Of a stretch of DNA of 64,000 nucleotides, positions 1 through 64,000 are shown in pieces (position 1 is the stretch's first letter; each line of letters opens with the position of its first letter). The position numbers and the translations under genes were made by a program. The notes beneath the pieces were generated by a model, which saw only the letters and a program-made list of their open reading frames with translations, was not told the origin of the DNA and searched no databases. This stretch comes from Methylobacterium sp. 10 (lineage in GTDB: Bacteria > Pseudomonadota > Alphaproteobacteria > Rhizobiales > Beijerinckiaceae), in the NCBI RefSeq assembly GCF_000519085.1, contig NZ_KI912577.1:3714035-3778034 (forward strand), given 5' to 3'.

Positions 1-651
1 CTCGGCGGCGCCCACGGCTTCGGCCCCGTCATGCCGGAGGCGAACGAGCCGGTGTTTCATGGGGGGTGGGAGCGGCGGGTCTTCGCCCTTGCGCTGGCGA
101 TGGGCTATACCGGTAGCTGGACCCTGGATGGTAGCCGCGCAGCGCGGGAATCGCTGCCGCCGGCGGAGTACCTCGCGTCGAGCTATTACGAGATCTGGCT
201 CGCCGCCCTCGAAGCGCAGATCGTCGCCCATGGCCTTGCCACGCAAGAGGAAATCGCCGACGGCGCGAGCCGGGAACCGGCGCGGCCGGTCAAACGCGTG
301 CTGGGCGCGGAGGAGATCGCGCCCCGCTTTTCGGCGGGATTCCCCAGCGACCGGCCAGCGGATGCGCCGGCCTTATATGCGGTACGCGACCCCGTCTTGA
401 TGCGCAACGACCACCCCACCGGCCACACCCGCCTGCCCCGTTACGTCCGCGGACGGCGTGGCGTCATCGAGCGGGTCCATGGCGCCTTCGTCCTGCCCGA
501 TGCCAGCGCGGAGGGCCGGGATGCCCCGCCGCAATGGCTCTACACGGTGGGGTTCGAGGCTACCGAGCTGTGGGGGGCGAACGCCGACCCGGGCGGGCGC
601 GTCACCGTAGCCGCCTTCGAGGGATATCTCCTGCCGGGGACGCCGCGATGA
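1..651 (+). CDS. nthB: Nitrile hydratase beta subunit (5' end cut by window)
   Basis: The beta chain pairs with a metal-binding alpha chain to hydrate nitriles to amides in the cytoplasm. The frame is open from base 1 and reads LGGAHGFGPV, the conserved beta-subunit start found just after the first few residues, so the true start lies only a few codons upstream. About 216 residues are visible, near the usual length. The N-terminal part (NEPVFHGGWERRVFAL) and the C-terminal TVGFEATELWG region are typical. The alpha subunit should lie upstream, so cobalt versus iron type cannot be decided here. The stop overlaps the next start (ATGA), which indicates translational coupling. Confidence 0.93.
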   Translation, partial: LGGAHGFGPVMPEANEPVFHGGWERRVFALALAMGYTGSWTLDGSRAARESLPPAEYLASSYYEIWLAALEAQIVAHGLATQEEIADGASREPARPVKRVLGAEEIAPRFSAGFPSDRPADAPALYAVRDPVLMRNDHPTGHTRLPRYVRGRRGVIERVHGAFVLPDASAEGRDAPPQWLYTVGFEATELWGANADPGGRVTVAAFEGYLLPGTPR

Positions 652-1007
652 CCGCCGAGATGACCGCCGAGATGACCGCCACTTGCCGGCCCGACGATCC
701 GGGACCATTCGCGGAACCCTGGGAGGCGCAGGTCTTCGCCCTCGTGGTCGCCCTGCAGGAGCGGGGCCTGTTCACGCAGGAGGAGTGGGCGTGCGCCCTC
801 GGGCGCACCATCCGGCCGGAGGGGAAGCCGGAAGCGGCGGCCGATTACGGACGCTGGCTCACGACCCTGGAAGCCCTGCTCGCCGAACGCGGTGTCACCG
901 ACTCCGCGAGCGTTCGGGCCCGCAGCGACGCATTCCTGCGCGCCGCCACCGCGACCCCGCACGGCGAACCGATCCGGCTGGCCAACGACCCGCATCCGTC
1001 GCCCTGA
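648..1007 (+). CDS. Nitrile hydratase accessory protein
   Basis: A 119-residue protein whose middle (PFAEPWEAQVFALVVALQ) resembles the N-terminal domain of the nitrile hydratase beta subunit. This is the usual form of the small accessory protein encoded directly after nthB and thought to help metallocentre maturation. Its start overlaps the nthB stop by 4 bp. The first codons are a 12-bp near-tandem repeat giving MTAE-MTAE-MTAT, so any of three in-frame ATGs (648, 660, 672) could be used. The C-terminus ends in HGEPIRLANDPHPSP. Confidence 0.85.
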   Translation: MTAEMTAEMTATCRPDDPGPFAEPWEAQVFALVVALQERGLFTQEEWACALGRTIRPEGKPEAAADYGRWLTTLEALLAERGVTDSASVRARSDAFLRAATATPHGEPIRLANDPHPSP

Positions 1008-1129
1008 GACGATCGTGTCGCCCTGCGGGGCCGTCTCTCCGCGCGTCGCGTCACGTCATGGATCTGGCGGAGCGGGCGCCGGCGGGGCATCCTGTGGGCT
1101 TATGCTCACCGACGAGAACGGACACGACC

Positions 1130-1327
1130 ATGGCAACGCCGCGCGACCTCAAGGTCCAGATGGCCGGCGAGACCCGCGCCCGTGAACGGGCGCAGGCCCT
1201 GGCCTCGGCCAGCGCCGTGCGGGCTCAGCGGGCCGAACTCGCCCTCAAGGACGCCCTGGCGGAGCGGGATGCGTGGAAGGAGAGGGCGCTCGCGGCGGAG
1301 GCGGCGCTCGGCGAGACCAAGCCATGA
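1130..1327 (+). CDS. Small coiled-coil hypothetical protein
   Basis: A 65-residue protein starting MATPRDLKVQMAGETRARER. It is rich in Ala, Arg and Glu with heptad-like spacing and is predicted to be almost entirely helical. I do not recognise a family. The ATG at 1130 follows a short gap after the accessory gene with no strong ribosome site, and it could share the nitrile hydratase transcript. The longer frame upstream is antisense or out-of-frame noise, so only this segment is called. Confidence 0.5.
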   Translation: MATPRDLKVQMAGETRARERAQALASASAVRAQRAELALKDALAERDAWKERALAAEAALGETKP

Positions 1328-1440
1328 TTCTCGGCGTCGGACCATCCGGGCAGGGCCTCGGCGCGCTTGAGGTGACACGCCCGACCCGCTAACCCTTGTC
1401 ATGCAGGCTGACGATCGGCCTCCCACGAGACAGGCCGCCC

Positions 1441-2271
1441 GTGCGCGAAACGCTCACCCCGTTGCCGGAACCAGACCCCGCCGGAGCACGGCCGCCGCCT
1501 CGGGTGAGCAAGAAGAGCCGCCTGCGGACCTATTTCCTCACCGGCATCATCGTCGCCGGACCGCTGGCGATCACGATCTACATCACGTGGTGGTTCATCA
1601 GCCTCATCGACGGCTGGGTGAAGCCCCTGGTGCCGGCGAGCTACCTGCCGGACCATTACCTGCCCTTCTCGATTCCGGGCCTCGGCCTCGTCATCGCCTT
1701 CATCGCCGTGACACTACTCGGCTTCCTCACCGCCAACCTCGTCGGCCGCAGCGTGGTGGAGTTCGGCGAGGTGCTGCTGGCGCGTACCCCGGTGATCTCG
1801 GGCCTCTACAAGGGTCTGCGGCAGATCTTCGAGACGCTGTTCTCGGCCAACGGTACGTCGTTCCGCACCGTCGGGCTGGTGGAGTTCCCGGTGAAGGGGA
1901 CGTGGTCGGTAGTGTTCGTCTCGGCGCCGGCCGGTCCCGACGTGCAGACCGCGCTCGGCGAGGAGAACGACCATGTGGGCGTATTCCTGCCCTGCGCGCC
2001 CAACCCTACCACGGGGTTTTTCTTCTACCTGCCGAGGGCGGACATTATCGAAGTTTCCATGAGCATCGACGACGCCGCCAAGCTCGTCATGTCGGCGGGG
2101 GTGATCCAGCCGGAGGACCCACAGGTCAGACTGCAGGCCATGGCGGCCTCGATCCGCTCGGCTCAGGCCGGAGCCGTCCAGGCGACCGAGGGCGATCCCA
2201 TCCTGGAAGCGTCGTCCCATCGCCAGGAACAACTCGTCAGAACCCGGAAGGTGGTCGAGAGGTCGATCTGA
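1441..2271 (+). CDS. DUF502 family membrane protein
   Basis: About 276 residues with a short disordered N-terminus, two hydrophobic membrane segments (about residues 30-55 and 75-100) and a C-terminal soluble part. The stretch RLRTYFLTGIIVAGPLAITIY and the later LLARTPVISGLYKGLRQIFE are hallmarks of DUF502, an inner-membrane family of unknown function. GTG 1441 is chosen because a GAGACAGG ribosome site lies just upstream. TTG 1396 and GTG 1504 are alternatives. The gene ends before a 12-bp inverted repeat. Confidence 0.85.
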   Translation: MRETLTPLPEPDPAGARPPPRVSKKSRLRTYFLTGIIVAGPLAITIYITWWFISLIDGWVKPLVPASYLPDHYLPFSIPGLGLVIAFIAVTLLGFLTANLVGRSVVEFGEVLLARTPVISGLYKGLRQIFETLFSANGTSFRTVGLVEFPVKGTWSVVFVSAPAGPDVQTALGEENDHVGVFLPCAPNPTTGFFFYLPRADIIEVSMSIDDAAKLVMSAGVIQPEDPQVRLQAMAASIRSAQAGAVQATEGDPILEASSHRQEQLVRTRKVVERSI

Positions 2272-2274
2272 CGC

Positions 2275-2313
2275 ATCACCGGTGAGACGTGAAATCCGCG
2301 CCTCACCGGTGAT
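2275..2313. terminator. Hairpin between convergent genes
   Basis: A perfect 12-bp inverted repeat (ATCACCGGTGAG at 2275-2286 and its complement at 2302-2313) with a 15-nt loop lies between the DUF502 gene on + and a small gene ending at 2325 on -. There is no clean T-run on either side. A bidirectional terminator is the simplest reading, from position alone. Confidence 0.5.
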
Positions 2314-2324
2314 TAAGAAAGGAT

Positions 2325-2657
2325 CTAGTTGTGAACCGTCATCGACGCCTTTTCGACGGGAAGCGTCGGAGGCGAGGCGTCGGCGACGTGGCTGGTGGCG
2401 CGGTGAGGGGCGGTGGAGCTACCCCAGCCGATCGCGACCTGAGCGGTGACGGCCACGAAGAGCAGCGCCATCAGCGCGTTCGCGGCGATCCGGAAGGGGC
2501 GGGCGGATTGACGGACCGCGAGAAGGACATCGTCGGTCGTCTTGAGCGCGGGCTCCTTGCCATCCGAAATCGGAAGCAGCCAGGGCTCGCTCGGAAGTGC
2601 ATAGGCACTTCCCATTTCGTGGGCACCCGGCAGGTTTTGGAACAGTCCGGCAGACAT
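2325..2657 (-). CDS. Small hypothetical protein with one membrane segment
   Basis: A 110-residue protein beginning MSAGLFQNLPGAHEMGSAYA. A single hydrophobic helix (IAANALMALLFVAVTAQVAIGW, about residues 58-79) is preceded by a basic stretch and followed by a Ser/Thr/Pro-rich tail. That predicts a single-pass inner-membrane protein. ATG at 2657 is preferred because AGGAGG sits six bases upstream; an in-frame ATG at 2663 overlaps the ribosome site. No family recognised. Confidence 0.6.
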   Translation of the reverse strand: MSAGLFQNLPGAHEMGSAYALPSEPWLLPISDGKEPALKTTDDVLLAVRQSARPFRIAANALMALLFVAVTAQVAIGWGSSTAPHRATSHVADASPPTLPVEKASMTVHN

Positions 2658-2946
2658 ATCCATCCTCCTGAAAACTGTGTGGCAGCCCAGTCTGGCGGGC
2701 CGTTCGTTCATGTTCAGTTAAGGGGAGAATACGTTCATTTCAAGTTCAGGAAGTCCGTGCGGCATCGCACCATCCGCCCGCCAGGCAGTGATGCAATCTT
2801 CCTCAAGCCGCTGATTCGTGACGGAAATTCCCTCGTCACGGCTGCGACGCCATGACCGACCGAAGGCAGACTGCGCAGGCTCCATCCCTTCCGATCGTCC
2901 CAATTGTCCGTGAAACCTTCATCCTCCGTTCAGCCGGCGAATCACC

Positions 2947-5088
2947 TCAACCGGCTCCGAGGAGCCGGATCGCCGCGTCCCGCTCGAACAGGTAGAGCAG
3001 CACCCGAAGCGCCTGTCCGCGCTCGGATCTGAGGCCGGAATCGCGCTCGACGATGAGCCGGGCGTCGTCGCGGGCGACTTCCAGCAGGGCGGCATCACTC
3101 TCGAGACTGGCGAGCCGGAAGGCGGCCACCCCCGATTGGCGGGTGCCCAGCACCTCCCCCTCGCCGCGCAGGCGCAGATCCTCCTCGGCGATGCGGAAGC
3201 CGTCCTCGGTCTCGCGCATCATCTCGAGGCGTGCCCGCGAGACCTGCCCCAGGGGCCCGCGATAGAGCAGCAGGCAGGTGGAGGCCTTGGCGCCGCGCCC
3301 CACCCGTCCGCGCAGCTGGTGCAGCTGGGCGAGGCCGAAGCGCTCGGCATGCTCGATCACCATGATCGTCGCCTCGGGCACGTCGACGCCCACCTCCACC
3401 ACCGTGGTGGAAACGAGGATCTTCGTCTCGCCGGCGGCGAACCGCTCCATGGCGGCATCCTTGTCCGGCCCCGGCATCTTGCCGTGGATCAGGCCGACGG
3501 TGTCGCCGAATTCCTGCCGCAGGTCGGCAAAGCGGTCCTCGGCGGCGGCGAGATCGACATATTCGGATTCCGCCACCAGCGGGCAGATCCAGTAGACCCT
3601 GTCCCCGGCGGCAAGCGCCCGGCCCAATCCCGCCACCACCTCGTCGAGGCGATCGGTGGAGACGAGGCGGGTGGCGATGGGCTGGCGCCCCGCCGGCTTC
3701 TCGTCGAGGACCGAGACGTCCATGTCGCCGAAGCAGGTGAGCGCCAGGGTGCGCGGGATCGGGGTCGCGGTCATCACCAGGATGTCCACCGCCGCCCCTT
3801 TGGCGCCGAGCGCGAGGCGCTGGTGGACGCCGAACCGGTGCTGCTCGTCCACCACGGCGACGCCGAGATCCTTGAAGACCACGCTGTCCTGAAACAGGGC
3901 GTGAGTGCCGACCACGATGTCGATATGGCCGTCGGCGAGGTCGGCGAGCGTCGCTCGGCGCTCGGAGACCTTGTCGCGCCCGGTGAGGAGGCGCAGGCGT
4001 AAGGGTCCGACGAGCCCGGTCAGGCGGTCGAAATGCTGGCGGGCCAGGATCTCGGTGGGTGCCATCAGCGCGGCCTGACGGCCCACCTCCACCGCCGAGG
4101 CCATGGCCAGCAGCGCCACCGCCGTCTTGCCCGAGCCGACATCGCCCTGGAGCAGGCGCAGCATGCGCCGGTCGGAGGCGAGGTCTGCGAGAATCTCGGC
4201 GACGGCGCGGGCCTGGGCGCCGGTGAGCGCGAAGGGCAGGGCGGCTTCGATCCGGTCCTTGAGGTGCCCGTCCCCGGCATTGGCCCGGCCGGGCGCACGG
4301 CGGTTGCGAGCGCGCATCAGGGCCAGGGCCAGCTGCGAGGCGAGGAGTTCGTCATAGGCGAGACGCCGCCGCGCCGGGGTGCGGGGCGTGACGCCATCGC
4401 TCGCGGGCGCGGGCGGGGCGCTCTCGGGCCGGTGCTCGGCCCTGAGCGCATCGGCGAAGCCCGGCAGCCCCTCCCGCGCGAGCCAGGCCGGATCCTGCCA
4501 TTCCGGCAATGTCGGCAGACGGTCGAGGGCGGAATGGGCGAGTTTCGAAATCGCCCGCGAAGTCAGCCCCTCGGTGGCGCCGTAGACGAGTTCCACCGCG
4601 GGGAGGGCGGCGAGCCCGGCCTCGTCGACGATCCGCGACGGATGCACCATCTGCCGGTGCCCATCCCACAGGTCGATGCGTCCGGAGATGTAGCGGTGGG
4701 CGCCGAGCGGCAGCATCTTCTCCACGCGGGCCTGGGGCATGCCGAAGAAGACGAGGGTGATGTCCCCGGTGCCGTCCTCCACCAGGACCCGGAAGGGCCG
4801 CCGCCCCGTCCCGGCCTGGGGCGGGCGATAGCCGGTGACCGTGACGCCCAGCGTAACCGGCTCGCCCGGCGGCGCCTCGGCGATGGAGCCCATCATCGTG
4901 CGCGCCACCCCGCCCTGGGGCAGGTGGAACAGGAGATCGACGATCCGCGCGGGCTGCTCCGGGGTGCCGAGCAGCCGCTCGATCAGCGGCGCCATCTTCG
5001 GGCCGACGCCGGGCAGGGTCCGGGCCTCTGCGAAGAGCGGGTCGAGGATGCTGGGGCGGAGAAGTTGCGGGCGGGGTTCGTCTGTCAT
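2947..5088 (-). CDS. recG: ATP-dependent DNA helicase RecG
   Basis: RecG drives fork reversal and Holliday-junction branch migration in replication-fork rescue. The 713-residue product has an N-terminal wedge/OB-fold region (about 60-165), Walker A GDVGSGKT near 315-322, the RecG-type DEQHRFGV box near 414-421, a TATPIPRT motif, then a second helicase domain with VEVGVDVPEAT and QLRGRVGRG. ATG 5088 (MTDEPRPQ) gives normal family length; the longer open frame upstream has no homology. It is divergent from the DUF1640 and sdhE genes. Confidence 0.97.
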   Translation of the reverse strand: MTDEPRPQLLRPSILDPLFAEARTLPGVGPKMAPLIERLLGTPEQPARIVDLLFHLPQGGVARTMMGSIAEAPPGEPVTLGVTVTGYRPPQAGTGRRPFRVLVEDGTGDITLVFFGMPQARVEKMLPLGAHRYISGRIDLWDGHRQMVHPSRIVDEAGLAALPAVELVYGATEGLTSRAISKLAHSALDRLPTLPEWQDPAWLAREGLPGFADALRAEHRPESAPPAPASDGVTPRTPARRRLAYDELLASQLALALMRARNRRAPGRANAGDGHLKDRIEAALPFALTGAQARAVAEILADLASDRRMLRLLQGDVGSGKTAVALLAMASAVEVGRQAALMAPTEILARQHFDRLTGLVGPLRLRLLTGRDKVSERRATLADLADGHIDIVVGTHALFQDSVVFKDLGVAVVDEQHRFGVHQRLALGAKGAAVDILVMTATPIPRTLALTCFGDMDVSVLDEKPAGRQPIATRLVSTDRLDEVVAGLGRALAAGDRVYWICPLVAESEYVDLAAAEDRFADLRQEFGDTVGLIHGKMPGPDKDAAMERFAAGETKILVSTTVVEVGVDVPEATIMVIEHAERFGLAQLHQLRGRVGRGAKASTCLLLYRGPLGQVSRARLEMMRETEDGFRIAEEDLRLRGEGEVLGTRQSGVAAFRLASLESDAALLEVARDDARLIVERDSGLRSERGQALRVLLYLFERDAAIRLLGAG

Positions 5089-5358
5089 GGGCGAAGCGAC
5101 CATCCCTCGTATGGATGCGGGACGGAAGACACCCGAAGGGAGGATGACAGTGCCGGAGCTCGCGTATCCGTCATGCCGGGAGGAGAGAGCATAAGATCGG
5201 CATAGAATGCGGGGACCGAGCCGGGCAACGATCTCTTTGCCGCTGCCGCCGCGCGTGACGATATGGTCCGGCGACGTTGCAACTCTGTCGGGATCGGCCA
5301 TATTCGGGAAGCCGGTCCCTTTGCGGACATTGCGGCATGGAATTCCAGCGCACGCACC

Positions 5359-5622
5359 ATGGCCACGATCGCCCTCGATACTCTCGCCATCGCCCGGAAG
5401 CTGAAAGCCGCCGGGTTCTCGGACGACCAGGCGGAGGCCGTGACCGGCGTCCTTCGCGAGACGCAAGAAACCGATCTGTCGACGCTGGTGACGAAATCCG
5501 ACCTCAAGACCGAGATCGCGGAATCGAAATACGACATTCTCAAATGGGTCCTGTCGGCTATCGGATTCCAGACCATCGTCATCGTGGGTGCGATCGTCAC
5601 GCTTGCGCGAGGGCTGCGCTGA
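5359..5622 (+). CDS. DUF1640 family small coiled-coil membrane protein
   Basis: 87 residues: a soluble N-terminus (LDTLAIARKLKAAGFSDDQA), a short coiled coil around TKSDLKTEIAESKYDILKW, then one membrane helix (VLSAIGFQTIVIVGAIVTLA). This is the bacterial DUF1640 (CCDC90-like) pattern, of unknown function. In alphaproteobacteria such proteins often occur as short single genes. ATG 5359 gives the full conserved start. It is divergent from recG, and the gap before sdhE is about 80 bp. Confidence 0.75.
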   Translation: MATIALDTLAIARKLKAAGFSDDQAEAVTGVLRETQETDLSTLVTKSDLKTEIAESKYDILKWVLSAIGFQTIVIVGAIVTLARGLR

Positions 5623-5703
5623 AAAGGCCTGCGCTGAACCTCGCGCGATCCGACACTCCACCGATCCGGGAATCCTAGGATCGCAGCATCACAGGCTGAC
5701 CCC

Positions 5704-5997
5704 ATGTCCGGAACCACACGTACCAGCGCCGACCTCGATCCACGCCGCCGCCGCACCCTCTTCCGCGCCTGGCACCGCGGCATGCGCGAGATGGACCTGA
5801 TCATGGGTCGCTTCGCCGATGCCGAGATCGGCACGCTGAGCGAGGAGGAGCTGACCACCTTCGAGGCCTTGATCGAGGTGCCCGACCGCGACCTGTTCCG
5901 CTGGCTCACCGGCGAGGACGAGACGCCGCAGAACTACGATACGCCGGTATACCGCCGCCTCCAGGCGTTCCATAAGCACGACGCGCCGATTCACTAG
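5704..5997 (+). CDS. sdhE: FAD assembly factor SdhE (DUF339)
   Basis: SdhE family proteins help attach FAD covalently to the succinate dehydrogenase flavoprotein. The 97-residue protein shows the small all-helical fold and the conserved segment RAWHRGMREMDLIMGRFAD (compare the RGxxExD motif of the family), followed by EELTTFEALIEVPDRDLFRWL. The position between recG and mfd is as I remember it for other alphaproteobacteria. The following 26-bp-stem palindrome separates it from mfd. Confidence 0.92.
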   Translation: MSGTTRTSADLDPRRRRTLFRAWHRGMREMDLIMGRFADAEIGTLSEEELTTFEALIEVPDRDLFRWLTGEDETPQNYDTPVYRRLQAFHKHDAPIH

Positions 5998-6033
5998 ATT
6001 CTGGCGCCGCCCTGCGGGCGTCACATCCGGTCA

Positions 6034-6088
6034 CCGTCTCGTCCAACCCATTCACCTCATCCTGAGGTGAATGGGTTGGACGAGACGG
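6034..6088. repeat. Perfect 26-bp-stem palindrome
   Basis: Bases 6034-6059 and 6063-6088 are perfect inverted copies around a 3-nt loop, with CTCATCCTGAG at the centre. It lies in the sdhE-mfd gap, 40 bp before the mfd start. The CTCATCCTGAGG core recurs in the palindrome at 53307-53383, which suggests a dispersed element. It could also act as a terminator, but there is no T-run. Confidence 0.8.
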
Positions 6089-6128
6089 TCCGATCGACGC
6101 ATTCCCATGAGTTCGAAACCCCGACCCG

Positions 6129-9100
6129 ATGGCCAAGCCCCAGCCTAAAGCGCCCGCCCCTGCCCCGAAGCCGCAGACGGCGCGGTTCGCCCTGCCGAAA
6201 TCCGGTGCGCTCGCCCGGGCGCTGGAGGCGCTGAAGCGCGGCGACAGCCCGACGCTCGCCAACGTGCCCGAAGGGTTCGACGCGGTGGTGGTGGCCGATC
6301 TCGCCCGCGCCCTGTCCCGGAGCTTCGAGGGGCCGGCGGTGCTGGTGCATGTGGCCCGTGATTCCGGGCGTTCGAACGCCTTCCAGACCGGGCTGAAGTT
6401 CGTCGCCCCCGAAATCGAGGTGATGAGCATCCCGGCCTGGGATTGCCAACCCTACGATCGAGTCTCGCCGAATTCCGCCATTGCCGCCCAGCGGATGACC
6501 GCCCTGTCGCGGCTCTCGCGCTCGCGCTCTTCTGAAGAACAGCCGCGCATCCTCTGCACCACGGTCAATGCGCTGATCCAGCGGGTGCCCCCCCGAGAGA
6601 AGATCGCGGTCGAAACCTTTTCGGCGGCGATCGGCAATGTCGTGCCGATGGACACCGTCACCGCCTGGGTCGAGGCCAACGGGTTTTTACGCACGGGGAC
6701 GGTGCGGGACACGGGCGAATACGCCGTGCGCGGCGGCATCCTCGACCTGTCACCGCCGGGGCTGCCGAACCCGATCCGCCTCGACTTCTTCGGCGACACC
6801 CTCGAATCGATCCGCGCCTTCGACCCGGAGACCCAGCGCACGGTCGGGTCGCTGCGCTCCCTCGACCTCGTTCCCATGAGCGAGGTGCAATTGACCACGG
6901 AGACGATCCGGCGCTTCCGCCAGGGCTACGTCTCCACCTTCGGCGCGGCGACCCGCGACGACCGTCTCTACGAGACGATCAGCGAGGGACGGCGCTATGC
7001 CGGCCTCGAGCACTGGATGCCGCTGTTCCACGACCGTCTCGACACCCTGTTCGACTACGTGCCCGGCGTGCCCCTGGTCTTCGACGCGCAGGCGGAGGAC
7101 GCGGTCGCCGAGCGTCTCACCCTGATCCGCGATTATTACGACGCCCGCGCCGAGGCGATGAAGGCGCCGTCCACGGGCGTCGCGCCCTACAAGCCGCTCA
7201 GGCCCTCGTCGCTCTACCTGACGCAGAACGACTGGAAGGAGCGGGTGGCCGCCTCCTCCGTGGCGCGGCTCTCGCCCTTCGCGGTGCCGGAGAGCCCGGA
7301 CCGCCTGACCATCGATTGCGAGGGCAAGGCGGGACGCAGCTTCGCCGCCGAACGCGCCGACGAGACGGCCAGCGTGTTCGACGCCGCCGTCGCCCACGTG
7401 AAGGAGCTCCAGGGATCCGGTCATCACGTGATCCTGGCATCCTGGTCGGACGGCTCCCGCGACCGCCTCTGCGGCGTGCTCGCCGATCACGGCCTGAAGA
7501 AGCCGGTCGCCATCAACACGCTCACGGCGGTGAACGCTCTGAAGCGCGGCACCGACGTCGCCGTGGCGGTCTGGGGCCTGGAATCCGGCTTTACCGTCGA
7601 CAAGCTCGCGGTGATCTCGGAGGGCGACATCCTCGGCGACCGGCTGGTGCGCCAGAAACGCAAGTCGAAGCGGCCGCAGGACATCATCCTGGAGGTGCAG
7701 GCGCTCCAGGCGGGCGACCTCGTGGTCCATGCCGATCACGGCATCGGCCGCTTCGTCGGCCTGAAGACGGTGACGGCGGCGGGCGCGCCCCACGATTGCC
7801 TGGAGATCCAGTATGCCGGCGGCCTGCTGCTGCTGCCGGTGGAGAATATCGAGCTTCTGACCCGCTACGGCTCCGAGGATGCCGAGGTCTCCCTCGATCG
7901 CCTCGGCGGCGGTGCCTGGCAGGCCCGCAAGGCCAAGATGAAGAAGCGCATCCTCGAGATGGCCGGCCAGCTCATCAAGATCGCGGCCGAGCGCTTCGTG
8001 CGTCAGGCCCCCCGCCTCCAGGCGCCGGACGGGCTCTACGGCGAGTTCGCCGCCCGCTTCGTCTTCGAGGAGACCGAGGACCAGGCCACCGCCATCGACG
8101 CCGTCCTCTCCGACCTCAATGCCGGCCGTCCCATGGACCGCCTCGTCTGCGGCGATGTCGGCTTCGGCAAGACCGAGGTGGCGCTGCGCGCCGCCTTCGC
8201 CGGCGCCATGGGCGGCAAGCAGGTGGCGGTGGTGGTGCCCACCACCCTGCTGGCGCGCCAGCATTTTCGGACGTTCGCCGAGCGCTTCAAGGGGTTGCCG
8301 GTGCAGGTGGCGCAGCTGTCGCGCTTCGTCTCCGCCGCCGAGATGAAGCAGAACCGCGCGGGGTTGGCTGCCGGCACCGTCGACATCGTGGTCGGCACCC
8401 ATGCCCTGCTCGCCAAGAACGTGGCGTTCAAGGATCTCGGCCTCATCATCGTCGACGAGGAGCAGCATTTCGGCGTGGCCCACAAGGAGCGCCTCAAGGC
8501 GCTCCAGGCCGATGTCCACGTGCTCACCCTGTCGGCGACCCCGATCCCCCGCACCCTCCAACTCGCCATGACGGGGGTGCGCGAGCTCTCGATCATCGCG
8601 ACGCCGCCGGTGGACCGCCTCGCCGTGCGTACCTTCGTGATCCCGTTCGACGCGCTGATGATCCGCGAGGCCCTGTTGCGCGAGCGCTATCGCGGCGGCC
8701 AGTCGTTCTACGTGGTGCCGCGGATCGAGGATCTGGCGGAGGTGAAGCGCTTCCTCGACCAGGAGATGCCCGAGACCAAGGTGGCGGTGGCCCACGGCCA
8801 GATGGCGGCGGGTCAGTTGGAGGACGTGATGACGGCCTTCTACGAGGGCAAGTTCGACGTGCTGCTCTCGACAACCATCGTCGAATCCGGCCTCGACATC
8901 CCCACCGCCAACACCCTCATCGTGCACCGGGCCGACATGTTCGGCCTCGCCCAGCTCTACCAGCTGCGCGGACGCGTCGGGCGCGCCAAGGCCCGCGCCT
9001 ACGCCCTCTTCACGACGCCCGCTAACAAGCAGCTCACCGTGCAGGCGGAGAAGCGCCTGCAGGTGCTCCAGACCCTTGACACCCTGGGCGCGGGCTTCCA

Positions 9101-9728
9101 GCTGGCCTCTCACGATCTCGATATCCGCGGGGCCGGCAACCTCTTGGGCGACGCCCAGTCCGGCCATATCAAGGAGGTCGGCTACGAGCTCTACCAGCAG
9201 ATGCTGGAGGATGCCGTCACCGCCCTCAAGGCCGGCATCGACGAGCCGGTGGAGGAGGCGTGGTCGCCCACCATCGCGCTGGGTGCCCCGGTCACGATCC
9301 CGGAGGATTACGTGGAGGATCTCACCGTCCGACTCGGCCTCTATCGCCGGCTCTCGACTCTGGAGAACGACGCCGAGATGGAGAGCTTCGGCGCCGAGCT
9401 CATCGACCGGTTCGGGCCGCTGCCCCCGGAGGTGGAGCAGCTCCTCAAGATCGTCACGATCAAGATCCTGTGCCGCGACACCAACGTGGAGAAGGTCGAG
9501 GCCGGGCCTAAGGGGGTCGTCGTCCATTTCCGCGACAAGTCCTTCGCCAATCCGCAGGGACTGGTCGCCTTCGTCGGCGGTCAGGCCTCCTTCGCCAAGG
9601 TGCGCCCGGACATGAGCATCGTGTTCATCCGCGAACTCGATTCCATCCCCGAGCGCCTGAAGATCACGACCTCGATCCTGCGCGAACTGTCGAAGATCGC
9701 CCGCGCCACGAAGAAGAAGGCGGCCTGA
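6129..9728 (+). CDS. mfd: Transcription-repair coupling factor Mfd
   Basis: Mfd displaces stalled RNA polymerase at lesions and recruits UvrA. The 1199-residue length is normal. Visible in order: the UvrB-homologous N-terminal region, the RNA-polymerase-interacting/CarD-like segment (LQAGDLVVHADHGIGRFVGL, about 533-552), Walker A GDVGFGKT near 675, DEEQHFGV near 776, SATPIPRTLQLAM, the translocase motif STTIVESGLDIPTAN and QLRGRVGR, then the C-terminal TRCF domain. ATG 6129 follows the palindrome. An N-terminal Ala/Pro/Lys-rich extension of about 15 residues precedes the conserved part. Confidence 0.97.
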   Translation: MAKPQPKAPAPAPKPQTARFALPKSGALARALEALKRGDSPTLANVPEGFDAVVVADLARALSRSFEGPAVLVHVARDSGRSNAFQTGLKFVAPEIEVMSIPAWDCQPYDRVSPNSAIAAQRMTALSRLSRSRSSEEQPRILCTTVNALIQRVPPREKIAVETFSAAIGNVVPMDTVTAWVEANGFLRTGTVRDTGEYAVRGGILDLSPPGLPNPIRLDFFGDTLESIRAFDPETQRTVGSLRSLDLVPMSEVQLTTETIRRFRQGYVSTFGAATRDDRLYETISEGRRYAGLEHWMPLFHDRLDTLFDYVPGVPLVFDAQAEDAVAERLTLIRDYYDARAEAMKAPSTGVAPYKPLRPSSLYLTQNDWKERVAASSVARLSPFAVPESPDRLTIDCEGKAGRSFAAERADETASVFDAAVAHVKELQGSGHHVILASWSDGSRDRLCGVLADHGLKKPVAINTLTAVNALKRGTDVAVAVWGLESGFTVDKLAVISEGDILGDRLVRQKRKSKRPQDIILEVQALQAGDLVVHADHGIGRFVGLKTVTAAGAPHDCLEIQYAGGLLLLPVENIELLTRYGSEDAEVSLDRLGGGAWQARKAKMKKRILEMAGQLIKIAAERFVRQAPRLQAPDGLYGEFAARFVFEETEDQATAIDAVLSDLNAGRPMDRLVCGDVGFGKTEVALRAAFAGAMGGKQVAVVVPTTLLARQHFRTFAERFKGLPVQVAQLSRFVSAAEMKQNRAGLAAGTVDIVVGTHALLAKNVAFKDLGLIIVDEEQHFGVAHKERLKALQADVHVLTLSATPIPRTLQLAMTGVRELSIIATPPVDRLAVRTFVIPFDALMIREALLRERYRGGQSFYVVPRIEDLAEVKRFLDQEMPETKVAVAHGQMAAGQLEDVMTAFYEGKFDVLLSTTIVESGLDIPTANTLIVHRADMFGLAQLYQLRGRVGRAKARAYALFTTPANKQLTVQAEKRLQVLQTLDTLGAGFQLASHDLDIRGAGNLLGDAQSGHIKEVGYELYQQMLEDAVTALKAGIDEPVEEAWSPTIALGAPVTIPEDYVEDLTVRLGLYRRLSTLENDAEMESFGAELIDRFGPLPPEVEQLLKIVTIKILCRDTNVEKVEAGPKGVVVHFRDKSFANPQGLVAFVGGQASFAKVRPDMSIVFIRELDSIPERLKITTSILRELSKIARATKKKAA

Positions 9729-9749
9729 ACGGCATCACGCCGGACCATG

Positions 9750-9777
9750 AAAAAAGGCGGGCCCAACGGCCCGCCTT
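9750..9777 (-). terminator. Rho-independent terminator
   Basis: A 10-bp GC-rich stem (9754-9763 with 9768-9777, loop CAAC). On the minus strand it is followed directly by six T residues, so it is a classic terminator for the receiver-like gene read leftwards. On the plus strand it may also end mfd transcription. Confidence 0.85.
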
Positions 9778-9833
9778 GCAGATGAAGTCTCGTTCTCGAT
9801 CAGACGCTTACAACGACCTGCTCATCGTCGATG

Positions 9834-10178
9834 TCAGAGATCCGGCTCGTTCAGGACATAGGGCCCGATGCGGCTCTGAAGGTCGATCGCGGAACCGCCA
9901 CCACGACCCGTCACCCCATCGATGACGATGACGGGGATGCCCGCCTGCTGCATCTGCTCGCGCAAGCGCTCCGAGAGCATGGCATAGGCCGGATCGAGGC
10001 GGGACGAGGTCTGAAGGAGGATGGCCGCGGGGCGGGCGATGACGGCAAGAACGTCGTCGGCGGCCTCGAGGGATGCGGTAACGCTCGCATAACCCAGCTC
10101 GGCAAGCTCGGCGGCGAGGGAGTGATCGATGGCGCGGTGACCATCATCGACGACCAACACTTGTTGCAGCGCACTCAT
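9834..10178 (-). CDS. Degenerate response-regulator receiver-like protein
   Basis: A 114-residue stand-alone protein starting MSALQQVLVVDDGHRAI. The VLVVDD beta-strand with its acidic pair matches the receiver fold, and the helix-strand order continues (ELAELGY, PAAILLQTSS, IPVIVIDG). The position where the phosphoacceptor aspartate normally ends strand 3 reads AILLQTS, with no Asp, and the conserved Lys is not evident. A phosphorylation-independent receiver or an Asp-less relative is the best guess. A strong terminator follows. Confidence 0.6.
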   Translation of the reverse strand: MSALQQVLVVDDGHRAIDHSLAAELAELGYASVTASLEAADDVLAVIARPAAILLQTSSRLDPAYAMLSERLREQMQQAGIPVIVIDGVTGRGGGSAIDLQSRIGPYVLNEPDL

Positions 10179-10481
10179 GACTGTCAGGGTTAGCCCATCA
10201 ATCGCCCCTTGGGAAGGGACCTGTGCGATAACACACGTCAACCCTGATGGTTCGCCGGCTGTAGGGTGAAAATACTCTTGCCACCCGGTCGATGGCCCGG
10301 GGTTTGACGGCGACGTCGTGCCCTTGCCACCCTTCGCATCGCACGTCAGCAGATCATTACAAGGTACTGTTATGAAAAATGAATTCTATTCTTCAGATGT
10401 CCTGAATCTTGGCCGTTCGCGCTGGCCGCGCACCATTCATCGAAAGCGGTGGATTTCGGGCACGACCCGATGCTGAGACGC

Positions 10482-11789
10482 TCAGCAGCGCACGATCTCG
10501 ATTGCTCGGCCGGCAAATATTTTCGCCGCGAAAGGCACGGCATTCCAGAGATCGGCGGCTTTATCCGGCGGAATTCCGCGGTGCAATGGGCTTGCCTTGG
10601 AGGCGCGCCCCCGGAAAGCGAATCGCCCATCCTCGTCCCGAGCGATATCGAGCAGGGCTGGAAACGGCGCCAGCGGGTGAGCGTCCGCGAGGAAATGAGC
10701 GAGATCCCCGTCGGCCCGCGAGGCGGTGAGGAGGGCCGACTCGTCGAAGGCGAGGACATCGACCACCCGTCTCGGACCATGGCCGGAGACCGGCGCCAGC
10801 AGCCGGGCCTGAAGGCGGGTCGGCAACCGATGGGCGAGGACGATGGAGTCGAGCCCGGCCGGGCTGCGGCTCGCGGCCAGATTGCGTTCGAGGGCGGCCG
10901 GCGCGACGAGATGAGTGGGCCCCGGTCGGGCCAGCGCTTCGGCGAAGCGGCCGGCATCGAACGGCCCGAACATCTCCATGCCAGCCCCTGCCACGAGGGC
11001 GGCACCGAGACCGGTGACGAGCCCCCTCAGGTCCACCGGAGCGAGGAGGGTCAGGATGCGCTCGCGCGGCGCGATCCGGGCCGTGGCGAGATGGACGGCG
11101 ATGGTGGCGATCAGCGCGTCGGCGGGACGATAGACCGGCTGTGCGGGATCGGCGACGGCGAAGGTGACGAGCCCGGCGCTCTCCGGTGCGAACGGGCCGC
11201 CCCGTCCGTCGAGGACCATGCCGTCGAGGCTGATGACGCCGTCGGGCACGTCTGGCCCGAAGGCGGCGAGGTAGCGCAGGCCGAAATAGCGTACGGCCGC
11301 TTGGCGCAGGCACTCAGCCGGCAGCTTTCCCGCGACGCGGGACTGGGTGAGCACTGCCTGAATGCCGGCGGCCTGGATGCCGGTGACCAGGGCATCCTCG
11401 TCCCATGCGAGGGGCAGGAGGCAGGGAATGTGGCCCGCGGCTTCGATGGCGAGGTAGGACAGCAGAGTCTCGGACCCGGGGGCGGCGACGAGGCCGATGC
11501 GGCTCGCCGGAGCCAGACGCCATTGTCGCATGCCGTTGGCGAGGCGCGCGACGATCTCGGCGGCAGCCCCATAGGTCCAGGTGATGGGGCCGCGCCCGGA
11601 CCACCCGGCCTTGTCCTTCGGATCGACGAAGGCGACGCGGCCGGGATCGGCATGGGCGGTCGCCGCCAGCAAGGTGCACAGGCCGGGCCTGACGGTCTCC
11701 GCCCGCTGGCTCGGCGCGGCGGGCCTGTCAGCCGGTATGGCGACGGGGAGGGCGTCACGAAAGGACATGATCGCTGGCTGCGCCGACAC
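10482..11789 (-). CDS. AMP-binding (acyl-CoA synthetase)-like protein lacking catalytic motifs
   Basis: 435 residues related to the N-terminal half of ANL-superfamily acyl-CoA synthetases: FVDPKDKAGWSGRGPITWTY, ARLANGMRQWRLAPASRIGL and SYLAIEAAGHIPCLLPL match the first subdomain. The ATP-binding TSGTTGxPK signature is not found, and the C-terminal lid domain is absent. Activity as a ligase is therefore doubtful, and a binding or regulatory role is possible. The start could be 11789 (MSAQPAIM) or the second Met eight codons on (MSFRDALP). The gene stands alone. Confidence 0.6.
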   Translation of the reverse strand: MSAQPAIMSFRDALPVAIPADRPAAPSQRAETVRPGLCTLLAATAHADPGRVAFVDPKDKAGWSGRGPITWTYGAAAEIVARLANGMRQWRLAPASRIGLVAAPGSETLLSYLAIEAAGHIPCLLPLAWDEDALVTGIQAAGIQAVLTQSRVAGKLPAECLRQAAVRYFGLRYLAAFGPDVPDGVISLDGMVLDGRGGPFAPESAGLVTFAVADPAQPVYRPADALIATIAVHLATARIAPRERILTLLAPVDLRGLVTGLGAALVAGAGMEMFGPFDAGRFAEALARPGPTHLVAPAALERNLAASRSPAGLDSIVLAHRLPTRLQARLLAPVSGHGPRRVVDVLAFDESALLTASRADGDLAHFLADAHPLAPFPALLDIARDEDGRFAFRGRASKASPLHRGIPPDKAADLWNAVPFAAKIFAGRAIEIVRC

Positions 11790-12214
11790 CTCCGCTCAAC
11801 TCCCCGCGCGCATCGACTCCTCGTGCCCTTCGGTCATGAACGATTAGGGTTAAGTCTTGTTTAAGCCGACCTCGTATCGAAGAGGCCGAACACGAACGAT
11901 CGCGCATCGTCGGACGAGAGAGGTGTCATGTCTTCGCCGCATTCCGCAGGGAAGCAGGCCGCCCGGTCGTTCGAGCGGGTTCGAGGCGTTGAGCGCCCCG
12001 TCCGGCACTTCGGCGGGCCAGTTGGCCATCCAAGCTCCGGCAACGGGCAATTTGCGCGCGCCGAGGGCTTGACCGCGCGGACCAGGGCGGCGAGGGCTCG
12101 ACCGAACACCGTCCGCGGGTTTCGATCCGTACCATCGAGTTCAGGAAACGCCTTGCTGGGCTCCAGAGCCGCAGCATTCCTTCGTCATTCGCGATATCCA
12201 AGGGGTCAGAGCTG
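11790..12214. other. Intergenic stretch between divergent genes
   Basis: About 425 bp separate the acyl-CoA-synthetase-like gene and ialB-like gene, which are divergent, so promoters for both are expected here. A 66-codon frame on the minus strand (11850-12050, starting MPVAGAWMANWPAEVPDG) has some coding-like composition in its first half, but no family and no clear ribosome site. I see no RNA gene or repeat. Confidence 0.5.
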
Positions 12215-12988
12215 ATGTTCTTTGCCAACCGTCCCGCGCGCCCGATGCGCGCCGCCGCGATTCTCGCCCTGGCCGGCATGATGGGCAATGCGGGCCTGGC
12301 GGCACCGGCCTTCGCCCAGGCTCCGAAGGGCAAGGCCCCCGCTCCGGCTGCCCCGGCCCCGGCGGCTCCGGCCACCCAGACCCCGGCCGCCCAGCAGCCG
12401 GCCGGCCCGCAGATCGTCGCGGTGAAGTCCGAGCCGTCCCAGGCCGACTGGACCAAGGTCTGCGGCAAGGATCAGAACACCAGCACCGACGTCTGCTACA
12501 CCACCCGCGACTTCGTCTCCGACCAGGGCCAGCCGGTTCTTGCCGTGGCGGTCTACGACATGAAGAATGCCCAGCAGAGCGTGCGCGTGGTGCGCTACCT
12601 GCTGCCGCTCGGCCTGCTCCTCGGCCCCGGCATCCGCTTCACCGTCGATGGCCAGCAGGCGACCCCGGGCAAGTTCGCGGTGTGCTTCCCCAACGGCTGC
12701 TTCGCCGAGGCCGGCAATGTCGGCGCCGATCTCGTGAATGCGCTCAAGAAGGGCACCACCCTCAACATCAGCGTCCAGAACCAGGCCCAGCGCGAGGTGA
12801 CCTTCGCCGTGCCGCTGGCCGGCTTCGGCAAGGCCTTCGACGGCCCGGCCGTGGACCCGAAGGTGCTGGAAGAGCAGCAGAAGAAGCTCCAGGCCGAGCT
12901 CGAGAAGCGCAGCGAAGACATGCGCAAGAACCTCGAGAAGCAGAACGCCGCCGGCGCCGCCCCCGCGGGTACCGCTCCCAAGCCCTGA
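12215..12988 (+). CDS. IalB-family secreted protein
   Basis: Invasion-associated locus B proteins are exported proteins of alphaproteobacteria with a conserved Cys-containing beta domain. The 257-residue product has a signal peptide (about 1-35, ending near AFAQA), an Ala/Pro-rich linker (about 36-65), the IalB domain (about 70-205, with VCGKD, DVCYTTRDF and VCFPNGCF cysteines) and a charged coiled-coil tail (about 210-245, EEQQKKLQAELEKRSED). In non-pathogens the role is unclear, probably envelope related. A strong terminator follows immediately. Confidence 0.9.
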   Translation: MFFANRPARPMRAAAILALAGMMGNAGLAAPAFAQAPKGKAPAPAAPAPAAPATQTPAAQQPAGPQIVAVKSEPSQADWTKVCGKDQNTSTDVCYTTRDFVSDQGQPVLAVAVYDMKNAQQSVRVVRYLLPLGLLLGPGIRFTVDGQQATPGKFAVCFPNGCFAEAGNVGADLVNALKKGTTLNISVQNQAQREVTFAVPLAGFGKAFDGPAVDPKVLEEQQKKLQAELEKRSEDMRKNLEKQNAAGAAPAGTAPKP

Positions 12989-13017
12989 GACCGGACCTCG
13001 GACCCGATTCACAGACG

Positions 13018-13048
13018 AGAAAAGGCCGGGCTCACCGCCCGGCTTTTT
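13018..13048 (+). terminator. Rho-independent terminator of the IalB gene
   Basis: A 7-bp GC stem (GCCGGGC at 13025-13031, loop TCACC, complement at 13037-13043) is followed by TTTTT at 13044-13048, about 35 bp after the stop codon at 12988. Confidence 0.92.
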
Positions 13049-13097
13049 CATGCGCGCCTTGGACGACGGAGCCCCGTGCCGACGGGCTGTCCGGCGC

Positions 13098-13451
13098 TTA
13101 GTTCGCGTGCGCGCTCCGTAGGCGGTAGGCACCGTCCGAATCCCGCTCGAACACCTCCGGAATGCCGGCATGGCGCAGGGCCTCGCCGGACGTGTCGGGA
13201 ACGAGGTTCTGCTCGGACACGTAGGCCACGTACTCGCTCTCCGCGTTCTCGGCGAGAAGGTGGTAGAACGGCTGGTCCTTGCGCGGCCGGACCTCCTCGG
13301 GGATCGCCAGCCACCATTCCTCGGTGTTGTCGAAGATCGGATCCACGTCGAAGACGACGCCGCGAAACGGGTAAATCCGGTGGCGCACCACGGCGCCGAG
13401 GCCGAACTTGGCGGTGCGCGTCTGGGTTCCGGTGGGGGAAAGATCGGTCAT
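13098..13451 (-). CDS. hspQ: Heat shock protein HspQ (YccV family)
   Basis: HspQ binds hemimethylated DNA in vitro and in enterobacteria acts as a Lon substrate-specificity enhancer. The 117-residue protein carries the family core AKFGLGAVVRHRIYPFRGVVFDVDP and QPFYHLLAENAESEYVAYVSEQNL. ATG 13451 (MTDLSPTG) gives the usual length; an in-frame start at 13508 would add 19 residues of no similarity. It ends facing the IalB terminator. Confidence 0.93.
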   Translation of the reverse strand: MTDLSPTGTQTRTAKFGLGAVVRHRIYPFRGVVFDVDPIFDNTEEWWLAIPEEVRPRKDQPFYHLLAENAESEYVAYVSEQNLVPDTSGEALRHAGIPEVFERDSDGAYRLRSAHAN

Positions 13452-13661
13452 GACGCCAAAATAGGATGCGTCGGACAGGTTGTCATCGGCGGCGTTGCCA
13501 CGCCGCATCGCCAGGAGCCGTCTCAGTCTGCAGATCTCAGACGGAATCCGGCCGATTGCTTTGGGAGCCGCGCTCAGGGCTCGAACGAACGAGGCTGTGC
13601 CTGAGCCGCCCCCTCACCTTCAGCTGCCGCCTCGCTTCATCCCCCGACGAGGGGCATGGAG

Positions 13662-13687
13662 CCCTCTCCCCACGTGCGGGGAGAGGG
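13662..13687. terminator. GC hairpin after the malyl-CoA lyase gene
   Basis: CCCTCTCCCC (13662-13671) pairs perfectly with 13678-13687 around a 6-nt loop, 36 bp past the stop of the leftward lyase gene. Similar CT/GA-rich hairpins occur at 38790-38813 and 42445-42476, so it may be a repeat family used as a terminator. Confidence 0.5.
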
Positions 13688-13723
13688 GGAGCCAGTGGAA
13701 ACCGTCTCAGTTCAGGCCGCAGG

Positions 13724-14776
13724 TCACTTCAAGGCGTAGGTCTTGGCCAGCTCCGGGTCCTTCTCGGCCACCAGCCGGGCGAGATCGACGATGACCTTGG
13801 CCTGTTTCCAGGTGGCGTCGTCCTGCATCTTGCCGTCGAGCATCACCGCGCCGGTGCCGTCCGGCATCGCCTCGACGATCCGCACCGCGAAGGCAACTTC
13901 CGCCGGATCGGGAGCGAAGACGCGCTTGGCGATGGCGACCTGGTTCGGGTGCAGGGTCCAGGCGCCGGCACAGCCCATGAGGAAGGCGTTGCGGAACTGG
14001 GCCTCGCAGGCATCCCCGTCGGAGAAGTCGCCGAAGGGGCCGTAGAAGGCCTTGAGGCCGTTGGCCATGCAGGCATCGACCATTTTCGCGATGGTGTAGT
14101 GCCAGAGGTCTTGCTGGGCCGAGGCGCGGGCGGCGCCGTCGCTCGTCGGATCAGCGATGACCCGATAATCCGGGTGGCCGCCGCCAACGCGGGTGGTCTT
14201 CATGCCGCGCGAGGCCGCGAGATCGGCGGGACCAAGGCTCATGCCGTGCATGCGCGGGGAGGCGGAGGCGATAGCGTCCACGTTGGCGACGCCCTCGGCG
14301 GTCTCGAGGATAGCGTGGACGAGGATCGGTTTCGAGACGCCGTGTTTCGCTTCCAGCTGGGCCAGCAGCTGATCGATGTAGTGGATGTCCCACGGACCCT
14401 CGACCTTGGGCACCATCACCACGTCGAGCTTGTCGCCGACCTGGGACACGATCTCGAACAGATCGTCGAGAATCCAGGGGCTGTTGAGGGCGTTGATGCG
14501 GGTCCACAATCCGGTGCCGGACGCGGCGAAATCGGTCGCCTGCGCCATGGCGACGAAGCCCTTGCGCGCCGCCTCCTTCTGGTCGACCGGCACAGCGTCC
14601 TCAAGGTTGCCGAGCACCACGTCCACGGTGGCGGCGAGGTCCGGCACGCGGGCGCGGACCTTGTCATTGTGGGGCGGCACGAAGTGGATCATCCGCTCGA
14701 GCTTCACCGGCAGGTCACGGAACGGAGTCGGGGCGCCAGTGGCGAGGGGCTGGAAGAAGCGGCGCGGCAATTTCAT
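13724..14776 (-). CDS. mcl: L-malyl-CoA / beta-methylmalyl-CoA lyase, Chloroflexus type
   Basis: Cleaves malyl-CoA-type thioesters to acetyl-CoA or propionyl-CoA plus glyoxylate (HpcH/HpaI-citrate lyase beta superfamily, Mg-dependent). The 350 residues align by eye along their whole length with the Chloroflexus aurantiacus trifunctional lyase as I remember it: [61 protein letters not shown] and [18 protein letters not shown]. It differs clearly from the MclA type of the methylotroph serine cycle. No pathway partners adjoin it, so its role (glyoxylate handling, ethylmalonyl-CoA pathway) is inferred. Confidence 0.88.
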
Positions 14777-15106
14777 GGGGTCTCGGGCTCCGTGTGTCGA
14801 TCAATCGTCGGACTGGGTTCATCGCTCTGGATATCGTATTCAGGACGATGCCGTAGGGTGTTGGAGGCGCATCATCTTTGCCGAAAGCTCGGGTCGGACT
14901 TTTCGGGGTGAGGCTCTAGCCTCGAAGCGGTTAGTCAAGGTTACCCCCCACGTAAAGGCGGGTTCTCGAAGAAGACCACTTTCCCAACGAGGTGCGCTGG
15001 CGCATGTTCAACGCAAGGGCCCGTACAGCGGGCCGGAACCGGTCGGTACAGGCCGGGTTCTCGCAGCAGAGGCGGGCGTTTCGAGACTAACCAAGGACAC
15101 TCTCTC
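14777..15106. other. Intergenic region between divergent genes
   Basis: About 330 bp between the lyase start and the patatin start, so it should contain both promoters. A motif GGGTTCTCG occurs twice (near 14960 and 15055). I see no ORF, RNA structure or operator I can name. Confidence 0.5.
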
Positions 15107-16387
15107 ATGTCCGGATCATCGACCCGACACAGTCTCCTCTACGCAGCCGGCCTCATCGCGATGCTGAGCGTCGCCGCGCCGGGCGAAGCCGCTCCGGTGC
15201 ATGCGGGCACCCCGGCGAGATCCGCTTCCCCCAAGGATTCCTTCAAGGCATCGCCCGCCAGAGTGTCCGAGCGCGTGCCGTTCACGGCCGGCGACGCCGC
15301 CGAGGCCCGGCCCGATGGCCTGAAGGGCCAGCTACGCATCGCGGCCGACGACACCAAGGCATTCCAGGGCCTCATCGACGGGGCGAGCGCGGCGGCTGAT
15401 CCGTGGCTGGTCCTGTCGGGTGGCGGCGAGAACGGGGCCTTCGCCGCCGGCCTCCTCAACGGCTGGTCGAAGGCCGGCGACCGGCCTGATTTCGGCATCA
15501 TCACCGGGGTGAGCACGGGGGCGATGATCGCGCCCTTCGCCTTCCTCGGCTCCAGCGCCGATGCGACGCTGGCGCGCGCCTATACCGAGATCTCCGCCGC
15601 CGACGTGTTCGAGTTCGGCGGCACTAGCGAGGCCCTCACCGATACCTGGCCGCTCAAGCGCCGGATCGAGCGGATGGTGACGGGCAAGCTCCTCGCCGAC
15701 ATCGCCGCCGAGCACGCCAAGGGACGGCGCCTGCTGGTGGCGACCACGGCGGTGGACAGCGAGCGCCCGGTCCTGTGGGACATGGGCGCCATCGCCGCAG
15801 AGGGCGGCCCCAAGGCGCTCGACCTGTTCCGCTCCATCATCCTCGCCTCCTCGGCGGTGCCGGGCGTGTTCCCCCCGGTGATGATCGACGTGGTCGGTAC
15901 GGACGGGAAACGCTTCCAGGAGATGCATGCCGATGGCGGCACCACCGCGCCGTTCTATTTGGCGCCGGAAGCCGCGATCCTCGGCAAGGCCAAGGTGAGG
16001 CTTCCCACGAGCACGGTCTACCTCGTCGTCAATAACACGGTGACACCGGACTTCCAGATGGCCACCCGCACGACCCTGAGCGTGCTGGGGCGGTCGATGT
16101 CCGCCGCGATCAAGGCGCAGACCCGCGCATCGCTCGCCCTCACGGAGCGTTTCGCCGAGCGCAACGGCCTCGATCTTGAGGTGGCCGAGATCGACAACCG
16201 GTTCACGCGCACCACGTCCGCGCCCTTCGACCAGGATTACATGAAGGCCCTGTTCGCCCATGGCGAACGCCTCGGACGCGACGGCACCGCATTCAGCCGC
16301 GGAACCCCCGCCATTTCGATCCCCACCGGATCGACGGGCGACCGCCTCGGATCAGCGGAAACACCGACGAGTCTCGCCCGGCGCTGA
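15107..16387 (+). CDS. Exported patatin-like phospholipase
   Basis: A 426-residue acyl hydrolase. An N-terminal signal peptide (about 1-29, SLLYAAGLIAMLSVAAPGEA) precedes the patatin domain with oxyanion-hole GGGENGAFAAG (about 106-116), nucleophile elbow GVSTG (about 131-135) and catalytic aspartate in HADGGT (about 275). Ser in GVSTG and Asp form the dyad. The signal peptide implies action in the periplasm or envelope on lipids. ATG 15107 sits at a natural signal-peptide start. The C-terminal 40 residues are low complexity. Confidence 0.88.
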   Translation: MSGSSTRHSLLYAAGLIAMLSVAAPGEAAPVHAGTPARSASPKDSFKASPARVSERVPFTAGDAAEARPDGLKGQLRIAADDTKAFQGLIDGASAAADPWLVLSGGGENGAFAAGLLNGWSKAGDRPDFGIITGVSTGAMIAPFAFLGSSADATLARAYTEISAADVFEFGGTSEALTDTWPLKRRIERMVTGKLLADIAAEHAKGRRLLVATTAVDSERPVLWDMGAIAAEGGPKALDLFRSIILASSAVPGVFPPVMIDVVGTDGKRFQEMHADGGTTAPFYLAPEAAILGKAKVRLPTSTVYLVVNNTVTPDFQMATRTTLSVLGRSMSAAIKAQTRASLALTERFAERNGLDLEVAEIDNRFTRTTSAPFDQDYMKALFAHGERLGRDGTAFSRGTPAISIPTGSTGDRLGSAETPTSLARR

Positions 16388-16390
16388 TCG

Positions 16391-17593
16391 TCACCGCATC
16401 AACGAAGGTGCGCCGAGGCGCGGCAGCACCCCCTCGCGCATGACGATGCGGCGCAAGGGGCCGATCGTTGTCATGGCCAGGAGGCCGAGGCCGCGCAGGG
16501 CGTCGACGGGGATCAGGGAACTGAGCAGGCTGCGGTTGAGGGTGTCCACCGCCGCCGTGCGCAGGCGGGCATCCAGCGACCGGGACCGGGCGAAGCCGGA
16601 CAGCGCATGGCGCGAACCCGGATCGCGCCCGTCTGAGATCGCGGCCAAGACGCTGTCGCGCAGCGCCGCCGCATCGCGCAGGCCGAGATTGAGCCCCTGC
16701 GCGCCGATGGGCGGGAAGGCGTGCGCCGCCTCGCCGATAAGGGCAATGCGAGGCCCGACGGGGGAGGCGACGGAAAGGCCGCGCATGGGAACGAGGCCGC
16801 GCGGTCCGTCGATGCGCATAGCCCCGAGCATGGCCTGGGCCTGGTCCTCGATGGACCGAGCCAGATCGGCATCGTCCAGTTCGGAGAGGCGACGCGCCGG
16901 TCCCGCGCCCGTGACCCAGACGAGGCTGGAGCGGTGTCCGCCGGGGAGGGGGACCAGGGTGAACGGCCCCTGCCGGGTATGGAATTCGGTGGAGACGTCC
17001 CGGTGCGGTCGCTCGTGGGCCAGCAGGGTGGTGATGGCGGCCTGCGGGTAGGACCAGTCCTTGGTGGCGATGCCGGCCTGCTCCCGCATGCGCGAGCGAG
17101 CTCCGTCCGCGCCGACGACGAGGCGGGCGGCGACGGACGCGTCCTCCTCCAGGATGATCCGGGCCTCGTCGGCATCCCGTTCCAGCCCCACCGCGTCGCT
17201 CTCGAACAGGGTCAGGCCGGGGGTCGAGCGCGCCCGTGCCCGCAGGGATTCCACGAGGCGCGCGCTCTCCACGTTCCAGCCGAAGGCGGGCAGACCGATC
17301 TCGGTGGAGACGAACCGAGCCGGCGGCGGGCGGAACAGGCTGCCCGTGTCATCGACGATATGGAGTTCGGCCAGGGGCGCTGCGTGGCCCGCCACCTCCG
17401 CCCAGGCCCCCAGCGCGTCGAGGAAGCGCACCGATCCGTCGAGGAGGGCGACCGTGCGTCCATCGGCAACGGGGGCGTGGCGGCCGACGAGGGCCGTGGA
17501 GATGCCCTCGCGGGCCAGGGCCAGGGCCAGGCCGAGCCCGGCGGCACCTGCGCCGACGACGGCCACGTCGAAACGGGGAGGGGACGAACCCAT
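16391..17593 (-). CDS. UbiH/UbiF/COQ6-type FAD monooxygenase
   Basis: A 400-residue flavoprotein hydroxylase: Rossmann GAGAAG at about 14-19, the substrate/FAD segment GADGARSRMREQ, and GEAAHAFPPIGAQGLNLGLRDA, the second FAD-binding motif of the ubiquinone hydroxylase family. It probably hydroxylates a ubiquinone-ring precursor; which position cannot be told. ATG 17593 (MGSSPPRFDVAVVG) has GAGGAG six bases upstream. It ends 3 bp from the convergent patatin gene. Confidence 0.88.
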   Translation of the reverse strand: MGSSPPRFDVAVVGAGAAGLGLALALAREGISTALVGRHAPVADGRTVALLDGSVRFLDALGAWAEVAGHAAPLAELHIVDDTGSLFRPPPARFVSTEIGLPAFGWNVESARLVESLRARARSTPGLTLFESDAVGLERDADEARIILEEDASVAARLVVGADGARSRMREQAGIATKDWSYPQAAITTLLAHERPHRDVSTEFHTRQGPFTLVPLPGGHRSSLVWVTGAGPARRLSELDDADLARSIEDQAQAMLGAMRIDGPRGLVPMRGLSVASPVGPRIALIGEAAHAFPPIGAQGLNLGLRDAAALRDSVLAAISDGRDPGSRHALSGFARSRSLDARLRTAAVDTLNRSLLSSLIPVDALRGLGLLAMTTIGPLRRIVMREGVLPRLGAPSLMR

Positions 17594-17789
17594 GCATCGC
17601 TCCTCGGCGAGGGACGCCCTCACCATACCAGTCGAAGCGGCACCGACCGGACCGCTGCCGTTTCAAATAGGTGCCGTCCGTCTCGGGTCACCACGCTGTG
17701 GCATTGCCACGCTGCGGCTTCTAGCATCAGCTGCGCGTCCCGACAGGGGCAGAGTGCCTTGGAGGTTGCCCCATCATGAGTGCGTCGTC

Positions 17790-19181
17790 ATGAGCTTCGC
17801 CATCGCGCTGCTGGCGCTCGGATTCCTGATGCTCGTCGCCTATCGCGGCTTCAGCGTCATCCTGTTCGCCCCGGTGGCGGCGCTCCTGGCCGTGCTCCTC
17901 ACTGATCCCTCCGCCGTGCTGCCAGTCTTCTCCGGCCTGTTCATGGAGAAGATGGTCGGCTTCGTGAAGCTGTACCTGCCAGTCTTCCTCCTCGGCGCGG
18001 TGTTCGGCAAGGTCATCGAGCTGTCGGGTTTCTCGCGGTCGATCGTCACGGCGGTGATCGATCTCGTGGGCGCGCGCCGGGCGGTGCTCTCCATCGTGCT
18101 GGTGTGCAACCTGCTCACCTATGGCGGCGTCTCGCTCTTCGTCGTGGTGTTCGCGGTCTATCCGTTCGCGGCGGAAGCCTTCCGGCTGAGCGAGATCCCC
18201 AAGCGGCTCATCCCCGGCACCATCGCGCTCGGCGCCTTCTCCTACACGATGGACGCGCTTCCGGGCACACCGCAGATCCAGAACATCATCCCCACCACCT
18301 TCTTCGGCACCAACACCTGGGCGGCGCCCTGGCTCGGGCTGATCGCCGCCGCCTTCATCCTCGTCGTCGGCGTCGCCTATCTCGACCGGCGCATCGCCTC
18401 GGCCAAGGCCAGGGGAGAGGGCTACGGCAGCGGCCATACCAACGAGCCGACACCCGTCTCCGACGAAGCCCTGGCGCATCCCCTGGTGGCGCTGCTGCCG
18501 CTCGTGGTGGTCGGCCTCTCGAACCTCGCCTTCACGGCGCTCATCCCGCGCCTCTACGGGGCGAAGACCGAGACCATGCTGGCGGGGCTCGACAAGCCCA
18601 TCGTCACCACGGTCTCGTCGGTCACCGCGATCTGGGCGGTGGAGCTGGCGCTGCTGGCCGGCATCTTCACGGTCTTCGTCTTCGCCTGGAAGCCGGTCTC
18701 GAAGAGCTTCGCCGAGGGCAGCCGCGCGGCGGTGGCGGGCTCGCTGCTGGCGGCCATGAACACCGCCTCCGAATACGGGTTCGGCGCCGTCATCGCGGCC
18801 CTGCCGGGATTCATCGTCATCCGCGAGGCCCTGTCGGCCATCCCCGACCCGCTGGTGAACGAGGCGGTGACGGTGACGGCGCTGGCCGGCATCACCGGCT
18901 CGGCCTCCGGGGGGCTGAGCATCGCCCTCGCCGCCATGTCCTCCACCTTCATCGCGGCGGCTCAGGCGGCCCATATCCCCATGGAGGTGCTGCATCGGGT
19001 GGCCGCCATGGCGAGCGGCGGCATGGATACCCTGCCCCATAACGGCGCCGTCATCACCCTGCTCTCGGTCACCGGCCTCACCCACCGGCAGGCCTATGCC
19101 GACATCTTCGCGATCACCGTGCTCAAGACCAGCGCGGTCTTCCTCGTCATCGGGATCTACTACCTGACCGGGCTGGTCTGA
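17790..19181 (+). CDS. GntP-family permease
   Basis: A 463-residue inner-membrane transporter with about 12 hydrophobic helices. The pattern (PVFLLGAVFGKVIELSG, ALPGTPQIQNIIPTTFFGT, AMNTASEYGFGAVIAALPGF, MDTLPHNGAVITLL) matches the GntP proton symporter family for gluconate or related hydroxy acids. The substrate is not predictable. ATG 17790 begins directly at the first helix. An alpha/beta hydrolase follows 95 bp later on the same strand and may be co-transcribed. Confidence 0.9.
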   Translation: MSFAIALLALGFLMLVAYRGFSVILFAPVAALLAVLLTDPSAVLPVFSGLFMEKMVGFVKLYLPVFLLGAVFGKVIELSGFSRSIVTAVIDLVGARRAVLSIVLVCNLLTYGGVSLFVVVFAVYPFAAEAFRLSEIPKRLIPGTIALGAFSYTMDALPGTPQIQNIIPTTFFGTNTWAAPWLGLIAAAFILVVGVAYLDRRIASAKARGEGYGSGHTNEPTPVSDEALAHPLVALLPLVVVGLSNLAFTALIPRLYGAKTETMLAGLDKPIVTTVSSVTAIWAVELALLAGIFTVFVFAWKPVSKSFAEGSRAAVAGSLLAAMNTASEYGFGAVIAALPGFIVIREALSAIPDPLVNEAVTVTALAGITGSASGGLSIALAAMSSTFIAAAQAAHIPMEVLHRVAAMASGGMDTLPHNGAVITLLSVTGLTHRQAYADIFAITVLKTSAVFLVIGIYYLTGLV

Positions 19182-19276
19182 GGCTCGGCCAGCGGCATCG
19201 CGGCCACCGATGGTCTGGACTTTCTCAGGGCGCGGGCGGCCAATGCCGCGACATCCGATACGACGGGAGTCTTCCG

Positions 19277-20053
19277 ATGGATCGTCGAACCTTCCTGACA
19301 CTCGCGGCCGCCGGTGCCGCATTCCCGCTTGGCGGAGACCCGGCCAAGTCGGGCTCAGCAAAGGCGGCTCCTCCGCCGGCGCGGAACGTGGTCCTCGTCC
19401 ACGGCCTCTTCGCAGACGGGTCGTGCTGGTCCGAGGTCATCGGGCGATTGCAGATGGCGGGGCTCGACGTCACCTCGGTGCAGAACCCGCTGACCACCCT
19501 CGACGAGGCGGTCGCCTCGGTGCAGCGGGTGCTGGCGCGGCAAGACGGGCCGACCGTGCTCGTCGGCCATTCCTTCGCCGGCATGATCGTCTCCGAAGCC
19601 GGCATCGCCCCGAACGTATCCGCCCTCGTCTACGTGGCGGCCCGCGCGCCGGATGCGGGCGAGGATTACGCGGCCCTGGCGAAGACCTTTCCAACGCCCC
19701 CCGCCAGCGCCGGTATCGTCTTCGACGGAGAATACGGGCGCCTCGGCGAGGCGGCGTTCCTGCGCGACTTCGCCGGCGACCTTCCAGAGGCAAAGGCGAA
19801 GGTGCTCTACGCGGTGCAGCAGCCCTTCGCGAAGGCGCTGCTCGCGGGCAGGACCACCCAGGCGGCTTGGCGATCGAAGCCGAGCTTCTATGCCGTCTCC
19901 ACGGAGGACCGGACGATCGATCCCGATCTCGAACGCTTCATGGCGAAGAGAATGGGCGCTACGATGATCGAGGTGAAGGCGAGCCACCTGTCGCTGATCT
20001 CTCAGCCCGACACGATTGCCAAGCTGATCCTGGACGCCGCCGGACGGCCCTGA
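19277..20053 (+). CDS. Exported alpha/beta hydrolase
   Basis: 258 residues with an N-terminal MDRRTFLTLAAAGAAFPL, a Tat-like or Sec signal (only one RR pair). The hydrolase core follows: HGLFADGSCW oxyanion region, GHSFAG nucleophile elbow (Ser about 99), an acidic residue in STEDRTIDPDLE and histidine in ASHLSLIS. It resembles the salicylate/methyl-ester esterase group (EstC/PIR7B-like). The substrate is unknown. It lies downstream of the GntP permease. Confidence 0.87.
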   Translation: MDRRTFLTLAAAGAAFPLGGDPAKSGSAKAAPPPARNVVLVHGLFADGSCWSEVIGRLQMAGLDVTSVQNPLTTLDEAVASVQRVLARQDGPTVLVGHSFAGMIVSEAGIAPNVSALVYVAARAPDAGEDYAALAKTFPTPPASAGIVFDGEYGRLGEAAFLRDFAGDLPEAKAKVLYAVQQPFAKALLAGRTTQAAWRSKPSFYAVSTEDRTIDPDLERFMAKRMGATMIEVKASHLSLISQPDTIAKLILDAAGRP

Positions 20054-20172
20054 GGCACCTCGCGGGGCCAGAGCGATGCGATAGGCCCGAACTCCCGTTT
20101 GCCGACTGCCGGGACCTGTCCTATCGTCCGACCCGGCGATGCCGGACCGTCGCCGGGAGAGGAGAGCTCACC

Positions 20173-20271
20173 ATGGCATTCTTCATCGGGATCGCAGGAC
20201 CCTGGCTCGTTCTTGCGGTTCTGGATCTTCTGGCGATTCGCCGCGACCGGGAATTGTCCCGCATCCCGTGA
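20173..20271 (+). CDS. Very small membrane protein (32 aa)
   Basis: ATG 20173 is preceded by a good purine-rich site (GGGAGAGGAGAG). The product has one hydrophobic helix (MAFFIGIAGPWLVLAVLDLL) and a charged tail RRDRELSRIP. That is the pattern of a genuine short single-pass protein. It faces the next small gene with a 6-bp gap. No family recognised. Confidence 0.5.
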   Translation: MAFFIGIAGPWLVLAVLDLLAIRRDRELSRIP

Positions 20272-20277
20272 AAGGCC

Positions 20278-20481
20278 TTACCCTGCCGGATCCTCGACGA
20301 TCTTCAGGGTGAGTTGCGTGAACGGCCTGATCTCCCAGGCGGACCCGGCCTTGAACATCATCACCACCCGGCAGCGGTCCATGACCTCGAACGCGGGAAG
20401 GCCTGGCTCCGGCTGGAACACGAGCCCCGCGATGACGTCAGGGTCGTAATCGGCGGGCCTGATCCAGACGATCTCTTCCAT
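20278..20481 (-). CDS. Small hypothetical protein
   Basis: 67 residues starting MEEIVWIRPADYDPDVIAGL, acidic with several hydrophobic strands and no signal or membrane helix. AGGAGG lies about 12 bp upstream of the ATG, rather far but present. No family recognised. It is convergent with the 32-residue gene. Confidence 0.6.
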   Translation of the reverse strand: MEEIVWIRPADYDPDVIAGLVFQPEPGLPAFEVMDRCRVVMMFKAGSAWEIRPFTQLTLKIVEDPAG

Positions 20482-20535
20482 GGGACGCTGCCACCCTCCT
20501 CGCGGTTGCCGGGTAGCGCCGCCGCCCGGCCTGTC

Positions 20536-20642
20536 TAAGCAGGTTTCGCAGACGTGCCCCCCGATTCTGCGATAAAAACCTGCGACACATCAAAGAGCTA
20601 AGCAGGGTGAAGCGTTGGCTTGCCAACGCGAACCCGCTTAGC
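20536..20642 (+). repeat. Dispersed repeat R1, copy A
   Basis: About 107 bp starting AAGCAGGTTTCGCA and ending GCGAACCCGCTTAG, with the internal palindrome GCGTTGGCTTGCCAACGC. Related copies lie at 20695-20770 (truncated), 48459-48566 (minus) and 51966-52073. No coding capacity. It fills the gap between the 67-residue gene and the oxidoreductase together with copy B. Confidence 0.85.
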
Positions 20643-20694
20643 GCGAGCCGAGCGATGGTTTGCAATGGCCATGCCGCCCGCGCGAGCCTCCGGC

Positions 20695-20770
20695 CAAGCA
20701 GGTTTCGAAAAAGTGGTCACTGGTTTTGCGCCGTGAAACCTGCGACGCGCCAAAGGCCTGAAACAGGTTC
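20695..20770 (+). repeat. Dispersed repeat R1, copy B (5' half only)
   Basis: Begins AAGCAGGTTTCGAAAAAGTGG and continues through AAACCTGCGACGCGCCAAAGG, then ends at AAACAGG. It matches the first two thirds of R1 and lacks the GCGTTGGC palindrome part. It lies 52 bp after copy A in the same orientation. Confidence 0.8.
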
Positions 20771-20842
20771 GGCAGCACCGGGCTTGTCCCTCACGGCCGG
20801 CAGCTTATGTCGCGTCCATCGAACAGACGAGGAGTATCGACG

Positions 20843-21817
20843 ATGCCCAAGGCGATCCGGGTCTACGAATACGGCGAGCCCGAGGTGATGCGCTACGAGG
20901 AGGTGACCGTCGGCGAGCCCGGCCCCGGTCAAATCCGCGTCCGCCAGACGGCCATCGGCGTCAACTTCATCGACATCTACTTCCGCTCGGGCGCCTACAA
21001 GGCGGCGCAGCTGCCCTTCACCCCCGGCAAGGAGGGCGCGGGCGTGGTCACCGCCATCGGCGAGGGTGTCACCGGCTTCCGGATCGGCGAGCGGGTGGCC
21101 TACGGTTCGGCCGAAGGCACCTATGCCGAGGAGGTGGTGATCGGCGCGAGTGCGGCGGTGCATCTCGCCGACGGGGTCGACGACGCCACCGCCGCGGCGA
21201 TGATGCTCAAGGGCCTCACCGCCGAATATCTCCTGCACCGGACCTGCCCGGTGAAGCCGGGCGACACGATCCTGTTCCACGCCGCCGCCGGGGGCGTCGG
21301 CCTCATCGCATGCCAATGGGCCAAGCATATCGGCGCCACCGTCATCGGCACGGTGGGCTCGGCCGAGAAGGCGGAACTGGCGCGGGCCAATGGCTGCGAC
21401 CACGTCATCCTCTACCGCGACGAGGATTTCGCCGCGCGGGTGAAGGAGATCACCGGCGGCAAGGGCGTGCGCGTCGTTTATGACGGCGTCGGCAAGGACA
21501 CGTACCCGACCTCCCTCGACTGCATCGCCCCGCTGGGGATGTTCGTGAGCTTCGGCTCCGCCTCCGGCCCAATCGAGAACTTCAATCTGGCCCTACTCGC
21601 CCAGAAGGGCTCGCTCTTCGCCACGAGGCCCACGCTGTTCACCCATGCGGGGACACGGGCCACCCTCGATTCCATGGCCGAGAACCTGTTCGGCGTAGTG
21701 GCGAGCGGGGCGGTGAAGATCCCCGTCCATGCGCGGGCGAAACTCGCCGACGCGGTGCAGGTGCACAAGGATCTGGCCGGACGCCAGACCACGGGCGCCA
21801 CGATCATGACCCCGTGA
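20843..21817 (+). CDS. qor: NADPH:quinone oxidoreductase, zeta-crystallin type
   Basis: A 324-residue zinc-free medium-chain dehydrogenase. N-terminal GroES-like domain (VNFIDIYFRSGAY, about 44-56) and Rossmann domain with AAAGGVGL (about 147-154) for NADPH. The YGSAEGTYAEEVV and KGLTAEYLL segments are typical of bacterial Qor, which reduces quinones one electron at a time. ATG 20843 (MPKAIRVYEYGEPEV) follows an AGGAG site. It is preceded by R1 repeats. Confidence 0.92.
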   Translation: MPKAIRVYEYGEPEVMRYEEVTVGEPGPGQIRVRQTAIGVNFIDIYFRSGAYKAAQLPFTPGKEGAGVVTAIGEGVTGFRIGERVAYGSAEGTYAEEVVIGASAAVHLADGVDDATAAAMMLKGLTAEYLLHRTCPVKPGDTILFHAAAGGVGLIACQWAKHIGATVIGTVGSAEKAELARANGCDHVILYRDEDFAARVKEITGGKGVRVVYDGVGKDTYPTSLDCIAPLGMFVSFGSASGPIENFNLALLAQKGSLFATRPTLFTHAGTRATLDSMAENLFGVVASGAVKIPVHARAKLADAVQVHKDLAGRQTTGATIMTP

Positions 21818-21865
21818 TCCGGGTATCCCGTGATCTCGGGATCACCTGACGACAGGACGAGGCGG

Positions 21866-22501
21866 ATGATGCCCCCAGGCGATCGCGACCTTCTCCTCGT
21901 GGTCGACGTCCAGAACGACTTCCTGCCCGGCGGGGCGCTCGCCGTGCCGGACGGCCATGAGGTCATCGACCCGATCAACCGCCTCGCCGCCCTGTTCCCG
22001 CACGTGGTCCTGACCCAGGACTGGCACCCGGCCGGCCATGTCTCCTTCGCCTCGAGCCATGCCGGAAAACGCGCCTTCGAGAGCGTGGACCTGCCCTACG
22101 GCCCGCAGGTCCTGTGGCCGGACCACTGCATCCAGGGCTCGCCCGGCGCACGCTTCTCCGCCGAGCTTCACGCCGATTGGGCCGAGCTGGTGATGCGCAA
22201 GGGCTATCATGCCCATACCGACAGCTATTCGGCCTTCGTCGAGGCCGACCGGAGCACGAGCACGGGCCTCACGGGCTACCTGCGCGAGCGACGCTTCACG
22301 CATCTCTACCTCGCCGGTCTCGCCACCGATTACTGCGTCCTCTGGACGGCCCTCGACGCGGCCCGAGCGGGTTTCGCCGTCACGGTCATCGAGGATGCGG
22401 TGCGGGGAATCGATATGGACGGATCGGTGGAGCGGGCCTGGGGGACCATGCGCGAGGCTAGCGTCGGGCGGATCGTCAGTGGGGCGATCGAGGGCGGGTA
22501 G
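21866..22501 (+). CDS. pncA: Nicotinamidase / pyrazinamidase
   Basis: Hydrolyses nicotinamide to nicotinate in NAD salvage. A 211-residue isochorismatase-fold protein with catalytic Asp in VVDVQNDFLPGG, metal ligands in TQDWHPAGHVSF, WPDHCIQGSPGA, catalytic Lys near MRKGY and nucleophile Cys in LATDYCV. All expected active-site parts are present. ATG 21866 or 21869 follow an AGGACGAGG site. Confidence 0.95.
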   Translation: MMPPGDRDLLLVVDVQNDFLPGGALAVPDGHEVIDPINRLAALFPHVVLTQDWHPAGHVSFASSHAGKRAFESVDLPYGPQVLWPDHCIQGSPGARFSAELHADWAELVMRKGYHAHTDSYSAFVEADRSTSTGLTGYLRERRFTHLYLAGLATDYCVLWTALDAARAGFAVTVIEDAVRGIDMDGSVERAWGTMREASVGRIVSGAIEGG

Positions 22502-22567
22502 AGCCTGAACACGCCGATGCGCCTGCATCCCCTATCCCCGCTTGCACTACGGCGGGGTCGTCCGATC

Positions 22568-23911
22568 TTACACCGCGCTGCCGTAGAGGTCGTAGGCGTC
22601 GGCCCGCTCGATCTTCACGGTGACGATGTCGCCGACCCGCAGCGGCCGGCGCGAGGTGACGTGGACGTTGCCGTCGATCTCTGGCGCGTCGTATTTCGAG
22701 CGGCCCTTGGCGATGCCGCCATTGGCCTCGTCGATGATGACAGGCAGGCGCTTGCCGACGCGGGCCTTCTGCAGACGGATCGAGACACCCTGCTGCGCCT
22801 CCATGAAGCGGCGCTTGCGCTCGGCCTTGATCTCGGGTGGGACGGGATCGCCGAGCTCGTTGGCCACTGCGCCGCCCACGGGCTCGTACTCGAAACAGCC
22901 GACGCGCTCGAGCTTGGCTTCCCGGATCCAGGTCAGCAGCTCCTCGAACTCGGCCTCGGTCTCGCCGGGAAAGCCGACGATGAAGGTCGAGCGAATGGCG
23001 AGATCGGGACAGGTCTCGCGCCAGCGCCGGATGCGCTCCAACTGCTTCTCCTGGTTGCCCGGCCGGCGCATGCGCTTGAGCACGGAGGGCGAGGCATGCT
23101 GGAGCGGCATGTCGAGATAGGGCAGGATCTTACCCTCGGCCATCAGCGGGATGACGTCGTCCACGTGCGGGTAGGGGTAGACGTAGTGCATCCGCACCCA
23201 AGCGCCGAGTTCGCCGAGTTCGGCGGAAAGATCGTAGAATTTCGCCCGCACCTCGCGGTCGCGCCAGGGACTCGTGGCGTAGCGGATGTCGACGCCGTAG
23301 GCGGAGGTGTCCTGCGAGACTACGAGCAATTCCTTGACGCCGGCCCTCACCAGCTTCTCGGCCTCGCGCAGCACGTCGCCGGCGGGCCGGCTGACGAGAT
23401 CGCCGCGCAGGGACGGGATGATGCAAAAGGTGCAGCGGTTGTTGCAGCCCTCGGAGATCTTCAGATAGGCGTAGTGGCGCGGGGTGAGCTTCACCCCCTG
23501 CGGCGGCACCAGATCGAGGAACGGGTCGTGGGCCGGGGGCACTGCCTCGTGCACCGCTGCCACCACCGATTCGTAGGCCTGAGGCCCGGTCACCGCGAGC
23601 AGGTTCGGATACTTTTCCCGAATTTCCTCGGGCTGGGCGCCCATGCAGCCCGTCACGATGACGCGGCCGTTCTCGGCCATGGCCTCGCCGATGGCGGAGA
23701 GGGACTCGGCCTTGGCCGAATCGAGGAAGCCGCAGGTATTGACGATGACCACGTCCGCCCCGTCGTGCCGGCGGGCGAGTTCGTAGCCTTCCGCCCGCAG
23801 ATGCGTGAGGATGCGCTCGGAATCCACCAGCGCCTTGGGGCAGCCGAGGGAGACGAACGAGATTTTGGGCGCGGCTTTCGCCGGAGTCGGAACGGAGGCG
23901 GGTACGGTCAT
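22568..23911 (-). CDS. rimO: Ribosomal protein S12 methylthiotransferase RimO
   Basis: Radical-SAM enzyme that methylthiolates an aspartate of ribosomal protein S12. 447 residues: UPF0004 N-terminal domain with cysteines in SLGCPK, VNTCGF and TGCMG; radical-SAM cluster motif GCNNRCTFC (CxxxCxxC); [17 protein letters not shown]; and a C-terminal TRAM domain. It is divergent from pabB, with about 270 bp between them. Confidence 0.96.
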
Positions 23912-24182
23912 GGTCGCTCGTCGGTCGCGGCCGAGGAAAACTCGACCGGCCGTGATTCTCGGGGCGGAGGGTGCCGGGTTGCAGACTTCCTATACGCTCA
24001 TCCTCGCGCGGTTGCGAGGGTGGCGGTTCCGGGCACCATGCCGCCAGCCTCCACGGCCCATGCAGCCTGCGCGGCTTCCGTCGAACCGCGACCCGTGTCA
24101 CCTGTGGCGCACAATCAGGAAACCATGCCGCAGGAGGGGCCCGTGTCCCAGCCCGCGCGAAGCTCTTAAGTCCGACAGCATC

Positions 24183-25589
24183 ATGTGGACCCGCGAGATC
24201 CCCTTCATCGATCCCGTCGCGGCGGCGGAGGCGTTCTCGTCCCTGCCGGGGCTGGCCTTCCTCGATAGCGCCATGCGCCACGAGACCCTGGGACGCGTCT
24301 CGATCGTGGCCGCCGATCCGTTCGGGCGGTTCCGCTACGCGAGCGGCCGCGCGACGCTGGACGGGCGCCCCCTTGATGGATCTGGGCTGGAGGCCCTGCG
24401 TGCCTGCCTCGCGCCCTACCGGCTGGCGGGGGACGAGGGAACCGGCTTTCCCGGTGGGGCCATCGGCTATTTCGCCTACGATCTCGGCGCCAGCCTGGAA
24501 CGGGTGACGCCGCCGGCCCGCCGCGCCGGCCTCACCGACGACATCGCCTTCAATCTCTACGACACGGTCCTCTCCATCGACCATGACAGCCGGACCTGCC
24601 GGCTCATCGCCACCGGCTTTCCAGAGCTGGCGAATTCCGCAAGGGCGGTGAGGGCGCACGCGCGGCTCGACCGTTTCGCGGAGCTGCTCGGATCGGCACG
24701 TCGCGCTCCGCCGGCGCGGAACTCCGTCACGCCGCTTACCTGGCGCTCCAACTTCACCAGGGCCTCCTACGAGGCGGCGGTGGAGAAGGTGCGCGACTAC
24801 ATCCGGGCCGGCGACATCTACCAGGCCAACATCGCACAGCGCTTCGAGGCGGCGCTACCGGCGGGATACGATCCCTTCGCGCTCTATCACCGCCTGCGCG
24901 AGACCAACCCGGCGACCTTCGGCGCCTATCTGTCCTTCGACGCTCTCACCATCGCCTCGAGCAGCCCCGAGCGCTTCATGAAGCTGCAGGGCAGGGCGGT
25001 GGAGACCCGGCCGATCAAGGGCACCGTGCGCCGGGTGGAGAATCCCGCCGAGGACCGGGCTCTCGGCGAGGCGCTCCAGGCCAACGTCAAGGAGCGGGCC
25101 GAGAACATCATGATCGTCGACCTCCTGCGCAACGATCTCTCGCGCCTCTGCGAGCCGCACAGCGTCAAGGTGCCGGTTCTGTGCGGGCTCGAATCCTACG
25201 CCTCGGTCCACCACCTCGTCTCGGTGGTGACCGGGACCTTGAGGGAGGGCCATGACGCCATCGACCTGATCGCCGCCACCTTCCCCGGCGGCTCGATCAC
25301 CGGGGCGCCGAAACTGCGGGCCATGGACATCATCACCGAGATCGAGGGCGACGCCCGCGAGCTCTATTGCGGCGCCATCGGTGCCCTCGGATTCGATGGA
25401 TCCCTCGACACCTCCATCGCCATCCGCACCGTGTTCATGGACGAGACCCGCGCCGTGCTCCAAGCGGGAGGAGGGGTGACGCTCCTCTCCGATCCGGCCG
25501 CCGAATACGAGGAGACCCTGACCAAGGCGGCACGGGTCTTCGCCGCCTTCGAGCCGGGACAGGATCGCAACCGGGACGAGGCGTCATGA
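24183..25589 (+). CDS. pabB: Aminodeoxychorismate synthase component I
   Basis: Converts chorismate plus ammonia from PabA to 4-amino-4-deoxychorismate, the first committed step to p-aminobenzoate and folate. The 468 residues show the chorismate-binding domain with RDYIRAGDIYQANIAQRF, SSSPERF, PIKGTVRR (the catalytic Lys region that separates PabB from TrpE) and PGGSITGAPKLRAMDII. ATG 24183 (MWTREIPF) is chosen. The stop overlaps the pabA start by 4 bp. Confidence 0.95.
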   Translation: MWTREIPFIDPVAAAEAFSSLPGLAFLDSAMRHETLGRVSIVAADPFGRFRYASGRATLDGRPLDGSGLEALRACLAPYRLAGDEGTGFPGGAIGYFAYDLGASLERVTPPARRAGLTDDIAFNLYDTVLSIDHDSRTCRLIATGFPELANSARAVRAHARLDRFAELLGSARRAPPARNSVTPLTWRSNFTRASYEAAVEKVRDYIRAGDIYQANIAQRFEAALPAGYDPFALYHRLRETNPATFGAYLSFDALTIASSSPERFMKLQGRAVETRPIKGTVRRVENPAEDRALGEALQANVKERAENIMIVDLLRNDLSRLCEPHSVKVPVLCGLESYASVHHLVSVVTGTLREGHDAIDLIAATFPGGSITGAPKLRAMDIITEIEGDARELYCGAIGALGFDGSLDTSIAIRTVFMDETRAVLQAGGGVTLLSDPAAEYEETLTKAARVFAAFEPGQDRNRDEAS

Positions 25590-26188
25590 TCCTCGTCGTC
25601 GACAATTACGATTCCTTCGTCTTCAACGTGGTGCGCTACGTGGAGGAACTCAGCCAGGAGGTGAAGGTCCTGCGCAACGACGCGGTCGACGTCGCCGGCA
25701 TCCGCGCACTCCGGCCCGATGCGCTGATCCTCTCGCCGGGCCCCTGCACCCCCAACGAAGCCGGCGTGACCCTGCCCGCCATCGAGGCCCTGTCCGGCGA
25801 GATCCCGATCCTCGGGGTCTGCCTCGGGCATCAGGCCATCGGCGCGGCCTTCGGCGGAAGGGTCGAGCGGGCGGCGCGGCCGCTCCACGGCCAGGCGACG
25901 GCGATCCGCCACGACGGAGCGCGCTTGTTCGCGGGCCTGCCCGACCCGATGCAAGTGGGCCGCTACCATTCCCTCATCGTCACGGCACAGCCGGGGATGG
26001 ACGAATCCCTCGTCGTCGACGCCGTATCGGGGGAGGGCGAGGTGATGGCCCTGTCGCATCGCCACCACCCGACGATGGGCGTGCAGTTCCACCCGGAATC
26101 GGTGCTGACCGAGAACGGCCACGCGGTGTTCGGCAACTTCCTCGATCTCGCGCGCCGGTGGCGGGAGACCCGCGATGCTGTGGTTTGA
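25586..26188 (+). CDS. pabA: Aminodeoxychorismate synthase glutamine amidotransferase
   Basis: A class I glutamine amidotransferase of 200 residues. VVDNYDSFVFNVVRYVEEL at the start, LSPGPCTPNEAG, nucleophile Cys in GVCLGHQAIG (about 79) and the His/Glu dyad in VQFHPESVLTE. It supplies ammonia to PabB. Sequence alone cannot exclude TrpG activity, but the position between pabB and pabC argues for folate. The 3' end overlaps pabC by 14 bp. Confidence 0.95.
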   Translation: MILVVDNYDSFVFNVVRYVEELSQEVKVLRNDAVDVAGIRALRPDALILSPGPCTPNEAGVTLPAIEALSGEIPILGVCLGHQAIGAAFGGRVERAARPLHGQATAIRHDGARLFAGLPDPMQVGRYHSLIVTAQPGMDESLVVDAVSGEGEVMALSHRHHPTMGVQFHPESVLTENGHAVFGNFLDLARRWRETRDAVV

Positions 26189-27020
26189 CGGCGCCCTCCA
26201 CGAGGGGACGCGCCACGGTTTCGACCTCGTCGACCGGGGCCTGACCCTCGGAGACGGAATCTTTGACACCGCCCTCTGCCTCGGCGGCCGCATCGCTTTC
26301 CATGAGGCGCATCTTGCCCGTCTCGCCGCCTCGGCCGACATCCTCGGTTTCGCCATCGACATAGAGGCCGTGGGGGATGCGATGGGAACCGTCGCCGCCG
26401 CCATCGGCGACGGCTCGGTCCGCACCACGGTGACGCGGGGCTCCGGCCCACGTGGCCTCGCCCCGCCGGAGCTGGCCCGACCGGTCTGGTGGATCACCGC
26501 CGCGCCGCGCCGACCCGGATCGGGGTTCGCGCCGGTCTCACTCCATGCGAGCGGGATCCGCCGCAACGAGACCTCGCCGGGTTCCGGCCTCAAGACGCTG
26601 GGCTATCTCGACGCCATCCTCGCCGCCCGAGAGGCGAGGGCGCGGGGATTCGACGAGGCCCTGTTCCTCAACACGAAAGGCCACCTCGCCTGCGCCGGGA
26701 CCGGCAACTTGTTCGCGATCCTGGACGGGCGTCTCGTCACCCCGCCCCTCTCGGACGGCGTGCTGCCCGGCATCGTCCGGGCGCGGGTTCTCGGCTTGGC
26801 GAAATCCCTCGGTATCGGGACCGCGGAGCGCTCCCTCGCCCTCGACGACGTCCTGGCTGCCGAGGCGGTCGTCATGACGAATTCCCTGCGCGGTCTCTCC
26901 ACCGTCACGGCGATCGGGACGACGGCGTTCCCCGATGCGCACGAGACCGTCGCCGCGTTGAGCCATGCGCTCCGCCTCCTCATCGCCGAGGAATGCGGCG
27001 TCCCGTCGGAGGTGGCGTGA
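26175..27020 (+). CDS. pabC: Aminodeoxychorismate lyase-like PLP enzyme
   Basis: Fold-type IV PLP enzyme expected to release pyruvate from aminodeoxychorismate to give p-aminobenzoate. 281 residues with LVDRGLTLGDGIFDT, catalytic Lys in SGLKTLGYLDAIL (about 137), GTGNLFAI phosphate contact and EAVVMTNSLRGLSTV. Branched-chain or D-amino-acid transaminases share this fold, but the operon supports PabC. It overlaps pabA. Confidence 0.9.
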   Translation: MLWFDGALHEGTRHGFDLVDRGLTLGDGIFDTALCLGGRIAFHEAHLARLAASADILGFAIDIEAVGDAMGTVAAAIGDGSVRTTVTRGSGPRGLAPPELARPVWWITAAPRRPGSGFAPVSLHASGIRRNETSPGSGLKTLGYLDAILAAREARARGFDEALFLNTKGHLACAGTGNLFAILDGRLVTPPLSDGVLPGIVRARVLGLAKSLGIGTAERSLALDDVLAAEAVVMTNSLRGLSTVTAIGTTAFPDAHETVAALSHALRLLIAEECGVPSEVA

Positions 27021-27034
27021 GGCCGGGCACCATC

Positions 27035-27427
27035 ATGCGAAACCGCCTGTTCTCGCGGTTCGGCCTCGCCGCCCTCTACGGCGGCATCGGCCTCCTCCAC
27101 CTCGTCGCCGCCGACAAGTTCCTCCCGATCATGCCCGATTGGGTACCCTGGCCGAGGCAGGTCGTGATCCTGACGGGCCTCTACGAACTCGCCTGCGTGG
27201 CGGGCCTGTTCTTCGCGCGCACCCGCCGCACCGCCGGCTACGCCCTGGCCGCCTACGCGATCTGCGTGGTTCCGGCCAATATCAAGCACGCGGTCGAGGG
27301 GATCTCCGTTCCCGGCCTGCCCAACAGCTGGTGGTATCACGGCCCCCGCCTCGCCCTGCAGCCGGTTCTGGTCTGGTGGGCGCTCCACGCCACGCGGATC
27401 GTCGATTGGCCGTTCGGGCGGCGGTAG
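27035..27427 (+). CDS. DoxX-like integral membrane protein
   Basis: 130 residues with four hydrophobic helices (AALYGGIGLLHLVAADKFL, ILTGLYELACVAGLFFA, YALAAYAICVVPANIKHAVEG, LALQPVLVWWALHA). This resembles the DoxX-like four-helix family of unknown function. It ends the pab operon. GTG 27017 overlapping the pabC stop is an alternative start; ATG 27035 begins closer to the first helix. A role in folate synthesis is not implied. Confidence 0.75.
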   Translation: MRNRLFSRFGLAALYGGIGLLHLVAADKFLPIMPDWVPWPRQVVILTGLYELACVAGLFFARTRRTAGYALAAYAICVVPANIKHAVEGISVPGLPNSWWYHGPRLALQPVLVWWALHATRIVDWPFGRR

Positions 27428-27464
27428 AGCGCGGGCAGCAGAACGGACCGAAGCGAGCCGATGA

Positions 27465-28295
27465 TCAGGCTTCCGAACGCTTCACCCGCTGCCAGGCGGC
27501 CTCCATGGCGGGAAGATCCGCCTCTTCCAGGCTTGCCCCACCCTCGGCGATCAAAGCCGCCATGGCGTGGAAGCGCCGCTCGAACTTGATATTCCCTTTT
27601 TTCAAGGAATATTCCGGGTCTATCCCGGAATGCCGGGCGAGATTCACCACCGCGAAGAGCAGGTCGCCGATCTCCTCGGCGAGGTGATCCGGGTCGTCCC
27701 GCCCGAGCGCGTCGGCCACCTCGTCCACCTCCTCGCGGATCTTGGCGATGACCGATGCCGCATCCGGCCAGTCGAATCCATGCCGCGCCGCGTTGCGGCT
27801 GATCTTCTCGGCCCGGGTGAGGGCGGGCAGGGCCTTGGCGACGGAGCCGAGGAGGTCGCTCCCGGCTTGTTCGGGTCGCGCGGTCTTCTCCGACCTTTCC
27901 GCCGCTTTCGACGCGGTCCAGTTGGCGTCGAGTTGCGCCAAGCTCAGGCGCTCGGGACCGTCCGCCAGCAGCGACCCATCCGCCTGGAACACATGCGGAT
28001 GCCGCCGGATCAGCTTGGCGCAGATCGTCCGGACCACGTCGTCGAAGGCGAAGCTCCCGGCCTCCTCGGCGACCCGTGCCTGGAACACGACTTGGAGCAG
28101 GAGATCGCCGAGTTCGCCTTTCAGCTTGTCGAGATCACCGCGCTCAATGGCGTCCACCACCTCGTAGGCTTCCTCCAGCGTGTAAGGCGCGAGGGTTTCC
28201 AGGGTTTGGGCCTGATCCCAGGCGCAGCCCCGTTCGGGATCGCGCAGGGCCGCCATGACATGCAGCAGGGTCTCGATCGGGGCTTCGGATGTCAC
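27465..28295 (-). CDS. mazG: Nucleoside triphosphate pyrophosphohydrolase MazG
   Basis: Hydrolyses NTPs and dNTPs to monophosphates plus pyrophosphate. 276 residues with the usual two MazG all-helical domains. The first has CAWDQAQTLETLAPYTLEEAYEVVDAIE and ELGDLLLQVVFQAR; the second has EEVDEVADAL and EEIGDLLFAVVNLAR. The acidic metal-binding ExxE pairs are intact. GTG 28295 is the start. The gene faces away from the replicon region that follows. Confidence 0.95.
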   Translation of the reverse strand: MTSEAPIETLLHVMAALRDPERGCAWDQAQTLETLAPYTLEEAYEVVDAIERGDLDKLKGELGDLLLQVVFQARVAEEAGSFAFDDVVRTICAKLIRRHPHVFQADGSLLADGPERLSLAQLDANWTASKAAERSEKTARPEQAGSDLLGSVAKALPALTRAEKISRNAARHGFDWPDAASVIAKIREEVDEVADALGRDDPDHLAEEIGDLLFAVVNLARHSGIDPEYSLKKGNIKFERRFHAMAALIAEGGASLEEADLPAMEAAWQRVKRSEA

Positions 28296-28986
28296 GGGCT
28301 CACCATGCTGGAGAAAGTCAGGGAGGGGGAACGGCGCAGGTCCATGCTCGGCCAGGGTTAGGCCAAGCGGCGGGGTCCCCTCAAGCCGGTGTCGCAGTAG
28401 GCGCGATCCACCTTCGTCTGTGCCGAACCTGTGGACCGGGAGAGGAGGAATTCTGGAAATTCCAAGATATCGATCAAAAACCCGTGCCGTCCGGTAAAGC
28501 GAACGACCTGCCGGCCCTTTAGGAAAGATATCAGTAACCTCTTTTTAGAGAGTCAGTTCAGCAAGTTATATGAGGCGGCGAATTCGCTTGTTCTTTCCGT
28601 AGGTTGAGACCCTTTTGCGTATCGAATTCTGCGCGGGGCCGTATCGAGGTCTGCGTGGCTGCGTATCGAATTCTGCGCTGGCGTGGCCCCGATCCGTATG
28701 GGATTCTGCGCCGATCCGTATGGAATTCTGCGGGGAGAACGGGGTTTGCCGGTGAAGTATGGGGATAGAACGGAATTCCGGCCCGTATTGAACTCTGCGT
28801 AGACTCCCGAACGGCCAAGGACCGGTCTCTTCCGACGGCGGGAACCCCGCACGTGTGCGGCCCCATTCCGGTTGCCGGATTTCGTGGCCGGACCCGTGGA
28901 TTGTTGGGATAAGATCCGGCCCCGGCGACTCCTGGCTCTGGAATCGTGCGATGGCGGGAGTTCAGTGACGAGAGCCGCCGGTATCG
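28296..28986. other. Putative iteron-type origin region upstream of repA
   Basis: A 690-bp gene-free stretch. It holds a TGGAAATTCCA box (28454-28464), an AT-rich segment (about 28505-28580, compared with the high-GC surroundings), and the six iterons at 28618-28799, followed by about 190 bp to the repA start. Order AT-rich region, iterons, rep gene is the classical layout of an iteron plasmid origin. I find no convincing DnaA box, only a partial TGTGGA near 28433. Confidence 0.7.
28618..28799 (+). repeat. Six direct iterons, consensus CGTATSGAATTCTGCG
   Basis: 16-bp copies start at 28618 (CGTATCGAATTCTGCG), 28640 (CGTATCGAGGTCTGCG), 28662 (CGTATCGAATTCTGCG), 28695 (CGTATGGGATTCTGCG), 28717 (CGTATGGAATTCTGCG) and 28784 (CGTATTGAACTCTGCG). 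All share one orientation. Start-to-start distances are 22, 22, 33, 22 and 67 bp, mostly multiples of 11, so the copies face the same side of the helix. This is how Rep-binding iterons are arranged. Confidence 0.92.
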
Positions 28987-30099
28987 ATGACAGCCATGGG
29001 GATCGAGGAGAAGCTCGCCCAGATCCGTGATCCCGACCTCCTGGAGGAGGTCGAGGCCGGCCGCGGCAGCTTCCTGTTCGGAAGCATCGTCGAGCATATC
29101 CTCCACCGGCAGCGTGCCCGCGAGGCCGAGGCGTCGAGCCTGCGCGAGGCCGCCGACATGCGCGGCGCCATGCCCCGCGACCGGCGCCGGCGCGATATGG
29201 TGCGCGAGGTCATCGAGAACGAACCGACCCTGCCGGAGAACCTGCAGCACATCCACAGCGTGCTGGCCCTGTGCGGCCTTCCCTACCGCGATCCCGGCGA
29301 CGACCGCGAGTTCTTCCGGGAATACGGACGGAATTCCCTCAGTCTGCTGGCCGGTCGACTCAAGAACCCGGTCAATGGCGAGATGGAGTTCCAGGGCCTC
29401 CCCTATGGCCCCAAGGCCCGACTCGTCCTCCTGCATCTCTGCACCGAGGCCGTGCGCCAGCGCAGCCCCACCATCACGGTGGCCGACAGCTTGTCGGGCT
29501 TCATGAAGGAGATGGGATTTTCCGTCACCGGCGGCGAGCGCGGCACGATCCGGCAGTTCAAGGAACAGCTCAACCGGCTCGCCGCCTGCACCCTGCAGAT
29601 CGGCCTCTGGGACGGCAGCGACAAGGCCAGCACCCTTAACGTGCCGCCTTTCCGCCAACTCGACCTCTGGCTCTCGCACGGATCGGGGGAGGGGCAGGTC
29701 TGGTCGAAGACCGTGCAGTTCCACCAGGATTTCTACGACAACCTGATCCAGCACGCCCTGCCGGTGGATATCCGCGCGGCCCGCGCCTTCGCCGGCTCGG
29801 CCCGCAAGCTCGATCTCCTGTTCTGGCTCGGCTACCGCCTGCGGGTGCTGCAGCGCCCTCTACGGCTCACCTGGTCTAACCTGCACAGCCAATTCGGCGC
29901 CGACAATGCCAGCATCCGCAGTTTCCGGCAGGCCTTCAAGGCCGATCTCGCCCATATGCAGGAGGTGTTCCCGAAGCTGCCTGTCTCCCTCGACGAGGCC
30001 GGCATGATCCTCCAGCCCGCCCATCCCAGTGCCCTGCTGGTGCCGCCCAGACTCGGCGGGGTGAAAGCAGGACCATCAAAGCGCGCCCTCGCGAGCTGA
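28987..30099 (+). CDS. repA: Plasmid-type replication initiator RepA
   Basis: A 370-residue protein of the plasmid-encoded RepA family of alphaproteobacteria. Family features: FQGLPYGPKARLVLLHLCTE (about 137-156), FMKEMGFSVTGGERGTIRQFKEQ, then FHQDFYDNLIQHALPVD, ARAFAGSARKLDLLFWLGYRL and LHSQFGADNASIRSFRQAFK, the predicted winged-helix DNA-binding part. The reading frame is intact. Start ATG 28987 or 28996; neither has a strong ribosome site. It lies just downstream of the iterons and upstream of the HARE-HTH gene. No parA, parB or mobilisation gene is visible nearby. Confidence 0.9.
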   Translation: MTAMGIEEKLAQIRDPDLLEEVEAGRGSFLFGSIVEHILHRQRAREAEASSLREAADMRGAMPRDRRRRDMVREVIENEPTLPENLQHIHSVLALCGLPYRDPGDDREFFREYGRNSLSLLAGRLKNPVNGEMEFQGLPYGPKARLVLLHLCTEAVRQRSPTITVADSLSGFMKEMGFSVTGGERGTIRQFKEQLNRLAACTLQIGLWDGSDKASTLNVPPFRQLDLWLSHGSGEGQVWSKTVQFHQDFYDNLIQHALPVDIRAARAFAGSARKLDLLFWLGYRLRVLQRPLRLTWSNLHSQFGADNASIRSFRQAFKADLAHMQEVFPKLPVSLDEAGMILQPAHPSALLVPPRLGGVKAGPSKRALAS

Positions 30100-30120
30100 G
30101 ACGTCTTCCAAATTCCAACA

Positions 30121-30177
30121 TGGAATATTCCATTCCGACGCACCATCTGCTAGATAATCCATAATTGGAATATTCTA
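30121..30177. promoter_or_regulatory. Two TGGAATATTCCA-type boxes before the HARE-HTH gene
   Basis: A perfect 12-bp palindrome TGGAATATTCCA at 30121-30132 and a near copy TGGAATATTCTA at 30166-30177, 45 bp apart, sit in the AT-rich gap between repA and the next ATG (30189). A related box TGGAAATTCCA lies before the iterons at 28454. They look like operator half-site pairs; which protein binds them is unknown. Confidence 0.55.
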
Positions 30178-30188
30178 TAGGTGCGACC

Positions 30189-30662
30189 ATGTTCCTGACG
30201 GAAGCCGAGGCCGAAGCACGCCTCTCCGATCTCCATCGCGAGCGGGCCCGGATCGAGCGAGCCATCGCCGACCTCACACTCTTCCTCGCTATCGGCCGCC
30301 AGATGTCCGGACCTGCCGGAGCGGCAGGGGACGGGCGGCGCGATCCGGCTCCGATCGCCCCGCGACCGGATTTTTCTGGATACGAGGAGCCCGCCCCCGA
30401 ATCCGGCAGTGACCGGTCGCAGGCCCGGCGCGAAGGCCGTCTCCTCATGGAGGCGGCCTCCGAGATCCTCGACGAGGCGGGTCGCCCCCTCCACGCCGCC
30501 GAGATCCTGGAAGGCCTGACCCTGCGCGGCCTGTCGGTCCCCGGCATCGATCCGGTGGCGGCCCTCAACACCCGGCTGTGGAAGCGCTCGGGGCCCGACG
30601 GTCCGTTCCAGCGCCTGGGTGACGCGGTCTATGCCCTCGCCTCCGGGCCCGACGACGATTGA
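30189..30662 (+). CDS. Protein with N-terminal coiled coil and C-terminal HARE-HTH-like winged helix
   Basis: 157 residues. Residues about 1-40 form a charged helix (LTEAEAEARLSDLHRERARI), 41-80 are a Pro/Gly-rich linker, and about 84-152 match the HARE-HTH pattern: LMEAASEILDEAGRPLHAAE, then EGLTLRGLSV, LNTRLWKRSG and FQRLGDAVYAL. HARE-HTH domains occur in RNA polymerase delta and restriction-type proteins and are thought to sense DNA. Adjacent to repA on the same strand, 89 bp apart. The function is not known; it may be a replicon regulator. It ends 3 bp from convergent inhA. Confidence 0.7.
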   Translation: MFLTEAEAEARLSDLHRERARIERAIADLTLFLAIGRQMSGPAGAAGDGRRDPAPIAPRPDFSGYEEPAPESGSDRSQARREGRLLMEAASEILDEAGRPLHAAEILEGLTLRGLSVPGIDPVAALNTRLWKRSGPDGPFQRLGDAVYALASGPDDD

Positions 30663-30665
30663 GGC

Positions 30666-31364
30666 TCAGAACCGCTCGTTCCGGGTGATCTCCGCGATGA
30701 TGGCTTCGCGGGCGGCGCGCGAGGCGGCGAATCGTGAGCGTGCGGCGGTGACCACCTCCGGCGAGGCCGTGCCGGGATGGCCCGCCGAGAAGGGCGGCGC
30801 CGGGGCGTATTCGAGCGCCAGCTGGATCGTCTCGGCCTCCGTCCGGCCGGCGAGTTCCGCCACCGCGGCAAGAGCGAAGTCGAGGCCGGCCGTGACGCCG
30901 CCCCCGGTGATGATCCGCCCGTCGCGCACGATCCGCTCGTCCACGGGAATCGCCCCGAACGCCGCCAGCAGGTCGAGGGCGCCCCAATGGGTCGTCGCGC
31001 GCTTGCCCCGCAGCAGGCCCGCCGCTCCGAGGATGAGGGCGCCGGTACAGACCGAGGTGACGAGGATCGGCCGCTCGGCTTGGGCGCGCACGAAATCGAG
31101 CACGGCTTCGTTCGTCATCAGGGCGTTCACGCCGACCCCGCCCGGAATGCAGAGGAGGTCGAGGGGCGGGCAGGCGGCGAGGTCCGTCGTCGGGGTCAGC
31201 GGCAGGCCGGTGGCGCTGGTGACGGTGGCGCGGTCGAGGCCGACGAGATGGACGCGCGCGCCGGGCAGCGAGGCGAAGACCTCGTAGGGCGCGGTGAGGT
31301 CGAGCTGCTGCACGCCCTCGAAGGTGAGGAGGCCGATCTCGAAGCGGGTTTCGGTCTGCGGCAT
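30666..31364 (-). CDS. inhA: Isonitrile hydratase (DJ-1/PfpI family)
   Basis: Converts isonitriles to N-substituted formamides. The 232 residues resemble Pseudomonas putida isonitrile hydratase along the whole length, from memory: FEGVQQLDLTAPYEVFASLP, CIPGGVGVNALM, nucleophile Cys in VTSVCTGALILGAAGLL (about 105), RATTHWGALDLL, TGGGVTAGLDFALA and ALEYAPAPPFSAGHP. It is divergent from an AraC-type regulator with its own DJ-1 domain, only 82 bp away. Other DJ-1 activities cannot be excluded. Confidence 0.85.
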   Translation of the reverse strand: MPQTETRFEIGLLTFEGVQQLDLTAPYEVFASLPGARVHLVGLDRATVTSATGLPLTPTTDLAACPPLDLLCIPGGVGVNALMTNEAVLDFVRAQAERPILVTSVCTGALILGAAGLLRGKRATTHWGALDLLAAFGAIPVDERIVRDGRIITGGGVTAGLDFALAAVAELAGRTEAETIQLALEYAPAPPFSAGHPGTASPEVVTAARSRFAASRAAREAIIAEITRNERF

Positions 31365-31446
31365 GGCGGTCGTCTCCGTGAGGGCAGCGAAAGAAGGGGC
31401 TACGACTGGACAGATCCGAGGATACGGGCGCAGGCTGCCGGCCGAT

Positions 31447-32460
31447 ATGACCGAAAACCCTCGTATCCTGCCAAACCCTTCGCTCCGAAAACCGCCCCTT
31501 GCCGTGGCGATCCTGGCCTATCCGGGGGTGCAGCTCCTCGATGTGGCCGGTCCGCTCCAGGTCTTTTCCACCGCCAACGACCTCTCCGCCGATGCCGGCC
31601 GGCCGCCCCCTTATCGGGTCGGCGTCGTTGCCGAACGCGCCGGCTCCGTCGCCACCTCGTCCGGTCTCGTGCTGACGGCCGAGGGGCTGATCCCGGATTC
31701 CGGCTCCCTCGACACGCTGATCGTCGCCGGTGGGCGAGGGGTCGATGCCCATCTCGACAATGCCGGGCTGCTCTCCTGGCTGTCGGGCCGGGCCGCCCTG
31801 TCGCGTCGGATCGCCTCGGTCTGCACCGGCGCCTTCCTCCTCGGGGCGGCGGGGCTCCTCGACGGCCGCCGCGTCGTCACCCACTGGACCCGGTGCGACG
31901 CCCTGCGGGCCCGCTATCCGAAGGCCTTGGTCGAGGCCGACCCGATCTTCATTCGCGACGGTTCCCTCTGGACCTCGGCCGGGGTCACCGCCGGCATCGA
32001 TCTCGCCCTGGCCCTGGTGGAGGCCGATCTCGGGCGGGAGATGTCCCTGGCCGTGGCGCGGCACCTCGTGGTGTTCCTCAAGCGCCCCGGGGGGCAGGCC
32101 CAGTTCAGCGCCGCTCTCTCGCTCCAGGGCGGCGACGACCGGTTCGGTCGCCTCCACGCCTGGATCACCGACAATCTCTGCGCCGACCTGACGATCCCCG
32201 CCCTCGCCGATCGGGCCGGGATGAGTCCCCGCAGCTTCGCCCGGCATTACCGCGCCGATACCGGCCGCAGCCCGGCCGAGGCGATCGAAGGCATCCGCTT
32301 CGAGGCCGCCCGCCGGCTCCTGGAAGACACCGCCCTGCCGGTGAAGCGCATCGCCGAACGCTGCGGCTTTGGCGCGGAGGAGACCCTGCGGCGGGTCTTC
32401 CTGCGCCGGATCGCGGCGACGCCCGGCGATTACCGCCGTCGTTTCGCTGCTTTTGCATGA
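31447..32460 (+). CDS. GlxA-family AraC-type transcriptional regulator
   Basis: 337 residues: an N-terminal DJ-1/PfpI-like domain (about 18-190, with AILAYPGVQLLDVAGPLQVF, VCTGAFLLGAAGLL and TSAGVTAGIDLALALVE) fused to a C-terminal AraC double helix-turn-helix (about 235-335, LADRAGMSPRSFARHYRADT and IAERCGFGAEETLRRVFLRR). Such regulators sense small molecules and activate nearby genes. It is divergent from isonitrile hydratase, so it probably controls it. ATG 31447 chosen. Confidence 0.92.
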   Translation: MTENPRILPNPSLRKPPLAVAILAYPGVQLLDVAGPLQVFSTANDLSADAGRPPPYRVGVVAERAGSVATSSGLVLTAEGLIPDSGSLDTLIVAGGRGVDAHLDNAGLLSWLSGRAALSRRIASVCTGAFLLGAAGLLDGRRVVTHWTRCDALRARYPKALVEADPIFIRDGSLWTSAGVTAGIDLALALVEADLGREMSLAVARHLVVFLKRPGGQAQFSAALSLQGGDDRFGRLHAWITDNLCADLTIPALADRAGMSPRSFARHYRADTGRSPAEAIEGIRFEAARRLLEDTALPVKRIAERCGFGAEETLRRVFLRRIAATPGDYRRRFAAFA

Positions 32461-32605
32461 TCCTGGCAGCGCTCGCCCGATGCGGACGCGTTTGACTTTC
32501 CCGCCCGCATCATCGACACCGCCGACCGTCGCGGCATCGACCGATCGTCAGGGGCTGACCGTCGGCCCGGAGCCGCCTCATGTCCGCCCCCACGCGTCCC
32601 GTCTC

Positions 32606-34321
32606 ATGAGAACCGCCGATGCCGTCCCGCCCGGTGCCGAAGCGGGCTTCCTCGACGGGCTGATCGAAGCGGCCTCGGCGAGCCATGCGCGCGCCTGCGC
32701 CCTGCTCTTGGCTCTCTGCCTCATCTGCTTCCTGCCGGGCTTCGTCTCGCTCCAGCCGATGGACCGTGACGAGCCGCGCTTCGCCCAGGCCTCGAAGCAG
32801 ATGATCGAGACCGGCGACATGGTCGATATCCGCTTCCAGGGCGAGGCGCGGCACAAGAAGCCGGTGGGGATCTACTGGGCGCAGGCCGTGGTGGTGAAGG
32901 GGGCCGAGGCTCTGGGGGTCGACCACGCCCGCACCACCATCGCGCTCTATCGCGTGCCCTCGCTCATCGGCGCACTGCTGGCGAGCCTGCTGACCTACTG
33001 GGCGGCCCTTGCCTTCCTGCCGCGCCGGGGGGCTCTGGTCGCCGCCCTCCTGTTCTCCGCCTGCATCATGATCTCGGCCGAGGCGCGTCTCGCCAAGACC
33101 GACGCCCTCCTCACCGCCTGCTCTGTCGCCGCGATGGGGGCGCTGGCGCGGGTCTGGCTCGGGCGGATCACGCCTGGACGGACGCGGGGCCGGCCCGATC
33201 GCACGATCCTGCTGGTGTTCTGGCTGGCCATGGCGATCGGCATCCTGGTGAAGGGGCCGATGGTACCGCTCTTCGTCGCACTCGCCGCCGTCGTTTTGTC
33301 GGTGAAGGAGCGGTCCGGCCGCTGGCTCATGGACTTGCGTCCCGGCCTCGGCCTCGTCCTGATTCTGGCCATCGTCGCCCCCTGGTTCGTTGCCATCGCC
33401 TGGAAGAGCGGCGGCGCATTCTTCGGCGAGGCGGTGGGCCACGACATGCTGGGAAAGGTGGGGGGAGCCGCCGAGAAGCACGGCGCGCCGCCCGGCACCT
33501 ATCTCGTGGTGTTCTTCGCCACCTTCTGGCCGGGGGCCGCCTTCGCGGCCCTGAGCGCGCCCTTCGCCTTCGCCAACCGGCGCGACGACGCAACCGCCTT
33601 CCTCATCGTCTGGATCGTGCCCGCCTGGATCCTGTTCGAGGTGGTCCCGACCAAGCTGCCGCATTACGTCCTGCCGCTGATGCCGGCGGTGGCGATCCTC
33701 ACCGTCCTCGCCGTGGCGCGCGGCGCCCTCGATCCGGACAGGCGGGGAGCCAAGGCCGTGGCCGCCCTGGTGGTGCTGATCCCGGTCGGGCTGACCCTCG
33801 GCCTCGTCGGCGTGGCGTGGACCTTCGACCACGTGATCCCCGTCGCCGGGCTACCACTGCTGCTGGCCTCCTGCGCGGCCGCGATCCTCGCCTTCATCCT
33901 GTTCACGCGGCGCCTGCCCGAACGGGCCCTGGTCGCGGCCATCCTCGCCTCGGCCCTGCTCTCACCGGCGGTGTTCGGCCTGACCCAGCCGGTACTCGCG
34001 GCGCTGAAGGTCTCGCCGCGTCTCGCCGCCCTCCGCGACGGGCTGCCCTGCGCCGCGCCGAAGGTCGCCAGCCTCGGCTACCGCGAGCCGAGCCTCGTCT
34101 TCCTCATCGGGACCGATCTTACCATGATGAACACTGGTGCCGAGGCGGCGGAGTTCCTCGCCCGGGGTGGCTGCCGCCTCGTCTTCGTCACCGGGCCGTT
34201 CCTGGACGAGTTCCGGCGGGCGGAAACAGGCGTTAAGGCTGCCCCGGTCGGCCGGGTCTCCGGCTTCAACATCAACAGCGGCCGGCGGATCGATCTCTCG
34301 GCCTATGCGGTGACCCCGTGA
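32606..34321 (+). CDS. GT39/ArnT-like membrane glycosyltransferase
   Basis: A 571-residue polytopic inner-membrane enzyme that transfers a sugar from a polyprenyl-phosphate carrier to a lipid or protein on the periplasmic side. The first loop carries PMDRDEPRFAQASKQMIETG with the acidic catalytic motif of the ArnT/PMT clan, followed by HKKPVGIYWAQ. About ten to twelve helices follow and a periplasmic tail ends the protein. The 3' end overlaps the GT2 gene (GTGA), pointing to one transcript: the GT2 probably makes the carrier-linked donor. Confidence 0.88.
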   Translation: MRTADAVPPGAEAGFLDGLIEAASASHARACALLLALCLICFLPGFVSLQPMDRDEPRFAQASKQMIETGDMVDIRFQGEARHKKPVGIYWAQAVVVKGAEALGVDHARTTIALYRVPSLIGALLASLLTYWAALAFLPRRGALVAALLFSACIMISAEARLAKTDALLTACSVAAMGALARVWLGRITPGRTRGRPDRTILLVFWLAMAIGILVKGPMVPLFVALAAVVLSVKERSGRWLMDLRPGLGLVLILAIVAPWFVAIAWKSGGAFFGEAVGHDMLGKVGGAAEKHGAPPGTYLVVFFATFWPGAAFAALSAPFAFANRRDDATAFLIVWIVPAWILFEVVPTKLPHYVLPLMPAVAILTVLAVARGALDPDRRGAKAVAALVVLIPVGLTLGLVGVAWTFDHVIPVAGLPLLLASCAAAILAFILFTRRLPERALVAAILASALLSPAVFGLTQPVLAALKVSPRLAALRDGLPCAAPKVASLGYREPSLVFLIGTDLTMMNTGAEAAEFLARGGCRLVFVTGPFLDEFRRAETGVKAAPVGRVSGFNINSGRRIDLSAYAVTP

Positions 34322-35103
34322 CCCAAACCGACACAGCCTCCTCCATCCGCCTGTCCATCGTCGTTCCGGTGAAGAACGAGGCGGGCAATGTCGAGAGCCT
34401 CGTCACCGAGATAGAGCGCGCCTGTTCGGGCCTCGGCCCGTTCGAAGTGATCTACGTCGATGACGGCTCCACCGACGCCACCGGGGCGATCCTCGCCGAC
34501 CTGCGCCGCAGCCGGCCCTGGCTGCGCGTGGTCCGCCATGCCCGCAGCGGCGGGCAGTCGGCGGCGATCCGCTCGGGCGTCGCCGTGGCGGGGGGCGCCC
34601 TCGTCGCCACCCTCGACGGTGACGGCCAGAACGATCCGGCCTTCATCCCCGCTCTGGTAGCGGCCTTGGAGGAGGGCGGCCGAGGCACGGGCCTCGCCCA
34701 GGGCCAGCGGGTCGGCCGCAAGGACGGGCGCCTGAAAACCCTGCAATCGCGCATCGCCAACGGCGTGCGCGGCCGCATCCTCAAGGATTCCACCCGCGAT
34801 ACCGGCTGCGGCATGAAGGTATTCCGCCGCGACGTGTATCGAGCGCTGCCCTATTTCGATGCGCTGCATCGCTTCATGCCGGCCCTCGTCGCCCGCGAGG
34901 GCTACCGGGTGGTTCATGCCGACGTGGTCGACCGGCCGCGCTTCACCGGGCGCTCCAATTACGGCCTGTTCGACCGGCTCTGGGTCGGCCTCCTCGATCT
35001 CGCGGGAGTGTGGTGGCTGATCCGCCGCAAGCGGCCTTCTCCCGAGGCGGTGGAGGTCGCGCCAGAGCTGCGCCCGACCACGTTGGGCCGGGCCCAGCTC
35101 TAG
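34318..35103 (+). CDS. GT2 family glycosyltransferase (polyprenyl-phosphate type)
   Basis: 261 residues of the DPM1/ArnC-like type: SIVVPVKNEAGNVESLV, VDDGSTDATGAIL, DGDGQNDPAFIPALV (DxD metal site) and GCGMKVFRRDVYRALPYFDALH, with a C-terminal hydrophobic patch. It likely loads a sugar on undecaprenyl phosphate for the upstream GT39. GTG 34318 overlaps the upstream stop. The last dozen codons and the TAG stop (ELRPTTLGRAQL) fall inside dispersed repeat R2, so the native C-terminus was probably replaced. Confidence 0.9.
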   Translation: MTQTDTASSIRLSIVVPVKNEAGNVESLVTEIERACSGLGPFEVIYVDDGSTDATGAILADLRRSRPWLRVVRHARSGGQSAAIRSGVAVAGGALVATLDGDGQNDPAFIPALVAALEEGGRGTGLAQGQRVGRKDGRLKTLQSRIANGVRGRILKDSTRDTGCGMKVFRRDVYRALPYFDALHRFMPALVAREGYRVVHADVVDRPRFTGRSNYGLFDRLWVGLLDLAGVWWLIRRKRPSPEAVEVAPELRPTTLGRAQL

Positions 35104-35163
35104 ATGTCTGTTTTGCCGCGCTCTTTTTCGCCGAACCGGCATCCACTTCGGCGCAGAGCGCTC
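35065..35163 (+). repeat. Dispersed repeat R2, copy 1
   Basis: About 99 bp, from GAGCTGCGCCCGACC to CGGCGCAGAGCGCTC, with a central CTCTTTTTCGCCGAACCG. A second copy in opposite orientation lies at 48567-48664. This copy starts inside the GT2 reading frame and provides its stop. It ends 27 bp before the LABN gene. Confidence 0.85.
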
Positions 35164-35189
35164 TCGTGACCGGTGGGAGGCCTGACCCA

Positions 35190-35530
35190 TGCTGATGCAG
35201 CTTTCGGAAGACCTGGGCGGCTACGCCTACGACATCTTCGTCACCAAGTTCGACGGCTGGCTCGTCTTCGGCATCCTGGCCCAGGTAGTATTCGGCGCCC
35301 GCTTCATCCTGCAATGGCTGGCGAGCGAGAAGGCCGGCCGCAGCGTCATGCCGCTCTCGTTCTGGTTCCTCTCCATCGCCGGGGGGCTGATGACCCTGGT
35401 CTACGGGCTGGTGCGGCGCGAGCCGGTCATCATCTTCGGGCAGGCCCTTTCGACGGGCATCTATCTCCGCAACGTCGCGCTGATCCTGAACGAGAAGCGG
35501 CGAAAGTCCGGGGCGGACGCGGTTTCATGA
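35190..35530 (+). CDS. LABN-domain small membrane protein
   Basis: About 113 residues with three to four hydrophobic helices: WLVFGILAQVVFGARFILQWLAS is the LABN (lipid A biosynthesis N-terminal) signature, then VMPLSFWFLSIAGGLMTLVYGL and EPVIIFGQALSTGIYLRN. LABN proteins occur alone or fused next to GT2 enzymes and may move or present lipid-linked sugars. Starts ATG 35190 or 35196 (MLM). The stop overlaps the next start (ATGA). Confidence 0.88.
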
Positions 35531-36123
35531 CGCCCCTGCCGGCGTTCTACGACGATCTCGATGCGAGCCTGGCCCATCTCTGGCAGCTCCTCCAGGATGG
35601 GCCTGCCCTTCGCCGCAACGCCTTTCACATGCCGGCTCTCGCCACGGTGGACGAGGCGGGCGCGCCGCAGGTGCGCACCATCGTCCTGCGCGAGGCGGAT
35701 TCCGGGTCGGGGAGCGTGCGCTTCCATTGCGACCGCCGCTCGCGCAAAGCCGTCGAGATCGCCGCCTCCGGCCGGGCCGCGCTGCACGGCTACGATTCGG
35801 CGAGCAAGGTCCAGATCCGGGTCTCGGGCACGGCCGTGCTCCATACAGATGATGCGCTGGCGGATGCCGCCTGGGCAGGATCGCTGGCCATGAGCCTCGT
35901 CTGCTACGGTGTGGCGCCGGAGCCTGGGGCCGAGCTCTCTTCGGGGGACGCCTATTCCCTGCCGGAGACCGATGCCAGCATCGCCGCCGGCCGCCCGAAT
36001 TTTTGTGCGGTGGTGGTGATGGCGACCCGCCTCGAGTTCCTGTTCCTTGATCGGCGTGGGCATCGCCGTGCCGCCTGGACGCGGAATGGCGACCGGTGGG
36101 CGGGGACCTGGCTGGCACCTTGA
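35527..36123 (+). CDS. Pyridoxamine-5'-phosphate-oxidase-like FMN protein
   Basis: 198 residues of the PNPOx-like split-barrel family: RRNAFHMPALATVDEAGAPQ, TIVLREADSGSG, FHCDRRSRKAVEI and VQIRVSGTAVLHTD, then a C-terminal FLFLDRRGHRRAAWTRN that resembles the family dimer tail. It probably binds FMN. Whether it oxidises pyridoxamine phosphate is uncertain, as the strict PdxH C-terminal motif is not seen. Coupled to the LABN gene by ATGA overlap. Confidence 0.8.
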   Translation: MTPLPAFYDDLDASLAHLWQLLQDGPALRRNAFHMPALATVDEAGAPQVRTIVLREADSGSGSVRFHCDRRSRKAVEIAASGRAALHGYDSASKVQIRVSGTAVLHTDDALADAAWAGSLAMSLVCYGVAPEPGAELSSGDAYSLPETDASIAAGRPNFCAVVVMATRLEFLFLDRRGHRRAAWTRNGDRWAGTWLAP

Positions 36124-36267
36124 ATAAAATCCTCCTCCTCCTTGTGGGGGAGAGTGGTCGCGGAGCGACCGGAAGAGGGGGGGCGACGCTTCCGGAGATG
36201 GTGCTCCCCTCATCCGACCCGCTTCGCGGGCCACCTTCTCCCGCAGAGGGGAAAAGGACGGCGGTGC
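36124..36267. repeat. Intergenic repeat-like hairpins between convergent genes
   Basis: 144 bp between two convergent stops. It has the CT/GA-rich structure ACCCGCTTCGCGGGCCACCT (hairpin CCCGC TTC GCGGG) followed by CTCCCGCAGAGGGG, and a GGTCGCGGAGCGACC hairpin near 36153. Such modules resemble short dispersed elements of this group and may act as a bidirectional terminator. Confidence 0.5.
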
Positions 36268-37455
36268 TCACATCGCCGCGCGCAGCCGCGCGAAACCGGC
36301 ATCGAGATCGGCCTGCAGGTCAGAAATCTCCTCGAGGCCGATATGGAAGCGTAGGCCCGGCCCGCCCGGCTCCCAGCGCGTGGCGGTGCGGTAGGTGCGG
36401 CAATCGAAGGGAATGACCAAGCTCTCGAAGCCGCCCCAGGAAAAGCCCATCCCGAACAATTCGAGCCCGTCGAGCATTGCCGCCACGGCGTTCGCCGGAG
36501 CCGGCTTCAGGACCACTCCGAACAGGCCGGACGACCCTGAGAAGTCTCGCTTCCAGATGGCATGGCCGGGATCCTCCGGCAGGGCCGGGTGAAGCACCCG
36601 CAGCACCTCCGGCCGCCCCTGCAGCCAGCGCGCCATGGCGAGGCCCTGGCGCTCGTGCTCGCGCAGGCGCAGGTTCATGGTGCGCAGGCCGCGCAGCGCC
36701 AGGAACGCATCCTCCGGCCCGGCGCACATGGCGAAATGCTCGAAGGTGCGGTGGAGCGCCGGCCAGTAACGCTCGTTCGCCGAGGTGAGGCCGAGGAGCA
36801 GGTCGGAGCCGCCGCTGAGATACTTGGTGCCCGCCTCCACGGCGATGTCGACGCCGCGTTCATGCGGGGGGAAGAACAGCGGCGTCGCCCAGGTATTGTC
36901 CATGACGACCGCGACCCCGTGCGCATGGGCGACCTCCGCGATGGCCGGCACGTCCTGCATCTCGAAGCTCTGCGAACCCGGCGCCTCCACCAGCACGGCC
37001 TTGGTGTTCGCCTGCATCAGGTCGCCGATACCGGCGCCGACGAGGGGATCGTAATAGGTCACGTCCACCCCGAAGCGCTTCAGCACCCCGTCGCAGAAGA
37101 TGCGGGTGGGGCGGTAGGCGCTGTCGGTGACGAGGAGATGGTCGCCCGCGCTCACCACGCTCATCAGAGCGACGGTGAGGGCGGCCAGACCCGAGGGGGT
37201 GAGCACCGTGCCCTTCGCGCCCGCGAGCTCGCTCCAGGCCTGGGTCAGCGAATCCATCGTCGGCGAGCCGCTGGTGCCGTAATCGTAGCGCCCGCGCCGG
37301 TGCTGCAGGTCGTCGTAGGTCGGGAACAGCACCGTCGAGCCGCGATAGATCGGCGTGTTGACGAAGCCATGCTGCGCGGAGGGATCGCGCCCCGCATGGA
37401 CGAGGCGTGTGGCCGGGCCGAAACGGGCGGGATCGCGGGGAGGGGTGTTCGACAT
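36268..37455 (-). CDS. metC: Cystathionine beta-lyase
   Basis: PLP enzyme that cleaves cystathionine to homocysteine, pyruvate and ammonia in methionine synthesis. 395 residues: GFVNTPIYRGSTVLFPTYDD, RYDYGTSGSPTMDSL, PSGLAALTVAL, VVMDNTWATPLFFPP with the Asp that binds the PLP ring, and TKYLSGGSDLLLG with the Schiff-base Lys. ATG 37455 (MSNTPPRD) is chosen. Cystathionine gamma-lyase or synthase share the fold; the YGTSGSPT region favours MetC. Confidence 0.92.
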   Translation of the reverse strand: MSNTPPRDPARFGPATRLVHAGRDPSAQHGFVNTPIYRGSTVLFPTYDDLQHRRGRYDYGTSGSPTMDSLTQAWSELAGAKGTVLTPSGLAALTVALMSVVSAGDHLLVTDSAYRPTRIFCDGVLKRFGVDVTYYDPLVGAGIGDLMQANTKAVLVEAPGSQSFEMQDVPAIAEVAHAHGVAVVMDNTWATPLFFPPHERGVDIAVEAGTKYLSGGSDLLLGLTSANERYWPALHRTFEHFAMCAGPEDAFLALRGLRTMNLRLREHERQGLAMARWLQGRPEVLRVLHPALPEDPGHAIWKRDFSGSSGLFGVVLKPAPANAVAAMLDGLELFGMGFSWGGFESLVIPFDCRTYRTATRWEPGGPGLRFHIGLEEISDLQADLDAGFARLRAAM

Positions 37456-37551
37456 GGAAACCGGTATGGGGGGAAGGGCGGTTGCGCCGCAACCTGAGCC
37501 CGGCCTGTGCGGTGGCGTCAAGCCGATGCTCCGCCGCTGAGTCCAAGCACC

Positions 37552-37703
37552 CCGTCATTCCGGGTCGCCGGAAGGCGAGCCCGGGATCCAGAGTCGCGAC
37601 GGATATTGGAATCAGCGCTGACGCAGCCGCATGATCGCGATCCACCCTCGCAACGTATGTGCGTCTGGATCCCGGGCTCCGCTATGCGGCCCCGGGATGA
37701 CGG
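37552..37703. repeat. 152-bp imperfect palindromic element
   Basis: Inner arms GAGCCCGGGATCCAGA (37577-37592) and its exact complement (37664-37679) plus outer arms CCGTCATTCCGGG (37552-37564) and CCCGGGATGACGG (37691-37703, one mismatch) surround a spacer of about 70 bp. It lies in the gap between divergent metC and aapJ. Its structure is that of a REP/BIME-like mobile repeat; no ORF inside. Confidence 0.8.
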
Positions 37704-37753
37704 CGGTGAGGGCGGCGGCTTGACCGCGGCGGCCGATCCTCTGCAATGCGCAC

Positions 37754-38770
37754 ATGCGCACTCGTTTCGCGCGGCTCCTCGGCGCCGCCCTTGTCCTCTG
37801 TGCCGGCCCTGCCCTTGCCCAAGGCACCCTCGCTCAGGTGAAGGCGCGCGGGCACCTCGTCTGCGGCGTCAGCGGCGGGGTCGCGGGGTTCAGCATTCCC
37901 GACAGCCAGGGCCAGTGGCGCGGGCTCGACGTGGATTTCTGCCGGGCGCTTGCCGCGGCGATCTTCGACGATCCCGCGAAGGTTCGGTTCATCCCGCAAT
38001 CCTCGGCCGCGCGCTTCACCGCCCTGCAATCGGGGGAGATCGACGTCCTCTCGCGCAACACCACCTGGACCCTGTCGCGCGACACCGCCGCCATGAACTT
38101 TCCCGTCATCACCTTCTATGACGGGCAGGGGTTCCTGGTGCGAAAATCCCTCACCATCGCATCGGTGAAACAGCTCGACCGGGCGACAATCTGCCTGCAG
38201 CAGGGCACCACCACCGAGCTCAACCTCGCCGACTGGTTCCGCACGCGGGGGCTGGCCTACAAGGTCGTCACCTTCGCCAACAGCGAGCAGACGCTGGGCG
38301 CCTACGAATCCGGCCGCTGCGACGCCTATTCCACCGACAAGTCCTCTCTCTACGGCGAGCGCCTGAAGACGGCGCATCCGGACGAGCACGTCATCCTCGA
38401 CGAGGCGATCTCGAAGGAGCCCTTCGCGCCGGGCGTGCGCCAGGGCGACGACACATGGCGAGACCTCGTCGCCTGGACCCACTACGCCATGATCGATGCC
38501 GAGGAGGCGGGGATCAGCCAAGCCAATGTCGAGGAGATGCGGAAGACCGCCCTCAGCCCCGACGTGCGGCGCATCCTCGGCCTCGAGGGCAAGTACGGCG
38601 AGGGCCTCGGCCTCACCACCGACTGGGCCTACCGGATTGTCCGCCATGTGGGCAATTACGCCGATTCCTTCGAGCGCAATGTCGGTGCGCAGACCCCCCT
38701 GAAGATCCCGCGCGGTCTCAACGCCCTCTGGAACCAGGGCGGCCTGCAATACGGGCCTCCGATCCGGTGA
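37754..38770 (+). CDS. aapJ: General amino-acid ABC transporter, substrate-binding protein
   Basis: Periplasmic component that captures many L-amino acids. 338 residues: signal peptide (about 1-23, LLGAALVLCAGPALAQ), then the cluster-3 binding-protein fold with LAQVKARGHLVCGVSGGVAGF, LDVDFCRALAAAIFDDP, DVLSRNTTWTLSRDT and CDAYSTDKSSLYGERL. The set with the next three genes matches the aap operon of Rhizobium. A GC hairpin follows before aapQ. Confidence 0.94.
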   Translation: MRTRFARLLGAALVLCAGPALAQGTLAQVKARGHLVCGVSGGVAGFSIPDSQGQWRGLDVDFCRALAAAIFDDPAKVRFIPQSSAARFTALQSGEIDVLSRNTTWTLSRDTAAMNFPVITFYDGQGFLVRKSLTIASVKQLDRATICLQQGTTTELNLADWFRTRGLAYKVVTFANSEQTLGAYESGRCDAYSTDKSSLYGERLKTAHPDEHVILDEAISKEPFAPGVRQGDDTWRDLVAWTHYAMIDAEEAGISQANVEEMRKTALSPDVRRILGLEGKYGEGLGLTTDWAYRIVRHVGNYADSFERNVGAQTPLKIPRGLNALWNQGGLQYGPPIR

Positions 38771-38789
38771 GGGGCGTGTGGGAGCAAGA

Positions 38790-38829
38790 CCCTCCCCCCT
38801 TCGCGGGGGAGGGTGCCCGCGGAGCGGGC
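38790..38829 (+). terminator. Intercistronic hairpins after aapJ
   Basis: CCCTCCCCC at 38790-38798 pairs with 38805-38813, directly followed by a second hairpin GCCCGC GGA GCGGGC (38815-38829). No T-run. In ABC operons such stems after the binding-protein gene often protect that mRNA segment or reduce read-through, so AapJ would exceed the membrane subunits. Confidence 0.55.
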
Positions 38830-38860
38830 GGGAAAGGGGCTACGCGCGGAGGAGTCCGTC

Positions 38861-40021
38861 ATGGCTGAATCCCGACAGACCTCCCTTCGCGCCGTGGCGC
38901 TCCAGATCCTCCTGGCGCTCGCCGTCGCCGGCCTCGTCTACGTCGCCTCCACCAACGCCGCGCAGAAACTCGCCAAACAGGGCATCGTCGCCGGGTTCGG
39001 CTTCCTGTCGCGCAATGCCGGGTTCGACATCAGCCAGCGGCTGATCCCCTATGCCGCGGCGACCTCGACCTATTTCGATGCGTTTCTCGTCGGGCTCTGC
39101 AACACGCTGTTGGCCGCAGCCCTCGCCATCGTTCTCGCCACATTGATCGGCTTCGTGGTGGGCATCGCCCGGCTGTCGCCGAACCTCCTCGCGCGGGGGC
39201 TGGCCTCCGCCTATGTGGAGGCGATCCGCAACGTGCCGCTGCTACTGCAACTCCTCGTCTGGTACGTGGCCGTGCGGGTGGCCCTGCCCTCGGCCGAGGC
39301 TCCCGCGAGTCTTGGGGGGGCCTTCGTCTCGCAGCGCGGCCTCGTCCTGCCGAGCCCGGAATTCTCAGGCGCCGCCTGGCTGGTGCCGATCGCTTTCCTG
39401 TCCGGCATCGCCGCCCTTCTGGCCTTGCGAAGGCGGGCGCGCCGCGCGGCCGAGACCGGCCTGCCCCCGGTCCGGGTCTGGCCGCCGGGGCTCGTCCTGC
39501 TGGTCCTCCTGCCGGGTCTCGCCTGGATCGGGCTGGGGCTCGCCGGCCATCCGATCGCGGTCGATTGGCCGGCGCGCGGCCCCTACGATGTCGAGGGCGG
39601 GTTGCCGATCCTGCCGGAATTCGCCGCCCTGGTCCTCGGGCTCTCCACCTACACCGCCGCCTTCATCGGCGAGATCGTGCGGGCCGGCCTCTCCAGCGTC
39701 GCGCGCGGGCAGGGGGAGGCCGCCTCCGCCCTGGGGCTGAGCCGGGGCCAGGCCCTGCGCCTCGTGGTGGTCCCCCAGGCCATGCGGGCGATCGTGCCGC
39801 CACTCACCAGCCAGTATCTCAACGTCACCAAGAACTCGTCGCTGGCCGTGTTGATCGGCTATCCCGACCTCGTCCACGTCTTCATGGGCACCGTGCTCAA
39901 CCAGACCAACCAGGCGGTGGAGGTGGTGGCGATCACCATGGCGGTCTACCTCACGCTCAGCCTCGCCACGGCCTTCCTGATGAACCTCTACAATCGCCGC
40001 GTGACCATGGTGGAGCGCTGA
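38861..40021 (+). CDS. aapQ: General amino-acid ABC transporter permease AapQ
   Basis: 386-residue inner-membrane subunit with about eight helices. The HisMQ-type permease signature is visible ([21 protein letters not shown] and the EAA loop [32 protein letters not shown], about 280-310), as is a large insert typical of AapQ relative to short HisQ permeases. ATG 38861 (MAESRQTS) has GGAGGAG upstream. It precedes aapM by 2 bp. Confidence 0.94.
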
Positions 40022-40023
40022 GG

Positions 40024-41157
40024 ATGACGAGATTTGTCCGCGCCGATCTCGTCGCCTCCCGCGCGCCGCCCGCCGCTATCGGCGGCCCGCTCGGATGGCT
40101 GCGTCGGAACCTGTTCTCGAGCCGCGGCAACACCCTGACGACGCTCGCCATCCTCGGGCTCCTCGCCTGGGCGCTGCCCATCGCCCTCCGCTTCCTCGTC
40201 CTCGACGCGGTCTGGACCGGCGCGTCGGGGGATGCCTGCCGGCCGGAGGTGGCCGGGCGGCCGGTGGGGGCCTGCTGGGCCTTCATCGCCGACAAGATCA
40301 ACTACCTCGCCTACGGCTCCTACCCCGCCGCCGAGCGCTGGCGCCCCAACCTCGCCCTCGCGCTGCTCGCCCTCGCCGCCGGATGGATGCTCTGGCTCGG
40401 GGCGCCCCGGCGCGATCTCGGCGCGCTCTTCGCCTTCGTCGCCTTCCCGGTCTCCGCCTACCTGCTGCTTGCCGGCGCGCCCTCGCTTGGCCTCCCGTCG
40501 GTGGCGACGGGCCTGTGGGGCGGCTTCCTCGTCACCATGGTGGTGGCCACGGTGGGAATCGTATTCTCCCTGCCGCTGGGCATCCTCCTGGCGCTGGGGC
40601 GTCGCTCGCGGATGCCGGTGGTGCGCGTGCTCAGCGTCGGCTTCATCGAGTTCTGGCGCGGGGTGCCGCTGATCACGGTGCTGTTCATGGCCAACGTGAT
40701 GCTGCCGCTGTTCCTGCCCGGCGACATCACCGTCGACCGCCTGCTGCGGCCCCTCGTCGGCATCGCCCTCTTCGCCTCCGCCTACATGGCGGAGGTGGTG
40801 CGCGGCGGGTTGCAGACGGTGCCGAAGGGGCAGGAAGAGGCGGCGGCGGCGCTGGGCCTCAGCCACGCGCAAAGCCTGCGCCTCGTCGTGCTGCCCCAGG
40901 CCCTGAAGGTGGCGCTGCCCGGCATCGTCAACACCATCATCGGCTTGTTCAAGGATACGACCCTGGTCTCCATCGTCGGCATCAGCGATTTCATCCGCGT
41001 GCTCGAAACCTCCCGCGCCGATCCGCGCTGGTCGGCCGCCACCATCCCGGCCACCGCCTACGCCTTCGCCGCCCTGGTCTATTTCGCGGTCTGCTTCAGC
41101 ATGGCGCGCAATGCCGGGTTCATCGAACGCCGCCTCGCAGCGGGAGAGAGACGATGA
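40024..41157 (+). CDS. aapM: General amino-acid ABC transporter permease AapM
   Basis: 377-residue partner permease: N-terminal arginine-rich cytosolic segment, about eight helices, [22 protein letters not shown] and the EAA motif [27 protein letters not shown]. It contains the central extra region characteristic of AapM ([11 protein letters not shown]). The stop overlaps the aapP start by 4 bp (ATGA). Confidence 0.94.
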
Positions 41158-41894
41158 CCGAGATCTCCCCCGCCGTCGCGCTCTCCGGCGTCAACAAGTG
41201 GTTCGGCGCCCACCACGTCCTGCGCGACGTCGACCTCACGGTGGAGAAGGCCGAGAAGATCGTGATCTGCGGCCCCTCGGGCTCGGGCAAATCGACCCTG
41301 ATCCGCTGCGTCAACGGCCTCGAGGCGCATCAGCAGGGCACGATCCATGTGGACGGGATCGAACTCACCGGGGCGCAGGCCAGCGTGGACGCCGTGCGCC
41401 GCGAGGTCGGCATGGTGTTCCAGCACTTCAACCTGTTCGCCCATCTCACCGTGCTGGAGAATTGCACGCTCGCCCCCATCCACGTGAAGCGGATGGGCCG
41501 GGCGGCGGCCGAGGACCTGGCGATGGGCTATCTCGATCGCGTCCGCATCCCGCAGCTGGCGGCCAAGTTTCCGGGCCAGCTCTCGGGCGGGCAGCAGCAG
41601 CGGGTGGCGATCGCCCGCGCTTTGTGCATGAGCCCGAAGGTGATGCTGTTCGACGAGCCGACCTCGGCTCTGGACCCGGAAATGGTCAAGGAGGTCCTCG
41701 ACACCATGGCCGAGCTGGCGCGCGGCGGCATGACCATGCTCTGCGTCACCCACGAGATGGGCTTTGCCCGCGAGGTCGCCGACCGCGTGGTCTTCATGGA
41801 CGAGGGCCAGGTCATCGAGGTGGCGCCGCCGGCCGAGTTCTTCGACAGGCCGCGCCACGCCCGCACGAAGGCCTTTCTCAGCCAGATCCTGTGA
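41154..41894 (+). CDS. aapP: General amino-acid ABC transporter ATPase AapP
   Basis: 246-residue cytoplasmic ATPase that powers AapQM: Walker [10 protein letters not shown] (about 40-48), Q-loop [16 protein letters not shown], signature [15 protein letters not shown] (about 144-158), Walker [16 protein letters not shown] and switch His in CVTHEMGFA. Closest by eye to the polar amino-acid ATPases (GlnQ/AapP). It ends the operon. Confidence 0.96.
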
Positions 41895-42028
41895 CCGCCT
41901 CCCGCCGACGACGGCAGGAAGGGTCAGAAAATGGCACGGTCCGGCCGGACGGCGATGCTCGGGTTCGTTAACGGCCTTGGTTTAAAAGCGGTATTCAAGG
42001 TGTTGAGTATTTGTAGAAAGCGTATCGC

Positions 42029-42436
42029 GTGCGTATCTTGCGCTTCCTCGTCGTCGGCAGCGTCTTCGGTTTGAGCGTCCTGGCGATCGGCTTCGTCAGC
42101 GCCGACCGGCTGGCCCATCTCCCCGCCCCGCCGCCGCCACAGGTGGTGCGGGCGTCCGTTCCCAGCGAACCGCAGGATACCGGGTCGATCCCGTCCCCGT
42201 CCTTGCCCCTCGGCGGCACGGCCGGCCTCTCGACCACCGGCCCCGCCGCACCCCGCCCGACGGGAGCCAGGCCCACCGGATCGAAGCCTTCCCCATCGTC
42301 CGCCGCCAAGCCCGCGGTGACGAAGACGGCTTCCCTCAAGCCCGCGCCGGCCAAGCAAAAGGGCATGGACGGGTTCGACACGGAGCGCCTGAACGCGCTC
42401 TTGCGCGGCGACCCGATCACCCCGCCGCGCCGCTGA
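42029..42436 (+). CDS. Proline-rich exported or membrane-anchored hypothetical protein
   Basis: 135 residues from a GTG start. An N-terminal hydrophobic helix (ILRFLVVGSVFGLSVLAIGFV) acts as anchor or uncleaved signal. It is followed by about 90 Pro/Ala/Ser/Thr/Lys-rich, disordered residues and a short C-terminal conserved-looking patch (GMDGFDTERLNALLRGDPIT). No family recognised. A CT/GA hairpin follows at 42445-42476. Confidence 0.6.
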   Translation: MRILRFLVVGSVFGLSVLAIGFVSADRLAHLPAPPPPQVVRASVPSEPQDTGSIPSPSLPLGGTAGLSTTGPAAPRPTGARPTGSKPSPSSAAKPAVTKTASLKPAPAKQKGMDGFDTERLNALLRGDPITPPRR

Positions 42437-42444
42437 TCGACCTT

Positions 42445-42476
42445 CCCCCTTCCCCGGACGGGGAGAGCGAAGGGGG
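42445..42476 (+). terminator. Hairpin after the proline-rich gene
   Basis: CCCCCTT (42445-42451) pairs with 42470-42476 and CCCC (42452-42455) with 42460-42463, with a 6-nt bulge and loop GGAC. There is no T-run, so termination strength is uncertain. It resembles the hairpins at 13662 and 38790. Confidence 0.45.
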
Positions 42477-42574
42477 CCCTCGACGCATTGCCTCCCCCCA
42501 TCCCGCGCCCGAGCCTCCCTTCGGATCTTGGTGTAAAACGCGTCCTATCCCCGAGGCGGGACGGGAGGAACGTC

Positions 42575-43480
42575 GTGGGGCTGATCTACGCGCTCGGAGC
42601 CTACCTGAGCTGGGGCATCGTTGTGCCGGTACATTTCCGGCTGCTCGATGCCGTGCCGGCCGGCAGCATTCTCGCCCACCGCATCGTCTGGTCGAGCGTG
42701 CTCGTGGTCGGCCTGCTGGCGATCCTGCGCCGGCGGGTGCGCACCCCGTTTCCCCTGAGACGGCACCATGCGCTCCTCGTCGCTTCGGCCGGGCTCATCG
42801 CCGTCAACTGGCTGCTCTACCTCGTGGCGGTCCAGTCCGGGCACATGCTGGATGCGAGTCTGGGTTATTTCATCAATCCGCTGATGAGCGTGGCGCTCGG
42901 CGCCCTCGTCCTCGGCGAACGGCTGCGGCCGGTTCAGGCCGTGGCGGTGGGGCTCGCCGCCGCCGGCGTGGTCCTGGCGGTGGTGCTGGCCGGGCACCTG
43001 CCCTGGCTGTCCCTGACTCTCGCCGCGAGTTTTTCGCTCTACGGGCTGGTGCGCAAGGTGGTGGGCGTCGACGCCATGGTGGGCTTTGCCGCCGAGACCT
43101 TCCTGCTCCTGCCCGCCGCCGGCCTCTATCTCGTCTTCGCCGCCCCCTCCGTGGTGAACGGCGATCCCGTCCGCCTCGGCCTCCTGCTCCTCACCGGCGC
43201 CACCACCGCCCTGCCGCTGATCTGGTTCGCCGCCGCCGCCCAGCGCCTCACCCTCTCCACCCTCGGGCTGATGCAATACCTCGCCCCCTCGTGCCTGTTG
43301 GGCCTCAGCGTCCTCGTCTACGGCGAGCGGCTGGAGCCGCATCGACTGGTCCTGTTCGTCCTGATCTGGCTGGCGCTGGCGCTCTATGCCGGCGATTCCT
43401 TCCGCGCGGCGCGCAAGGCGAAGGCGCCGCCGGAGCCCGCCGGCGCTGGCCCCGAACGCCCCGGTATGCGATCGTTCTGA
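42575..43480 (+). CDS. rarD: RarD-like EamA-family transporter
   Basis: 301 residues with ten hydrophobic helices in two EamA repeats: GLIYALGAYLSWGIVVPVHF at the start, LAHRIVWSSVLVVGLLAI, DASLGYFINPLMSVALGALVL, SFSLYGLVRKVVGVDAMVG and STLGLMQYLAPSCLLGLSVLVYGE, all as in RarD. GTG 42575 with GGGAGGAA upstream is better than earlier starts. RarD is linked to chloramphenicol sensitivity in E. coli, but its physiological substrate is unknown. Confidence 0.87.
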   Translation: MGLIYALGAYLSWGIVVPVHFRLLDAVPAGSILAHRIVWSSVLVVGLLAILRRRVRTPFPLRRHHALLVASAGLIAVNWLLYLVAVQSGHMLDASLGYFINPLMSVALGALVLGERLRPVQAVAVGLAAAGVVLAVVLAGHLPWLSLTLAASFSLYGLVRKVVGVDAMVGFAAETFLLLPAAGLYLVFAAPSVVNGDPVRLGLLLLTGATTALPLIWFAAAAQRLTLSTLGLMQYLAPSCLLGLSVLVYGERLEPHRLVLFVLIWLALALYAGDSFRAARKAKAPPEPAGAGPERPGMRSF

Positions 43481-43500
43481 GGGAGATTCGGAGGGCCAGG

Positions 43501-44493
43501 ATGCACAACCTGATCACCGATATTGCCGGGATCACCGTGGGCCACGCCCAGGACGCGCGCGTGGCGAGCGGCACCACCGCGATCCTGTTCGACCCGGCCG
43601 TGGTGGCGGGCGTCGATGTGCGCGGCGGCGGGCCGGGCACCCGCGAGACCGACCTCCTCGACCCCGAGCGCACGGTGGAGCGCATCGACGCCCTGGTCCT
43701 GTCCGGTGGCTCGACCTTCGGTCTCGACGCGGGGGCGGGTGTCGTCGCATGGCTCGCCGAGACGGGGAGGGGGTTTTCCATAGGTGATGTCCGCGTTCCC
43801 ATCGTCCCCGGAGCGATCCTGTTCGATCTCCTCAACGGCGGCGACAAGAACTGGGGCCGCTTCTCGCCCTATCGCGACCTCGGCTACGAGGCCGCCGCCG
43901 CAGCGAGGCAGGATTTCTCCCTTGGCACCGTGGGGGCGGGCTACGGCGCGCGTACGGCCAACCTCAAGGGCGGCCTCGGCTCGGCCTCGTCCCTCGTGGA
44001 CGGTACGCCCGCGCGGGTCGGCGCGCTGGTGGCGGTGAACGCCTTCGGCCGGGTCACGGTGGGGGAGGGGCGGCGCTTCTGGGCGGCGCCGTTCGAGCGG
44101 GAGGGGGAGTTCGGCGGCCTCGGCTTCCCCGATCCGATGCCGGCGGACGCCTTCACCTGGCCGCGCGAGGCCCCGCCCGGCACCAGCACCACCCTGGCCG
44201 TCATCGGTACCGACGCGATCCTCACCAAGGCTCAGTGCCGCCGCCTCGCGGTGATGGCGCAAGACGGCCTGTCGCGGGCGATCCACCCCGTTCACACGCC
44301 GCTCGACGGCGACGTGGTCTTCGCGGTCTCCACCGGGCGGGTTCCCCTTTCCGACCCCATCACCGATCTCGCCCGTATCGGCGCGGCGGCGGCCGATACC
44401 CTCGCCCGCGCGGTCGCCATCGGGATCTACGCGGCGACCTCGCTGCCCGGCTCGGCTACGCCGCCGGCCTGGCGGGATCTGTGGGAAGGGTAG
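43501..44493 (+). CDS. P1-family (DmpA-like) aminopeptidase
   Basis: 330-residue Ntn-type self-processing peptidase family (S58). Motifs: ITDIAGITVGHAQDARVASG, VRGGGPGTRETDLLDP, ALVLSGGSTFGLDAGAGVVAWL, VPIVPGAILFDL, and TVGAGYGARTANLKGGLGSAS with the serine/threonine-type autocleavage site expected at GS. Members cleave N-terminal D- or L-residues or beta-peptides. 20 bp after the RarD-like gene, possibly one transcript. The substrate is not known. Confidence 0.9.
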   Translation: MHNLITDIAGITVGHAQDARVASGTTAILFDPAVVAGVDVRGGGPGTRETDLLDPERTVERIDALVLSGGSTFGLDAGAGVVAWLAETGRGFSIGDVRVPIVPGAILFDLLNGGDKNWGRFSPYRDLGYEAAAAARQDFSLGTVGAGYGARTANLKGGLGSASSLVDGTPARVGALVAVNAFGRVTVGEGRRFWAAPFEREGEFGGLGFPDPMPADAFTWPREAPPGTSTTLAVIGTDAILTKAQCRRLAVMAQDGLSRAIHPVHTPLDGDVVFAVSTGRVPLSDPITDLARIGAAAADTLARAVAIGIYAATSLPGSATPPAWRDLWEG

Positions 44494-44660
44494 GGGGAAG
44501 ATATCGGTCAGATTCTCGTCGAGTCCGGCATCGCAGGCCGCACCTTTTCCGGACGCCCTCAGCGAAGCGCAGGTTGATCCGGAACCTCACGCGAATACGC
44601 GCCACGTCAACAGCTCGTGCGCTCCACCCGTCCGGGGGAAGGGGGAGGGAACCGAGAGGG

Positions 44661-44936
44661 TCACTCCCCCTTGGCATCCTCCACCAGCTGCGCCAATCCC
44701 GCATCCACCTCGGCGCCGAGCATCGCTCGCTCCGCCTCGGTGAGGTCGCGTGCCCAGGTCGGGCCGGCGAACCCGGCGGCGCATTTGGCGCGCTCGGCCG
44801 CGATATAGGCTTCCGTTTCCTCCGGCTGCCGGCGCATGGCCTCGGCGAAGCCGAACCAAGCCGCGCGCTCCACCACCGCAAGGCGGGCGCGCAGGCGGAT
44901 CATCACCGCCCGGTCCGGGCTGACGTCGTCGCTCAT
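44661..44936 (-). CDS. Small helical hypothetical protein
   Basis: 91 residues starting MSDDVSPDRAVMIRLRARLA, all-helical and charged (RQPEETEAYIAAERAKCAAGF), no signal or membrane segment. ATG 44936 is the natural start. It resembles small DUF proteins with one Cys, but I do not recognise the family. It is followed downstream by a 167-bp gap to the peptidase stop. Confidence 0.6.
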   Translation of the reverse strand: MSDDVSPDRAVMIRLRARLAVVERAAWFGFAEAMRRQPEETEAYIAAERAKCAAGFAGPTWARDLTEAERAMLGAEVDAGLAQLVEDAKGE

Positions 44937-44973
44937 GGGGGTTTCGTTCCTGGGGTATCCGCTCCCGGCCGGG

Positions 44974-45180
44974 TCAGCGCCGCGGCTCGCAGCGGGTCTT
45001 CACGTAGGTGTCCGGATTGTTGCCGTGGCCGGCATTGGCCGCCAGGACCGGTCCCTGCATCATGCATTCCTGCAGTGTGTGAGCAGGCCCCGTGATCACG
45101 TCGAGGGCCGTCTCGCGGGAGCAGTCGGGGGCCTGGACCGTCGAGGCGCAGACCAGGGCAACGATGAGGACTGGGTTCAT
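44974..45180 (-). CDS. Small secreted Cys-containing hypothetical protein
   Basis: 68 residues: signal-like MNPVLIVALVCASTVQA followed by a short mature domain with three cysteines (PDCSRETA, ECMMQG, TRCEPRR). Size and pattern suggest a small exported protein, perhaps disulfide-bonded. ATG 45180 chosen over upstream frame. 37 bp upstream of the helical 91-residue gene on the same strand. Confidence 0.6.
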   Translation of the reverse strand: MNPVLIVALVCASTVQAPDCSRETALDVITGPAHTLQECMMQGPVLAANAGHGNNPDTYVKTRCEPRR

Positions 45181-45470
45181 GCGACCGGAATCTAGATGCG
45201 CGGGGCAGGGCGGCAAGGGTGGCCTGCAGGAAAATGCAGCGCTCCGCTCAATGGTCGATGAGCGGTCCCGAGCGCGTCGCAAGGCCGTGGGTGCGGAGTG
45301 ACCTGGGAGGTTTGTCCTTTGCTTAAAAACCTAGGGAATAGAGCCTAGGCCTTTATGTCTACGGGCGAAGCTCGTGCCTGTGGATGCACCGCCCTCATGC
45401 TCCGCACCCTGGGCCTATCCGTGCTAGCATTGGTCTCGTCGCGGGCGCGATACGGGACAGCGGAGCGGGA

Positions 45471-47009
45471 ATGACGGTGGGGATCGAGATGGGTTTGAGC
45501 ATGGGTCCGGGCGAAGAGCCCGCCCGGCTCGATCTCGAGGAACTCTTGGCCACCCGACTCCTGGTCCAGGGCAATTCCGGCTCCGGCAAGTCGCATCTCC
45601 TGCGCCGCCTGCTCGAGCAGAGCGCGGGCTCGGTCCAGCAGGTGATCATCGATCCCGAGGGCGATTTCGTCACCCTGGCCGAGGCCTATGGCCATGTGGT
45701 CGTGGACGGCGCCCATGGCGAGGGCGATCTCCAGGCCATCGCGGCGCGGGTGCGCGCGCACCGGGTCTCCGTCGTCCTCACCCTGGAGAGCCTCGACATG
45801 GAGGCGCAGATGCGCGCCGCCGCCGCCTTCCTCGGCGGCCTGTTCGAGGCCGAGCGCAGCCATTGGCACCCCGTCCTCGTGGTCGTCGACGAGGCGCAGA
45901 TCTTTGCCCCCGCCGCTGCCGGCGACGTCTCCGACGAGGCGCGCAAGGCCTCTCTCGGGGCCATGACCAACCTGATGTGCCGCGGCCGCAAGCGCGGGCT
46001 CGCCGGCATCATCGCCACGCAGCGCCTCGCCAAGCTCGCCAAGAACGTGGCGGCCGAGGCCACCAACTTCCTCATGGGCCGCACCTTCCTCGACATCGAC
46101 ATGGCGCGGGCCGCCGACCTCCTCGGCCTCGACCGCCGGGGCGCCGAGCGGTTCCGCGATCTCGCGCGCGGCGAGTTCGTGGCCCTCGGCCCCGCGTTGA
46201 GCCGCCGGCCGCTGGCCCTGCGCATCGGTCCGGTCTCCACCTCGGCGCGCTCGGGTTCGCCCAAGCTCGTGCCGCTTCCCGCCCCCGCCGACGCGGATCT
46301 GCGCGCCCTCATCCTCACCCGTTCGTCCGAGGACGGCCCGGCCTCCTGGGCCCCGGCGCCGCGCACCCCCCCGACGCCCCGCGCGAGCCCGGCCGACCTT
46401 CTGCGCGAACTCAGCGCCTACCGGCCCGAGCCCGTCGAGGCCCCCGCTCCCCTGAGCGAGGAGGATCTGCGCGCCGGCCTCGACGAGGTGCTGCGCGGCA
46501 TCGCCGTCGATCCCGATGCAGGGCGCCAGCCCGTGGCCGTGATCTACCAGGACTTCCTCGTCCGCTGCCGCATGCGCGGGCTCGACGGCGAATCCCTCTC
46601 CCTCGCCGCCTTCCGCCGCCGCCTCGGCGTGGCGCGGGCCGGGTTCGACGGACAGGCCTCCCCGGCCGATGGGGACGGGCGCTGGGATGAGGCGCAGGCC
46701 GCCGCCGCCAACCTGCCCGACGAGGTTCAGGGCCTGTTCCTGCTGCTCGCCCGCGCAGCCCTGGCCGGAGAGCCCTGCCCCGGCGACGAGGCCCTGGCGC
46801 GGGCCATCGGCAGCCGCTCCCCGGGCCGGGCCCGACGGCTCCTCGCCTATGTGGAGACGCGGGGCACCATCGTCTGCCGCACGGATTTTCGCGGCAACCG
46901 CGTCATCGCCCTGCCCATCCTCGGCTGCGAGACCGGGCCGGGCGACCCCAAGGCGATCCTGCCGGGAAGCGTCGAGCCGGAGATGCCGGGCCTGTTCGCG
47001 GCCGAATAG
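45471..47009 (+). CDS. HerA-like DUF87 ATPase
   Basis: 512 residues. An ATPase of the FtsK-HerA group: Walker A GNSGSGKSHLLRRLLEQ (about 34-50), IIDPEGDFVTLAEAYGHVV (DUF87), Walker B VLVVVDEAQIFAP (about 138-150), and a sensor region RGRKRGLAGIIATQRLAKL. The C-terminal part (about 300-500) is acidic with predicted helix-turn-helix-like segments (LSLAAFRRRLGVARAG). No NurA nuclease neighbour, so a DNA-end-resection role cannot be assumed. ATG 45471 chosen. Confidence 0.85.
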   Translation: MTVGIEMGLSMGPGEEPARLDLEELLATRLLVQGNSGSGKSHLLRRLLEQSAGSVQQVIIDPEGDFVTLAEAYGHVVVDGAHGEGDLQAIAARVRAHRVSVVLTLESLDMEAQMRAAAAFLGGLFEAERSHWHPVLVVVDEAQIFAPAAAGDVSDEARKASLGAMTNLMCRGRKRGLAGIIATQRLAKLAKNVAAEATNFLMGRTFLDIDMARAADLLGLDRRGAERFRDLARGEFVALGPALSRRPLALRIGPVSTSARSGSPKLVPLPAPADADLRALILTRSSEDGPASWAPAPRTPPTPRASPADLLRELSAYRPEPVEAPAPLSEEDLRAGLDEVLRGIAVDPDAGRQPVAVIYQDFLVRCRMRGLDGESLSLAAFRRRLGVARAGFDGQASPADGDGRWDEAQAAAANLPDEVQGLFLLLARAALAGEPCPGDEALARAIGSRSPGRARRLLAYVETRGTIVCRTDFRGNRVIALPILGCETGPGDPKAILPGSVEPEMPGLFAAE

Positions 47010-47042
47010 GCCGCGCCCCTCCTGTGAAGGGGCGCGCCGTCG

Positions 47043-48353
47043 TCACACCCGCGCGCGCCCGATCCTCGTCATGCCGAGGAGGTGATAGATCAGGATGGCG
47101 CCGAAGGTGGCGGTGCCGATGCCGCCGAAGGCGAAGGAGCCGAACTTCAGGGTGAGGTCGCCCGCGCCCAGCACCACGGCGACGCCCACGGTGAGGAGGT
47201 TGCGGGCATTGGCGAAGTCCACCCGGTTCTCCACCCAGATCCGCCCGGCGGTGGCCGCGATCAGCCCGAACACCACCACCGAGAGACCGCCGATCACCGG
47301 CACCGGCAGGGTCAGGATCAGCGCCCCGAATTTCGGGCACAGGCCGAACAGGATCGCGGTGAAGCCGGCCACCACGAAGACCAGGGTCGAGTAGATCCGG
47401 GTCATGGCCATGACCCCCATATTCTCCGCATAGGTCGTCACCCCCGTGCCGCCGAGCCCACCCGACAGCATGGTGGCGAGGCCGTCGCCGAGGAAGGCGC
47501 GGGCGATGTAGGGGTCGAGGTTGCGGCTCGTCATCGCGCCGATGGCTTTGATATGGCCGAGATTCTCGGCGATCAGCACCACGAAGACCGGGGCGATGAG
47601 GGCGATCGCCTTGGGGTCGAAGACCGGCGCCACGAAGCCCGGCACGCCGATCCAGGGGGCGGCCATGACGGCGGAGAAATCGATGGGCTTGGCGAGACCG
47701 AACCCGTTGGCGAGGAGGAGATAGAGCAGGTAGGCAACGGCCGCCCCGATCAGGATCGGCAGGCGCCGGGCGAGACCGGGCGCGTAGATGGTGATGACGC
47801 TGACGATGACCACCGTCAGAAGGCCGAACCAGGTGTCGAAGGCGGAGGCCGAGATGATCCGCGTGGCGATCGGCGCGAGGTTGAGGCCGATGGCGGCCAC
47901 CACCGCGCCGGTCACCACCGGGGGCATCACCCGCTCCACCCAGGCATAGCCGACGAGGCCGATGACGGCGCCGACGAGGCCGTAGAGCAGGCCCGCCGCG
48001 ACGATGCCGCCGAGCGCCACGGCGATGTTGGGGTTCGGCCCCGCCCCGGCATAGCCCGTGGCCGCGATCACCACCCCGACGAAGGCCGCCGACGAGCCGA
48101 GATAGCTCGGCACCCGGCCTCCCGTGGCGAGGAAGAAGATCAGCGTTCCGATGCCGGAGAAGAAGATCGCCAGGTTGGGGTCGAACCCCATCAGGATCGG
48201 CATCAGGGCGGTGGCGCCGAACATCGCCACCACGTGCTGGAAGCCGAGGAGCACGGTCTGGCCCGCGGGCAGGCGCTCGTCGGGCATGACGTCCGTGGCC
48301 TCGGACGTCGCATCCTTGGCGCGCCAGACGGGGAAATAGGGTTCGGCTGCCAT
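47043..48353 (-). CDS. rutG: Pyrimidine permease RutG (NCS2 family)
   Basis: 436-residue inner-membrane uracil/thymine transporter with about 12-14 helices. It resembles E. coli RutG closely along its length, from memory: LLGFQHVVAMFGATALMPIL, GGRVPSYLGSSAAFVGVVIA, NPNIAVALGGI, VAENLGHIKAIGAMTSRNLD, GDGLATMLSGGLGGTGVTTYAENMG and FGGIGTATFGAIL. ATG 48353 is chosen. It is separated from rutF by two glycan genes and repeats. Confidence 0.95.
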   Translation of the reverse strand: MAAEPYFPVWRAKDATSEATDVMPDERLPAGQTVLLGFQHVVAMFGATALMPILMGFDPNLAIFFSGIGTLIFFLATGGRVPSYLGSSAAFVGVVIAATGYAGAGPNPNIAVALGGIVAAGLLYGLVGAVIGLVGYAWVERVMPPVVTGAVVAAIGLNLAPIATRIISASAFDTWFGLLTVVIVSVITIYAPGLARRLPILIGAAVAYLLYLLLANGFGLAKPIDFSAVMAAPWIGVPGFVAPVFDPKAIALIAPVFVVLIAENLGHIKAIGAMTSRNLDPYIARAFLGDGLATMLSGGLGGTGVTTYAENMGVMAMTRIYSTLVFVVAGFTAILFGLCPKFGALILTLPVPVIGGLSVVVFGLIAATAGRIWVENRVDFANARNLLTVGVAVVLGAGDLTLKFGSFAFGGIGTATFGAILIYHLLGMTRIGRARV

Positions 48354-48458
48354 GATCGCGTCGTCTCCGGACGGTGGGGGGCGCGTAATGCACATCGCGT
48401 GATGCAAGGAGCGTGGCAGCCGCATCCCATGGAGCGGCGCGGCGCTTCGGGACAATGT

Positions 48459-48566
48459 CCTGAGCAGGTTCGCATTGGCGAGCCAACGCTTTACCTCGCT
48501 TAGGTCTTTGGCGTGTCGCAGGTTTGAGGACGCAAAACCGGCAACCACTTTTGCGAAACCTGCTTG
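48459..48566 (-). repeat. Dispersed repeat R1, copy C
   Basis: Minus-strand copy of R1: AAGCAGGTTTCGCAAAAGTGG at the right edge and GCGAACCTGCTCAGG at the left edge, including the GCGTTGGC/GCCAATGC palindrome. It touches R2 copy 2, so the 310-bp gap between rutG and the ligase gene is mostly repeat. Confidence 0.85.
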
Positions 48567-48664
48567 GAGCGCTCTCCGCCGAAGTGGATGCGGTTCGGCG
48601 AAAAAGAGTGCGGCAAGACAAGGCCTAGAGATGTGTCCCGACCCAATTTGGTCGGGCGCAGCTT
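48567..48664 (-). repeat. Dispersed repeat R2, copy 2
   Basis: About 98 bp. On the minus strand it runs AAGCTGCGCCCGACC, CTCTTTTTCGCCGAACCG, CATCCACTTCGGCGGAGAG, and matches copy 1 at 35065-35163. It starts directly at the stop codon (TAA) of the ligase-like gene and abuts R1 copy C. Confidence 0.85.
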
Positions 48665-49866
48665 TAGGCCGACCCGGTCGCGGCCTCCTCCGACCGCCCC
48701 GCCAAGGCGAAGGCGATGGGCAGCCAGAGGAAGAAGAAATGCATGTTCACGAACGAGAACGGGTTGGGAAGGTCCGATCCCATATAGCCGAAGCTGAAGA
48801 TCAGCGCGGCGGCGCAGAACGTCGAGAGCCCTCCGTCGACGGTCGCGAGGTGACGGCAATAGACGAAGCTCATCGCCAGAACAGCCACCAATGCCGGAAC
48901 GCCGAAATACATCGCCGTGCCGAACAGGCCGTTATGGGCGTGGTTGAAGAGCGAATCGGCAAAGCGGAAGACGGGTGTGAAACCGAGCAGCGGCCGCTGC
49001 GAGATATGCTCGAACACCCAGTTCCAGATCTGCTGGCGGCTGGAGGGGCGGCAGAAATTCGACTGGTCGACGCAGAGCATCGCTCTCAGCCAGGGCTCGA
49101 TCACGATCAGCGCCGTGGTGAGACTCCAGGCCAGGAGGGCCACCGCCAAGAGGCGCCCGCCGGTGAGACGCCAACCGCCCGGACGCCATGGCAGCCGCAT
49201 CGCCGCCAGGGCGACGATTGTCGCGAGGATGGGTCCGCGGCTCTGGGTCATGGCCACGGCCGCGACGATCGGCAGCGCGGCCAGGGCGACGAGCCCGATC
49301 GTCGCGCGGGTCGCCGGGCGTGACCGGTCGCCGAGGAGGGCGACGATGCCGATCAGGGCGATGCAGAGGCCGCCGGCTCCCGGGATGGAGTTGGACGGCC
49401 GGCCCAGCGGCACGAGCCTGTCCGCGAAGGAGAGGCCCCCGCCGAAATGCAGGACGAGCGTCAGGAGGGCGCTGAGGCTGGCGACGGCGAAGAGCGCGCT
49501 CAGGATGAAGCGGAGGCCGCAGCAGGCGAGCAGGCGTCGTCCCGCCAGGAGGGCGACGGCCAGGAGTGCGAAATTCGCCACCGCATCGCTCGCCGGTCCC
49601 AGGGGGACGCGGTTGACGAGAAGGCCGAGCACCGTCCAGGCGGCAAAACCCGCGAGCGCGGCGAGCCCCCATTCCAGGGCGCGCGGCAGGCGTTCGCGCA
49701 GAAGCGTCGGGTCGCTCACGGCGATGGCGGCGAGCCCCGCGATCATCAGCTTGGCCGAGAGGTTCTTGGCGATGAAATAGGCGGAGACCAGCAGCAGAAG
49801 GTAGCCGGCCACGCAGAGGGCGTTCCGCCCCGCGAGGCCGCGTGCCGAGGTGTCCGGGATCGTCAT
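48664..49866 (-). CDS. O-antigen ligase/polymerase-like membrane protein
   Basis: 400 residues with about ten hydrophobic helices and a large periplasmic loop. AVAMTQSRGPILATIVALAA and RQQIWNWVFEHISQRPLLGFTPVF, followed by SLFNHAHNGLFGTAMYFG, match the Wzy/WaaL O-antigen ligase domain with its conserved His. It may join glycan to lipid or export a surface polymer. It follows a GT61 gene by 3 bp and interrupts the rut cluster. The TAA stop coincides with the repeat edge. Confidence 0.85.
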   Translation of the reverse strand: MTIPDTSARGLAGRNALCVAGYLLLLVSAYFIAKNLSAKLMIAGLAAIAVSDPTLLRERLPRALEWGLAALAGFAAWTVLGLLVNRVPLGPASDAVANFALLAVALLAGRRLLACCGLRFILSALFAVASLSALLTLVLHFGGGLSFADRLVPLGRPSNSIPGAGGLCIALIGIVALLGDRSRPATRATIGLVALAALPIVAAVAMTQSRGPILATIVALAAMRLPWRPGGWRLTGGRLLAVALLAWSLTTALIVIEPWLRAMLCVDQSNFCRPSSRQQIWNWVFEHISQRPLLGFTPVFRFADSLFNHAHNGLFGTAMYFGVPALVAVLAMSFVYCRHLATVDGGLSTFCAAALIFSFGYMGSDLPNPFSFVNMHFFFLWLPIAFALAGRSEEAATGSA

Positions 49867-49869
49867 GCG

Positions 49870-51078
49870 TCAGGCCCCGGCATGGAGTCTCGGTGCAGGC
49901 TCCACGGCGCGGAAGATGGCCTCCGCCGTTGCCGCGGGATTGATCGCGAAGGATTGCCGGGTGCCCTCCGGGCCGCCCAGGATCGGCACGTAGCCGGCCC
50001 CGCCCTCACTCGCCCAGTGAAGCACGGTGCTCTTGCGGGAGGTCGAGGCCATCAACTCGACGACGGTGGCGCCGGGCTTGCAGAAGATCGTGTTGGCCAG
50101 GGCGGCGCCATGCACGGCGGCCACGACGTCGGCCCCCGATATCGCCGCCATCTGTTCGGCATGGTTGCCCCATCCCGGCTCGAAGATGCGGAAGCCCGCG
50201 CGTTCCAGCCGCTCGACCAGCGCGTCCTCGCCCTCCACGACACGCAGGCGCTGGTTGCGGCGCCGGAGATAGAGCTTCGAGGCCGGCGGCGTGACCGGAT
50301 GCCCCCGATAGGCCGCGCGGAAGATGGCCCGTGCCGTATCCAGCGCCTGGGGAACGCCGAAGATCCGTTCGATATTGGGGCAATGGCTCCGGGCATAGAC
50401 ATAGCGCTCCGCGACCACATGGTCCGTCGCCTTGAGCACGAGCTGCCGGATCGGATAGCCGAGCGCCTTCAGCCCATTGAGGAAGGCGGTGACGAGGGGC
50501 GGATGCGAGGCGGTGACGAACACCGTCTCCTCCCGCTTGTCGAGGGCGCCGACGCGCACCGCCTCGCAGATCGGCATCAGCACGTCGGTGAGGAGATGGC
50601 CGTAATGGAAGACGGGCGGGATCGCCAGGCAGCGCTCCCTCAGGACGACCTTTCTGAAGCCGATCGGGGCGGGATGGCAGAAAGCCCAGCGCGCCTGGCC
50701 CCGCTGGCCGAGGGAGACCTGGCGGCCCGTGTCGAAATCGGCGGGGATCACGGTGTGGCCGGGAATCAGGACGCCGCCGATCCCGGCGATCATCGTGCGG
50801 GTGGTGTCCTCCGTGCAGGCCGTCTCCAGCCCGTTCATCACATCGGCGTTGTGGCGCATGACGATGGCCCGTGCCGCGTCGTACCCCGGGGCGTAGAGGC
50901 GATGCCTCCGGGTCTCGTCGCTGATCACCTGTGCGCGGTCGGCTGGCCAGGCGAAATCCGGGAAGTAACCCGTGCTCCGCCGCAGGGCCGGATGCCAGCC
51001 CAGCAGGGCGGTGCTGAAGGCCGAGGCATAGGGCTTCAGATCGAACAGGCGTTCGAGGAAGGTATGGTGCCGAGCCAA
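49870..51078 (-). CDS. GT61 family glycosyltransferase
   Basis: About 402 residues with DUF563/GT61 features: FHYGHLLTDVLMPICEAVRV, KLYLRRRNQRLRVVEGEDAL, GADVVAAVHGAALANTIFCKPGATVVEL (nucleotide-sugar binding). No N-terminal signal. TTG 51078 with GGGGGA upstream is preferred; TTG 51147 is the other candidate. No good ATG exists near the start. It forms a pair with the O-antigen ligase-like gene. Confidence 0.8.
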   Translation of the reverse strand: MARHHTFLERLFDLKPYASAFSTALLGWHPALRRSTGYFPDFAWPADRAQVISDETRRHRLYAPGYDAARAIVMRHNADVMNGLETACTEDTTRTMIAGIGGVLIPGHTVIPADFDTGRQVSLGQRGQARWAFCHPAPIGFRKVVLRERCLAIPPVFHYGHLLTDVLMPICEAVRVGALDKREETVFVTASHPPLVTAFLNGLKALGYPIRQLVLKATDHVVAERYVYARSHCPNIERIFGVPQALDTARAIFRAAYRGHPVTPPASKLYLRRRNQRLRVVEGEDALVERLERAGFRIFEPGWGNHAEQMAAISGADVVAAVHGAALANTIFCKPGATVVELMASTSRKSTVLHWASEGGAGYVPILGGPEGTRQSFAINPAATAEAIFRAVEPAPRLHAGA

Positions 51079-51390
51079 GCAGGTCCCCCACGAAATCGCA
51101 CGCTCGACCCTACGGCACCATCGGTGAAGAACGCCGAAACGACACAACCGCTTCTACGGTCTCGCCCCGTATCTGGGTCGGAACGTGTATTTCGAATGCC
51201 CGATGCAAATGGAGAGCTTGGCGCACCCGGTCGAACCCGGTTCTCCGGTCCGATGCCGTGGAGCGGGACAAGTCCGCCGCCGTTCAATGGCTCTGCGGTA
51301 AGCAGCCCCGGTGGATAAATCAACAGCCGCCTGCTCATCGAACTCGCGCCCGCGAACGGCCGGAAGGGCCGCATCGTTCGGTGCGCGGCG
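51079..51390. other. Intergenic stretch upstream of the GT61 gene
   Basis: About 310 bp between the GT61 start and the rutF stop. It should hold the GT61 promoter. A sequence GGTTCGA-like on the minus strand near 51225 resembles a T-arm but no acceptor stem closes, so no tRNA is called. No other feature seen. Confidence 0.5.
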
Positions 51391-51948
51391 TCAGAGCGCC
51401 CCCAGCAGGCCGTCCGCCTTCCGGGCGGACGCGGGTGACACCGGCGATGACACGGGCACGGTGTGATAGCGCCGGCCGGCATAGACGAGGCCCTGTCCGA
51501 TACCGAGCTCCGCCAGATCCACCACCTCACAGAACAGCACGTCGTGGCTGCCGACGGCGTGGCGCGCGACGATGCGGCAATCGAAGGCGGCGAGCGCTCC
51601 CTCCAGCACCGGCGCCCCGGTGGTGAGTTCGCCCCACGCCCCGGCGGCGAAGCGCTCGTCCATGGGGGTGCGGCCCCCGAACGCGCCCGCGATGCCGGCC
51701 TGCTCGCCCGACAGGGTGTTCACGCACAGGACCGCGTTGGCGCTCACCGCCGCATAGGCCGACGAGGTGCGGTTGATGCAGACGAGAAGAGTCGGCGGCG
51801 CGTCGCTGACGCTGCAGACGGAGGAGGCGGTGAAGCCCGCCCGTCCCCCCGGTCCATCGGTGGTGACGAGATGGACCGAGCTGGCCAGATGCGACATCGC
51901 CTCGCGGAAGGCACCGGCTTCGACCGGGGGCATCGTCGTCTCGGTCAT
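51391..51948 (-). CDS. rutF: FMN reductase RutF
   Basis: Supplies reduced FMN to the RutA monooxygenase. 185-residue flavin-reductase fold: [32 protein letters not shown] split as [10 protein letters not shown] and [35 protein letters not shown]-like [15 protein letters not shown] and [15 protein letters not shown] 51948 chosen. Last gene of the rutABCDF run; repeat R1 copy D separates it from rutD. Confidence 0.93.
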
Positions 51949-51965
51949 GGCCGGGGCTTTCCTCT

Positions 51966-52073
51966 CAGCAGGTCTAGCAAAAGTGGTCACCGATTTTGCG
52001 CCTCAAAACCTGCGACGCTTCAGAGGCCTCAGCGAGGTGAAGCGTTGGCTTGCCAATGCGAACCTGCTCAGGG
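51966..52073 (+). repeat. Dispersed repeat R1, copy D
   Basis: Starts CAGCAGGTCTAGCAAAAGTGG and ends GCGAACCTGCTCAGG, with GCGTTGGCTTGCCAATGC. It fills the rutF-rutD gap and overlaps the last 6 bp of rutD, so the rutD stop TGA lies in the repeat. Confidence 0.85.
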
Positions 52074-52847
52074 TCGGTCGAGAAAGGCGAGGAGGGCGCG
52101 GTTGAACGCCTCCGCCCGTGTCACGCTATGGGCGTGGCCGCCGCTCTTGGCCAGATCAAGCCTGGCATCGGCCAGGCCCGCAGCGAGGCGTTCAGAACAC
52201 AGATAGGGCACCAGCACGTCGTCTTCCGCCGCCATCACCAGAGTTTCGTGCGGAATGTCGGCAAGATGATCGCTGAGATCGAAGGCCTCAAGCGCCGCGA
52301 TCCGCCGGAACGTGTTCTCGGGCCCGGGGAAATGCGCCAGGGCATGGGCCTCGTCCGCCGCGACGCGCTCCGCATTGAGCGACAGCCAGGGGGCGGGGTA
52401 GAGGAAGATGGCCTGCGCTGCCACGTAGGCCTCCGGTCCGGCATGGGTCAGCAGCGCCTTGCGGGTGGCAAAGCAGCGCTTCGTCGCCGAGTCGGCCCTG
52501 TCCCAGCCGTTGACGACCACGAGGCGCCCGACCCGGTCGGGATTGGTACGGGCGAGCTCGAGGCCGACCAGGCCGCCCAGCGCATGCCCGACGATGTCGG
52601 CGGTGGCGATGCCGAGCTCGTCCAGCACTCCGAGCGCGTCGCGGGCCATCGCCGCGATGTCGTGGCCCTCCTCCAGGGCATCGGGCGAGCGCCCGGTGCC
52701 GCGATGGTCGTACCCCACCACCCGGAAGCGCTCGGCCAAAGCCGGGATCTGCGGCGCGAAATAGCCGCAGGAGCCGCCGAGACCCGGCGAGAGCAGGATG
52801 GTGTGCGCTCCGGCCCCGTGGACCTCGTGGTGGATGGCAGCGCTCAC
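52068..52847 (-). CDS. rutD: Aminoacrylate hydrolase RutD
   Basis: 259-residue alpha/beta hydrolase that speeds aminoacrylate breakdown to malonic semialdehyde in the Rut pathway: [49 protein letters not shown] and [16 protein letters not shown]. The elbow reads GHALGG, with Ala in place of the usual nucleophile Ser; I recall Rut pathway members also lacking it, which I cannot check. GTG 52847 overlaps the rutC stop (GTGA). Confidence 0.92.
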
Positions 52848-53233
52848 GGCTTGCCCACATGCGCGATGGAGGCGATCTCCACGAGGGCGTCGGGCTTCAC
52901 CAGGCCGCACTGGATGCAGTAGCGCGCTGGCTTCTCGCCGGGGAAGTAGGTGGCATAGACCGCGTTGATCGCGGCGTAATCGGCCCAGTCCTTCAGGAAG
53001 ATGTGATTGAAGGTGACGTCGTCCATGGTGCCGCCGGCCGCCGTGACGACGCCCTCGATCGTCTCCAGTACGTGGCGGGTCTGGGCGCCCGCATCGCCCA
53101 CATGGACGACGTTGGCATCGGCATCCAGCGGCAGGGTGCCGGAGACGTAGAGTACGCCGTCGGCGAGGGCGCCCGGCACGTAGGGGGCGAGCGGCTTGCC
53201 GGTGCCGGGAGGAATGATCACGGTCTTGGGCAT
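52844..53233 (-). CDS. rutC: Aminoacrylate deaminase RutC
   Basis: 129-residue RidA/YjgF-family protein, expected to deaminate 3-aminoacrylate. [54 protein letters not shown] and [20 protein letters not shown] with the conserved Arg and Cys-Gln of the family. ATG 53233 chosen. A 163-bp gap with a palindrome separates it from rutB. Confidence 0.95.
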
Positions 53234-53306
53234 GGTTCGCAGTGCTCCCGTTCGTTCGATCGTCGAAATGGCTGTCTTCGTTGTTTTTGTCGTCTTGCCC
53301 GCCCGT

Positions 53307-53383
53307 GACCTCATCCTGAGGTGCCGCAGCGTAGCGGAGGCCTCCTTCGAGGCCCGCTGACGCGGGCACCTCAGGATGAGGTC
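53307..53383. repeat. 77-bp palindrome between rutB and rutC
   Basis: Perfect 19-bp inverted arms GACCTCATCCTGAGGTGCC (53307-53325) and 53365-53383 enclose a 39-bp spacer with its own hairpin (GGCCTCCTTCGAGGCC). It shares the CTCATCCTGAGG core with the 6034-6088 palindrome. It lies inside the rut operon and might act as a mRNA stabilising or terminating element. Confidence 0.85.
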
Positions 53384-53396
53384 GCGAGGGGGGATG

Positions 53397-54128
53397 TCAC
53401 TCCGCCGCCGCGGCGTCCCGCTCGCCCAAGGCTGCTTCGAAACTCGCCACGTCCGAGACCCAGCCGAAGAAGGTCTCGATATTGGCGAGCGCTCCCACCT
53501 GGAGGCTGTCCGGTCCCGCCTGATGCGTCGCGTCGGCGAGGACGATGCCGAAATATTCGAGGAAGAATCCGTCGCGCAGGGTCGATTCCACGCAGACGTT
53601 GGTGGCGATGCCGGCGAAGACCAGGGTGCGGATGCCGGCCGAGCGCAGCAGGCTGTCGAGCTGGGTGTTGTAGAAGCCGCTGTAGCGCGGTTTGGGCAGC
53701 ACGATGTCGTCGGGCTCGGGCTTCAGCGCATCCACCAGGGCGTAGTCCCAGGTTCCCTTGGCGAGCAGCCGCTCGTTCATCTCGGGGCGGCTGCGCATGG
53801 TCTTGAGGGCGTTGGACTTGTGCCAGTTCGGTGAGCCCGGCCCTCCGGCCTCGACATAGTCCGGGTCCCAGCCGTTCTGGAACCAGACGATCCTGATCCC
53901 GGCCTTGCGCGCGGCGGCGACGGCCATCGCGATCTTCTCGATCACCGGCCCGGTCGCCGAGACGTCGAACCCGGCGAGATCGAGGTAGCCGCCCTTCGTG
54001 GCATAGGCGTTCTGCATGTCGACGACGATGAGGGCCGTGGCCTCGGCATCGAAGGCGATGGGCTCGGGCCGGGCGGGGAGGGTGATGCCGCCATGGCGCC
54101 CGGCCGGATCGTGATAGCCGGCGACCAT
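53397..54128 (-). CDS. rutB: Ureidoacrylate amidohydrolase RutB
   Basis: Hydrolyses ureidoacrylate to aminoacrylate plus carbamate. 243-residue isochorismatase-fold hydrolase: [19 protein letters not shown] (catalytic Asp), [38 protein letters not shown] (Lys) and [19 protein letters not shown] with nucleophile Cys. ATG 54128 overlaps the rutA stop (ATGA). Confidence 0.95.
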
Positions 54129-55228
54129 CACGCCACCTTCGCCATCGGCACGGCATCGGCGGTGACATGCGCCCGCGAGCGCATCAGCGGCTGGATGCGG
54201 GTGCCGTAGGCGTCGAGGCCTTCGAGGAAATCGTCGAACACCAGGAGCACGCCTTCGGTGCCGGGCACGGTGGCGACCTCGTCGAGCATCCGCGCCACCT
54301 CCGCGTAGGAGCCCACGAGAGTGCCCATGTTGATGTTCACCGCCGAGGTCGGGTCGGCCATCTGGCGCACGTTGGTGTCGGCCCCGGATTTGGTGTCGGC
54401 CGCGCCCTGGACCCCGAGCCAGGCGATGGCCTCGGCATCGGCCCCCGCCTTGTAATGCTCCCAGGTGGCGCGGGCCTCCTCGTCGGTCTCGGCGGCGATG
54501 ATCATGAACAGCACGTAGGACGAGACGTCCCGGCCCGTCTCGGCCTTGGCGAGTTCCAGCCGCTCCACCGTGGGGGCGAAGGCGGTCGGCGTGTTCACGC
54601 CCTTGCCGAAGCAGAAATTGTAGTCCGCATATTTCGCCGTGAACGCCATGCCGGCGGTGGATTGGCCGGCGCAGATGATCTTCATCTCCGCCTGCGGCCG
54701 GGGGGAGAGCCGGCAATCGTCCATCTGGAAGAACTCGCCCTTGAGGTCGCAGGACCCCGTCTCCCACAGATCGCGCAGCACCTGGGCGTATTCGGAGAGG
54801 TATTCGTAGCGCCGAGAAAAGTACTCGTCGCCGGGCCACAGGCCCATCTGCGAGTATTCCGGCCGCTGCCATCCGGTGACGAGGTTGAGGCCGAAGCGGC
54901 CGCCGGAGATGGAATCGATGGTAGAGGCCATCCGCGCGGTGATGGCGGGGGGCATGCACAGGGTGGCGGCGGTGGCGAAGAGCTTGATCCGGCTCGTCAC
55001 CGCGGCGAGGCCCGCCATCAGCGTGAAGGATTCGAGGTTGTGGTCCCAGAACTCGGTCTTGCCGCCAAAGCCCCGCAGCTTGATCATCGACAGGGCGAAA
55101 TCGAGCCCGTAGCCCTCGGCCTTCAGCACCACCTGCTTGTTGAGCTCGAAGCTCGGCCTGTATTGCGGCGCGTTCTCCGACAGGAGCCAGCCGTTATTGC
55201 CGATGGGGATGAAGACGCCGACATTCAT
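54128..55228 (-). CDS. rutA: Pyrimidine monooxygenase RutA
   Basis: Flavin-dependent luciferase-like monooxygenase that opens the uracil ring between N3 and C4. 366 residues: [81 protein letters not shown] and [23 protein letters not shown] 55228 matches the conserved start; the frame extending to 55303 has no homology. First gene of rutABCDF. A RutR operator lies about 110 bp upstream. Confidence 0.96.
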
Positions 55229-55558
55229 GACCGCCTCGCTATGCTGGCGGAGATTGGACGATGGGATCCAATCCCGGTCAAGGTTGCGAACGGATCGTGC
55301 CATGATCGCCCCGTTCGATGATGAACGGTAGCTGTTTGGACCATATGGTCAAACTCGAAATCGGTCATTTCTGCCGTTTGCTCAAACTCTCTTCGATCTG
55401 CCCGGCCGGGAGGCGGCTTCTGCTGAAACGCGCGGCGGATACGCGACCTGCTCGCGCCCTGACACGTTCTCGTGAGTCCTCGCCCTCGGACATTGCCTTC
55501 GGGGAACATGCGGTAAGTAATCTGGAGGTATTCAAAACAACCACGGAGAGGAAAACTC
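55229..55558. other. Regulatory region between rutA and the cytochrome c gene
   Basis: 330 bp between divergent rutA and cytochrome c starts. It carries the RutR operator at 55337-55352 and must hold both promoters. No ORF or further repeat seen. A minus-strand frame in 55225-55560 is not supported by any family. Confidence 0.55.
55337..55352. promoter_or_regulatory. RutR operator
   Basis: TGGACCATATGGTCAA compared with the known RutR consensus TTGACCAnnTGGTCAA: the right half is exact and the left half has one mismatch, 13 of 14 defined bases. It lies about 110 bp upstream of the rutA ATG in the rutA/cytochrome c gap. Uracil or thymine binding to RutR is expected to free this site. Confidence 0.85.
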
Positions 55559-55918
55559 ATGCGCTACCCGATGCTCGGTGCTCTCGTCGCGATGCTGATT
55601 CCGATGGCGGCCCACGCCGAAGGCGATGCCGCAGCCGGCGAGAAGGCGTTCGCGCCCTGCAAGGCCTGCCATGCCTTCGGCAAGAACGGCGTCGGCCCGG
55701 ACCTGACGGGGGTCGTCGGGCGCAAGGCGGCCTCCCTCGACGGGTATTCCTATTCGGCCCCGCTCAAGGCATCGGGCATCACCTGGGACGAGGCGAACCT
55801 GCACGAATGGCTGAAGAATCCGAAGGCCAAGGTGCCGGGGACGAAGATGGTGTTCGCCGGCTATCCCGACGACAAGAAGATCGACGACGTGATCGCGTAT
55901 CTCGCCTCGAAGAAGTAG
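55559..55918 (+). CDS. Class I cytochrome c
   Basis: 119 residues: signal peptide (MRYPMLGALVAMLIPMAAHA), then a small c-type haem domain with CKACH haem-binding motif (about 32-36), GPDLTGVVGRKAASLDGY, and Met ligand near GTKMVFAGY. Resembles the cytochrome c550/c2 type of alphaproteobacteria. GGAGAGGAAAAC precedes the ATG. It acts as a periplasmic electron carrier. Divergent from rutA; its relation to the Rut pathway is not evident. Confidence 0.94.
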   Translation: MRYPMLGALVAMLIPMAAHAEGDAAAGEKAFAPCKACHAFGKNGVGPDLTGVVGRKAASLDGYSYSAPLKASGITWDEANLHEWLKNPKAKVPGTKMVFAGYPDDKKIDDVIAYLASKK

Positions 55919-55926
55919 GCCATTTC

Positions 55927-55969
55927 GCGAGCCTCGCCGACGGAACCGGCTTCCGCCGGCGGGGCTCGC
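55927..55969. terminator. Hairpin between convergent cytochrome c and rutR genes
   Basis: GCGAGCC (55927-55933) pairs with 55963-55969 and CGCCG (55935-55939) with 55957-55961, one mismatch bulge between. No T-run. A bidirectional terminator is plausible because both genes end here. Confidence 0.5.
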
Positions 55970-56037
55970 TTCCTATTCGGCTATTCGGGTTCCGGCCCGC
56001 GAAGCCGGCGACCGTTCCTGCGAAATCCGCCGAGCGC

Positions 56038-56682
56038 CTATCGCAGGCCGAGCCCGGTGAGGATCAGGGCCTGTGTGCTCGCCACGGTGCTCTCGAAGAA
56101 GTCGGATTCGTCGAGGCTCCGGCCCGTGACCGCATCCACCTGGACCGCGAAATCGGCGTAGTGCTGGGTGATCGCCCAGATCGAGAAGATGAGGTGGTGG
56201 GGGTCGTGGGCACCGATGCGGCCCTGGTCGATCCAGCCGCGTAGGATCGCCGCCTTGCTCTCCACCAGCCCGCGCAGGGGGCCTTCGAGTTCGGCCCGCA
56301 GGAGCGGCGCGCCCTGGACGATCTCCAGGCAGAACAGCCGCGAGGCCTGCGGCGCGTCCCGCGACAGGGTGAGCTTGGCGCGGATATAGGCCCGGATCGC
56401 CTCGGCCGGATCGCTGTCGGCGTCGAGTTCCTGCAGCGGATCGAGCCAGACGTCGAGGACGCGGCGAAGCACCGCCAGATACAGTTCCTCCTTCGAGGGG
56501 AAGTAATAGAGCAGGTTGGCTTTCGACAGCCCGGCCCGCTCGGCGAGCCGGTCCAGGCTCGCCCCGTGCAGGCCGAGCCCCGAAAAGATCTCCAGCCCCG
56601 CATCGAGGATCGCCTCGCGCCGCGCCTCGCCATCCTTGCGGCGGCGGCGGGCGGGGGGCTTGTCTGCGAGGCTCGTTCTCAC
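56038..56682 (-). CDS. rutR: TetR-family regulator RutR
   Basis: 214-residue repressor of the rut operon: N-terminal helix-turn-helix (EAILDAGLEIFSGLGLHGAS, LDRLAERAGLSKANLLYYFPSKEELY, about 22-68), then an all-helical ligand domain with a Rut-type tail (HHLIFSIWAITQHYADFAVQ, about 165-184). GTG 56682 with GGGAGGGA upstream is preferred over a longer frame to 56895. It is the natural binder of the 55337 operator. Same strand as the allantoinase gene, 150 bp downstream. Confidence 0.92.
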   Translation of the reverse strand: MRTSLADKPPARRRRKDGEARREAILDAGLEIFSGLGLHGASLDRLAERAGLSKANLLYYFPSKEELYLAVLRRVLDVWLDPLQELDADSDPAEAIRAYIRAKLTLSRDAPQASRLFCLEIVQGAPLLRAELEGPLRGLVESKAAILRGWIDQGRIGAHDPHHLIFSIWAITQHYADFAVQVDAVTGRSLDESDFFESTVASTQALILTGLGLR

Positions 56683-56831
56683 GTCGATCTTTCCCTCCCG
56701 CTGCCTGAAACCGGACGACCGCGCGGCGGCGGGCGTCCGCCGAACCCGCCGAGGAGGATCATCGGTCGGGATCAGCGCCGCTCGGGATGAGATCGAGAGA
56801 CACGACGAACCCTCCTCGTCGATGTCGGGTT

Positions 56832-57734
56832 CTATGCCCCCGCCGGGTGATGGTCGATCCAGTGCCGCGCGATGTCGATCCGCCGTGCCACCCAAACGTC
56901 CTCATGGGCGGCGATATGGTCGAGGAAGCGGGCCAGCGCCCCGATCCGTCCCGGCCGTCCGACGAGGCGGCAATGCAGCCCCACCGACATCATCTTCGGC
57001 GCCGTCCCGCCCTCTTCGTAGAGGGCATCGAACGTGTCGCGCAGGTAGGTGAAGAAGTGGTCGCCGGTGTTGAACCCCTGAAGCGCGACGCAGCGCATGT
57101 CGTTGGCGTCGAGGGTGTAGGGCACCACGAGGCCCCGCCCGCTCGGCGCCTCGATCCAGTAGGGCAGGTCGTCGGCGTAGGAATCGGCGAGCCAGGTGAA
57201 GCCGGCCTCCACCGCGAGATCGAGGGTATGGACCGAGGAGCGTCCGGTGTACCAGCCGAGCGGCCGCTCCCCCGTGATCTCCGTATGGATGCGGATCGCG
57301 TCCGTCATATGTGCCTTCTCCTCCTCGCGGGTGAAGTCGCGGTAGTCGATCCATTTCAAGCCGTGGCAGGCGATCTCCCAATCGGCCTCCTTCATGGCGG
57401 CGGCGATGTCGGGATGGCGGGCCAGCGCCGTGGCGACGCCGAACACGGTGACGGGGATGTTCCGCGCGCGGAGCAACCGCCAGATCCGCCAGAACCCGGC
57501 GCGCGACCCGTACTCGAACATCGATTCCATGTTCATGTGCCGCTGGCCCGGCCACGCCTGGGCGCCGACGATCTCCGACAGGAACGCCTCCGAGGCCGCG
57601 TCCCCATGCAGGATGCAGTTCTCGCCGCCCTCCTCGTAGTTGAGCACGATCTGCACCGCGATCCGCGCGCCGTTCGGCCAGCGCGGGTGCGGCGGGTTGC
57701 GGCCGTAGCCGACGAGGTCGCGGGGATAGGTCAC
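56832..57734 (-). CDS. puuE: Allantoinase, PuuE type (polysaccharide-deacetylase fold)
   Basis: 300-residue cofactor-independent allantoinase expected to open allantoin to allantoate. Family signs: YPRDLVGYGRNPPHPRWPNG, VLNYEEGGENCILHGD, YEIACHGLKW-like DWEIACHGLKWIDYRDFTRE, WYTGRSSVHTLDLAVEAG and MSVGLHCRLVGRPGR. GTG 57734 starts at the conserved TYPRD region. Chitin deacetylases share this fold, but the RWPNGARIAVQIVLNYEEG opening is PuuE-like. It neighbours rutR and may be part of purine nitrogen salvage. Confidence 0.88.
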   Translation of the reverse strand: MTYPRDLVGYGRNPPHPRWPNGARIAVQIVLNYEEGGENCILHGDAASEAFLSEIVGAQAWPGQRHMNMESMFEYGSRAGFWRIWRLLRARNIPVTVFGVATALARHPDIAAAMKEADWEIACHGLKWIDYRDFTREEEKAHMTDAIRIHTEITGERPLGWYTGRSSVHTLDLAVEAGFTWLADSYADDLPYWIEAPSGRGLVVPYTLDANDMRCVALQGFNTGDHFFTYLRDTFDALYEEGGTAPKMMSVGLHCRLVGRPGRIGALARFLDHIAAHEDVWVARRIDIARHWIDHHPAGA

Positions 57735-57862
57735 GGGGCCTGCCGTTCGGATAGAGATGTAGGCGTTCGACGCACAGTCCTGCCACGACCTGTCCCCTCG
57801 ATCCAGATCGCGCCTGCTCCATCGATTGTAGAAACGTAGTCCATGAGCTACAATTTTGAACC

Positions 57863-58150
57863 ATGGACATGCGGCGCACCGACGTGTTCGACGGTTGGCT
57901 CAGGGGCCTTCGCGACGCGCGCGCCAAGGCACGCGTCGCGCTGCGCCTCGACCGTCTGGCCCACGGCAATGCTGGGGACATGAAGTCTGTCGGAGAGGGC
58001 GTGAGCGAACTGAGGATCGATTATGGGCCCGGCTACCGGATCTATTTCGTTCGTCGGGGCGAGGCTCTCGTCATTCTCCTATGTGGCGGTGACAAAGGAA
58101 GCCAGGATCGCGACATCGCTCGGGCGAAGGCGATCGCGCGGACCGTGTGA
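57863..58150 (+). CDS. RelE/HigB-type toxin
   Basis: 95 residues: DVFDGWLRGLRDARAKARVALRLDR, then SELRIDYGPGYRIYFVRRGEALVILLCGGDK, the addiction-module killer protein pattern of the RelE/ParE superfamily, which cleaves mRNA or blocks gyrase. The catalytic-type Arg/Tyr residues (GYRIYF) are present. It precedes an antitoxin gene by 41 bp on the same strand, toxin first. That order is typical of the HigBA type. Confidence 0.87.
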   Translation: MDMRRTDVFDGWLRGLRDARAKARVALRLDRLAHGNAGDMKSVGEGVSELRIDYGPGYRIYFVRRGEALVILLCGGDKGSQDRDIARAKAIARTV

Positions 58151-58191
58151 GGTGAGACCCCGTAAGGCGAGAACTCTGCAAGGAACGAGCG

Positions 58192-58482
58192 ATGACTTCG
58201 ACCCAGGCCTATGATTCCGCCGATTATCTCGACACCGATGAAGCTGTGGCCGAGTATCTGGCCGCCGCTTTCGAGGAGGGAGACGCCGCCCTCCTGCGGC
58301 ATGCGCTCGGCGTTGCCGCGCGCGCTCATGGCATGACCCAGATCGCCAGAGAGACGGGTCTCTCCCGCGAGAGCCTGTACCGAGCCCTGTCCGACGAGGG
58401 CAATCCGAGCCTCGATACGACCATGCGCGTCCTGAAAGCCCTCAACCTGCGCTTGACGACGACGGTGGTCCCGGCTCCCTAG
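58192..58482 (+). CDS. HigA-type helix-turn-helix antitoxin
   Basis: 96 residues with an XRE-like fold: [56 protein letters not shown]. Pattern of the addiction-module antidote family that pairs with RelE/HigB-type toxins. ATG 58192 chosen. It likely represses its own operon. The urease operon starts 67 bp downstream and could receive read-through. Confidence 0.88.
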
Positions 58483-58549
58483 GAAGCGACCCGCGCATGG
58501 TCCTTGCCTGCCGACCGTCGCACCCCGCGACCAACACCCGAGGTTTCCC

Positions 58550-59170
58550 GTGCTCCTGACCCCGCGCGAAAAGGACAAGCTCCTCGTCGCCATGGCCGCC
58601 CAGGTCGCCCGTAACCGGCTCGCCCGAGGCGTCAAGCTGAACTATCCGGAGGCGATCGCGCTCATCACCGATGTCGTGGTGGAGGGCGCGCGGGACGGCC
58701 GCTCCGTCTCGGAACTGATGCAGGCGGGCGCCCATGTCCTCACCGCCGACCAGGTGATGGAGGGCATCGCCGAGATGATCCACGACATCCAGGTAGAGGC
58801 GACCTTCCCGGACGGGACCAAGCTCGTCACCGTCCACCATCCGATTCGCGGCGCGCCCTCATCGGACGTGCCGGGCACGGTCACGACCCTGCCGGGCGAG
58901 ATCGTCTTCAACGACGGCGCGCCCCGCACCCTGCTCACCGTGTCCAATGTCGGCGACCGGCCGATCCAGGTCGGCTCGCACTACCATTTCTACGAGGTGA
59001 ATCCGGGCCTGACCTTCGAGCGCGAGAAGGCGAGGGGCCAGCGCCTCGACATCGCGCCGGGCACGGCGGTGCGGTTCGAGCCGGGCGCCACGCGGGAGGT
59101 CGCCCTGGTGCCGCTGCTCGGCGCGCGGACGGTCTACGGGTTCCGCGGCGACGTGATGGGTTCCCTATGA
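58550..59170 (+). CDS. ureAB: Fused urease gamma/beta subunit UreAB
   Basis: 206 residues combining the small subunits that support the UreC active site. Residues about 1-100 are gamma ([43 protein letters not shown]), about 105-206 are beta ([37 protein letters not shown] with the conserved GSHxHF). GTG 58550 start. Fused forms are known in several bacteria. The stop overlaps the HD-hydrolase start (ATGA). Confidence 0.95.
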
Positions 59171-59727
59171 CCGACGAGACGTCCCGCCTGCGCGATGGCA
59201 TCCTCCTCGTCACCCGTGCCGCCGAGTTCGCCGCGCGGCGTCACGTGGGGCAGACCCGGAAGGGCGCGGCGCGCGAGCCTTACGTGAACCACCTCGCCGA
59301 GGTGGCCTCGCTCCTGGCCGCGACCGCCGAAGCGCCCGATGCCGATCTGGTGGCGGCGGGCTGGCTCCACGACACGGTGGAGGATACCGGGACGAGCAGC
59401 GAGGAGATCGAGCAATTGTTCGGTCGGCGCGTCGCCGAACTCGTGGCCGAAGTGACCGACGACAGGTCGCTGCCCAAGGCCGAGCGCAAGCGGCTCCAGG
59501 TCGAGAGGGCGCCGCACAAGTCGCCTGGTGCCCGCGCCCTCAAGATCGCCGACAAGATCAGCAACCTGCATTCGCTGGTGGCGAGCCCTCCGGACGATTG
59601 GAGCGCGGAGCGCGTAGCGAACTACATTGATTGGGCGAAAGAGGTCGTCGCCGGCTGTCGCGGCGTCAACGCGGCGCTGGATGCTCTTTTCGACCGCGCC
59701 GTCGCAGAGGCACGAGAGGCCGCCTGA
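59167..59727 (+). CDS. HD-domain hydrolase of the small alarmone hydrolase (MESH1-like) type
   Basis: 186 residues with the HD motif set: [32 protein letters not shown] (His metal ligand), [24 protein letters not shown] (HD), and [12 protein letters not shown] with second Asp. This is the pattern of the hydrolase domain of Rel/SpoT and of single-domain SAH proteins, which remove 3'-pyrophosphate from (p)ppGpp or NADPH. No synthetase or regulatory domain. It lies between ureAB and ureC with overlaps at both ends, so it belongs to the urease transcript; reason unknown. Confidence 0.85.
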
Positions 59728-61454
59728 TGTCCAACACACCCCGCCCCGCGAGCCTGCCACGCTCGGCCTATGCCGACATGTTCGGCCCCACCACCGGCGA
59801 TAGAATTCGCCTCGCCGACACCTCCCTCGTCATCGAGGTGGAGCGCGACCACACCACCTATGGCGAGGAGGTGAAGTTCGGCGGCGGCAAGGTCATCCGC
59901 GACGGGATGGGGCAGTCACAGGTGACGAATGCCGATGGCGCGGTGGACACCGTCATCACCAACGCCGTGGTCCTCGACCATTGGGGCGTGGTGAAATGCG
60001 ATGTCGGCATCGTGAAGGGGCGGATCTTCAAGCTCGGCAAGGCCGGCAACCCGGACATCCAGCCTTGCGTCGACATCATCGTCGGCCCCGGCACCGAAGT
60101 GATCGCCGGCGAAGGCAAGATCCTCACGGCCGGCGGGTTCGACAGCCACATCCACTACATCTGCCCGCAGCAGATCGAGGAGGCCCTGTGCTCGGGCGTC
60201 ACCACGATGCTCGGCGGCGGCACCGGCCCGGCCCACGGCACCTTCGCCACCACCTGCACCCCCGGCCCCTGGCATCTCGCCCGGATGATCGAGGCGGCGG
60301 ACAGCTTCCCGATGAACCTCGCCTTCGCCGGCAAGGGCAACGCCTCGCGGCCCGAGAGCCTCGTCGAGATGGTCCGCGCCGGCGCCTGCGCCCTGAAGCT
60401 CCACGAGGATTGGGGCACGACGCCCCAGGCCATCGACACCTGCCTCACGGTCGCCGACCTGCACGACGTGCAGGTGATGATCCATTCCGACACGCTCAAC
60501 GAGTCCGGCTTCGTCGAGGACACGATCCGCGCCTTCGCGGGGCGGACCATCCACGCGTTCCACACGGAAGGGGCGGGGGGCGGGCACGCGCCGGACATCA
60601 TGAAGGTGGCGGGGCTGATGAACGTGCTCCCGTCCTCCACCAACCCGACGCGCCCCTACACGAAGAACACCATCGACGAGCATCTCGACATGCTCATGGT
60701 GTGCCACCACCTCGACCCGGCGATTCCCGAGGATCTGGCGTTTGCCGAGAGCCGGATCCGCAAGGAGACCATCGCTGCCGAAGACATCCTGCACGATATC
60801 GGCGCGCTCTCGATGATGTCCTCGGACAGCCAGGCCATGGGCCGGGTCGGCGAGGTCGTCATCCGCACCTGGCAGACGGCGGACAAGATGAAGCGCCAGC
60901 GCGGGAGCCTGCCGGGCGACACCTCCGGCAACGACAACCTGCGCGCCCGCCGCTACATCGCGAAATACACGATCAACCCGGCCATCGCGCATGGCGTCTC
61001 GGCCCATGTCGGCTCGGTGGAGGCGGGCAAGCTCGCCGATCTCGTCCTGTGGACCCCGGCCTTCTTCGGGGTGAAGCCGGACCTCGTCATCAAGGGCGGC
61101 ATGATCGCCACGGCGCCCATGGGCGACCCCAACGCCTCGATCCCCACGCCCCAGCCGGTGCATTACCGCCCGATGTTCGGGGCGATCGGGCGGTCGCCCT
61201 TCGCCACCGCGCTCACCTTCGTCTCGAAGGCCGCCATCGAGGACGGCCTTCGCGAACGGCTCGGCGCGCAGAAGCAGTTCGTCGCCGTGGAGAACGTGCG
61301 CGGCGGGATCTCGAAGAAGAGCATGATCCTCAACGACGCAACGCCGAATATCGAGATCGACGCGGAGACCTACGACGTCCGCGCAGATGGCGAATTGCTG
61401 GTCTGCGAGCCGGCCGAGGTGCTGCCGATGGCGCAGCGGTATTTCCTGTTTTGA
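59727..61454 (+). CDS. ureC: Urease alpha subunit UreC
   Basis: 575-residue catalytic subunit that hydrolyses urea to ammonia and carbamate. Active-site groups: HIHYICPQQ (nickel His pair), the carbamylated Lys in ALKLHEDWG (about 224), [10 protein letters not shown], flap Cys-His in [13 protein letters not shown] (about 326-328) and [16 protein letters not shown] 59727 overlaps the upstream stop by 1 bp (TGATG). 32 bp to the DUF29 gene. Confidence 0.97.
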
Positions 61455-61486
61455 GGTAGGATGGCGGCGCTGACAGGAGACATGCC

Positions 61487-61969
61487 ATGGCAAAGGCTGC
61501 TGTGAGGCCGCCCCCGGGGCAGGATCTCCACGAGACCGATCTGTATCTCTGGACACAGGCGCAGGCAGCGCTCCTGCGCGCGGGCCGCTGGCAGGATGTC
61601 GACCTGAACAACCTTGCCGAGGAAATCGAGAGCTTGGGTGGGTCGCAGAAATCCGAGATCTGCAACCGGCTCGCCATCCTGATTCAGCATCTGCTGAAGT
61701 GGGAGTTTCAGCCGCAGAAGCGTAGATACGGCTGGCGCGCCTCCATCGTCGAGCAACGGCTCCAGATCGACGGCCTTCTCGATGTCAGTCCCAGCCTCAA
61801 GGCATGGCCCGAGGTGGTGCTCGCCAAGTCCTATCGCCTGGCATGCGTCCGCGCGGCAGCGGAGACGGGCTTGAGCGAGCGCGGTTTTCCTGAAACCTGT
61901 CCCTACTCGCTGCAGCAGATCATGGACGATGGCTTCTATCCGGGTCCGGTAGAGCCGGAGGTTCTCTGA
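61487..61969 (+). CDS. DUF29 family protein
   Basis: 160 residues: [76 protein letters not shown]. These are the usual DUF29 conserved segments. Function unknown. The stop overlaps the ureE start (TGATG), so it sits within the urease transcript between ureC and ureE. Confidence 0.9.
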
Positions 61970-62547
61970 TGCCGAGGATCGGTATGACCGAGCTGCCCAA
62001 GGAAGCGATCCCCAGCCCCATGATCCGCGCCACCCGCGTCCTGCGCCGCGCCTCGCTCTCCGGTGAGATCGTCGACCGCATCGTCCTCGACCATGGCGAC
62101 CGCCACCGCCGGCGCATGGCCATGCGCGGGGTTGGCGGCCTGTCCTTTCTGCTCGACCTGCCCGAACCGGCGGTTCTCGACGACGGCGACGCCCTGGTGC
62201 TGCAGGACGGGCGCCTCGTCTGGGTCGAGGCCGCGCCCGAACGCCTCCTCGAGATCCGGGCCGACGACGATCTCGCCTTCAAGCGCCTGATCTGGCACAT
62301 CGGCAACCGGCACATCCCGGCCGAGATCGGCGCGGACGCGGTCCATATCGCCTACGACCACGTGCTGGCCGAGATGGTGCGGGGCCTAGGGGGGACGGCC
62401 GAGCCGGTGGAGCGTCCGTTCCGGCCCGAGGGCGGCGCCTATGCCGGCGAGGCCGCCGGGCACCACCACGGGCATGACCATGCCCACGAACATGCCCATG
62501 GGCACGACCACCATCATCCGCACAGCCACGGCGCGGTGTCCGGTTGA
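61969..62547 (+). CDS. ureE: Urease nickel chaperone UreE
   Basis: 192 residues delivering Ni to the urease apoprotein. N-terminal peptide-binding domain ([20 protein letters not shown]), C-terminal metal domain with [24 protein letters not shown], and a histidine-rich tail with 14 His in the last about 28 residues, typical of nickel-storing UreE. ATG 61969 overlaps the DUF29 stop; ATG 61984 is an option. Confidence 0.95.
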
Positions 62548-62557
62548 GCCTCGTCCT

Positions 62558-63301
62558 ATGCCCCCATCCTCTGCCGGTTCGGGCTTCCAGGGAAGGGCGC
62601 CCGGCGCGATGAGGGGCGAACCCTCGATGGTCGACACCGTCCGGCTCATGGCCTGGCTCTCGCCGGGCTATCCCGTCGGGGCCTATGCCTATTCGCACGG
62701 GCTCGAATGGGCGGTGGAATGCGGCGATGTCGGCGGCGAGGCCTCGCTGCTGGCGTGGCTCGGCGACATGCTCGAACGGGGCGCGGTGCGCACCGACCTG
62801 ATTCTTCTGGCCCATGCCCATGCCGCCGCGGAGGCGGGGGACGTCCCGGCCCTGGTGGAGATCAACGACCTCGCCGTCGCCCTGGCGCCCACGCGCGAAC
62901 TCCACCTCGAGACGACGCAGCAGGGCCGCAGCTTCGTTGATGCCACCCGCGCCGCCTGGAACATCCCGGACCTCGATCGGTTGAGCGAGGCGTTGCCCGG
63001 CGAGGTGGCCTATCCGGTGGCGGTGGGGCTCTCGGGCGGCGCCCACCGCATGGCGCTCGCCCCGGTGCTCGCCGGGTTCGGCCTGGCCTTCCTGCAGAAC
63101 CTCGTCTCGGCGGCGCTGCGCTGCGCGCCCATCGGCCAGAGCGCCGGAACCCGGGTGATCGCGTCCCTCACCCCCCGGGTGACGGCGCTGGCCGCCACCA
63201 TCCCGCCCCTGAGCCTCGAGGAGATCGGCACCGCGACCCTGCGCCTCGATCTCGGCTCGGCCCGGCACGAGACCCAGTACTCTCGGATTTTCCGCTCGTG
63301 A
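62558..63301 (+). CDS. ureF: Urease accessory protein UreF
   Basis: 247 residues: [69 protein letters not shown] and [19 protein letters not shown], the UreF pattern. With UreH/D and UreG it forms the activation complex. Start ATG 62558 or 62609 (MRGEPS); the first adds a low-complexity leader. Stop overlaps ureG (GTGA). Confidence 0.95.
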
Positions 63302-63942
63302 AAGACTCCGTCATGACCTCACTGAACGGCCCCTCACTGAACGGCCCTTTGCGCGTCGGCATCGGCGGCCCCGTCGGCTCCGGGAAGACCGCCCTGATGG
63401 AGCAGCTCTGCAAGCGCTTCCGCGACCGCTTCGAGATCTGCGCCATCACCAACGACATCTACACCAAGGAGGATGCCCGCATCCTCACCGTGGCGGGCGC
63501 CTTGCCCGAGGAGCGGATCATGGGGGTCGAGACCGGCGGCTGCCCGCATACGGCGATCCGCGAGGATGCCTCGATCAATCTCGCGGCGGTGGCCGAGATG
63601 CGCCGCCGGTTTCCGAAGCTCGACCTGATCCTGATCGAATCCGGCGGCGACAACCTCGCCGCGACCTTCTCGCCGGAACTCGCCGACCTCACCCTCTACG
63701 TCATCGACGTCGCCGGCGGCGAAAAGATCCCGCGCAAGGGTGGCCCGGGCATTACCCGCTCCGATCTCCTCATCGTCAACAAGACCGACCTCGCCCCCAT
63801 GGTCGGCGCCGATCTCGGGGTGATGGAGGCCGATACCCGGCGCATGCGGGGCACGCGACCCTACGTGTTCTCGTCCCTGCGCGAGGGACACGGCGCCGAC
63901 ACGGTGGCCCGCTTCATCGTCGAGGCCGGCGGGCTGGGATAG
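63298..63942 (+). CDS. ureG: Urease accessory GTPase UreG
   Basis: SIMIBI-class GTPase that powers nickel insertion. 214 residues: P-loop [18 protein letters not shown] (about 22-38), [35 protein letters not shown] with CPH nickel site, [19 protein letters not shown] and [18 protein letters not shown] 63298 overlaps ureF; the in-frame ATG 63313 is possible. The leader holds a 15-bp tandem duplication (SLNGP twice). No ureD is in the window. Confidence 0.95.
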
Positions 63943-64000
63943 TTCCGGGAGCCATCCCACTCATCCGCCCCCTCAAGGTTCCCCGACGTGTCGACACCCC

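Follow-up and report, generated by a model that had tools for sequence, protein, structure and literature searches.

The gene pair formed by repA, which encodes a replication initiator of the iteron-plasmid type, and a following gene for a HARE-HTH protein is, judged from the sequences compared, a chromosomal module of the genus Methylobacterium and not a plasmid trait. An intact RepA of the initiator family, phased iterons, an AT-rich block and a HARE gene with an array of half-sites at its promoter were found conserved across the genus sample, and this combination of initiator, phased iterons, AT-rich block and candidate regulator leads us to explain the module as an iteron-plasmid replicon that was domesticated and fixed in the main chromosome near the terminus, in which RepA would bind the iterons, the HARE protein would regulate and the output would be rare or conditional initiation; we regard this explanation as evenly poised between right and wrong. 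The initial annotation, which had proposed a self-regulated replicon or silencing device made of the two genes, is partly supported overall; that the module is chromosomal, genus-wide, close to dif and not found in the other genera of the family that were sampled goes beyond it.

The window, i.e., the whole stretch of 64,000 nucleotides analysed here, corresponds to positions 3714035-3778034 of contig NZ_KI912577.1, which comprises 4.97 Mb of a 4.98-Mb genome. The features of the module are collected in Table 1.

Table 1. Features of the repA/HARE module in the window (positions are those of the window)
Feature	Position	Strand	Basis or remark
Half-sites GGAAT (28447-28451) and ATTCC (28459-28463)	28447..28464	.	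Include TGGAAATTCCA at 28454-28464
Imperfect inverted repeat GTCC-N8-GAAC (genus consensus GTTC-N8-GAAC)	28489..28504	.	Conserved
AT-rich block TAGGAAA..TATCAG.AA...AGAGAGTCAGTTC...TTATATG	28520..28575	.	Consensus and GC dip, 63 loci
Six 16-bp iterons at 28618, 28640, 28662, 28695, 28717, 28784	28618..28799	+	Spacings 22, 22, 33, 22, 67
repA, iteron-plasmid-type replication initiator	28987..30099	+	PF04796 RepA_C, fold, dN/dS
Palindromic box TGGAATATTCCA, putative operator 1 of HARE gene	30121..30132	.	Letters and half-site array
Box TGGAATATTCTA, putative operator 2 of HARE gene	30166..30177	.	Ends 11 bp before likely start codon
HARE-HTH gene	30189..30662	+	PF05066; start by conservation; helix, variable linker, winged helix

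RepA and its relatives

RepA matches the RepA_C family (PF04796) with 73.3 bits (cut-off 26; E 3.9e-20). When its model was compared with 394 chains, the top 15 rows were all Rep/RepE or RctB (Z 5.2-9.6), the first being Rep with single-stranded DUE DNA (8ac8; Z 9.6 over 185 residues), and the initiator fold is one that the model shares with mini-F RepE54 on iteron DNA (1rep; Z 9.5 over 182 residues), Vibrio RctB (5tbf; Z 9.1 over 203 residues, with a further RctB row at Z 8.2), pPS10 RepA (Z 4.3) and RK2 TrfA (Z 4.2), the non-initiator rows reaching 4.3 at most. The paired winged helices of that fold are present in the model, though its pLDDT is only 65, a low confidence that counts against a domesticated replicon. 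Foldseek by itself also placed RepE and RctB first, at an E value of 0.05 that is weak taken alone; the RepA sequence had no match among solved structures at E ≤ 10, and NCBIfam assigned neither RepA nor the HARE protein to any family. Invariant residues, e.g., those of GSARKLDL, extend across 29 aligned RepAs including three plasmid ones, and alignments to remoter relatives begin at about ATG 28996, which may be the true start of repA. Its median dN/dS, computed among five close species, is the lowest of four genes (0.076, against 0.114 for DJ-1, 0.197 for MazG and 0.226 for the HARE gene). RepA is, at the level of its sequence, an intact member of the initiator family, and repA is under the strongest purifying selection among the four genes compared.

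A RepA relative was found in 59/59 Methylobacterium genomes and a HARE-protein match equally in 59/59, the one in G014 being weak, fragmentary and located at a contig end. The best RepA of G011 is only 65% identical, within the range of a paralogue (repA2), and its HARE gene lies near a contig end, so that repA1, the type to which the window gene belongs, was not seen there. A family-wide sample of 149 genomes yielded RepA in the 7 listed genus members and in 0/142 others (42 genera). In an order-wide sample of 397 genomes RepA was present in 9 genus members and 14/388 others; these 9 also matched the HARE profile, as did 5/388 others, all of them weakly, and both together were found in none outside the genus. 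Because scoring was limited to at most 8 first-look candidates per genome for HARE and 5 for RepA, remote relatives may be missing from these order-wide counts.

Seventy-seven named loci related to that of the window were compared, 76 of which belong to Methylobacterium or to metagenome bins of its family and one to Roseicella; by type they comprise 68 repA1, 8 repA2 and the remote Roseicella match, and the closest RepAs, M. bullatum included, are 95-97% identical. The HARE gene comes next after repA1 on the same strand in 66/68 loci, and the contigs of the other two end 239 and 357 nt past the repA match, which bears out the co-occurrence of the two genes that the initial annotation had put forward for checking. 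The paralogue repA2 (L144-L149, L156, L157), which occurs in the aquaticum/terricola group and is approximately 61-65% identical to the window RepA, has no such iterons upstream (0/8) and no HARE match nearby (0/7 loci with downstream sequence). A RepA relative can therefore persist without iterons or HARE gene, a point against the domesticated-replicon explanation. In a tree of 20 rows, from which five of eight other-genus rows were omitted as not re-framed, the Methylobacterium RepAs form one clade (support 100/100), with the three plasmid and three other-genus sequences falling outside it. In a single-contig genome of another family (G493, locus L237), a RepA relative (51%) is located at C1:2507838, about 210 kb from a dif-like site at 2297146.

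Relatives of RepA occur in 910 plasmid records, the nearest plasmid RepA being 49% identical. Bradyrhizobium septentrionale pBs1S1c and Xanthobacter dioxanivorans unnamed4 carry RepAs that share about 48-49% identity with it across 92-93% of the protein, with a ParA gene beside repA and no HARE profile match in the stretches examined. ParA stands beside repA in the three related plasmids viewed, whereas the window neighbours are mazG and a DJ-1/PfpI gene. This plasmid kinship, together with the well-established phenomenon of iteron incompatibility, would suit an anti-plasmid device in which plasmids of the same type, on entering the cell, are titrated or handcuffed by the chromosomal RepA and its iterons; we nevertheless consider such a device quite improbable given the distance of the nearest plasmid RepA, the lack of any match to the 587-bp origin region among 72,556 plasmid records at E ≤ 1 and the lack of such iterons, on inspection by eye, in the 900-bp stretches preceding three of these alphaproteobacterial plasmid repA genes. 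For 4 proteins PADLOC, which also speaks against it, returned no family at E ≤ 0.01, so that no sign of anti-phage defence was obtained. A plasmid-borne HARE homologue was sought in the same 72,556 records and rejected, none being found at E ≤ 0.01. Phage origin was likewise rejected, with no PHROGs family at E ≤ 0.1 and a single weak RepA match among 50,697 phage records. Rfam returned no known RNA at E ≤ 1 for window positions 27400-30700.

The region upstream of repA

From 5' to 3', the elements preceding repA are a half-site cluster, the inverted repeat GTTC-N8-GAAC, the AT-rich block and the iterons. The scan for the AT-rich block and DnaA boxes covered 63-64 sequences and those for the half-site cluster and the inverted repeat 64 each, the window included, these samples being made up of loci with enough upstream sequence and at least 3 iterons.

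At least 3 iterons were found in 65/66 sequences, with 392 iterons altogether; locus L140 has only one. The commonest spacings (22, 33 and 66-68 bp) are near multiples of 11 bp, and a minority measure 39-44 bp, among which those of 39-42 bp are not multiples of 11 and count against a domesticated replicon. Genome-wide, iteron clusters occur at repA alone in 12/12 genomes, with 0-4 scattered single sites elsewhere. At the AT-rich block, which is possibly an unwinding element or a promoter, the GC content dips from about 0.70 to 0.41 (63 loci). The inverted repeat was present in 56/64 sequences within 260-60 bp 5' of the first iteron (17/64 for the next-best spacing, N4); in 26/30 examples it starts 128-130 bp 5' of the first iteron, the remaining 4 starting some 22 or 44 bp farther off.

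The half-site cluster, located 100-240 bp 5' of the first iteron and found in 61/64 sequences, contains 127 half-sites against 66.0 +/- 8.1 in shuffles (maximum 82) and is weaker than the array at the HARE promoter described below. The stretch from the iterons to repA shows no clear enrichment (87 against 70.7 +/- 8.3 expected) and the AT-rich block none (28 against 28.4 expected). DnaA boxes are common, though not universal, in iteron-type origins; here the exact box TTWTNCACA was present in 3/64 sequences only and is not conserved, which argues against a domesticated replicon.

The direct, mostly helically phased iterons beside the initiator gene and their AT-rich neighbour resemble those of iteron-plasmid systems. 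Unlike these, the Methylobacterium module is carried throughout a genus by the main chromosome, close to dif, has its repA paired with a HARE-HTH gene and lacks a conserved exact DnaA box.

The HARE-HTH protein and its promoter

A profile search confirmed, narrowly, that the gene after repA encodes a HARE-HTH protein, as had been proposed from the letters, with 26.7 bits for PF05066 (cut-off 25.9); among 34 aligned homologues 23 match at E ≤ 0.01 (best 6.9e-10) and 11 have no match, and the member at locus L122 has no PF05066 match. The proposed coiled coil and winged helix also find counterparts in the AlphaFold model (pLDDT 82), which consists of a helix (residues 5-39) that is probably a coiled coil, a low-confidence linker (44-72), Pro/Ala-rich and variable, and a winged helix (approximately 73-152) with matches to winged-helix folds. 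Six weak matches among solved structures, mainly coiled coils, were obtained with the sequence (best E 0.039), and the Foldseek matches of the model include RNA polymerase delta (E 0.039). Conservation places the start of the gene at ATG 30189, not TTG 30165, so that the second box lies upstream of the gene and not inside it.

The winged-helix domain PF05066 is common to this protein and the HARE-HTH proteins of ASXL, RNA polymerase delta and restriction endonuclease fusions, unlike which the Methylobacterium protein is stand-alone, has an N-terminal helix and a long variable linker and is linked to an iteron replicon. Among 51 papers that contain the term HARE-HTH, none of 30 titles concerns a pairing of iteron replicon and HARE protein.

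The boxes were found where the initial annotation had placed them, and they turn out to belong to a larger array. The 160-bp stretches that precede the HARE gene contain 416 GGAAY/RTTCC half-sites in 63 loci, against 67.2 +/- 8.0 (maximum 84) expected from dinucleotide shuffles and 29 in control stretches of equal length downstream, each of the 63/63 promoters having 3-10. The count covers 63/68 repA1 loci (L085 and L105 are cut by contig ends; L090, L110 and L152 were not located) with HARE starts set by eye, that of L154 being a few bases off. The commonest arrangements in the 63 promoters are the exact palindrome GGAATATTCC, in which GGAAY directly precedes RTTCC (spacing 5; 35 cases), and RTTCC-N12-GGAAY (23 cases). 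The half-sites appear to be a conserved operator array, and the position of the gene and the DNA-binding domain of its product lead us to infer that it is the HARE protein which binds them. The suggested coupling of the HARE gene to repA through palindromic boxes thus stands in the form of an array conserved at the HARE promoter and, more weakly, 5' of the iterons; what all 63 promoters share is the cluster of half-sites, whereas the exact palindrome was counted 35 times in them.

The main alternative binder is RepA, dimers of which would occupy the half-sites as RepE dimers occupy the repE operator, with the HARE protein acting as an effector and not as a regulator. Plasmid initiators often repress through inverted repeats, and dimeric RepE on its operator (2z9o) is among the structural matches to RepA; yet the boxes are unlike the iterons, only 10/392 of which contain GGAAT or ATTCC, and this weakens the case for RepA as the binder, as does the location of the array at the HARE promoter and the presence of only 0-2 half-sites per 160 bp at 7 repA2 loci. 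We therefore think binding by RepA dimers unlikely.

The order of parts, helix, linker and DNA-binding winged helix, is also that of Bacillus subtilis Rok, and the Rok DNA-binding domain is among the fold matches (Foldseek E 0.037-0.042; VIA Z 7.9, rank 47). A HARE protein coating DNA widely in the manner of this nucleoid silencer, with an incidental link to repA, would fit that likeness. Against it, many winged helices match as well as Rok or better, the HARE gene adjoins repA almost invariably, as described above, and GGAATATTCC occurs just 3 times in 4.98 Mb, one of these sites being the one at 30122. Rok is reported to bind extended A+T-rich regions (PMC2978689), whereas the exact box occurs hardly anywhere else in the Methylobacterium genome; no sequence relation between Rok and the HARE protein was found. 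A Rok-like role accordingly receives little credence from us, and a genome-wide silencer, the broad sense of the silencing device first suggested, is not supported, given how few copies of the exact box lie outside this locus. Another of the three sites, at 27606-27615, lies inside the adjacent mazG and may be due to chance.

Integrated plasmids do occur, and a repABC region within the chromosome of strain DM4 is reported in the passages concerned of PMC2680597, so one could see in the module a fossil of such an integration with no present function. The presence of RepA in all 59 genus genomes searched, the repA dN/dS of 0.076 and the conservation of both iterons and putative operators are hard to reconcile with a functionless remnant, which we hold to be very improbable.

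Position on the chromosome

The terminus and origin were placed with the consensus sequences of KOPS, dif and parS. A dif-like site is located at 3,869,718 (L164:19718), exactly where KOPS polarity reverses, and the terminus was placed there; its core CATAAGATATATTATG was found once per genome in 13/15 Methylobacterium genomes. A second polarity reversal at about 1.1-1.2 Mb, with a parS core at 1,135,852, marks the inferred origin, single 20-kb samples between the two switches being noisy. GC skew alone was too noisy here for either placement, and the dif-like site supplies a terminus for a genus in which, according to the passages concerned of PMC2680597, strains AM1 and DM4 show no useful GC skew.

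At 3.743 Mb, repA lies about 127 kb from dif and, by the shorter way, about 2.4 Mb from the inferred origin. Its 4.97-Mb contig also contains dnaA (at 4.793 Mb), the dif-like site and the parS core and is therefore not an extrachromosomal replicon. A main chromosomal origin at repA was rejected, the KOPS switches being at 3.870 Mb and about 1.1-1.2 Mb. In the window, forward and reverse KOPS beside the iterons number 12:3 on the left and 15:6 on the right; polarity does not switch across the iterons, so that no bidirectional origin in regular use is located here, which weighs against a domesticated replicon.

The distance between repA and dif is 19-312 kb in 12/15 genomes, the 12 values falling into about three arrangements (19-23, 98-135 and 296-312 kb) and not being independent; no distance was obtained for G024 and G036, which have no clear dif, or for G016, in which dif and repA are on different contigs. 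In all 12 genomes repA is transcribed toward dif, which may be merely the usual leading-strand bias. The exact dif core is missing from G024 and G036, where relaxed matches are ambiguous and KOPS polarity is scrambled in 20-kb samples, which suggests large rearrangements of these chromosomes or a changed dif.

In many loci, MazG and pab genes are located 5' of the module, whereas loci of the brachiatum/fujisawaense type have 0/14 window neighbours within the flanks examined, L122, for instance, having a SpoU methylase and a carbonic anhydrase gene on either side of the repA/HARE pair. The neighbours thus differ between loci, from which it follows that the near-terminus position has outlasted the local gene order (about three independent cases).

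This persistence near dif, the unchanged polarity and the unconserved DnaA box would all suit a RepA that no longer initiates and whose pairing complexes with the iterons ("handcuffing") form a structural or regulatory site of Ter, with the HARE protein as an autoregulated cofactor, much as in MatP/matS except that a single locus is involved. MatP/matS, the organiser of Ter, is likewise a terminus-associated protein-DNA system; its matS sites, however, are scattered through Ter, whereas the iterons cluster at one locus, and the Methylobacterium proteins belong to another family. Phased iterons and an AT-rich block conserved together are, moreover, what an origin requires. A structural site is therefore possible in our view, though doubtful.

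Discussion

Under the explanation we prefer, a domesticated iteron replicon, RepA would bind its iterons as RepE and RctB bind theirs, as their conservation suggests, and the HARE-HTH protein would bind the half-sites, repress its own gene and, from the cluster upstream of the iterons, damp the activity of repA and the iterons. A self-regulated replicon, as first suggested, fits this anatomy of RepA, iterons and half-sites, its self-regulation depending on the presumed binding by the HARE protein. The output, the most speculative step, would be initiation that is rare or conditional, or else re-initiation, in the region of the terminus and not normal chromosome replication; with some uncertainty, we rank such initiation first and a structural role second.

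Iteron initiators, integrated plasmids and HARE-HTH proteins are already known separately. Among the titles and opening lines of abstracts found by searching the open-licence literature, none describes the pairing of repA with a HARE gene or an iteron module kept near dif in the chromosomes of a genus, and the passages concerned of PMC13342612, PMC7858055, PMC2680597 and PMC4290620 do not describe the module.

An integrated plasmid initiator is expected to decay or vanish because a second origin interferes with replication of the chromosome. In Methylobacterium such an initiator has been retained genus-wide close to dif, together with its iterons, and purifying selection on it is strong. It is a tentative and rather unlikely extension of our explanation that every Methylobacterium chromosome has a second, plasmid-derived initiation system for its terminus, repressed by the HARE protein and used conditionally, e.g., to finish or restart replication near dif. 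If true, this would constitute a fixed two-initiator bacterial chromosome. The module offers a candidate function and a candidate binding site for a stand-alone bacterial HARE-HTH protein, and it opens to direct test whether a second initiator can persist in a bacterial chromosome and what purpose it would serve.
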